Program-made: the position numbers and the translations under genes
The notes under the pieces: model-generated
What the model was told of the DNA's origin: nothing
The model's database searches: none
What the model saw: the letters and a program-made list of their open reading frames with translations, nothing else
NCBI GenBank assembly: GCA_040905865.1
Contig: JBBDQU010000037.1
Span: forward strand, 1 to 33,119
Length of the DNA stretch: 33,119 nt
Source of the DNA: Alphaproteobacteria bacterium
GTDB lineage: Bacteria; Pseudomonadota; Alphaproteobacteria; UBA8366; GCA-2717185
Direction: 5' to 3'
Part shown: one piece after another, positions 1-33,119 of the stretch
Layout: every line of letters begins with the position of its first letter
Position numbering within the stretch: position 1 is the first letter of the stretch

Positions 1-4
1 AACA

Positions 5-54
5 TGTCAACGATGTATCCGGTCTATTCTGTAATCAATCTATCCGGTTCGGAC
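5..54. repeat. Two degenerate 25-bp direct repeats
   Basis: Bases 5-29 and 30-54 align head to tail. The first 19 positions match at 15, sharing a TGT start and the core TATCCGGT. Tandem degenerate sites of this kind occur at some insertion-sequence ends as transposase binding sites, so this may be the outer end of an element lying to the left. No transposase is visible, so that origin is a guess. Confidence 0.35.
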
Positions 55-63
55 CAATATTCT

Positions 64-89
64 TCCTCTCCTCCTCGAGGAGGAGAGGA
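64..89. repeat. Perfect 26-bp palindrome
   Basis: Each 13-base arm is a pyrimidine-rich run mirrored by its complement, meeting at the central CTCGAG. In RNA it would form a strong stem with almost no loop. It is followed by G-rich sequence (ATCGAGGTGAGGAGGTGA). This layout resembles dispersed palindromic repeats common between genes of alphaproteobacteria. No T-run follows, so I do not call it a terminator. Confidence 0.5.
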
Positions 90-312
90 TCGAGGTGAGG
101 AGGTGACCGCCCTCGCCGCGAGCTCCGGCGTCCCCTATAGGGCGGGACCGAAAAAACGTCGGTCGATTGGCATTTGTTGGCTTTTGTTGGCTTCGTTCCA
201 TGTGACTCGCCGCGCCGGCCATGCGGTTTCCGCTTGCATCCGGCAAAATAGGATTATATAGCTATTTCATGGAAAAATCAATCCATCCTTCGGCGCGCGT
301 GCCGCAACGGCG

Positions 313-879
313 ATGAGCGGCGTTCCGATATTCCACACGGCGCGGCTGGTGCTGCGCGCGCCGACACGGGACGACCTGCCGTCCTGGACCCGGAATTTCG
401 TCGATTACGAGGTGATCCGGCATCTGGCCGATACGGTGCCCTGGCCGTTTCCGGCGCGCGGCGTCGAATATTTCTTCCGCAACGAACTCCGCCCCTGCCA
501 GGGCCGCGAGCGCTGGCTCTGGGGGCTGTTTCCCCGCGACCGGCCGGCGGAGATGATCGGCGCCATCGACCTGTACCGCCACGGCAACCCGGAAAACCGG
601 GGCTTCTGGCTGGGCCGCCGCTACTGGGGGCTGGGGCTGATGACCGAAGCCATCGCGCCGACCCTCGACTACGCCTTCACCGAACTGGGCTTCGAGAAGC
701 TGGTCTTCTCCAACGCGGTCGGCAACGAACGCTCGCGGCGCATCAAGGAAAAAACCGGCGCCCGCCTGCTCGGCATCCAGCCGCGCGGCTTCGTCGATCC
801 CGCCTATACGCAGCAGGAAGTCTGGGAAATGGACCGGGCGGCGTGGCTGGAAACCAATCAGGTAAACGATGCTCGGTAA
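313..879 (+). CDS. GNAT family N-acetyltransferase (RimJ/RimL-like)
   Basis: A 188-residue protein of the GNAT superfamily, which transfers an acetyl group from acetyl-CoA to an amine. The N-terminus (FHTARLVLRAPTRDDLP) is the usual first strand of RimJ/RimL-type members. The acetyl-CoA pyrophosphate loop is visible as RRYWGLGLMTEA, followed by the helix and strand LGFEKLVFSNAVGNERSRR. Length fits the Acetyltransf_3 subgroup. The substrate cannot be told; members act on ribosomal proteins, antibiotics or small amines. The last 22 bases overlap the 3' end of the convergent DUF3883 gene. No clear Shine-Dalgarno sequence precedes the ATG. Confidence 0.85.
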   Translation: MSGVPIFHTARLVLRAPTRDDLPSWTRNFVDYEVIRHLADTVPWPFPARGVEYFFRNELRPCQGRERWLWGLFPRDRPAEMIGAIDLYRHGNPENRGFWLGRRYWGLGLMTEAIAPTLDYAFTELGFEKLVFSNAVGNERSRRIKEKTGARLLGIQPRGFVDPAYTQQEVWEMDRAAWLETNQVNDAR

Positions 880-1712
880 TTGATTGGCCGTAGCATGACG
901 GATTCCTCAAGCGGTGGTCTCAACTCAAAGGCCTTCGGTGTCCGCGCAAAGTCGTACAAGCGCACCAGGTTAAAAACGTCAGATCGCTCCACGGATACCT
1001 GTCGCTCGTTCTCCGAAAGATAGAATGGCGTCAATTCGTGACCAGTCGTCGTTTTGACCTCTAGCAGCCGTTCTCCGCCCGTACGATTGAACGACAAGAT
1101 GTCATATCCGGCGCCATCGCCATCTTCTTCGGACACCCAGCGAATTTTTCGCGCCAGATCGACGCGATCTTCAGCTATCAGACGGGCACGCTCCGAAAAG
1201 AACACCCGCTCTTCGCCTCGTTTCCCCAATGCACGGTTCCGGGCATCGCGCGCCGCCGGATCGAATTTGCGTACCAGCCGGTTCAGGGTGGGATTCTCCA
1301 CCCGCGAGATCGTAACCGGTTTTGGTGCGGCCCCGACGAACAATGGCGCAGCTTCGCTGAAACTTGCATGAACGGGTTCGTGCGATGGCGTACCGAATGA
1401 TGCCGAAATTTCACCCCGCAGGTCCAAGAAACGCTCTATGCCATCTATTAGCGCTTTTTGGTAATTGGCCATTGGCTTGTAACCAATGATCCAGGGCATG
1501 CCGAGTTCATGCAGGACAGCGCTGATGTTCTGGTGTTTGAACTCGATCGACCCTTTGGAACGGTGGGTCAATTCTTGAAGTGCGACGTTGCGTTGTAACT
1601 TGACGTAAGGCTCACCGGCCAATTCAAGCCGGAGCATGTCGAAATAATCAGCGACGATCAGATCGACCTCTCTATCGCTCCAGTCGGTTCCGGTCGGGTC
1701 GTTTTCAGCCAT
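858..1712 (-). CDS. DUF3883 domain protein, restriction-nuclease-like
   Basis: A 284-residue protein in two parts. Residues about 12-100 form an N-terminal domain (REVDLIVADYFDMLRLE, then NISAVLHELGMP and GYKPMANYQ) that I associate with DNA-interacting proteins, often next to HNH or DUF3883 modules. Residues about 155-270 are a DUF3883 domain: GKRGEE near 164-168, GYD at 202-204 and E-V-K at 218-220. Together these make a PD-(D/E)xK-like catalytic core. Base composition is clearly less GC-rich than the neighbouring genes, which hints at transfer. It is convergent with, and overlaps, the acetyltransferase gene. A role in restriction or DNA processing is inference; no methyltransferase or helicase partner is nearby. 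Confidence 0.75.
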   Translation of the reverse strand: MAENDPTGTDWSDREVDLIVADYFDMLRLELAGEPYVKLQRNVALQELTHRSKGSIEFKHQNISAVLHELGMPWIIGYKPMANYQKALIDGIERFLDLRGEISASFGTPSHEPVHASFSEAAPLFVGAAPKPVTISRVENPTLNRLVRKFDPAARDARNRALGKRGEERVFFSERARLIAEDRVDLARKIRWVSEEDGDGAGYDILSFNRTGGERLLEVKTTTGHELTPFYLSENERQVSVERSDVFNLVRLYDFARTPKAFELRPPLEESVMLRPINYRASFT

Positions 1713-1777
1713 AAATCACTTCACCACGGCCGTGCGCCCTTTGTCCACGAGGAGCGATTTGAGTTGCATCCCTTCAA

Positions 1778-2842
1778 TCACGGAAACACCTTCGCCGCGC
1801 GGAAATGGTCGAACATGCGGATGAACATTTCCCGGCTGTCGACAGTTTCCGTGAAGCCGTATTGCCGCGCCCTGGTCATCGACGAGACGATGTCCCAGTC
1901 CGGCGTCCACAGGTGTTTCCAGTAGGACCACAGCGCCACCGCATCCAGCGGCTGGCGGACCAGCCCGTGTTTTTCCACGATGCGCCGCCAGACCGGCTCC
2001 CTGTCCGCCATCGCGATGCCGAGGTCGACGGTCTGCACCGGGCCGCATTCCATGCCGAAATAATCGGCGAATACGGGCCACAACTCGCACCAGCGGAAGG
2101 TATCGCCATTGGTGACGTTGAAATCCTGGTTGGCGCAGCGCGGCTCGCTCGCCATCCACACCGTCGCCTTCGCCAGGTGCAGCGCGTCGGTGCACTGGTA
2201 CAGCGCCGTGTAATTGCCCGGCGTGCCGGGAAAGCGCAGCGGCAGGCCGAGTTCCTTCGAGATCGCGGCATAGGCGCAGATCAGGCCGATCATGCCGCGC
2301 GCGATGCCGGGCGCGGTATCGCACAGCCCGGTCGGCCGCGCGGTGGACCATGACCATGCCTGCCCCCGCTGCAGGGCGCGGATATGGTCTTCCTGAAGGT
2401 AATAGAAGCTGGGCCAGAGCGTGCGCGGCGCATCCTCCCGCGCCGGGGTCGGCGCCGGCGCGACATGCAGCCCGTAATTCTTGTGCCCGCTGCCGACATG
2501 GACATGCTCCAGCCCGCGCGCGACCGGCAGCAGCGTATCGACCAGGTTGCGGAACATGGCCAGGTTCGCCGGGATGGATTCCGCCTCCCCCTCGGGATGG
2601 TCGAAGCGGGCCTCATAGAAGATATGCGTCACATCGGTCATATGGCCAAGCCGCGCGCGGACATCCGCCGGGTCGCGCAGGTCCACGGCCAGCCGCGGCA
2701 CCTCGTTGCCGCCGAGGGGTTCGCGCCGCGACAGGCCGATGACGTCCCAGCCGTCCAGCCCGTGCAGGTATTCCGCCAGCCGCCGCCCGACGACGCCCGA
2801 AGACCCCGCGACAATCGCCTTTTTCCGCCGCCCCCGCGCCAT
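1778..2842 (-). CDS. PRISE-type SDR NAD(P)-dependent reductase
   Basis: A 354-residue extended short-chain dehydrogenase. The nucleotide-binding motif GSSGVVGRRL lies at residues 13-22 and a D-L-R-D acidic patch follows the next strand. Catalytic elements match the progesterone 5-beta-reductase/iridoid synthase (PRISE) group: a G-x-x-K-x-Y segment with K121 and a F-Y-Y-L-Q-E-D segment with tyrosines at 147-148. In that group these replace the usual YxxxK pair. Such enzymes reduce activated C=C bonds of enones using NAD(P)H; the real substrate is unknown. It is divergent from the sulfatase gene, 152 bases away, so the two may share a control region. Confidence 0.85.
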   Translation of the reverse strand: MARGRRKKAIVAGSSGVVGRRLAEYLHGLDGWDVIGLSRREPLGGNEVPRLAVDLRDPADVRARLGHMTDVTHIFYEARFDHPEGEAESIPANLAMFRNLVDTLLPVARGLEHVHVGSGHKNYGLHVAPAPTPAREDAPRTLWPSFYYLQEDHIRALQRGQAWSWSTARPTGLCDTAPGIARGMIGLICAYAAISKELGLPLRFPGTPGNYTALYQCTDALHLAKATVWMASEPRCANQDFNVTNGDTFRWCELWPVFADYFGMECGPVQTVDLGIAMADREPVWRRIVEKHGLVRQPLDAVALWSYWKHLWTPDWDIVSSMTRARQYGFTETVDSREMFIRMFDHFRAAKVFP

Positions 2843-2994
2843 GCCCCGTTCCCGTTACCGCCGCTGCCCGATGATAGCGTCATTTGCCCATCGGAACGCA
2901 AGCGCCCCGCCGCATGCTTGCCAGTCCGGCGGCGGCGGGGCACGATCCCGTGGCCGACGGTTTCCGCGATACACGCCATACAAAGGAACACGCC

Positions 2995-4521
2995 ATGCCC
3001 CGCAATGTCCTGCTCATCACCACCGACCAGCAGCGCTATGACGCGCTGGGCTGCAATGGCGGCACCGTGGCGAAGACGCCGGTGCTCGACGCCCTGGCGC
3101 GGGACGGGATCAACTACCGCCAGGCGCGCGACCAGTGCGCGGTCTGCATGCCGGCGCGGGCGACGATCCTGACCGGGCAGCATATCCGCAGGCACGGCGT
3201 GCGCTCCAACGGCATCCCGCTGCCGGCGGACCATCCCAGCCTGACGCATGTGCTGCACGACGCGGGCTACGCCACGGCGCTGATCGGCAAGGCGCATTTC
3301 GAACCGCATGCCGCCACCGATTATTTCGAAAACACCGCCGCCGGCGCGGGCTCGCACGGGCCGCATCGCGGCTTCGATTACATGGAACTGGCGGGGCATA
3401 CCGGCCGCGCCGGGCGCTCGCTGTTCCATTACCCAAAATGGCTGGCGGAAACGCACCCGGACGCGGTCGCCGGGTTCCACGAATACACGGCCAGGGGCAA
3501 GCCGAGCGGGCTGGGCGGCGGCGATACCGGCGCGCCGCAGGTCGCCCATAACCCGATTGCCATCGAGCACTACCACACGCACTGGACCGCGCGGCGCAGC
3601 ATCGACTGGCTGGCAAAACGCAGGACGGACGAGAACTGGTTCTGCTGGATGAGCTTCCCCGACCCGCACCATCCCTGGGACGTGCCGGATGATGCCCGCA
3701 AACGCTTCGACTGGCGCGACGTGCCGCTGCCCGAGGGATATCCCGGCAGCCGCGAGGCCTGCGAGGCGATTCTGTCCACCAAGCCGCATCACTGGCTGGA
3801 CTGGTACCGGGGCCGGGCGCAGTTCAATTTCGAGGTGCCGCCGGATTACGTGCCCGCCACGACGACCGCCGACCAGATCCGCGAGGTCAACGCCATCGTC
3901 CACGCCAAGAACGAGCTGATCGACGAGGCGGTCGGGCAGGTCATGGATTATCTCGCCGAACGCGGCTGGGCGGCGGATACCGACATCTTCTTCACCGCCG
4001 ACCACGGCGAATTGCAGGGCGATTTCGGCATGCTGTTCAAGGGGCCGTATCATGTGGACGCGCTGACCCGGGCGCCGCTGATCTGGCGCCCCGCGCCGAA
4101 CCGCCACATCGCCCCCGCCGACATCGCGGCGCCGGTCGGCCATGTGGATATCGCGCCGACGATCCTGGCGGCGCTGGGCATGGATATTCCGGCCGACATG
4201 CAGGGCCGCCCCCTGCCGCAATCCCCCGGCGACCGGACGCATGAACGGGTCATCACCGAATGGTATGACGATTACGACGGCAACGCGGTCACGATGCGCA
4301 GCATGGTCCGCAACGGCTACCTGGTCACCGCCTACGCGCCGACCAACCAGTATGACGGCAGCGAGGGCGAACTCTACGCGCTGGCCGACGACCCGCACCA
4401 GTGGCGCAACCTGTGGGACGATTCGGCGATGGCGGCGGTGAAGGCGGACCTGCTGGCCGACATGCGGGACAACGTGCCGGAGGGGCGCGCCGACCCGCTG
4501 GAACGGGTGGCGCTGGTATAG
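2995..4521 (+). CDS. Sulfatase (alkaline phosphatase superfamily, type I FGly)
   Basis: A 508-residue arylsulfatase-type hydrolase. The N-terminal metal site is ITTDQQRYD (D11). The sulfatase signature is C-M-P-A-R at 51-55, where Cys51 would be oxidised to formylglycine, followed by A-T-I-L-T-G. A second metal-binding segment FFTADHGE has D336 and H337. There is no signal peptide, so the enzyme should be cytoplasmic. I chose the ATG at 2995 because AAAGGA sits 7 bases upstream and the sulfatase fold begins immediately. The frame stays open further upstream, but that extension does not look like protein. Substrate (sulfate ester or phosphonate/phosphate diester) is unclear. No formylglycine-generating enzyme gene is in the window. 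Confidence 0.92.
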   Translation: MPRNVLLITTDQQRYDALGCNGGTVAKTPVLDALARDGINYRQARDQCAVCMPARATILTGQHIRRHGVRSNGIPLPADHPSLTHVLHDAGYATALIGKAHFEPHAATDYFENTAAGAGSHGPHRGFDYMELAGHTGRAGRSLFHYPKWLAETHPDAVAGFHEYTARGKPSGLGGGDTGAPQVAHNPIAIEHYHTHWTARRSIDWLAKRRTDENWFCWMSFPDPHHPWDVPDDARKRFDWRDVPLPEGYPGSREACEAILSTKPHHWLDWYRGRAQFNFEVPPDYVPATTTADQIREVNAIVHAKNELIDEAVGQVMDYLAERGWAADTDIFFTADHGELQGDFGMLFKGPYHVDALTRAPLIWRPAPNRHIAPADIAAPVGHVDIAPTILAALGMDIPADMQGRPLPQSPGDRTHERVITEWYDDYDGNAVTMRSMVRNGYLVTAYAPTNQYDGSEGELYALADDPHQWRNLWDDSAMAAVKADLLADMRDNVPEGRADPLERVALV

Positions 4522-4680
4522 GGGGGCTGTGACGGGTGGATATATTATAGCGTTCGTCCGGTTCGGAACGTACGGCTCACCAGTCAGAGCTCAAGGTAGT
4601 TCAAACCATCTGCCTTGTGCCAAATCCGGAAGTCCAGCGTGGTCGAATTCACGAGAACAAAAGGTTTCAAGCCGGCCCAG

Positions 4681-4696
4681 AGCGGGCGTCAGGAAT
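4681..4696 (+). repeat. Left direct repeat flanking the AT-rich gene
   Basis: This AGCGGGCGTCAGGAAT sequence matches 15 of 16 bases with 5955-5970. The pair brackets the AT-rich SEC-C gene and about 1.27 kb in total. It may mark the left junction of an inserted segment, because base composition changes sharply just after it. Confidence 0.5.
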
Positions 4697-4746
4697 GCTA
4701 AATAAAACGGTTGACACCCTTACTTCTCGCAGTACCTACTTGCAGC

Positions 4747-5880
4747 ATGAATAGAAAGGAAAAGAGAACTAGATTAAAGCAACCGTGCCATTGCGGCAGT
4801 GGAGTTAGGTATGACAAATGCCATTACCGTAGAGACAACGTCGCACAGGGTGCAATTAGAATTTTTCAGGAAAAAGTAAATACTCGAGAATTGTTTATAG
4901 GCAATCATGGTCATATTCGAAAACCACAGTTACTTAAAATGGGTGACAGACATATTGTTACTATTGGAAATCAAATCTTTCAACAAATTAACCCTGGCCC
5001 TTATAATTTTGTGAATGCTATTATTGATTGCGCACTGCATGTCTTTGGTGATATTTTTTTAGAAGCAGAAGAAAATAAACCTTTTGAAGACCGCCACCCT
5101 GCCATCCAATGGCTACATGCCTATAGCGATCACCATAACAATACCCTTGCTCGTGAGGATGCAAAGCCAGAAGATTTTCAATTCGGCATAGGGGCCGCGT
5201 GGATAAGGTTGGCTTATGACCTCTACACCATTCGCGATAATGCTGAATTACAAGAGATCATGTGTAAACGCATATTAAACCCTGATACATTTCAGGCGGC
5301 TCGACATGAATTATGGGTAGCGGCTCTATTTGTCGCAGCAGGATTTGAAATTAATTTCGAAAATGAATCGGATAATTCTAAACGTCACCCTGAATTTATA
5401 GCTATGGAAAAAGAAACTGGCATCGAAGTAGCGGTTGAAGCAAAAAGCCGAAGGCGACAAGGTATTAAGGGTTTCACAGGAGGAAACCCTTTTACAAAAG
5501 CCGACAAAGTCGGTGCTCGCGGCCTTGTTTTAGATGCATATAAAAAATCTGGAGATATTCCACTATATGTTTTCATTGATGTCAATCTTCCGCCTGCACC
5601 CGAAGAACAGCAGCAAGCATGGTTTCAAGAACTCGATGATATGATGAATGATTTAGCAGTAGAGGGATATTACGACCCTTGCCCTGCTCACGCTATTTTC
5701 TTCCATAATGATCCATCACATTTCATTGATAGGTTGATTTCAAATGACACTGACAAACTATGGATCAAGCACTACGAAGATAAAAACCCAGACAAACTTT
5801 TTCCTGAAAATATTGTTCAACGGATCATGACTGCACATAATCAAAGGGCTATCCCACCTGAGAATGTACCAGATTTCTAG
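4747..5880 (+). CDS. SEC-C motif protein with PD-(D/E)xK-like nuclease core
   Basis: A 377-residue protein. Its N-terminal SEC-C zinc motif runs C14-H-C16-G-S-G-x-x-Y22-x-x-C25-H26. The middle has a HELWVAALFVAAGFEINF segment, then P215-E216 and, after a strand, V-E231-A-K233. That order of helix, P-E and E-x-K is typical of PD-(D/E)xK nuclease folds, so a DNA-cleaving or defence role is possible but inferred. The gene is far more AT-rich than its neighbours and uses A/T-ending codons, a strong sign of recent acquisition. The frame can also begin at a TTG at 4711, but the ATG at 4747 leads straight into the basic stretch before the zinc motif. No partner gene accompanies it. Confidence 0.7.
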   Translation: MNRKEKRTRLKQPCHCGSGVRYDKCHYRRDNVAQGAIRIFQEKVNTRELFIGNHGHIRKPQLLKMGDRHIVTIGNQIFQQINPGPYNFVNAIIDCALHVFGDIFLEAEENKPFEDRHPAIQWLHAYSDHHNNTLAREDAKPEDFQFGIGAAWIRLAYDLYTIRDNAELQEIMCKRILNPDTFQAARHELWVAALFVAAGFEINFENESDNSKRHPEFIAMEKETGIEVAVEAKSRRRQGIKGFTGGNPFTKADKVGARGLVLDAYKKSGDIPLYVFIDVNLPPAPEEQQQAWFQELDDMMNDLAVEGYYDPCPAHAIFFHNDPSHFIDRLISNDTDKLWIKHYEDKNPDKLFPENIVQRIMTAHNQRAIPPENVPDF

Positions 5881-5954
5881 TATTCCTAACATCCGCTATT
5901 AGCCGACAACTATCACTATCGGTTCAAAGTATCTCGTACCTGCTCCGGGTCACA

Positions 5955-5970
5955 AGCGGTCGTCAGGAAT
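5955..5970 (+). repeat. Right direct repeat flanking the AT-rich gene
   Basis: AGCGGTCGTCAGGAAT differs by one base from the copy at 4681-4696. It lies 75 bases after the SEC-C gene stop codon, where composition returns to GC-rich. It is a candidate right junction of the acquired segment. Confidence 0.5.
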
Positions 5971-6146
5971 TCAGCACCCATAGCGCTTTAGCCGCCCAAG
6001 GCAATCCCTGACGCATACCGCAATCCGCACATTCCCCGCATCAACCGGCTTGACTTCCCGGCGCGGGGAGGCAGGCTCATGCGGTCGCTGACCCACGCAT
6101 ACGGACCCGGACCCGCCGGGTCGATGTCAGGAGGAAAGGATCGACC

Positions 6147-6932
6147 ATGCTGACGCTGCTCTCCCCCGCCAAGAAGCTGAACATGGACCCCGTCGAAACG
6201 GGCGTCCCGGTCACGCAGCCGCGCCTGCGCGGGGATACGCGCGAACTGGCGGGTGTCGCCAAAGCGCGGACGGCGGATGACCTGAAACGGCTGATGCATC
6301 TCAGCGACAATCTCGCGACGCTGAATTACGAGCGGTTCCAGGCGTTCCATCCCGACAACAGGAGCAACAGCGCCAAGCCCGCCGGGCTCGCCTTCGACGG
6401 CGACGTCTATTGGGGGCTGGAGGCAGGGAGCCTGTCCGACGACACGCTCGCCTATGCGCAGGACCATCTGCGCATCCTTTCCGGCCTGTACGGCGTGTTG
6501 CGGCCGATGGACGCGATCCAGCCCTACCGGCTGGAGATGGGCGCCAGGATGGCGAACCCCCGGGGCGGTTCCCTGTATGAATTCTGGGGCGCGCGCATCG
6601 CCGAACGGCTGAAGGCGGACCTGCGCGGCCATGAAGACAGGACCGTGGTCAACCTTGCCTCGAACGAATATTTCAGGGCCGTGGACGTGACAGCGCTGGG
6701 GCGGCGGGTGGTCGGCGCGCGATTCCTGAACGTGAAGGATGGCGCGGCCCGCTCGCTGATGTATTACGCCAAGCACGCGCGCGGGGCGATGGCGCGCTGG
6801 ATCATGGAAAACCGCGTCGACCGGGCCGACGGGCTGAAGGATTTCAACGCCGGCGGCTATGCCCTCGACGCCGCCGCATCGACGGAAACCGAGCTCGTCT
6901 TTTCCCGCCCGCAGCCGCCCGTCAAGGGATAG
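6147..6932 (+). CDS. yaaA: Peroxide stress protein YaaA (DUF328/UPF0246)
   Basis: A 261-residue protein matching the YaaA family along its full length. Visible family signatures are the start MLTLLSPAKKLN, the central GDVYWGLEA, the block LRILSGLYGVLRPMDAIQPYRLEMG (given in parts: residues about 109-133) and the late NLASNEYF. In E. coli this cytoplasmic protein lowers free iron and protects DNA during hydrogen peroxide stress. A strong AGGAGG-type ribosome site (CAGGAGGAAAGG) precedes the ATG. It is followed after 20 bases by the YdjM-type gene in the same direction, so they may be co-transcribed. Confidence 0.93.
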   Translation: MLTLLSPAKKLNMDPVETGVPVTQPRLRGDTRELAGVAKARTADDLKRLMHLSDNLATLNYERFQAFHPDNRSNSAKPAGLAFDGDVYWGLEAGSLSDDTLAYAQDHLRILSGLYGVLRPMDAIQPYRLEMGARMANPRGGSLYEFWGARIAERLKADLRGHEDRTVVNLASNEYFRAVDVTALGRRVVGARFLNVKDGAARSLMYYAKHARGAMARWIMENRVDRADGLKDFNAGGYALDAAASTETELVFSRPQPPVKG

Positions 6933-6952
6933 GAACGCGCGGCGGCACAGAC

Positions 6953-7969
6953 ATGGATCCGATAACGCAGGGCGCGCTGGGCGCCGCATTGCCGCAGGCG
7001 ACCGCGACAACCCGCAAGGGGCCGGTCGCGCTGGCCGGGCTGTTCGGCTGGCTGGCCGGGATGGCCGCCGACCTGGACGTGTTCATCCGCTCCGCCGAAG
7101 ACCCGCTGCTGTTCCTGGAATACCATCGCCAGTTCACCCATGCGCTGCTGTTCATCCCGGTTGGCGGGCTGATATGCGCCGCGGTGCTGCATTTCCTGCT
7201 GGGCCGGCGGATGCGCCTCGGCTTCGCCCGGACGCTGCTGTTCTGCACGCTGGGCTATGGCACGCACGGGCTGCTGGATTTCATGACCTCCTACGGCACC
7301 ATGCTGTTCTGGCCGTTCAGCGACGCCCGCCATGCCGCGAACATCGTCTCCATCATCGACCCGCTGATGACCGTGCCGCTTGTTGCGCTGGTCGTGCTGG
7401 CCGCAATCCGGCGGTCGCCGGTCCCGGCCCGGCTGGCGCTGGGCTGGGCCTGCCTCTACCTGACCCTGGGCGCGGTGCAGCACAGCGCCGCGGCACGGAT
7501 GGCCGAAGACCTCGCCGCCGCGCGCGGCCATGTCATCGAGCGCCTGACGGTCAAGCCGAGCTTCGGCAATCTGCTGGTCTGGCGATCCGTCTATGAATCG
7601 AACGGCCGGTTCCATGTGGACGGCATGCGCGCCGGCATCGCGCCGATGGTCTTTCCCGGCCCCTCGGTCGCAAGGCTGGACCCGGCGCGGGATTTCCCCT
7701 GGCTGGACCCGGCGAGCCGGCAGTTCCGGGACCTGACGCGGTTCGACCGGTTCAGCCAGGGTTACCTTGCGCGCAGCCCGAACGCGCCCGAAACCGTCAT
7801 CGATGTCCGCTTCGCCTTCCTGCCGAATTCCATCGGCGCGTTGTGGTCGATTGCCCTGACGCCGGACGGCGGCCCCGAACGGCACGCGCGCTACCAGACC
7901 AACCGGCGCGATGCCCGCGCCAATCTGGCGGCGCTGTGGCGGATGATAACGGCCGGTCGGGAAGGGTGA
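6953..7969 (+). CDS. YdjM/YbcI-type membrane-bound metal-dependent hydrolase
   Basis: A 338-residue inner-membrane protein. The start MDPITQGALGAALPQ, an acidic D-L-D motif near residue 42, H-R-Q-F-T-H-A-L near 60 and Y-G-T-H-G-L-L-D-F near 102 are the conserved His/Asp metal-binding segments of the LexA-binding, membrane-bound metal-dependent hydrolase family (YdjM/YbcI/YfhO). About four to five hydrophobic helices lie in the first 190 residues; the remainder is soluble. Enzymatic substrate is unknown for the family. It lies 20 bases after yaaA with only a weak ribosome site. Confidence 0.85.
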   Translation: MDPITQGALGAALPQATATTRKGPVALAGLFGWLAGMAADLDVFIRSAEDPLLFLEYHRQFTHALLFIPVGGLICAAVLHFLLGRRMRLGFARTLLFCTLGYGTHGLLDFMTSYGTMLFWPFSDARHAANIVSIIDPLMTVPLVALVVLAAIRRSPVPARLALGWACLYLTLGAVQHSAAARMAEDLAAARGHVIERLTVKPSFGNLLVWRSVYESNGRFHVDGMRAGIAPMVFPGPSVARLDPARDFPWLDPASRQFRDLTRFDRFSQGYLARSPNAPETVIDVRFAFLPNSIGALWSIALTPDGGPERHARYQTNRRDARANLAALWRMITAGREG

Positions 7970-8066
7970 GCAGGGACGGGGCGCGGCCGGCCGAACCGCC
8001 TTTGAACCGCATCTTGCCAAGACCCCGCCGTTGGGGGCACCATGACGGGGAGGAGGAAAAACAACA

Positions 8067-9170
8067 ATGCAACAGCAGGAACTGAAACCCGTCACGGGAC
8101 CCCGGGTCTGGCGGGGCCCCGATATGGCGGCGCGCGAGGCGGAATGGACCTATCGCCTGTCGCCGGACGACATCGCGGAACTCGACCTCGCGGTCGAAAG
8201 GATCGTCGCGCGGGGCCTGGATGTCCTGGACATCACGCGGGAGAATTTTTCGCTGCCCGGTTTCAGCCGGACCATCCGGCGTATCGACGATGCCCTGCAC
8301 AAGGGCGTCGGTTTCGCCATGATCCGGGGTATTCCGGTCGACCGCTACGACCGGCGGCGGGCGGCCATCGCCTATTTCGGCATCGGCGCGCATCTGGGCG
8401 AGGCCGTGGCGCAGAACGCCAAGGGGCATGCGCTGGGCCATGTCTATGACCTGGGCTTCGACGCCAGCAAGCCGACCGGGCGCGGCTACCAGACCTCGGA
8501 GACGCTGAACTTCCATACCGACCCGGCGGATGTGGTCGGGCTGCTGTGCCTGCAGACCTCGAAATCCGGCGGCACGAGCGCCATTGTCAGCTCTGGCGCG
8601 GTCTACAACGCGATGCTGGCGGAACGGCCGGACCTGGTGCAGGTGCTGACCGAAACCATCTACCGCGACCGGCGCGGCGAAATCCCCGAAGGGCGCGATC
8701 CCTGGTACCGGCTGCCGGTGTTCAATTTCCGCGACGGCAATCTGACCACCAATTACGTGCGCAGCACCATCAACAAGGCGCAGCGGTTCGAGAACCTGCC
8801 GCGCCTGACGGAGGCGCAGCTGGAAGCCTTCGCATTGATCGAACGAATCGCGTCGGACCCGGCGCTGGTGCTGAATATCGAATTCACGCCCGGCGATATC
8901 CAGTTCCTCAGCGATCACTACATCATGCATTCGCGCACCGCCTATGTGGATTATCCGGAACCGGAGAGGCGGCGGCACCTGCTGCGGCTGTGGCTGGCCT
9001 GCGATTCGGCGCCGCCGCTCGCCGATCCGTATTACGAATTCATGGGCAGGACCGCATCGGGCCGTCCGGACGGCTATCTGATGCCCGGGGTCACGCTGAC
9101 CGCGCCGCTGTACCCCGAAGACGGCGGCCCCGGCGCCAGCACGCAACGGATCGCGGAAAAGGTGGGCTGA
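8067..9170 (+). CDS. TauD/TfdA-family Fe(II)/2-oxoglutarate dioxygenase
   Basis: A 367-residue non-haem iron dioxygenase. The facial triad is visible as H150-T-D152 in LNFHTDPAD and distal H288 in IMHSRTAY. A basic patch RRRHLLRLWL (301-310) should bind 2-oxoglutarate. The fold start GVGFAMIRGIPVD near 80-92 is typical of TauD proteins. These enzymes hydroxylate small molecules while turning 2-oxoglutarate into succinate; the substrate here is unknown. A strong GGAGGAGG site lies 10 bases before the ATG. A second TauD gene follows after 14 bases and a cupin-like gene after that, suggesting an operon for degradation of one compound. Confidence 0.9.
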   Translation: MQQQELKPVTGPRVWRGPDMAAREAEWTYRLSPDDIAELDLAVERIVARGLDVLDITRENFSLPGFSRTIRRIDDALHKGVGFAMIRGIPVDRYDRRRAAIAYFGIGAHLGEAVAQNAKGHALGHVYDLGFDASKPTGRGYQTSETLNFHTDPADVVGLLCLQTSKSGGTSAIVSSGAVYNAMLAERPDLVQVLTETIYRDRRGEIPEGRDPWYRLPVFNFRDGNLTTNYVRSTINKAQRFENLPRLTEAQLEAFALIERIASDPALVLNIEFTPGDIQFLSDHYIMHSRTAYVDYPEPERRRHLLRLWLACDSAPPLADPYYEFMGRTASGRPDGYLMPGVTLTAPLYPEDGGPGASTQRIAEKVG

Positions 9171-9184
9171 GGGAGCAAGGCGCC

Positions 9185-10057
9185 ATGCAGGCCGTATCCG
9201 ATATCGAGATCGTTCCCAGCGGCGCGGCGCTGGGCGCGGAAGTGCGCGGCGTCGACCTGTCGAAGCCGCTGGATGCGGATACCTTCGCGACCCTTGAAGC
9301 GGCGTTCAACGAACATTCGGTGCTGTATTTCCGCCGTCAGGACCTGCAGCCGGAACAACTGATCGAATACGCAAGGCGGTTCGGCGAGGTCCAGACGCTG
9401 CTGCTCAACCACTACGCCATGAAGGAGCACCCGGAAATCCTGTATGTGTCGAACATCCAGGAGGACGGGAAGGATATCGGCTACGCGGATGCGGGATCGG
9501 TCTGACACACGGACATGTCCTATGAGGACCACCCGCCGCGGGCGACGATGCTGCATGCGCGGGAAATTCCGGTCGCCGGGGACGGCACGGTGCTGGGCGA
9601 TACCCTGTTCGCCAGCGCGGTCAAGGCATATGATTCGCTGCCCGATGCGACGAAGGACAGGCTGAAGGGGCTGCGCGCCGTGCATGACGTCGCGGGCCGC
9701 CGCCGCAAGAAGGGCACCGCCAACCCCGAAGACCAGAAGCGGCACGAGGCATACCGGCTCAAACTTCATCCCGTGACCCGGACCCATCCCTGGACCGGCC
9801 GCAAGGCCATTTACGTCAACAAGGGGGAATGCGCCGCCATCGAGGGCATGGCGGACGCCGAGGCGCTGGCGCTGATCGAGGAACTGGCCGATACGGTGGT
9901 CCGCGATGAATTCATCTACCGCCACAAATGGGCTGTGGGCGATATCGTCATGTGGGATAATTGCGCTGTGCAGCATCTTGCCCTGAAGGACTACAAACTG
10001 CCGCTGCGCCGCATGATGTGGCGCATCACCGTCGGCTATACCGACGTTTACGAATAG
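9185..10057 (+). pseudogene. TauD-family dioxygenase with in-frame TGA at the W-H-T-D motif
   Basis: One reading frame runs from the ATG at 9185 to 10057 (290 codons), interrupted only by TGA at 9503-9505 (codon 107). The reading around it is D-A-G-S-V-stop-H-T-D-M-S-Y. In TauD relatives, including E. coli TauD, a Trp precedes the iron-binding H-T-D, so a single TGG to TGA change explains it. Everything else is intact: V-R-G-V-D-L-S at the start, the distal H-L-A-L-K-D-Y region and the late arginines in RRMMWRITVGYTD. A restart at the ATG at 9515 would lack H108 and D110 and could not bind iron normally. Other genes here use TGA as stop. The choices are recent inactivation, sequencing error, readthrough or, less likely, selenocysteine. 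Confidence 0.8.
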
Positions 10058-10077
10058 ACCCTGCCGGAGCACCCCGC

Positions 10078-10845
10078 ATGCTGATTTCCACCGCCACCGA
10101 AACCGCCGAACGGCACAAGACCGCCTTCCTGGTGGACAACCAGCCCTATACGGGCCGCGAATATATCGGGGTTTCGGTCAAGCCGGGCATGCCGGGCTAC
10201 GGGGAAAACATCGCGGCGAAAAGCGGCGGCCGGGAGGCCGACCCGCAGGCCTATCTGGTCATCCAGCCGCCTCATTCGGTCACCCAGCCGCATTTCCACC
10301 AGACCAACCAGTTCCAGGTTGTCGTCGCCGGCGGCGGCACGATCGGCAAGCTGCGCACCGACCCGCTGACGGTGCAGTATGCGGGGGCGGATACGCCCTA
10401 TGGCCCGATCAACGCCGAAGCGGCCGGGCTCAGCTATTTCACCCTGCGCCAGCAATGGGATTCCGGCGCGAAATACCTGCCGGCGCAGCGCGAACTGCTG
10501 GTCCGGGGCAAGCAACGCCAGGTCGTCGGCGTGAAGGCGCATCGCGCCGCCCGCGACCTGCCAGCCGAATCCGGCGTGGTGCGGCTGGAAGCCATGATCG
10601 AGCCGGAAGCGGACGGGCTGTTCGTGCAGTTCCTGGCGCTGGGCCCGGACACGCAAACCGTATTGCCCGATTCGGGCGACGGCGGCGGCCAGTATCACCT
10701 GGTCGCCACCGGATCGCTGCTGCGGGATGGCAAGGTGTTGCCGCCGCTGTCGCTGGAATTCGCCACGCCCGATGAAGGCGCGGTCAGAATCGAATCCGGC
10801 CCCGAAGGGCTTGGCCTGCTGCTGCTGCGCTTCCCGAAACTCTGA
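10078..10845 (+). CDS. Cupin-fold protein of unknown function
   Basis: A 255-residue protein. The segment YLVIQPPHSVTQPHFHQTNQ, then F-Q-V-V-V-A-G-G-G, carries the H-x-H and following glycine-rich turn of a cupin metal site, so a double-stranded beta-helix enzyme or sensor is likely. I chose the ATG at 10078 (MLISTATETAERHK) because GGAG lies upstream and the earlier open frame overlaps the dioxygenase gene with unlikely sequence. It is the third gene in a row with the two dioxygenases, 20 bases after the interrupted one, and may act on the same compound. I do not recognise a specific family. Confidence 0.75.
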   Translation: MLISTATETAERHKTAFLVDNQPYTGREYIGVSVKPGMPGYGENIAAKSGGREADPQAYLVIQPPHSVTQPHFHQTNQFQVVVAGGGTIGKLRTDPLTVQYAGADTPYGPINAEAAGLSYFTLRQQWDSGAKYLPAQRELLVRGKQRQVVGVKAHRAARDLPAESGVVRLEAMIEPEADGLFVQFLALGPDTQTVLPDSGDGGGQYHLVATGSLLRDGKVLPPLSLEFATPDEGAVRIESGPEGLGLLLLRFPKL

Positions 10846-10862
10846 TACCTATAAAATAGGTA
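10846..10862. terminator. Hairpin between convergent genes
   Basis: A perfect 7-bp stem, TACCTAT and ATAGGTA, encloses a three-base AAA loop. It starts right after the cupin gene stop codon and overlaps the last bases of the convergent DMT gene. There is no long T-run on either side, so it is at best a weak bidirectional terminator. Confidence 0.45.
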
Positions 10863-11766
10863 CCGGCTTGCGCCGTATCCCGGACAGCGCATTCCCCGTG
10901 ATCGCCAGCAACAGCACCGCGCCGCCGGCAAGCGTGTAGAGTCCCACCGTCTCGCCCAGCAGGATCCAGACCCAGAGCGGCGCCAGCAGGACCTCGGTCA
11001 GGGACAGCAGCGCCAGTTCCGCCGCCGGCACGGCGCGCGATCCCAGCGTGTACAGCGCCAGCCCCGCGCCGACCTGGAAGACGCCCATCGCCAGCGAGAT
11101 CGCCATGTCGTTCACGGACACCGCAAACCCGTAACCGCCGGCCAGGCAGATAATTGCCGCGACGCCGGTCGCGAACAGCCCGGCAAGGAAAACCGTCGGC
11201 ATCATGTCGTTCAGTTTCCGCCAGCGCAGCGCCACCGTGAAACAGGCAAAGGCCAGCGCGGTCGCCCCCGCCGCGGCATTACCCAGCGCATTGCCCAGCG
11301 CGATCCCTTCGGCGACCATCAACCCGATGCCCAAAATGGCGACCGCCATCGCCCACCAGGTCGCCCGGCGCACCGGTTCGCCGAGGATCAGCCACCCCAG
11401 CACGGCGGCGAACAGGGGGGCGGCGGCGAACATGAACACCGCATTGGCGATGCTGGTGGTCTGCATGGCGAAAATCGCGCCGGTGAAGGCGACGACAAGG
11501 CAGGCGCCGCCGATGACCGCCGCGATCCCGGCGCGACGGATAACGGCGACCGGCCGGCCGCCGGACCGCAGCGCGATTATGACGAACAGGAACGGCACAA
11601 TGGCGGCGGACCGCCAGAACAGGATCTGCCACACATTGGCGGATTCGATCAGCCGGATACCCAGCCCCATGCTGGACCAGCAGACGCCCGCCATCAGCAC
11701 GAGCATCACGCCCGCCCGGTAGGACAGGGTGAGCGGCGGCAATTGCGCAGGCGGGTACTGGACCAT
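10849..11766 (-). CDS. DMT superfamily (EamA) transporter
   Basis: A 305-residue inner-membrane protein with about ten hydrophobic helices arranged as two EamA repeats. The first begins near VMLVLMAGVCWSSMGLGIRL. Each repeat ends with a segment of the type seen in AVLGWLILGEPV and LAPLWVWILLGETV, which is the family hallmark. Such proteins export metabolites or amino acids. I chose the ATG at 11766 (MVQYPPAQLP) because CCGGAG lies about 9 bases upstream; the 42-residue extension further upstream has no transporter character. It is convergent with the cupin gene. Cargo cannot be told. Confidence 0.88.
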   Translation of the reverse strand: MVQYPPAQLPPLTLSYRAGVMLVLMAGVCWSSMGLGIRLIESANVWQILFWRSAAIVPFLFVIIALRSGGRPVAVIRRAGIAAVIGGACLVVAFTGAIFAMQTTSIANAVFMFAAAPLFAAVLGWLILGEPVRRATWWAMAVAILGIGLMVAEGIALGNALGNAAAGATALAFACFTVALRWRKLNDMMPTVFLAGLFATGVAAIICLAGGYGFAVSVNDMAISLAMGVFQVGAGLALYTLGSRAVPAAELALLSLTEVLLAPLWVWILLGETVGLYTLAGGAVLLLAITGNALSGIRRKPVPIL

Positions 11767-12015
11767 GACAAGGTGCTCCGGACAGGAATATCCGGCAGGT
11801 TTTAAGCCGCTTCCGGCCTGGTTGTCAGCGAAAATCGGCTGGCGGCTCATGGTTGCAATGGCCCGGCATGCCGGCGACGTGCCGCCAACCATCGATATTC
11901 GAACTCCTCGGTAACCGGATTCCCGACTTCAAGGACGAAACGACAATGCTGCGGCACCCTTGATCTGTTCCCGCGCTTGCAGGATTTCCCGTTTACCGCC
12001 GTATCCGGACAGCCT

Positions 12016-12045
12016 TTGACAATCCGCAAATCAATATCGTATATC
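12016..12045 (+). promoter_or_regulatory. Likely sigma-70 promoter of chrA
   Basis: A perfect TTGACA -35 box at 12016-12021 is followed after 18 bases by TATATC at 12040-12045, matching four of six -10 positions. The TATCGTA repeats overlap the -10 region, so a bound repressor would block polymerase. Confidence 0.5.
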
Positions 12046-12062
12046 GATATCGTAATACGATA
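12035..12062. promoter_or_regulatory. Candidate operator with TATCGTA repeats
   Basis: TATCGTAT at 12035-12042 and ATACGATA at 12055-12062 form a perfect inverted repeat with 12 bases between. A further direct copy TATCGTA lies at 12048-12054, and ATATCGATAT at 12041-12050 is itself palindromic. The site lies between the -10 region and the start codon. The nearest regulator is the PadR gene just after chrA, so PadR binding is the simplest guess. Confidence 0.5.
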
Positions 12063-12074
12063 AAGGAGATGCCG

Positions 12075-13316
12075 GTGTCAGAGCCTTCCCTATCCGAGAC
12101 AGTCGCTTCCGTCCCTGAGCGTATATCGCCCGTCCAGGTATTCCTCGTCTTCCTGCGCCTGGGCTTCACGTCCTTCGGCGGCCCCATCGCGCATCTCGGC
12201 TATTTCCATGACGAGTTCGTCACGCGCCGCAAGTGGATCGAGCAGAGGGCCTATGCAGACCTGGTGGCGCTCTGTCAGTTCCTGCCCGGCCCGGCGTCGA
12301 GCCAGGTCGGCATTGGCATCGGCCTGTCGAAGGCAGGCCTTTTAGGGGCTCTTGCCGCGTGGTTCGCCTTCACCACGCCCTCGGCGCTGGCCCTGATGGC
12401 GTTCGGCTACGGCGTCGTCGCCTTCGAGGACGTTATCGGTTCCGGCGCGATCCACGGCCTCAAGGTCGTCGCCGTGGCCGTCGTCGCCCAGGCCGTTTGG
12501 GCAATGGCGCGCAACCTGTGCCCCGATGCCCAGCGGGTCACCATCGCGGTTCTTGCGGCCATCGGCGTCCTTGCCGCGCCGAACCCTTTCGCGCAGGTCG
12601 GGGTCATCGCCCTCGGCGGCATCGTGGGGCTGGCATTTCTGCGCGCTGATGCGCGGACCGATCACGTTTCGCTGGGCACGGAGGTCAATCGCGGCCTCGC
12701 CATTGCCGCGCTTGTGGTGTTCTTTGCGGCGTTGATCGCCTTGCCGCTGCTTGCCGCCGCCTATCCGTCGCAGACGCTGGCGCTCGTCGACAGCTTCTAT
12801 CGCTCGGGCTCCCTGGTGTTCGGCGGCGGGCATGTTGTCCTGCCCCTACTGCAAAGTGAAGTCGTCCCGCCGGGCTGGGTGTCGAACGACGCCTTCCTTG
12901 CCGGTTACGGCGCGGCCCAGGCAGTGCCCGGACCGCTTTTCACCTTCGCCGCCTACCTCGGCACCGTAATGAGCAGCCAGCCAAACGGCGCGATGGGCGC
13001 GCTCGTCTGTATTCTCGCGATCTTCGCGCCATCCTTCCTGCTGGTGATCGGCGCATTGCCGTTCTGGGATTGGCTGCGCCGCTTCGGGGCGATGCAGAAC
13101 GCCCTTCTCGGTATCAACGCCGCCGTCGTCGGCCTGCTGCTTGCCGCGCTCTACAATCCCGTCTGGACGAGCGGCATATTGTCGGCGACGGATTTCGCTC
13201 TTGCGATGGCGGCCTTCACGCTGCTGGTCTTCTGGAAAGTGCCGCCCTGGCTCGTCGTGATCCTGTCGGCTTTGGGAGGCTGGATCGCTACCCTCTTGCC
13301 ATTGCTGACCGCATAA
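12075..13316 (+). CDS. chrA: Chromate transporter ChrA (long, two-domain form)
   Basis: A 413-residue inner-membrane protein of the CHR family, which expels chromate. Two homologous halves are visible. The first carries LGFTSFGGPIAHLGYFHDEF and FLPGPASSQVGIGIG; the second carries LVFGGGHVVLPLLQSEVV and GAAQAVPGPLFTFAAYLG. Length and duplication fit the long-chain ChrA group. An ATG at 12069 is in frame, but AAGGAG ends at 12068 and leaves no spacing. The GTG at 12075 stands 6 bases after it, so I prefer GTG. A PadR regulator gene follows after 42 bases, and a repeat-rich operator precedes the gene. Some CHR homologues may carry sulfate or other anions. Confidence 0.92.
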   Translation: MSEPSLSETVASVPERISPVQVFLVFLRLGFTSFGGPIAHLGYFHDEFVTRRKWIEQRAYADLVALCQFLPGPASSQVGIGIGLSKAGLLGALAAWFAFTTPSALALMAFGYGVVAFEDVIGSGAIHGLKVVAVAVVAQAVWAMARNLCPDAQRVTIAVLAAIGVLAAPNPFAQVGVIALGGIVGLAFLRADARTDHVSLGTEVNRGLAIAALVVFFAALIALPLLAAAYPSQTLALVDSFYRSGSLVFGGGHVVLPLLQSEVVPPGWVSNDAFLAGYGAAQAVPGPLFTFAAYLGTVMSSQPNGAMGALVCILAIFAPSFLLVIGALPFWDWLRRFGAMQNALLGINAAVVGLLLAALYNPVWTSGILSATDFALAMAAFTLLVFWKVPPWLVVILSALGGWIATLLPLLTA

Positions 13317-13358
13317 GGCACAGCTATACGCTTGTCGTGGGGAACGCTGCATCGACGT

Positions 13359-13667
13359 ATGACAGATGACAAGGACCTCTATGCCGGGCTGATCCGGCTG
13401 CACATCCTGCACCACGCTTCCGAAGAGCCCGTCTACGGGAGCTGGATCATGGAGGAGCTGCGCCACCACGGCTACGACCTCAGCCCCGGCACGCTGTATC
13501 CCATGCTGCACAAGCTCGAACGCAAGGGCTACCTCACCTCGCGTGAGGAGCGCGACGGCAAGCGCATGCGGCGCATCTATACGATCACGCCGGAGGGCGA
13601 GGCCGCCCTTCTTACAGCGAGGGACAAGGTCAGGGAGTTGTTCGGCGAGTTGTTTGAGGGCTCGTAA
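13359..13667 (+). CDS. PadR family transcriptional regulator
   Basis: A 102-residue winged-helix protein. The segment PVYGSWIMEELRHHGYDLS followed by P-G-T-L-Y-P-M-L-H-K-L-E and K-G-Y-L is the classic PadR recognition region, and RRIYTITPEGEAAL forms the wing and start of the dimer helix. Length fits the short PadR subfamily. I chose the ATG at 13359 (MTDDKDLY); a TTG at 13332 is in frame but adds nothing recognisable. It lies 42 bases after chrA in the same direction, so it probably controls chrA, perhaps through the repeats at 12035-12062. The inducer is unknown. Confidence 0.9.
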   Translation: MTDDKDLYAGLIRLHILHHASEEPVYGSWIMEELRHHGYDLSPGTLYPMLHKLERKGYLTSREERDGKRMRRIYTITPEGEAALLTARDKVRELFGELFEGS

Positions 13668-13749
13668 AGGACGAGGTCGAGCGGCCCCGGGTTTCGAAAA
13701 AATCAAATCGATTGCCGGCAATGCGGCGGCGCGGATGGCTCGCCTGCCA

Positions 13750-13764
13750 TAACAGGACCTGTTA
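13750..13764. promoter_or_regulatory. 15-bp palindrome before the flavin oxidoreductase
   Basis: TAACAGGACCTGTTA is a perfect inverted repeat with 7-base arms around one central A. It ends 45 bases before the oxidoreductase start, a typical operator position. No binding protein can be named. Confidence 0.35.
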
Positions 13765-13809
13765 GGGTTTCGCCTGGCCAGAATTGGCGCGTAGCGCAGA
13801 GGGAGTTTC

Positions 13810-14841
13810 ATGCAGTTCAGTGTATTTATCAGTTCCGAACATAACCCCGGACCGGAGGCAACCGCAGGTTTCGCGGGACATGTAGAGCAGATCAGGCTCG
13901 CCCGCGAAGTCGGATTCGACGGTGTCGCCATGGGCAACCACCTGTCCTATGGCGAAACAGTATGGTTTCCGACCATCGAAACGCTGATGCGCATCGCGCC
14001 GGAAGCCGAAGGCATGAAGATGGCGACCTGCGTGCTGATCCTGCCGCTGTACCACCCGCTGCTGGTGGCGCAGCAGGCGGCGCTGCTGGATATCGCCACC
14101 GGCGGCCGCTTCACGCTCGGCGTCGCCCCCGGCTGGCAGCAGGAAGAATTCAAGGTACTCGGTATCGACTTCAAGACCCGCATGAGCCGCTTCCGCGAAT
14201 CGGTCGAGCTGATCCGGCGGCTCTATACGGAAAAGGGCGTCACATTCGCCGGCAGGCATTTCAGCACCGAAGACCTGACCCTGGTCCTGCAACCGTTGCA
14301 GAAACCGCGCCCGCCCATGTGGTTCGGCGGCAGCGTCAAACCGGCCATCAGGCGCGCCGCGGAACTGACCGACACCGCGCTGGGCGATACCTGGGTCGCG
14401 TCGGCCCATCTGCACACGTCGGTGATCGCCGGTCAGGCAAACCTGTACCGGGAAACCCTGGACAGGCTGGGCAAGCCGCAGCCAAAGGAACTGCCGCTGC
14501 TGCGCAACATCGTGGTCGCGCCGGACAAGGAAACCGCGATCCGCGAGGCCGGGCCGTATCTTGCGGCCAGCTACAAGGTCTTCGGGCAATGGGGCGTGTT
14601 TTCCGAAGTTGCCGGCCTTGGCAAGCAGACGCTCGAACTCGGAGAACTGCTGGCCGACCGGATCATCCTCGGTTCGCCGGAACAGGTCGCCGAACAACTG
14701 CTCGAACTGGCGCATGCGACGGGGTTCCGGCGCCTCATCACCCGCATCCAGTGGGTCGGCATGGAGCAGCGAATCGTGCTGCGCACCATCGAATTGCTGG
14801 GCACGAAAGTCCTGCCCATGCTGCGCAGGGAATTAGGCTGA
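13810..14841 (+). CDS. LLM-class (luciferase-like) flavin-dependent oxidoreductase
   Basis: A 343-residue TIM-barrel protein of the bacterial luciferase-like group. Typical segments are the start MQFSVFISSEHN, REVGFDGVAMGNHL, LLVAQQAALLDIATGGRFTL (residues about 80-99), then G-V-A-P-G-W, and PPMWFGGSVKPAIRRAAE. Members use reduced FMN or F420 for monooxygenation or hydride transfer; which cofactor applies cannot be told here. A G-A-G-G-G-A-G ribosome site stands just before the ATG. The gene overlaps the 3' end of the convergent amidotransferase gene by 9 bases. A palindrome upstream may regulate it. Confidence 0.9.
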   Translation: MQFSVFISSEHNPGPEATAGFAGHVEQIRLAREVGFDGVAMGNHLSYGETVWFPTIETLMRIAPEAEGMKMATCVLILPLYHPLLVAQQAALLDIATGGRFTLGVAPGWQQEEFKVLGIDFKTRMSRFRESVELIRRLYTEKGVTFAGRHFSTEDLTLVLQPLQKPRPPMWFGGSVKPAIRRAAELTDTALGDTWVASAHLHTSVIAGQANLYRETLDRLGKPQPKELPLLRNIVVAPDKETAIREAGPYLAASYKVFGQWGVFSEVAGLGKQTLELGELLADRIILGSPEQVAEQLLELAHATGFRRLITRIQWVGMEQRIVLRTIELLGTKVLPMLRRELG

Positions 14842-15537
14842 CATCGGCTTCTTCCGGGCGGCGACAGCCGTATCGATGAAATCGAGTATCCAGGGGCCGA
14901 AATCGTCCGGCGCCGCGCCGGACAGGCTGGCGATGGCGGATGCCGCCACCGCTTCGCCGACAACATTGCGGCGCGCCCCGGCCAGCGCCCGCAGGAAGTC
15001 CGGCGTGAATTCGGGGTGCGGCTGCAGGGTGATCGTGAAATCACCGATCCGCATGCCCGCATAGCGGCAGAAATCCGTCGATGCGATGACCTCAGCCCCC
15101 GGCGGCAGCGCCGTTACCTGGTCCTGGTGCCAGGTCAGCAGGGACGCCGGCGCAGCGCGGCCGGGCATGTCGTAATATTCCAGCCCGCAGGACCAGCCGC
15201 CGGAAAACTTCTCCGCCCTGCCGCCCAGCGCCTCGGCGACCGCCTGGTGGCCGAAGCAGATACCGACCAGCGGCACCGCGTCCGCGTGCACCGCGCGCAG
15301 GAAGGATTTCAGCTTCGCGATCCAGGGGAAACCGTCATACACGCCGCAGCGTGAGCCGGTGACCACCCAGGCATCGGCATCGGATGGCCGCGCCGGGAAA
15401 TCGTCTTCCAGCACCACATAGGTTTCGAAGACGATATCGGGCCGGGCGAGCAGCCGCATGAACATCTCGTTGTAATCGCCATGCTCGCGGCGCAATTCGT
15501 CGGGCGAACGGCCCGTCTGCAGAATTCCGAGTTTCAT
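14833..15537 (-). CDS. Class I glutamine amidotransferase (GMP-synthase-like)
   Basis: A 234-residue cytoplasmic protein with a complete class I amidotransferase triad: Cys94 in V-G-I-C-F-G-H-Q, and His174 and Glu176 in L-Q-P-H-P-E-F. The fold starts at MKLGILQTG. The ATG at 15537 overlaps the stop of the upstream oxidase gene (ATGA), so the two are translationally coupled. Proteins of this kind in polyamine gene clusters are often annotated as GMP synthase-like. In this setting hydrolysis of a gamma-glutamyl amide, as PuuD does, is plausible. That function is inferred from neighbours only. Confidence 0.87.
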   Translation of the reverse strand: MKLGILQTGRSPDELRREHGDYNEMFMRLLARPDIVFETYVVLEDDFPARPSDADAWVVTGSRCGVYDGFPWIAKLKSFLRAVHADAVPLVGICFGHQAVAEALGGRAEKFSGGWSCGLEYYDMPGRAAPASLLTWHQDQVTALPPGAEVIASTDFCRYAGMRIGDFTITLQPHPEFTPDFLRALAGARRNVVGEAVAASAIASLSGAAPDDFGPWILDFIDTAVAARKKPMSA

Positions 15538-16838
15538 ATTCCCATCCTGTCGCGCAATGCATACCACCACGAACCGACCGTCGAATAGGGTGCGCGCAGC
15601 CTCTGCCCGCCCGGAAACGGCACCCAGGGCAGTTTAGCGAAGGTATCGAACCGCGCCATGTCGCCATCCACCGCCTCGGCGAGGATCGCGCCGAACAGAT
15701 GCGAGCCCGTGACCCCGTGGCCGCTGTAACCATGCGCGAAATAGATCCCGTCCTCCAGCCGGCCAAGCTGCGGCACGCGCGTGAAGGACAGCGCGAAATT
15801 GCCGCTCCAGGCGTAGTCGATTTTGACGCCCGCCAGCGACGGGAAGACCCTGTCCATATTGGGGCGGATCTTCGCCACGATATCCGCCGGGTCGGTGCCG
15901 CCGTAGACAACGCCGCCGCCGAAGATCATGCGTTTGTCGGCGGACAGGCGGAAATAGTCGAGGATATAGCGGTTGTCCTCGACGCATTTGTCGGTCGGCA
16001 GCAGCGCCGCCGCGCGCGCCGCGTCCAGCGGTTCGGTCGCGATCATCTGGGTCGATACCGGCATGACCCGCGCCGCCAGCGCCGGCACCACTCCGCCCAG
16101 ATACGCATTGCCGCAGACCAGCACCGTCCTTGCCGTCACCGTCCCGCCCGTCGCGCGGATCGCGATATCGTCGCCGCGCTTTTCGATCCCGGTCACGGGC
16201 GACAGTTCGAATATCCGCCCGCCCAGGGTTTCCAGCGCCCGCGCCTCCCCCAGCGCCAGGTTCAGCGGATGCATATGCGCGCCCGACACGTCCATCATGC
16301 CGCCGACATAGACGTCGCTGCCGACATGGCGGCGAATGCCTTCGCGGTCCAGCATTTCATGCTCGTCCATGCCGTGGCGGCGCCACAACGCCTGTCTGGC
16401 TTCCAGTTCGCGCATGTGCCGGGCGGTATAGGCGGCGTAGATATTGCCGGGCTTGAGATCGCATTCGATACCGTATTGTTCGACCAGCCGGTAGATGATC
16501 CGCGCGCCCGACTGCAGCAACCCGCCGACGAAGGTCTCGGCTTCCGCGCCGTAGCGCCGGCCGATGCTGTCCAGCCCGGCGTTCAGCCCGTTCACGACCT
16601 GCCCGCCATTGCGGCCGGACGCGCCCCAGCCGACCCGCGCGCCTTCAACGACCGTTACGCCGTAACCCTTTTCCGCCAGGTGGATCGCGGCGGACAGCCC
16701 CGAATAGCCCGCGCCGACAACGCAGATATCCGCCGTTTCGTCACCGGCAAGGGGTACCGGCGTGCGGACAATATTGGCTGAGGCGGCGTAATAGCTGTCG
16801 GGGTAGGACCCGTCACCCGCATAGGCGCGAATCATCAT
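15534..16838 (-). CDS. puuB: FAD-dependent oxidoreductase, PuuB-like
   Basis: A 434-residue DAO-type flavoprotein. The FAD site DICVVGAGYSGLSAAIHLAE lies at residues about 36-55, followed by VTVVEGARVGWGASGRNGGQ. The start, with S-Y-Y-A-A-S-A-N, and the late G-Y-S-G-H-G-V-T segment match gamma-glutamylputrescine oxidase and its relatives. PuuB oxidises gamma-glutamylputrescine to the aldehyde, giving hydrogen peroxide and ammonia. It overlaps the glutamine synthetase gene upstream and the amidotransferase gene downstream by 4 bases each, so the three form one tight operon. The exact amine substrate may be another polyamine or a secondary amine. Confidence 0.85.
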   Translation of the reverse strand: MMIRAYAGDGSYPDSYYAASANIVRTPVPLAGDETADICVVGAGYSGLSAAIHLAEKGYGVTVVEGARVGWGASGRNGGQVVNGLNAGLDSIGRRYGAEAETFVGGLLQSGARIIYRLVEQYGIECDLKPGNIYAAYTARHMRELEARQALWRRHGMDEHEMLDREGIRRHVGSDVYVGGMMDVSGAHMHPLNLALGEARALETLGGRIFELSPVTGIEKRGDDIAIRATGGTVTARTVLVCGNAYLGGVVPALAARVMPVSTQMIATEPLDAARAAALLPTDKCVEDNRYILDYFRLSADKRMIFGGGVVYGGTDPADIVAKIRPNMDRVFPSLAGVKIDYAWSGNFALSFTRVPQLGRLEDGIYFAHGYSGHGVTGSHLFGAILAEAVDGDMARFDTFAKLPWVPFPGGQRLRAPYSTVGSWWYALRDRMGI

Positions 16839-18211
16839 ACGATCTCGAGATAGGCGCCGAACTCCAGGTCGGTGACATTGGAAGCGAAGCCGGCGATTTC
16901 CTGGCGCTTGCAGGCGACGAACATCGATCGCAGCGACTCATCGAAAAACGCCGGGATGATCTCGCCATCCTCGAAGGCGTTCACCGCGGACGCCCAGTCG
17001 GCCGGCAGCTTCGGAAACCGTTCGGAATAGGCGCGCCCCTGGAACGGCACCGGCGGTACGAGTTTGTTCTCGATGCCATACAGCGCCGCCCCGAGGATCG
17101 CCGCGATGACCAGATACGGATTCGCATCCGCGCCCGCGACGCGATGTTCGATTCGGCGCGATGCGTTGCCGCCGCCGGGGATGCGGATCGCCGTGGTCCT
17201 GTTCTCGTAACCCCAAGATACGGATGTCGGCGCATGGGTATCCGGGCGCAGGCGGCGATAGGAATTGAAATGCGGCGCGAAGGCGAGGGTCGATTCCGCC
17301 ATGCCGGCCAGCATTCCGGCGACCGCGCACGCGAAGACCGGCGAGCCCTCGGCGGTTCCGTTGTCGAAAACATTTTTGTCGCTCTCGTCGAGCAGGCTGA
17401 AATGCACGTGGAACCCGTTGCCGGATCGGGTGCCATAGGGCTTGGCCATGAAGGTCGCCGCGAACTGGTGTTTCCGCGCGACACCCTTGATCAGCCGCTT
17501 GAACAGCACCGCATCGTCGGCCGCTTTCAGCGGGTCGTCGGAATGGCGCATGTTGATTTCGAACTGGCCGACGCCGTTTTCCGCGACCGCCGCATCGGCG
17601 GGGATGTTCTGCTTCGCGCATTCCGCATAGACATCCCAGAAGAACTCGCCGAAATCGTCCAGCTCGTCGATGGACAGGATCGCATCGGAATCGAGCCGCT
17701 TGCCCGTATAGGGCGAAATCGGCGGCACGGCGCTGTCCGCTTCGGGATCGACGAGGTAGAATTCCAGTTCGGTCGCAACGACCGGGCGCAGCCCGAGTTC
17801 CCGGTAACGCTCGAGGATCCGGGCCAGCGACTGGCGCGGATCGGCAAGAAACGGCTTCGCCCCTTCCTCGAACATCCACAGGGGAATCAGCGCGCTGGGC
17901 CGCGACGTCCAGTTGACCGGAACCACCCCCCGTCCGGTCGGTATGCAGTATCCGTCCGAGTCGCCGCTTGCGAAAACCTGGCGGTTCCCGACAATATCCT
18001 CGCCCCAGATATCGACCCCGACAATCGACAGGGGCATCCGGATACTGCCGTCCAGGACCTTCTGCACCTCCGGCACGGGAATCCGCTTGCCGCGAAGGAT
18101 ACCGTTAAGATCGCAGATCGCCACCTGAAGGCTCGCGATTTCCGCATGCTCGGCGAGCCAGGAAACAACGTCCTCGGGCGGGCCGGCAACAACGTCTGAA
18201 TCAGGACACAT
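16835..18211 (-). CDS. puuA: Glutamine synthetase family protein, PuuA-like
   Basis: A 458-residue enzyme of the glutamine synthetase fold. Visible segments are the N-terminal VAICDLNGILRGKRIP, E-L-E-F-Y-L in the metal site, GVGQFEINMRHSDD, the glutamate-binding GNGFHVHFSL, PTSVSWGYENRTTAIRIP and RRIEHRVAGADANPYL. The pattern fits gamma-glutamylpolyamine synthetases (PuuA) rather than nitrogen-assimilating GlnA, whose N-terminal swap and adenylylation region are absent. It would ligate glutamate to putrescine or a similar amine with ATP. I chose the ATG at 18211 (MCPDSDVV); the 18 residues upstream look non-coding. It is the first gene of the coupled three-gene operon. Confidence 0.87.
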   Translation of the reverse strand: MCPDSDVVAGPPEDVVSWLAEHAEIASLQVAICDLNGILRGKRIPVPEVQKVLDGSIRMPLSIVGVDIWGEDIVGNRQVFASGDSDGYCIPTGRGVVPVNWTSRPSALIPLWMFEEGAKPFLADPRQSLARILERYRELGLRPVVATELEFYLVDPEADSAVPPISPYTGKRLDSDAILSIDELDDFGEFFWDVYAECAKQNIPADAAVAENGVGQFEINMRHSDDPLKAADDAVLFKRLIKGVARKHQFAATFMAKPYGTRSGNGFHVHFSLLDESDKNVFDNGTAEGSPVFACAVAGMLAGMAESTLAFAPHFNSYRRLRPDTHAPTSVSWGYENRTTAIRIPGGGNASRRIEHRVAGADANPYLVIAAILGAALYGIENKLVPPVPFQGRAYSERFPKLPADWASAVNAFEDGEIIPAFFDESLRSMFVACKRQEIAGFASNVTDLEFGAYLEIV

Positions 18212-18341
18212 GACGCAACCCCGCGGAAACAGAGCAACAGGTCCGGCATGGCGCCGTAATCTCAAACACCTGGAGACTCCTGCAGGAAAGGACTGGCCGC
18301 AACACCGTACAGCGTGAATATTCCCGCAATATTAACAGATA

Positions 18342-18373
18342 CCGTAAGGGAAACCTATCCGTTCCCCTTACGG
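18342..18373 (-). terminator. Hairpin after the ornithine decarboxylase-type gene
   Basis: CCGTAAGGG at 18342-18350 and CCCTTACGG at 18365-18373 form a 9-bp stem with a 14-base loop. Two more A-T pairs are possible if one base bulges. It lies 30 bases after the decarboxylase stop codon. The following sequence on this strand is only moderately T-rich (TATCTGTTAATATT), so termination is plausible but not certain. Confidence 0.5.
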
Positions 18374-18402
18374 CATGTCGGCGGGAATTTTCGGATGCCG
18401 GC

Positions 18403-19674
18403 CTAGATGCAGACGGACTGCAGCGGCGCGAATCCGTTGAAATTGACGGCGGAATACGTGGTCGTATAGGCGCCTGTCGACAGGATCTGTATCCTGTCGC
18501 CGATTTTCAGGTCGAGCGGCAGTTCATACGATACCTTCTCGTACAGGATATCCGCCGAATCGCAGGTCGGCCCCGCCAGGATGACCGGGCCGGTTGCGCC
18601 GCCGTCATGCGGCGTTACGAACCGGTATTTGATCGACTCGTCCATCGTTTCCGCGAGCCCCGAGAACTTGCCGATGTCGAGATAGATCCAGCGCTTGTCG
18701 TCATCGTCCGACTTGCGCGAGATCAGCACCACCTCGGCCTGGATGACGCCGGCATCGCCGACAATCGAACGGCCCGGCTCGAAAATCATTTCCGGCAGGG
18801 CGGGGCCGAAATGGCGCGTCATGGCGCCCATGATCGCCGCCGCATACTCGTTGAGCGGGCGGACATCGGCCCGGTAGCGCGCGGGCATGCCGCCGCCCAG
18901 ATTGACCATCCGCAGGGTGACGCCAAGCCGGGCGGCATCCTCGAACAGCCGCGACACCCGCGACAATGCGATATCCCACTGGCCGAGATCGGTCTGCTGC
19001 GAACCGACGTGAAAGGACACGCCATACGGATCGAGGCCAAGCGCCTGCGCCTTGATCAGCAGCCGCAGCGCCATGTCCGGCTCGCAGCCGAACTTGCGCG
19101 ACAACGGCCATTCCGCGCCTTCGCATTCCATCAGCACGCGGCAGTAAACCATCGCGCCGGGCGCCGATTCGGCCAGCTTTTCCAGCTCCGCGTCGCTGTC
19201 GAAGGCGAACATGCGCACGCCACGGGCATAGGCGTATTCGATATCCCGCTGCTTCTTGATCGTGTTGCCGTAGGAAATCCGGGAGGGCGCCACGTCATGG
19301 CGCAGGCACAGGTCGATTTCCGCCGGGCTTGCCGTATCGAAACAGGCGCCCAGCGCGGCCAGCCGCGCAATCACGGCGTCCGCCGGATTCGCCTTCACCG
19401 CATAAAAAATCCGGCCGACCGGAAGCGCGCGCGACATGGTGATGAAGCTGTTCTCCACCACGTCGGTGTCGATTACCACGCAGGGACCGTCGAAGTCGTG
19501 GGTCGCCAGATATTCCGCAATTCGCGGCGGCATGTCGCCCTGCCGTTCCGGCAGACGCAGGCCCTGCGCCGGTTCGGCGACAAGTGAAATCGCCGGCTTC
19601 AGCGGCGCTTCTGTCTGATATCGTCGTGAAGTCTTGCGCAGGCGTGCACGCACGCCCGAATTGGTTGCCAACAT
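18403..19674 (-). CDS. Ornithine/lysine decarboxylase-type PLP enzyme (fold III)
   Basis: A 423-residue member of the Orn/DAP/Arg decarboxylase family 2. The PLP lysine is K94 in R-I-F-Y-A-V-K-A-N-P. The phosphate-binding glycine loop is L-G-G-G-M-P-A-R-Y, with E-P-G-R-S-I-V-G-D-A-G after it. The active-site cysteine lies in G-P-T-C-D-S-A-D-I-L (C371). That last motif is typical of eukaryote-like ornithine decarboxylases. I chose the ATG at 19674 because GGAAGGGG stands upstream. A second in-frame ATG at 19533 would give 376 residues, closer to the usual family length, and is a real alternative. It would make putrescine next to a putrescine-glutamylation operon. Confidence 0.88.
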   Translation of the reverse strand: MLATNSGVRARLRKTSRRYQTEAPLKPAISLVAEPAQGLRLPERQGDMPPRIAEYLATHDFDGPCVVIDTDVVENSFITMSRALPVGRIFYAVKANPADAVIARLAALGACFDTASPAEIDLCLRHDVAPSRISYGNTIKKQRDIEYAYARGVRMFAFDSDAELEKLAESAPGAMVYCRVLMECEGAEWPLSRKFGCEPDMALRLLIKAQALGLDPYGVSFHVGSQQTDLGQWDIALSRVSRLFEDAARLGVTLRMVNLGGGMPARYRADVRPLNEYAAAIMGAMTRHFGPALPEMIFEPGRSIVGDAGVIQAEVVLISRKSDDDDKRWIYLDIGKFSGLAETMDESIKYRFVTPHDGGATGPVILAGPTCDSADILYEKVSYELPLDLKIGDRIQILSTGAYTTTYSAVNFNGFAPLQSVCI

Positions 19675-19958
19675 CGTCACACCCCTTCCAGTCCGGGCAA
19701 GGCCCGGTGAGACCAAAAAGGACGCGTCCGTCGTTGCATAAACCACGAAGGGCCAGCGGCACGTGCGTTTGCGTCTAGAAGTCGTCAATTAGGGGATAAA
19801 AGTTTTCAATTCAATAACGAAATCGGCTGTGACAAAAAATAATTCCCGCCTGTTGCCGGAAAGCGCGCCCCTACGCCTTTTTTAAGCGTCTGCCGGTTTC
19901 GCTTCGCATCGACCCTGACCGACGTTATGCTTCCGCGTAACGAAAACCGGAGGGCCGT

Positions 19959-21398
19959 ATGGCGAACCAGATGGACGGCCTCGTCGCCGTCGTAAAAAGA
20001 GACTGCCCGACCTGTGAACTGGTCGCGCCCGTGTTGAAACGGCTGGAGGAAACCGGCGTCCCCTTCATCGTCTATACCCAGGATGACCCGGCCTTCCCGG
20101 AAGGAATCAGCGGCGTGGTGGACGATACGACGCTGCAACAGTCCTTCCTTTACGATATCGAGTTCGTGCCGACCCTGATCCGCCGGGAAAAGGGCAAGGA
20201 GGTCGAACGCACCTTCGGCTGGAACCGGGCGGACTGGGAAAAGCTGACCGGCATCCAGGGGCTGGGCGAAGGCCTGCCGGAAAACCAGCCGGGCTGCGGG
20301 TCGAAAAGCGTCGAACCCGGCGTGCATGAACTGTTGCAGGCGCGCTATGGCGAGGTGCCGATGAAGGCGCGCAAGATCGCCTATTCGAGCTGGGACGACC
20401 CGGTCGAGCAGGCGTTCGGCCGCGGCTGGACCGACGGGCTGCCCGTGGTGCCGCCGACCGACGAACGCATCCTGCGCATGCTGCAGGGAACGCCCCGCAA
20501 GCCGGACGAGATCGTCGGCATCATTCCGCCGGACATGAAGGAATGCACGGTCGAGAAAGTCGCGATCAACGCGGTGATGGCCGGCTGCCTGCCGGAATAC
20601 ATGCCGGTTGTGCTGGCCGTCGTCGAAGCGGCGCTGGACCCGAAATTCTGCATGCACGGGCTGTTATGCACGCTCAGCTATTCCGGGCCGGTCATCGTCG
20701 TCAACGGACCGATCACCAGACGGATCGGCATGAACTGGGGGCACAACTGCCTGGGCCAGGGCAATCGCGCCAACGCCACCATCGGCCGCACGTTGCAGCT
20801 GATCGTCCGCAATGTCGGCGGCGGCCGGCCGGGCGAAATCGACCGCGCGGTGTTCGGCAATCCGGGCAAGTTCACCTACTGCTTCGCCGAGGATGAAACC
20901 GACGCCGCCTGGACGCCGCTGCATGTCGCGCGCGGCTGCAAGCCGGGCAGCAACGCCGTCACCCTGCATCAGGGGCACGGGCTGACCAGCTTCTCCGACA
21001 ACCGGTCGCGCACCGGCGAGGAACTGGCGCGGTCGCTGGCGATGCAACTGGTCAACGACATCCATCCCAAGGTCGTGCAGACGCCGAACGTGATCCTGTG
21101 CATCTCGCCGGAGCATTACCGCATCTTCGAACAGGATGGCTGGGACCGGGCGAAGATCGAGGACAAGCTGCACGAATACACCACCCGCCCCGGCAAGGAT
21201 CTGGTGCAGGGCGCGCATGGCGTGCCCGAAGGCGTCTCGCCGGAGAAAATGAAGGACATGATGCCGAAATTCTGGCGCGACCACGGACTGCTGATCGTGC
21301 GCTGCGGCGGCACCGCCGGGCTGCTGTCCGCCATTATCGGCGGCTGGAGCGGCGGCCGGAATCACGACGAAATCCAACCCGTAACCAAGGAGTTCTGA
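19959..21398 (+). CDS. Thioredoxin-fold protein, partner of the UGSC selenoprotein
   Basis: A 479-residue protein in two parts. Residues 1-105 look like a thioredoxin or glutaredoxin domain, with redox motif C16-P-T-C19 and a cis-proline-type segment F-V-P-T-L near 69-73. Residues about 120-479 form a long domain I cannot assign. It has many conserved-looking Cys, Trp and Gly residues: GRGWTDGLPVVPPTDER, NWGHNCLGQGNRAN, and the late V-R-C-G-G-T-A-G. There is no signal peptide or membrane helix. GGAGGG stands 4 bases before the ATG. The UGSC selenoprotein gene begins 2 bases after the stop, so the two are surely co-expressed and probably pass electrons between C-P-T-C and the U-x-x-C centre. 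That coupling is inference. Confidence 0.8.
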   Translation: MANQMDGLVAVVKRDCPTCELVAPVLKRLEETGVPFIVYTQDDPAFPEGISGVVDDTTLQQSFLYDIEFVPTLIRREKGKEVERTFGWNRADWEKLTGIQGLGEGLPENQPGCGSKSVEPGVHELLQARYGEVPMKARKIAYSSWDDPVEQAFGRGWTDGLPVVPPTDERILRMLQGTPRKPDEIVGIIPPDMKECTVEKVAINAVMAGCLPEYMPVVLAVVEAALDPKFCMHGLLCTLSYSGPVIVVNGPITRRIGMNWGHNCLGQGNRANATIGRTLQLIVRNVGGGRPGEIDRAVFGNPGKFTYCFAEDETDAAWTPLHVARGCKPGSNAVTLHQGHGLTSFSDNRSRTGEELARSLAMQLVNDIHPKVVQTPNVILCISPEHYRIFEQDGWDRAKIEDKLHEYTTRPGKDLVQGAHGVPEGVSPEKMKDMMPKFWRDHGLLIVRCGGTAGLLSAIIGGWSGGRNHDEIQPVTKEF

Positions 21399-21400
21399 GC

Positions 21401-21931
21401 ATGGCAGAAGAATTGTTCATGCGGGACCCGACGAGCGAGGCGTCCTCGACGCTGCGCACGCCGGTGCCGTTTCCCGCCGATATAACAGGCAAGACCATCG
21501 CGCTGCTGGACATCGCGAAGGAACGCAGCGACGAATTCCTCGATACGCTGGAAACCCGGTTCGTGTCGCAGGGCTTCACCGTGAAGCGCTACCGCAAGGC
21601 GAGCAATTCCAAGAACGCCGCGCAGGATATCGTGCAGGCCATCGTCAGCGAAGCCGACATCGTCGTCGAAGGGCTCGCGGATTGAGGCTCGTGTACGTCG
21701 TGCAGTCTGCATGACATCAACACGCTCGACAAACTCGGCATTCCCGGCGTTATCGTCGCCACCACGGAGTTCATGCCCGCGGCGGCGTCACAGGCGAAGT
21801 CGCTCGGCTTCGAACCGGCGATCAAATGGGTCCCGCACCCGATCCAGAACCGCACGAAGGACGAGCTGGCGGCCATCGCCGACGCCGTGTACGAACCGAT
21901 CCTGGAGACGCTGCGCGGTACGGTGAGATAG
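21401..21931 (+). CDS. UGSC family selenoprotein (Sec at TGA 21683-21685)
   Basis: The frame from ATG 21401 reaches TGA at 21683-21685 (codon 95), then stays open to TAG at 21929-21931, giving 176 residues. Around the TGA the protein reads V-V-E-G-L-A-D-U-G-S-C-T-S-C-S-L-H-D. The U-G-S-C motif names a known family of selenoproteins (Cys in some members), and the TGA falls exactly on the U. A hairpin starting 11 bases after the TGA fits a bacterial SECIS. The part after the TGA is clearly coding (LGIPGVIVATTEFMPAAA, LGFEPAIKWVPHPI). AAGGAG stands 9 bases before the start, and the thioredoxin-like gene ends 2 bases upstream. The U95-x-x-C98-x-x-C101 centre suggests a redox enzyme; substrate unknown. 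Simple gene calling would stop at residue 94. Confidence 0.88.
21697..21715 (+). promoter_or_regulatory. Candidate bacterial SECIS element
   Basis: The 19-base RNA folds as GUCGUGC and GCAUGAC (seven pairs, one G-U) around AGUCU, in which A and U can pair to leave a GUC tip. It begins 11 bases after the UGA. The E. coli fdhF SECIS has its upper stem-loop at the same distance with the tip UGCAGGUCUGCA; here it is UGCAGUCUGCA. It lies inside the coding region, as bacterial SECIS elements do, and would bind SelB. Confidence 0.82.
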
Positions 21932-21978
21932 GCATATCCCGCCTGTTGCGTCGATGGACGGCGCGGCAGGCGGGGTCC

Positions 21979-24474
21979 TTACGCCGCGTCCAGCAATTGC
22001 CGGATGGTCTGCGCCAGAACGGTGCGCCGATAGGGTTTCGGCAGGAAGGCAATGCCGTCATCGCCGCTATCGGGTGTCCCGACCGTATTGCCCGCTATCC
22101 CGGACGTATAAAGGATCCGGACATTCCGATAGCGCTTGCGCACATTTGCTGCGACATCCTCGCCATTCATGCCATGCGGCATGACCAGATCGGTAATCAG
22201 CAGGTCCAGCGGCGGCAGGTCGTCCAGCATGGCAATGGCCGACGGCCCGTCGCTCGCCGATGCAACCCGGTACCCCAGCATTTCCAGGGTGGCCGTCAGA
22301 TTGCCGCGGACATCCGGATCGTTCTCGACAACGAGCACATTCTCCGTGCCTCTCGGCTGGAATCCGACGGCCTCCGACGCGGACGGTTGCTGGCGCGGCA
22401 CTTGGTCCGTCTGCGGCAGATAAAGCCGGATCACCGTACCGTTCCCCGGCGTACTGTCGATTGTGACATGGCCGTCGGATTGTTTCACGAAACCGTAGAC
22501 CATGCTCATGCCGAGGCCGCTGCCCTTACCGGCTTCCTTCGTCGTGAAAAACGGTTCAAAGACGCGGGCGCGCACGTCGGACGACATGCCCGACCCGGTA
22601 TCGGACACGGTTATGACGACATAGGAACCCGGCGTCAGCCCGTTCGCGCACTTCGGATCTTCCGGACCGATCAGCGCATTCTCCGTCGCGATCGTAATCT
22701 TGCCGCCATCGGGCATGGCGTCGCGTGCGTTGATCGCCAGATTGAGCAGCGCGTTTTCCAGCTGACCCGGATCGATCACGATCCTGCTCACATCCGTCGA
22801 AAGACAGCATTCGATTTCGACATGGTCTCCCAGCGACCGCCGCATCAGTTCGCTGAGTTCCTGAATGAGCCTGCCGGTATCGGTATATTCCGGACGCAGC
22901 GCCTGCTTGCGTGAAAACGCCAGCAGACGCTGGGTCAGGTCCGCGCCCCGGAGCGTCGCGCGCAATGCGCCCTCTTTCAGTGCCCCCAGCGTCGTACCCG
23001 CCGCGATATGGTCGTCCATGAATTCCAGATTTCCCAGAATCACCGCCAGCAGATTATTGAAGTCATGCGCGATTCCACCGGTGAGCTGTCCAACCATTTC
23101 CATTTTCTGCGATTCTATCAGGCGCTGCTCGGATTCCACTTTTGCGGTTATGTCCCGGTTGATGCCGATCAGACGCACCGCTTCCCCGGCCGCATTCCGG
23201 TTCACAAGCCCGTAACTTTCCAGGTGACGGATCGTGCCGTCCGGCAAGATGAGACGGAACGTCGTGGAAAACTCGTTCTTCGTCGCAATCGCCTCGTCAA
23301 TTTCGCGGCGCAACCGGGCGATATCTTCGGGATGGACAATGTCCGTCCAGATCTCCGGCGTCCCGGTATATCCGTCTCCGGGAAGACCGAAAAGCTCGCA
23401 CATCCTGCCGTCCCAGACGATCATGCCTGACGCGACGTCCCGATCCCAGATGCCAATTTCACCAGCCCTGGTTGCGAGGCTCAAGCGCTCGACAAGGGTG
23501 TGAACCTGTTCCTCCGCTTCCTTTCGGTCCGAGAAATCGCGGCCGATTCCTTCGACACCGGAGAACATTCCGCGCGCATCGTAAAGGTAATGCGAACTTG
23601 TGGAAATCATTACCTTGCGGCCGTCCTTTGCGCGCAGGGCCACTTCATAATCCCGAACCGTGCCGTTGCCGGCATCAAGCGCCGCAAGGAACGCCATGCG
23701 ATCCGGCGGCGTGTAAAAGATATCCGAGGCATCGCGTCCGATGATTTCTTCCGGCGTATAACCGAGAAGATTTGTAACCGATGGCGAAACACGGACCAAA
23801 AGGCCGTTCGCATCCGACCGGTAATACATATTCTTCATGCTGCTCAGGATTCGGTTGAAATCGGCATCGCGGGCCTTTAGCGCCTCGCGCATGGAGGCCC
23901 TTGCTTCGATATCGGAGAACAATACGCACAGAAGCGCCGTCGCAGGCGTGAATGTCACCAACATCGCAATGCCGACAGTGCGGGAAAACTCATTGAATTC
24001 TTCCCCTGGAACCAAAAAATACCAGGGCAACGCAACAGCATGCAGCACGAGACCGAATAACAGGAAATTCACAGTGCGGGACGCCACAATGTTTCGCTTG
24101 CGCAGCCAGAAGAAACCCGCGCCAATGAGCGCTGATGTCAATATGACAACCGAACCGGCCAACGCGCCCGCCCCGCCGAGCGACAGTCGGTACGCAATCG
24201 CAATTGCGCCGGAAATGACGGCGACAGCGATACCGCCAAAGGCGCTGCCGACGCCAATGAACAGGGTGCGGGCATCGAAGATCAGCCCGGGTCCCAGTTC
24301 GAGCGGCGATGCCATGCCGACAACAGCCGCGGAACCGAAAAGGATTCCCTTGACGGAATTGTGGAAAGCCGGTCGTCCATCGAATCGTTCGTTGACCTGC
24401 GAGATCACATAAAACAGAACAATAAAAAGCCCTGCACCTTTTGTGAGTTCCGCGATCGTGTCGGAAAACGCCAA
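21979..24474 (-). CDS. Hybrid sensor histidine kinase with PAS and receiver domains
   Basis: An 831-residue membrane sensor. Residues 1-190 hold about six hydrophobic helices, resembling the 5TM LytS-YhcK input type. Two PAS domains follow, at about 205-318 (NLLGYTPEEIIGRDASD) and 330-445 (IGIWDRDVASG, W-T-D-I-V-H-P-E-D). The kinase core has phospho-acceptor H470 in G-G-I-A-H-D-F-N-N, an N-box at INARDAMPDGG, and G-boxes VSDTGSGM and GKGSGLGM. A C-terminal receiver (about 712-831) has D762 in ITDLVMP and K813 in LPKPY. The start is TTG at 24474, since an in-frame stop lies just upstream and the first helix begins at residue 13. No separate response regulator is nearby. The signal is unknown. 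Confidence 0.9.
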   Translation of the reverse strand: MAFSDTIAELTKGAGLFIVLFYVISQVNERFDGRPAFHNSVKGILFGSAAVVGMASPLELGPGLIFDARTLFIGVGSAFGGIAVAVISGAIAIAYRLSLGGAGALAGSVVILTSALIGAGFFWLRKRNIVASRTVNFLLFGLVLHAVALPWYFLVPGEEFNEFSRTVGIAMLVTFTPATALLCVLFSDIEARASMREALKARDADFNRILSSMKNMYYRSDANGLLVRVSPSVTNLLGYTPEEIIGRDASDIFYTPPDRMAFLAALDAGNGTVRDYEVALRAKDGRKVMISTSSHYLYDARGMFSGVEGIGRDFSDRKEAEEQVHTLVERLSLATRAGEIGIWDRDVASGMIVWDGRMCELFGLPGDGYTGTPEIWTDIVHPEDIARLRREIDEAIATKNEFSTTFRLILPDGTIRHLESYGLVNRNAAGEAVRLIGINRDITAKVESEQRLIESQKMEMVGQLTGGIAHDFNNLLAVILGNLEFMDDHIAAGTTLGALKEGALRATLRGADLTQRLLAFSRKQALRPEYTDTGRLIQELSELMRRSLGDHVEIECCLSTDVSRIVIDPGQLENALLNLAINARDAMPDGGKITIATENALIGPEDPKCANGLTPGSYVVITVSDTGSGMSSDVRARVFEPFFTTKEAGKGSGLGMSMVYGFVKQSDGHVTIDSTPGNGTVIRLYLPQTDQVPRQQPSASEAVGFQPRGTENVLVVENDPDVRGNLTATLEMLGYRVASASDGPSAIAMLDDLPPLDLLITDLVMPHGMNGEDVAANVRKRYRNVRILYTSGIAGNTVGTPDSGDDGIAFLPKPYRRTVLAQTIRQLLDAA

Positions 24475-24548
24475 ATCAGACTCTCGATCAGTTCTTTATC
24501 TTTGCTCTTCCAGCATGGACGGGATCTTCAACCAAACTATCCGCGTAA

Positions 24549-24560
24549 TTGGTTAACCAA
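24549..24560. promoter_or_regulatory. 12-bp palindrome in the AT-rich region before the kinase gene
   Basis: TTGGTTAACCAA is a perfect palindrome about 75 bases upstream of the kinase start, inside the only AT-rich stretch nearby. It is a plausible operator or promoter-region site, but nothing else supports it. Confidence 0.25.
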
Positions 24561-24626
24561 ATATTATCGCTATTATTGAAATATTTTCATCTACACCACC
24601 ATGGAATGGTGTCGCGACCGCGGCAA

Positions 24627-25328
24627 TCAGGCGGCGTCGTGGAAGATGATTCCGAGTGTAAGGCGGTTACCGGCGCGCAGGCGACTGACACCGTGGCGCA
24701 TGGTGACCCGGTAAACTCCGCGCGCGCCCCGGACCGGCCGGTGACGAACAGGAAAGATCACGGCATCCCCCTGAGCCAGCGGCACGACCTCGGCGCGGGA
24801 CTGCATGCGGGGGCGCTGCTCGGTCAGGATAAATTCACCGCCGAAAAAATCGTCGCCGGGACGCGACAGCAGAACGGCCACCTGCAACGGGAAGACATGT
24901 TCGCCGTAAATATCCTGATGCAGGCGGTTGTAGTCCCCGGCGCCGTAGCGCAGCAGCAGCGGCGTCGGCTTTGTCTGCCCCGCCGCATGGCAACGCGCCG
25001 CGAACGCCGCATGGTCCGGCGGGAAGCGGGTCCCGATTTTCAACTCGGCATGCCAGCGGTTCGCGATCAGCGCCAGCGGCGGATAGAGCGCCCCGCGCAG
25101 AGTTGCGACCGGTTCCGGCAGCGGATAGCCGAAATACCGGTATTCGCCCTGCCCGTATCCATGGCGCGCCATGACGATGCGGCTACGGAACGGCGCATCG
25201 CTGTCGTAACACGCGGCCAGCGCCGCGCAGGCGCCGGCGTCCAGCAGCTTACCGGCAAGGGCGTAGCCCTGCCCGTCGAGATCGGTTTCCACCCGCGTCC
25301 AGTCCGGCGCGTGCCAGGTTTCGGTCAT
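24627..25328 (-). CDS. 2OG-Fe(II) oxygenase (prolyl-4-hydroxylase-like)
   Basis: A 233-residue non-haem iron oxygenase. The iron site H137-Q-D139 lies in L-H-Q-D-I-Y-G-E-H-V-F-P, a G-G-E-F strand follows, and the distal His is H212 in M-R-H-G-V-S-R-L. The late RLTLGIIFHDA is a typical end of this family. Such enzymes hydroxylate proteins or small molecules using 2-oxoglutarate and oxygen. I chose the ATG at 25328 (MTETWHAP) because GGAGGAGG stands 6 bases upstream; an ATG 18 bases earlier would overlap that site. It lies 152 bases upstream of the kinase gene on the same strand. Confidence 0.88.
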   Translation of the reverse strand: MTETWHAPDWTRVETDLDGQGYALAGKLLDAGACAALAACYDSDAPFRSRIVMARHGYGQGEYRYFGYPLPEPVATLRGALYPPLALIANRWHAELKIGTRFPPDHAAFAARCHAAGQTKPTPLLLRYGAGDYNRLHQDIYGEHVFPLQVAVLLSRPGDDFFGGEFILTEQRPRMQSRAEVVPLAQGDAVIFPVRHRPVRGARGVYRVTMRHGVSRLRAGNRLTLGIIFHDAA

Positions 25329-25560
25329 GCCCGCCTCCTCCGGCAATCATGCGGACCGGGGCGCCGGGCGCCACCCGAAACTTGCGGCGGCCTTAGCCCG
25401 AAAGAATCTGAAACGCGGCTTTGTGAAGTTCCAGTTGGCGGGTAGTCGAGGACCGACCCGCCTTCATCACGAAAAAGCAGCCTCAATCGGGCGGCGCGTT
25501 ACCTGTGATTCCGAGTCGAGCAGTACGCGCGCTCTGATCGTGAGCATTCAGAAGACCAAC

Positions 25561-25785
25561 TCACTTCGGCGACCACTTGATCTGGAACTCGATCTCCTCC
25601 CCATCCGCGCCTCTTTCGTGCTCGATGTTGAAGGTTGCGCGCACCGGCACTGATATCCGCTCGCCGGCAATCTGGATATCGAACCGCTCACCTGTCTCAA
25701 GCGCATCGGCAAGCCGGCGCAGCTTGTCGATGAATTCCGGCAGTGGGTAGTCCTTCTCGATGTCTCTTTCCGGTTTCCGGGCCAT
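25561..25785 (-). CDS. Amphi-Trp domain protein
   Basis: A 74-residue protein matching the small amphi-Trp domain: a charged N-terminus, the helix FIDKLRRLADALETGERF, paired strands around IQIAGERISVPVRATFNIE, and the closing IEFQIKWSPK with the conserved Trp. Function is unknown. The ATG at 25785 has G-A-G-G-A-A upstream and is preferred over a TTG four codons earlier. It is the downstream neighbour of the TerB/DUF533 gene, 35 bases away on the same strand, and probably shares its transcript. Confidence 0.82.
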   Translation of the reverse strand: MARKPERDIEKDYPLPEFIDKLRRLADALETGERFDIQIAGERISVPVRATFNIEHERGADGEEIEFQIKWSPK

Positions 25786-25820
25786 GTTTCCTCGCAATCG
25801 GCTTTAATGGGGCTGCAAAT

Positions 25821-26630
25821 TCAAGTTTCGAGATTCTGCGCCACCTGCGCATCGAGATGGCTGACGAGGCCGGCGGGCAGCTTCAACGACTGCGCCAGAT
25901 GCTGCAAAAACGCCTTTTCGTCCGGGTGATCGGGATCAATAGCAATGCGCGCGGCAAGATAGAGTTCCGCTGCCTGTTCCTGGCTGCCGGCCAGAGCGGC
26001 GATCTGGTCGGGCGAAGCCGGGTTCTGCAGGGCGTCGAAAATAAACGCCTTGTCCTCGGCGTCGAGCCCGCCGCGATTGGCCGCGTCGAAAATCAGCTTC
26101 TGCTCGTCAGACCCGACGTGACCATCGGCGTTGGCGGCCGCGATCATCGAGCGAATGAACGCCAGTGCGAACGGCTTGCCGTCGGCGCCGGTTACGGGGG
26201 CAAAGCGTGATCCTTCCCGCGGCGCATCCGCGGCCGTCGCCACCGTGGCCTGCCCTGGCTGCTGGCCTGCCTGCCAATTCTGATAGGCCCGGTAAGCCAG
26301 CGCGCCAAGCGCTGCGGCGCCGCCATAACCAAGGACGCCGCCAGCCATCTTGCGGAATTTCTTTTGTCCCAGCAGCACGCCTAGCAAGCCTCCGGCCGCG
26401 AAGCCGCCGAGCGCCCCGCCGGGCACCCCGAAGCCGCCGGGTCCAGGCGCCTGCTGTCCGCCGAGACGGCCCAACGCGCCGCTGATCAGTTCGCCAATAC
26501 TAGCCCCGCCCTGGCCTTGCGGCGCCGTTTGGCCACCGGTCGCGGAAACGTTCGCAGGCGGCTGCTGACCGCCCGGATTGGTAATGGCGTTCGGACCTAG
26601 AAACTGTTCGAGTAGCTTTTGCGGATTCAT
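25821..26630 (-). CDS. DUF533 / TerB-fold protein (YebE-like)
   Basis: A 269-residue protein. The first 65 residues are rich in Gly, Gln and Pro, then a hydrophobic glycine-zipper segment (GGFAAGGLLGVLLGQKKF) leads into GYGGAAALGALAYRAYQNWQ. Residues about 155-265 form an all-helical TerB-like domain (A-F-I-R-S-M-I-A-A-A-N-A-D-G-H-V), with an acidic D-G-H-V loop. This is the YebE/DUF533 layout. The family is linked to envelope or tellurite stress by homology, but its role is not settled. AGAGGT stands just before the ATG. Confidence 0.88.
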   Translation of the reverse strand: MNPQKLLEQFLGPNAITNPGGQQPPANVSATGGQTAPQGQGGASIGELISGALGRLGGQQAPGPGGFGVPGGALGGFAAGGLLGVLLGQKKFRKMAGGVLGYGGAAALGALAYRAYQNWQAGQQPGQATVATAADAPREGSRFAPVTGADGKPFALAFIRSMIAAANADGHVGSDEQKLIFDAANRGGLDAEDKAFIFDALQNPASPDQIAALAGSQEQAAELYLAARIAIDPDHPDEKAFLQHLAQSLKLPAGLVSHLDAQVAQNLET

Positions 26631-26834
26631 GGAGACCTCTTGATTACGGGCTGAAATTGGGTGCGCCCCGGAAATTTTACAAGGGTTCGTTTCATCTTCA
26701 GGCGTGCGCCTTTGCCACCGAATATCGTGTGTGTGGCCACGGCTTTTTCGTCGGCCTCGATGCGGGTGGTGGCAAGGTTATCGGCTGTCGCCCGCGTGGA
26801 GGCGGCGTGAGAAACAAATAAACCCGAATTCCGA

Positions 26835-27470
26835 TCACGCCGCCAGGGTCATCGCCGCCGGTTCCGGGCGGCGGGCAATGCGATAGACGGATGCCGGAGG
26901 AACGTTGATCCAGGCAATGCCGACCCGGCGCGATTCCAGGTCCAGGTGTTCAAGCATGGACCGCGAGACAGAGCATTTGGGGCCGTAGGTGAACTGGTAG
27001 AACGCGCCCTGAGGCCGCAGCTGGCGAAAAGCGCCGGCGAGGACACCCAGCACCTTGCGCCGAGGCATGCTCAGCACCGGCAGGCCGCTGACCACGGCGC
27101 CGACCTGGCCGCTGAAGGCGAGCTTCAAGCGCCCCAGACGTGCCGCGTCCTCGCACAGCACGGTGGCGCTGCGGTAACGCGCCTGCAGCAGGCTGGCGAA
27201 CTCAGGAGACGATTCGACCAGGACCAGCTGATCCTCAGGTACGCCGCGGCGCAGCAAGGCACGCGTGAAGGCGCCCGTTCCGGCGCCAAGCTCGATGACC
27301 GGGCCGGTCGCCGCGCTGATATCGGCGGTGATGACACTGGCGAGGGCCGTGCCGGACGGCAGGGCCGCGCCCACCCGCAGCGGGTCGTTCAGCCAAGCGC
27401 GGACGAAAGGCAGGACATCGGCCCGCGCGCCGCGGCCGGCAGCAAGAAGATTCATGGTTCGATGATTCAT
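26835..27470 (-). CDS. Class I SAM-dependent methyltransferase (PmtA-like)
   Basis: A 211-residue protein with a Rossmann-type SAM site, P-V-I-E-L-G-A-G-T-G-A-F-T at residues about 57-69, an acidic second motif V-L-V-E-S-S-P-E-F, and VGAVVSGLPVLSMPRR. That last block and QFTYGPKCSVSR are typical of the phospholipid N-methyltransferase group (PmtA), which methylates phosphatidylethanolamine on the way to phosphatidylcholine. Closely related proteins are sometimes annotated as rRNA dimethylases, so lipid specificity is likely but not proven. GGAGGGGG stands about 9 bases before the ATG. A long inverted repeat lies in the upstream region. Confidence 0.82.
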   Translation of the reverse strand: MNHRTMNLLAAGRGARADVLPFVRAWLNDPLRVGAALPSGTALASVITADISAATGPVIELGAGTGAFTRALLRRGVPEDQLVLVESSPEFASLLQARYRSATVLCEDAARLGRLKLAFSGQVGAVVSGLPVLSMPRRKVLGVLAGAFRQLRPQGAFYQFTYGPKCSVSRSMLEHLDLESRRVGIAWINVPPASVYRIARRPEPAAMTLAA

Positions 27471-27488
27471 GGCGTTTACCCCCTCCGT

Positions 27489-27534
27489 CCTCGTCGAGCA
27501 CAGCCATGCTTAACGAGGCTGATACTCGACGAGG
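27489..27534. promoter_or_regulatory. Inverted repeat upstream of the methyltransferase
   Basis: CCTCGTCGAG at 27489-27498 and CTCGACGAGG at 27525-27534 are perfect 10-base inverted arms with 26 bases between. They end about 20 bases from the methyltransferase start. They may be paired operator half-sites or a hairpin in the mRNA leader. Confidence 0.35.
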
Positions 27535-27686
27535 TGTCCGGCATACCTGTGTTACACGACCCCGGAATGAAAGGCGAGCCGTGACGGAGCGAAAACATCG
27601 GCCACAAGGCATAGCCCGTGGCATCGGTGCTGGATGCTGAAGCGTCACATCCTTATCAATAAGGGAATCCTGAATGTCAGCAGACC

Positions 27687-28250
27687 CTAATTCACGACCC
27701 GTTTCAATTCGCCGGTGATGATTTTTTTCTCTTCGCCCTCCACCGTGCGCGAGAAGCGCAGTTTCATGCCATCCGGCGTCAGGGTACGGTGATAGACCTG
27801 CATGTCGTAGCTGCCGGAATCGGTGACGATCAGGGCATAAACGGATAGGGTGTCACCGGCAATACGCGCCCAGACATATGGGTCGCCCTGCATCGGATTG
27901 TTCGGCACCTCGTTGCCGAAAACATCCGTGCGCATTGCGGACTGATAGATATTCTCGCGATTGGTGCGGCGGAAGCTGATCGAATACGATTTGCGCGTCA
28001 ACTCGCCGCCCTCCCGCGCCGAAATCGTCGACCAGGAAACGTTGAACCCGCGCTTTTCCGCCGAGACGATCACATTGATATCGCGCTCTTCCAGGTCGCC
28101 GCCATGGCCGGAAAGGGAACGGCCGACATACTCGCCATAGAAATCCTTTATCGGCCGGTCCGCGGCCGCGGCGGCTCCGCCGACAAGGGCGAACAGCAAT
28201 GCCACGCAGAGCGCCGGTATGCAGAGCGCGGGTTTGGTGTTGTGTCGCAT
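27687..28250 (-). CDS. Exported protein of unknown function
   Basis: A 187-residue protein with a clear signal peptide: basic start, the hydrophobic run PALCVALLFALVGGAAAAA, and a cleavage site before D-R-P-I-K-D-F near residue 31. The mature part is about 155 residues, predicted mostly beta (DFYGEYVGRSLSG, FNVSWSTIS, YDMQVYHRTLTPDGMKLRFS), like a small lipocalin-like or beta-barrel periplasmic protein. I do not recognise the family. AAGGGAG stands upstream of the ATG. It follows the DUF4197 gene by 65 bases on the same strand, so they may be expressed together. Confidence 0.75.
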   Translation of the reverse strand: MRHNTKPALCIPALCVALLFALVGGAAAAADRPIKDFYGEYVGRSLSGHGGDLEERDINVIVSAEKRGFNVSWSTISAREGGELTRKSYSISFRRTNRENIYQSAMRTDVFGNEVPNNPMQGDPYVWARIAGDTLSVYALIVTDSGSYDMQVYHRTLTPDGMKLRFSRTVEGEEKKIITGELKRVVN

Positions 28251-28315
28251 GCTCGCTCCCTTCCCGGCCGGGTTCAGACCATCCGCCCGAAACCCCGCGC
28301 CGCGCTGTCCCCCGC

Positions 28316-29077
28316 TCAGGAGGCGCCAAACACCTTCTGCAGCAGTTCCGTCGACCGCTTTGCCGGATTTTCGCGTATCGCCGCTTCTTCCCGGCCCAGG
28401 TAGAGGAACAGCGCGCCGAGCGCGCCATCGAGCACATGCGACGTCAGGTTCGCCTTGACGTCGGGCACGAAGGGCATGGTCTTGTACTGGCCCATCATCG
28501 CGTCATAGGATCTGATCGCGCCGACCTCCGACAGGGTGGAATCGACGACCGGGCGCATGCTGTCCGCCAGCGGCGCGGTCATCCTGCCCTTGAAATACTG
28601 CGTTGCCGCGTCTTTCGGGCCGTTATAGATCTTCCGGACGTCGTCCATCGACATCGCCGCGATGGCATCCCAGAACACCGCCTTCGCCTGCGGCGCCGCG
28701 GCCTCCGCCGCGCGGTTGAGCTTCACTTCCAGATCGTCCGCCATCTGTGACATGCCAACCGTCTTCAGGACCGACTGCACCTTCTTCAGGGATTCGGGCA
28801 GCGGAATACGGATTTCCGGATTGCCGTTGAACCCGTCGGTCCTGCCGACCGTTTCAACCACCCGTTCGGTGCCGACCTTCAGCGCCTCGCGCAATCCGGC
28901 GGCGATTTCATCGGTCGCCAGCCCCGTCGTGCCTTCCGGCGCCGATTTGGTGATCGAATCGAACATCTCCCTGCCCTTGTCGAAAAAACCCTGCGACTGC
29001 GCCGGGACGGCCACAGCGGCAACCACTCCGGCGACGGCGGTGAATTGCAATAGGGGCAGAAGGGTAAATCGGGACAT
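28316..29077 (-). CDS. DUF4197 domain exported protein
   Basis: A 253-residue protein with a signal peptide (FTLLPLLQFTAVAGVVAAVA, cleavage near A-Q-S-Q). The mature part matches DUF4197: EIAAGLREALKVGTERVVET, then R-I-P-L-P-E-S-L-K-K-V, a long helix ending A-A-P-Q-A-K, and the central ATQYFKGRMTAPL. It ends with a helix LDGALGALFLYLGREEAAIR typical of the family. Function is unknown; it is expected in the periplasm. The ATG at 29077 has G-G-A-A-A-G-G upstream and is preferred over an ATG 11 codons earlier. Confidence 0.87.
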   Translation of the reverse strand: MSRFTLLPLLQFTAVAGVVAAVAVPAQSQGFFDKGREMFDSITKSAPEGTTGLATDEIAAGLREALKVGTERVVETVGRTDGFNGNPEIRIPLPESLKKVQSVLKTVGMSQMADDLEVKLNRAAEAAAPQAKAVFWDAIAAMSMDDVRKIYNGPKDAATQYFKGRMTAPLADSMRPVVDSTLSEVGAIRSYDAMMGQYKTMPFVPDVKANLTSHVLDGALGALFLYLGREEAAIRENPAKRSTELLQKVFGAS

Positions 29078-29191
29078 GGAACGGCCTTTCCGTTGCGGCG
29101 CGGCCAGCATAGGCTCTGGCCTTGATTATATATTGGGCATGGCGGCGCACCGGCAAGGCAATTCAGGACGTTACGGACAGGGAAAATACGG

Positions 29192-29341
29192 ATGGAAAAC
29201 CGCAAATTCTGCCGGACCGGGCTGGCGGAACGCAATCGCCCGGACCGGGTGACCGGCGCCGGGGAAGCCGGCCCGTTGCCGGATGAGACCCTGACGAAGC
29301 TCAAGCCCCTTTACGCAACCGATTTCGGACACCTCGCTTGA
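29192..29341 (+). CDS. Possible 49-residue small protein
   Basis: A short frame starts at ATG 29192 with AGGGA upstream and ends at TGA 29339-29341, which overlaps the TTG start of the MFS gene. The overlap would allow translational coupling. The product (start MENRKFCRTGLAERN, end LKPLYATDFGHLA) resembles nothing I can name. It could be a leader peptide, a remnant of a longer gene, or chance. Confidence 0.25.
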   Translation: MENRKFCRTGLAERNRPDRVTGAGEAGPLPDETLTKLKPLYATDFGHLA

Positions 29342-30468
29342 CCGCCGGGTCCGGGCCGGTGCGCGGCCTCGGCCCGACATCGCTGTCGGCCGCCGCGCTG
29401 TCGATTGTCCTGATGGGCGATGCGCTGCTTTATGTCGTGCTGCCGGTCAGCGCCGCCGACTTCGGCGTCAGCATCATCTGGGTCGGAATCCTGCTGTCCG
29501 CCAACCGCTTCGTCCGCATCGTCTCCTATGGCGCGATTGCCCGGGTGACAGATGAGCTGGGCATCCGTCGGACGGCGATCCTCGGCTGCGCCACCGGCGC
29601 CGCCTCCACCGTCATCTATGGCCTGGCCGACGGCGGCCCGGCGCTGCTGGCGGCGCGGCTGCTGTGGGGCCTGTCCTATGCCGCGCTGATCCTCGCCTGT
29701 CTCGCCTATGCGGTCGATGACCGGGAACGCGCCGGCACGCGGGTCGGGCTGAGCCACGCCATCCAGCAGTTCGGGCCGGCCGCCGCCCTGACCGGGGGCG
29801 CCTGGCTCGCGGGTTATGCCGGGCCGCAGGTAGTCTTCCTGTATCTCGGAATCCTGTCTTTCGCCGCCCTGCCGGTCGCATTCCTGCTGCCACGGGAAAC
29901 CGGTCCGGCGCAGCGCCGGGATTCTCCCTGGCTGCCGCGTCCCGAACGGCTGGACCTGCTGTTCTTCGCCGTCGGGCTCACCATCGACGGCGCCTTCACC
30001 ATGACGATCACGATCCTGCTCAGCGGCGTACTGTCCATCGAAACCGCTATTCTGGGCGGCGGGTTGATCTTCCTGGTCCGGCGTTTCGCGGAAGCCTTCT
30101 TGGGCCCGCTGGGCGGCATGCTGGGCGACCGGGTCGGCGTCGGCAGGACATTCTTCGCCGCAACCATGCTGTCGGCGGCGGGCCTTTCGGCAATCGCCCT
30201 GGGCCATATATACGCCGGCGCTGTCGCGGTCGTGGTCGGCCGCGCCATCATCGCCGCCGTGGGCCCCGCCGCCGTAGCCCTACGCAATCCGCCCGAACGG
30301 GTAATGCACCGGCTGGCGACGATGCAGAGCTGGCGCGACCTGGGCGCGGCGCTCGGCCCGCTGGCTTCCGGCTTCGTGATCGGGGTATGGGATCTGCCTT
30401 CGATCTATTGGGGGCTGGCGGTACTGCTTTGCACGGGCATGGCGATACAGGCCCTGCCCCGTCGATAG
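29338..30468 (+). CDS. MFS transporter
   Basis: A 376-residue inner-membrane protein with about twelve hydrophobic helices in two halves. The loop between helices 2 and 3 (ANRFVRIVSYGAIARVTDEL then G-I-R-R) is the MFS motif A region, and the matching loop of the second half is F-L-G-P-L-G-G-M-L-G-D-R-V-G-V-G-R. Cargo is unknown. The frame begins at TTG 29338; a GTG at 29359 is also possible and neither has a clear ribosome site, so the start is uncertain by about seven residues. A hairpin overlaps its stop codon. Confidence 0.87.
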   Translation: MTAGSGPVRGLGPTSLSAAALSIVLMGDALLYVVLPVSAADFGVSIIWVGILLSANRFVRIVSYGAIARVTDELGIRRTAILGCATGAASTVIYGLADGGPALLAARLLWGLSYAALILACLAYAVDDRERAGTRVGLSHAIQQFGPAAALTGGAWLAGYAGPQVVFLYLGILSFAALPVAFLLPRETGPAQRRDSPWLPRPERLDLLFFAVGLTIDGAFTMTITILLSGVLSIETAILGGGLIFLVRRFAEAFLGPLGGMLGDRVGVGRTFFAATMLSAAGLSAIALGHIYAGAVAVVVGRAIIAAVGPAAVALRNPPERVMHRLATMQSWRDLGAALGPLASGFVIGVWDLPSIYWGLAVLLCTGMAIQALPRR

Positions 30469-30493
30469 ATGGTCACCCCCGGCCACCATCTAT
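30465..30493 (+). terminator. Hairpin at the end of the MFS gene
   Basis: ATAGATGGT at 30465-30473 and ACCATCTAT at 30485-30493 form a perfect 9-bp stem with an 11-base C-rich loop. The stop codon TAG is inside the left arm. The following bases are not a T-run, so it may stabilise the 3' end rather than terminate. Confidence 0.45.
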
Positions 30494-30571
30494 TGTGGTA
30501 GTGTATCGATGAAATTCATACCCGCCACGCTACCCATTGGCAAATCATGTGTGAACCGCTACCGTATTGCC

Positions 30572-30603
30572 TGTAAAGCGGAATTTGTTCGGGGGGACGC
30601 TGC
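30572..30603 (+). repeat. Leader element shared with the second Bug gene, copy 1
   Basis: This 32-base stretch matches 28 of 32 bases at 31918-31949. Its core is GGAATTTGT followed by a G-rich run and G-A-C. It lies about 90 bases before the first binding-protein gene. It is probably duplicated control or leader sequence. Confidence 0.5.
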
Positions 30604-30694
30604 CTTACGTAATGTGGAACCGGGATAGCTCGCGTTCGACCAAAAAAGTCTCCCCGGAGTTTCGATAACCGGGAGAAAAAAAGGGAGTTTGTCC

Positions 30695-31663
30695 ATGTCA
30701 CTGAAGCACCTGATCGGCCTGACCGCGGCGACCGTCGCGATGGCCACGACACTGAATGTTGCCCAGGCCGCGTGGCCTGAAAAACCCATTACCATTTACT
30801 GTCCGTATTCCGCCGGTGGCGGCACGGACGCCACCGCCCGCTTTTTCGCCACCGGACTGCGGGACGTGCTGGGGGTTCCGGTCAATGTCGTGAACCGTAC
30901 TGGCGCCAATGGGTTGACGGGTCATTCGGCGATGGCCAGTTCGGACCCCGACGGCTATACGATCGGCCTGATCGCGCAGGCGATCGGCCTGTATCACTGG
31001 CAGGGCATGGATCTGAGCTACAAGGACATCACACCGCTGGCGATGTTCAATTTCGATCCGGCCGGTTTCCAGGTCGGGCCGAGCAAGGCGCATCTCAAGG
31101 ACGCCATGCAGGCAATCGAGGAACTGAAGGCGAATCCGCAGGACTGGAACCTGGGCGGCGGCGGCCGCATGGGCAGCTGGGGCATGGCCTTCACCCAGCT
31201 CGCGCTGGCATTCGATATGGACCCATCCATCTACAGCTGGATCGCATCGGGCGGCGCGGCGCCGTCGCTGACGGAACTCGCGGCGGGCGGCATCGATCTG
31301 GCGCCGACCTCGCTGCCGGAAGCCAAGACCCTGATCGACGCGGGCAAGATCCGCGCCCTCGCCGTCATGGCCGAAAAGCGTCACCCCACCTTCCCCGACG
31401 TTCCGACGATGGAGGAAGTCACCGGCAAAAAAATCGTGGCGGGCGCCTGGCGCGCCATCGCCGCCCCGAAGGGCCTGCCGGACGACATCAAGGAAAAATA
31501 CATCGTGGCGCTTCGGAAAGTCTGGGAATCTGACGAATTCAAGGAAGGTATGGACAAGTTCGGCTACGGCATGGCGTGGATAGAAGGCGCCGAACTGGAT
31601 GAGTTTCTCGCCGCCAATGACGCCAACGCAGGCAAGATCCTGAAAGCGACACAAGGCAAGTAG
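30695..31663 (+). CDS. Tripartite tricarboxylate transporter substrate-binding protein (Bug/TctC), copy 1
   Basis: A 322-residue periplasmic binding protein. A signal peptide (LKHLIGLTAATVAMATTLNV, cleavage after A-Q-A) leads into WPEKPITIYCPYSAGGGTD, the TctC/Bug family signature. Other family blocks are V-N-V-V-N-R-T-G-A-N-G, the specificity loop around P-A-G-F-Q-V-G, and LAVMAEKRHPTFPDVPTMEE. Such proteins capture carboxylates or other small acids for TctAB-type permeases, none of which is in the window. A-A-G-G-G-A-G stands 7 bases before the ATG; a TTG two codons earlier would overlap that spacing. Its middle is identical to copy 2. A strong terminator follows. Confidence 0.92.
   Translation: MSLKHLIGLTAATVAMATTLNVAQAAWPEKPITIYCPYSAGGGTDATARFFATGLRDVLGVPVNVVNRTGANGLTGHSAMASSDPDGYTIGLIAQAIGLYHWQGMDLSYKDITPLAMFNFDPAGFQVGPSKAHLKDAMQAIEELKANPQDWNLGGGGRMGSWGMAFTQLALAFDMDPSIYSWIASGGAAPSLTELAAGGIDLAPTSLPEAKTLIDAGKIRALAVMAEKRHPTFPDVPTMEEVTGKKIVAGAWRAIAAPKGLPDDIKEKYIVALRKVWESDEFKEGMDKFGYGMAWIEGAELDEFLAANDANAGKILKATQGK
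30940..31574 (+). repeat. 635-bp block identical to 32288-32922
   Basis: Comparing both copies line by line, I find no difference from 30940 to 31574 against 32288 to 32922 (constant offset 1348), including all synonymous positions. Outside the block the two genes differ at many sites in the signal peptide, the segment near ATGLRDVL and the C-terminus. Confidence 0.85.
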
Positions 31664-31694
31664 TAGTCTGGACGCGTTCGCGACCGATATTATG

Positions 31695-31721
31695 GGGGAG
31701 GCTTCGGCCTCCCCTTTTTTT
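31695..31721 (+). terminator. Strong intrinsic terminator after Bug copy 1
   Basis: GGGGAGGC, loop TTCG and GCCTCCCC form a perfect 8-bp GC-rich stem capped by a stable tetraloop, followed by seven T residues. This is a textbook rho-independent terminator 31 bases after the stop codon. Confidence 0.92.
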
Positions 31722-31917
31722 CGCGGCGCACAGCCAGTCCACCGGCATGCGGAATCGAAGCTATCTCGCCGTCCATCCATAGCCAATACGGCCCGGAAAA
31801 CCGGCCGTCAGGACGATGCGGGAAACGGCGCCCCGAACCATTACGACGATTGTTAATGGCGGCATACAAGCATAGGTGCCTATTGGCAAAACCTTCGGGG
31901 GTCACTACCGTGCACAA

Positions 31918-31949
31918 TGTAAAACGGAATTTGTCCGGGAGGACACTGC
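31918..31949 (+). repeat. Leader element shared with the first Bug gene, copy 2
   Basis: This stretch matches 28 of 32 bases at 30572-30603 and lies 93 bases before the second binding-protein gene. All four differences are transitions, consistent with ordinary divergence after duplication. Confidence 0.5.
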
Positions 31950-32042
31950 TTTTCCATTTATAGAACCAACCAAAACGACCGGTAAGACAATCGCGTCGAT
32001 CCGGGAAAACTCGACAACTGGAAGCAATCAAGGAGCTAGTGA

Positions 32043-33014
32043 ATGTTTTTGAAGCACTTAATGGGATTGGGCGCGACGGCCGTCATGTTGGCCACATCGC
32101 TAAATGCCGCCCAGGCCGCATGGCCAGAAAAGCCCATCACCATCTATTGTCCGTATTCCGCCGGTGGCGGCACGGACGCCACCGCCCGCTTTTTCGCTTC
32201 CGGATTGCGCGAAGTACTTGGGGTTCCGGTCAATGTCGTGAACCGCACCGGCGCCAATGGGTTGACGGGTCATTCGGCGATGGCCAATTCGGACCCCGAC
32301 GGCTATACGATCGGCCTGATCGCGCAGGCGATCGGCCTGTATCACTGGCAGGGCATGGATCTGAGCTACAAGGACATCACACCGCTGGCGATGTTCAATT
32401 TCGATCCGGCCGGTTTCCAGGTCGGGCCGAGCAAGGCGCATCTCAAGGACGCCATGCAGGCAATCGAGGAACTGAAGGCGAATCCGCAGGACTGGAACCT
32501 GGGCGGCGGCGGCCGCATGGGCAGCTGGGGCATGGCCTTCACCCAGCTCGCGCTGGCATTCGATATGGACCCATCCATCTACAGCTGGATCGCATCGGGC
32601 GGCGCGGCGCCGTCGCTGACGGAACTCGCGGCGGGCGGCATCGATCTGGCGCCGACCTCGCTGCCGGAAGCCAAGACCCTGATCGACGCGGGCAAGATCC
32701 GCGCCCTCGCCGTCATGGCCGAAAAGCGTCACCCCACCTTCCCCGACGTTCCGACGATGGAGGAAGTCACCGGCAAAAAAATCGTGGCGGGCGCCTGGCG
32801 CGCCATCGCCGCCCCGAAGGGCCTGCCGGACGACATCAAGGAAAAATACATCGTGGCGCTTCGGAAAGTCTGGGAATCTGACGAATTCAAGGAAGGTATG
32901 GACAAGTTCGGCTACGGCATGGACTGGAAACAGGGCGCCGAACTGGATGAGTTTCTCGCCGCCAACGACGTCAACGCCGGCAGGATACTGAAAGCCACCG
33001 AAGGCAAGAAGTAA
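32043..33014 (+). CDS. Tripartite tricarboxylate transporter substrate-binding protein (Bug/TctC), copy 2
   Basis: A 323-residue paralogue of the gene at 30695. Its signal peptide (LKHLMGLGATAVMLATSLNA, cleavage after A-Q-A) and last 35 residues differ from copy 1, but residues from about 82 to 293 are identical. AAGGAG stands 7 bases before the ATG. Because the binding pocket is almost unchanged, both proteins should bind the same ligand; regulation is more likely to differ. No TctA or TctB permease gene is seen before the window ends. Confidence 0.92.
   Translation: MFLKHLMGLGATAVMLATSLNAAQAAWPEKPITIYCPYSAGGGTDATARFFASGLREVLGVPVNVVNRTGANGLTGHSAMANSDPDGYTIGLIAQAIGLYHWQGMDLSYKDITPLAMFNFDPAGFQVGPSKAHLKDAMQAIEELKANPQDWNLGGGGRMGSWGMAFTQLALAFDMDPSIYSWIASGGAAPSLTELAAGGIDLAPTSLPEAKTLIDAGKIRALAVMAEKRHPTFPDVPTMEEVTGKKIVAGAWRAIAAPKGLPDDIKEKYIVALRKVWESDEFKEGMDKFGYGMDWKQGAELDEFLAANDVNAGRILKATEGKK
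32288..32922 (+). repeat. 635-bp block identical to 30940-31574
   Basis: This is the second member of the identical pair. Its borders fall inside the coding sequence, at the codon for Asn versus Ser on the left and Asp versus Ala on the right. Such sharp borders suggest a conversion tract. Confidence 0.85.
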
Positions 33015-33046
33015 TCCGGGACGCATTTGCGCCCGGTATAGCGAAG

Positions 33047-33067
33047 GGGGAGGTTTCGGCCTCCCCT
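33047..33067 (+). terminator. Weakened terminator after Bug copy 2
   Basis: GGGGAGG and CCTCCCC form a 7-bp stem with the 7-base loop TTTCGGC. It is the counterpart of the terminator after copy 1, but the eighth pair is lost and no T-run follows. It is probably less efficient. Confidence 0.55.
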
Positions 33068-33078
33068 CAGACCGCTGA

Positions 33079-33109
33079 CAAACCCCTCGCCTTTGGTGAG
33101 GGGTTTGTG
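33079..33109. terminator. Long hairpin at the right edge
   Basis: ACAAACCCCTC and GAGGGGTTTGT form a perfect 11-bp stem, extended by a G-T and two C-G pairs to a TTT loop. No long T-run follows on the + strand, but the arms themselves carry AAA/TTT. It may back up the weak terminator before it or serve a convergent gene beyond the window. Confidence 0.55.
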
Positions 33110-33119
33110 ATTCAATGCG

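Follow-up and report, generated by a model that had tools for sequence, protein, structure and literature searches.

The window, a stretch of 33,119 nt of alphaproteobacterial DNA, carries a TauD/TfdA-family dioxygenase gene with one in-frame TGA. This TGA is most probably an ordinary and very recent nonsense change, a loss-of-function change in one member of a large family (rough probability 0.7). The stop itself, the TGG codon at the same position in close relatives, the otherwise open frame and the use of UGA as a stop in this organism are observed directly.

The interrupted dioxygenase frame

The features of the interrupted gene are as follows.

9185..10057, + strand: frame of a TauD/TfdA-family Fe(II)/2-oxoglutarate dioxygenase with one in-frame TGA inside, PF02668 matching both halves
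9503..9505, + strand: codon 107, the in-frame TGA that stands in place of the Trp in the W-H-T-D iron motif
9506..9514, + strand: codons CAC, ACG and GAC of His108-Thr-Asp110, the H-x-D iron ligands, directly 3' of the TGA
9515..9517, + strand: ATG of Met111, the first after the TGA; a restart there would omit His108 and Asp110
9974..9976, + strand: codon of the likely distal iron-ligand His264; in solved TauD proteins, the distal His lines up with this His of the orthologue

The frame runs from an ATG start to a TAG end, with 290 codons ahead of the terminal stop when the internal TGA is counted in, and reading the whole frame revealed no second internal stop or frame break. An earlier note, made from the letters alone, had placed the TGA one codon before the iron-binding His with 183 sense codons after it, and both the reading of the frame and the profile matches on its two halves bear this out. 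The Pfam TauD profile (PF02668; cut-off 27 bits) scores 50 bits before the TGA, over profile positions 3-95, and 156.6 bits after it, over positions 100-267. The profile thus spans both halves, indicating a single gene split at one codon, and the match over the whole domain places the frame in PF02668.

When the orthologue from genome G003 (83% identical) was used as the phmmer query, 3pvj, a taurine dioxygenase, was the best solved relative (E 1.4e-46). The WHTD of this orthologue aligns with the WHTD of 3pvj, and the orthologue aligns at the W-H-T-D site and the distal His with solved members of the family such as 3pvj and 6d1o. From family knowledge and this alignment to solved TauD, we take His108, Asp110 and His264 to be the iron-binding residues. 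The window gene differs from the family in having a UGA stop for the Trp codon; it also differs from the taurine dioxygenase model NF007104 of NCBIfam, on which the frame scores 196.6 bits, well below the cut-off of 313. The codons of the H-x-D...H triad are all present, and the TGA precedes His108, so that a conventional product would lack the triad. The location of the stop is not beyond chance, since the frame of the G001 orthologue offers 17 single transitions that would create a stop, 5 of them to TGA.

Codon 107 in relatives and paralogues

The earlier note had proposed comparing the codon with close relatives, and the close-orthologue comparison, made on two genomes, gives TGG at codon 107 in both: G001, where the orthologue is 91% identical and belongs to MAG casp40-mb.248, and G003, where it is 83% identical. 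Among 23 aligned family members, codon 107 is TGG in 21, TAT in one and TGA only in the window's own gene; the own genome contributes 8 of its 52 matches to this set, and the other 15 members are not among these 52.

The disabling change is missing from all orthologues found. At E <= 1e-110, the 59 genomes searched (own plus 58 relatives) give 10 matches in 7 genomes, own included, and an internal stop occurs in the window's match only. At E <= 1e-95, the 43 genomes searched (own plus 42 of the order) give 15 matches in 12 genomes, own included, again with an internal stop in the window's match only; none of the other 14 (13 in relatives and one own paralogue) has one. Relatives with a TGA and a conserved hairpin, which according to the earlier note would overturn the pseudogene reading, are thus not seen among these matches. 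The third congener (64% complete) shows no match at E <= 1e-95. A search of genome contigs gave 3 relatives among 12 candidate stretches, one of them the G001 orthologue.

The own genome, a 4.37-Mb draft, contains 52 matches to the TauD-family protein at E <= 1e-3, at least two of which are partial, and 51 of the 52 have no internal stop, the exception being the window's. The expansion of the TauD family is striking in itself, with first-look candidate counts of up to 113 in the genomes of one family (f1) and up to 94 in those of another (f2).

Selection on the interrupted gene and its neighbours

The two neighbours of the interrupted gene are intact.

8067..9170, + strand: upstream TauD-domain gene, gene order shared with G001 and G003
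10078..10845, + strand: downstream gene with no Pfam or NCBIfam match, gene order shared with G001 and G003

Changes were assigned to branches with G003 as the outgroup; a codon entered the count if the outgroup agreed with one of the pair, the stop codon was excluded, and the counts are purely descriptive. For the interrupted gene, the window branch carries 12 silent changes and 3 replacing ones, and the G001 branch 16 silent and 6 replacing. On the window branch, the upstream neighbour counts 17 silent changes and 3 replacing ones and the downstream neighbour 16 silent and 11 replacing, the latter gene having 11 silent and 4 replacing on the G001 branch. The dN/dS values against G001 are 0.17 for the interrupted gene, 0.11 for the upstream neighbour and 0.25 for the downstream neighbour. 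On these small counts, the interrupted gene shows no visible relaxed selection, and the downstream gene if anything has more replacing changes. Most of the window-branch changes in the interrupted gene are silent, so its decay has hardly begun. This is compatible with a stop that is very young, with a base error or with expression that has continued.

A probable recent nonsense change and its rivals

TGG in the relatives, two halves that are otherwise intact and the lack of visible relaxed selection fit either a change of very recent date or a base error. The interpretation in the earlier note, which offered recent inactivation, error and readthrough, is supported, and we rank a recent nonsense allele as most likely and a base error next. 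If the nonsense change is real, the Trp codon ahead of the iron-binding His would have become UGA and RF2 would terminate there; the normal product would be a 106-residue fragment with no iron ligand, and a restart at Met111 would keep the distal His only. Judging from the chemistry of the family, neither product would form the usual iron site. We infer that the living population really carries this base and that the gene yields no useful protein. The interrupted gene is probably dispensable, since about 50 paralogues exist.

Single-nonsense bacterial pseudogenes are a known kind, and redundant genes commonly acquire such changes; draft assemblies, too, contain base errors. The window gene resembles recent pseudogenes of this kind in its one stop, in a frame that is otherwise intact and conserved and in the intact copies of relatives, and, assembly error aside, no difference from them is seen. 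The interrupted dioxygenase therefore matters little in itself.

The second explanation, to which we give a minor share of the probability, is an intact gene whose TGA entered the draft consensus through an error of sequencing or assembly or through the inclusion of a variant from a minority strain. The own genome is a draft of 85 contigs, the remaining frame is open with a dN/dS lying between those of the two neighbours, and an error fits the sequence as well as a real nonsense change does. However, the window frames beside the gene have no break between start and stop, and their matches in G001 and G003 are single pieces, most of which come close to full length. The assembly around the interrupted gene does not look error-rich, as judged from whole frames and not from single bases elsewhere.

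UGA as a stop codon and possible leaky readthrough

UGA acts as a stop in this organism. Six of the 11 listed window genes end in TGA, and the RF2 gene (prfB) is present; it looks to be split between contigs C49 and C73, and each piece by itself stays below the family cut-off. On the first of these (L054, G000:C49:1-705), a short upstream frame of the RF2 gene ends in CTT TGA, which is presumably the usual autoregulatory RF2 frameshift site. A reading of prfB as another interrupted gene was dismissed: the matched stretch begins with the TGA counted in it, in keeping with the frameshift arrangement. The pattern search for tRNA-Trp gave no gene with a first pattern and one with a looser pattern, and a tRNA-Trp fitting neither would escape it; the gene found has the anticodon CCA and an ordinary 5-bp anticodon stem. 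A tRNA-Trp with a 4-bp stem is the form linked with UGA decoding in one report (PMC13092985).

A further explanation is leaky readthrough, in which the near-cognate tRNA-Trp would read the UGA at a low rate and yield a little normal Trp107 enzyme, leaving the gene weakly active. Since 21 of the 22 aligned homologues have Trp at codon 107, the misread product would be the normal enzyme, and the frame is otherwise intact and without relaxed selection, as for a gene that is still expressed. A study of E. coli describes TGA as the leakiest stop, mostly read as Trp, with reporters leaking more at 18 degrees C (PMC11126739). The sequence itself, however, gives no indication of such readthrough, which could occur wherever a UGA takes the place of a Trp codon; in addition, RF2 with its frameshift site is present, the sole tRNA-Trp found is ordinary and no aligned relative has a TGA, so there is no sign of a kept regulatory stop. 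We therefore regard leaky readthrough as improbable. It is likewise doubtful, and hardly to be expected, that the fresh UGA is tolerated through low-level, temperature-dependent misreading by the native tRNA-Trp, which would make the allele a low-dose enzyme and not a dead gene.

The selenocysteine reading and a nearby selenoprotein gene

A selenoprotein gene in the same window serves as a positive control for the reading of the dioxygenase TGA as selenocysteine (Sec).

21419..21931, + strand: UGSC-family selenoprotein gene with its Sec UGA at 21683-21685; coordinates from the start of the Pfam match, the true start not being fixed
9517..9529, + strand: weak hairpin GTCC-TATGA-GGAC, starting 11 bases after the dioxygenase TGA, no bSECIS by published rules

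The earlier note was right about a Sec UGA 12 kb away: the TGA at 21683 lies in the UGSC-family gene, which scores 126.1 bits on PF24696 (cut-off 25) and 120.4 bits on NF041046, just under the cut-off of 125. At E <= 1e-30, this gene gives 38 matches in 22 of 59 genomes (own included), and all 38 have exactly one TGA; three of them are in the own genome, namely the window gene and two copies on contigs C85 and C8. The 22 UGSC sites in 20 opened loci all read UGSCTSCSLHD; of the 16 remaining match rows, for which no separate locus was opened, two lie in L060 and L061 and are counted in the 22. Both of the latter loci (genomes G031 and G022) hold paired adjacent UGSC selenoprotein genes, with match starts 556 bases apart and a UGA in each.

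A hairpin with G first in its loop lies 19 nt after the UGA at 22 of 22 UGSC sites, a count that leaves out the second L069 site as an off-target pattern match. The energies of the unbroken stems range from -6.4 to -9.1 kcal/mol, and 3 of the 22 (-6.4) miss a limit of -7.5 on this narrow measure; the 48-nt folds reach -12.3 or lower at all 22. The Sec machinery of the own genome is complete (selA, selB, selC and selD): selA (563 bits), selB (461 bits) and selD (300 bits) are all over their cut-offs, as is the tRNA-Sec (68 bits, anticodon TCA). A second match over the tRNA-Sec cut-off, on contig C54, is tRNA-Ser(tga) by ARAGORN and a plain tRNA by Rfam, and was rejected.

The bSECIS model as given in PMC13188914 has a stem of 4-16 bp, a loop of 3-9 nt with G in its first two positions, a distance of 16-37 nt from the UGA and an MFE <= -7.5 kcal/mol. 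We scored unbroken stems only, with the energy of the stem-loop alone. The UGSC control agrees with the model (loop GTC, spacing 19, -9.1), and the dioxygenase TGA does not. The hairpin that the earlier note described, GTCC/GGAC beginning 11 bases after the TGA, does exist; adding a fifth pair, T-A, leaves ATG as its loop and gives it an energy of -4.1 kcal/mol, and neither form of the loop (ATG or TATGA) has a G at the first two places. The doubt already expressed about this hairpin as a SECIS was justified, as it breaks the loop-G rule that the nearby true Sec site obeys, and scoring by the published rules, also proposed there, fails it on both loop and energy. One of its pairs is lost in G001, and the hairpin is absent in G003. 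Hairpins that do have a loop G downstream of the dioxygenase TGA reach -3.7 kcal/mol at best. Folds of the whole stretch after the TGA give -10.5 (45 nt) and -17 (60 nt), within the energy limit, with the loop still lacking the G.

Fold z values against shuffles are 0.20 (60 nt) and -0.09 (45 nt) for the dioxygenase versus -0.86 and -1.35 for the Sec control, a poorly discriminating test. As a background, 67 of 93 TGG, TGC or TGT codons in eight window genes have a downstream loop-G hairpin of at least 4 pairs, and 11 of these 67 chance hairpins lie at <= -7.5 kcal/mol. Because loop-G hairpins are this frequent by chance, the decision on Sec rests mainly on conservation and not on the hairpin alone. 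At gathering scores, Rfam gave no match anywhere in the window, the UGSC site included, and thus carries no weight against a bSECIS; ARAGORN on the window returned nothing.

Pairs of Sec and Cys underlie one main route to detecting Sec genes, as outlined in PMC13188914. At the dioxygenase codon, the 22 homologues have 21 TGG and one TAT, that is Trp or Tyr, never Cys or UGA. With bacterial selenoproteins that have a bSECIS (UGSC, NF041046/PF24696), the dioxygenase shares an in-frame UGA and a host cell that possesses the Sec machinery, and such a selenoprotein gene is 12 kb away; unlike them, its UGA is unconserved, its homologues have Trp and not Cys, and no hairpin meets the rules. On the homologue codons and the loop-G rule, we rejected selenocysteine at 9503, and a Sec-containing dioxygenase is largely refuted, with a probability close to nil. 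The 33-kb window therefore offers a clean contrast between a true Sec UGA and an apparently accidental one, and Sec machinery alone does not turn an in-frame UGA into a Sec codon.

Organism-wide reassignment of UGA to Trp, which the TGA in place of the relatives' Trp codon might suggest, is refuted, with a probability close to nil: window genes terminate at TGA, RF2 is present, the tRNA-Trp found has a CCA anticodon and a 5-bp stem, 51 of 52 family matches are free of internal stops, and UGA serves for Sec too. A code variant would show no UGA termination, an altered tRNA-Trp or a missing RF2.

Gene order and other features of the window

Gene order is shared with both close relatives: 7 of the 18 window frames match the G001 contig (10.6 kb) and 10 of 18 match the G003 region (19.9 kb), collinear and with relative orientation kept. 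A search of a plasmid collection gave one short match of 9% coverage. The chromate transporter gene at 12069-13316 (+ strand) matches neither the G001 contig nor the G003 region, whereas its neighbours do, and it is a possible insertion in the own genome. Genes for an FAD oxidoreductase (DAO), a glutamine synthetase-like protein and a PLP decarboxylase occupy 15534-19788 (- strand), and their order is kept in G003. A direct repeat (30684-30983 and 32032-32331) has 86% identical copies with a spacing of 1348; the first copy falls at the beginning of a gene for TctC (tripartite tricarboxylate receptor), and the second is probably the start of a paralogue near the contig end.
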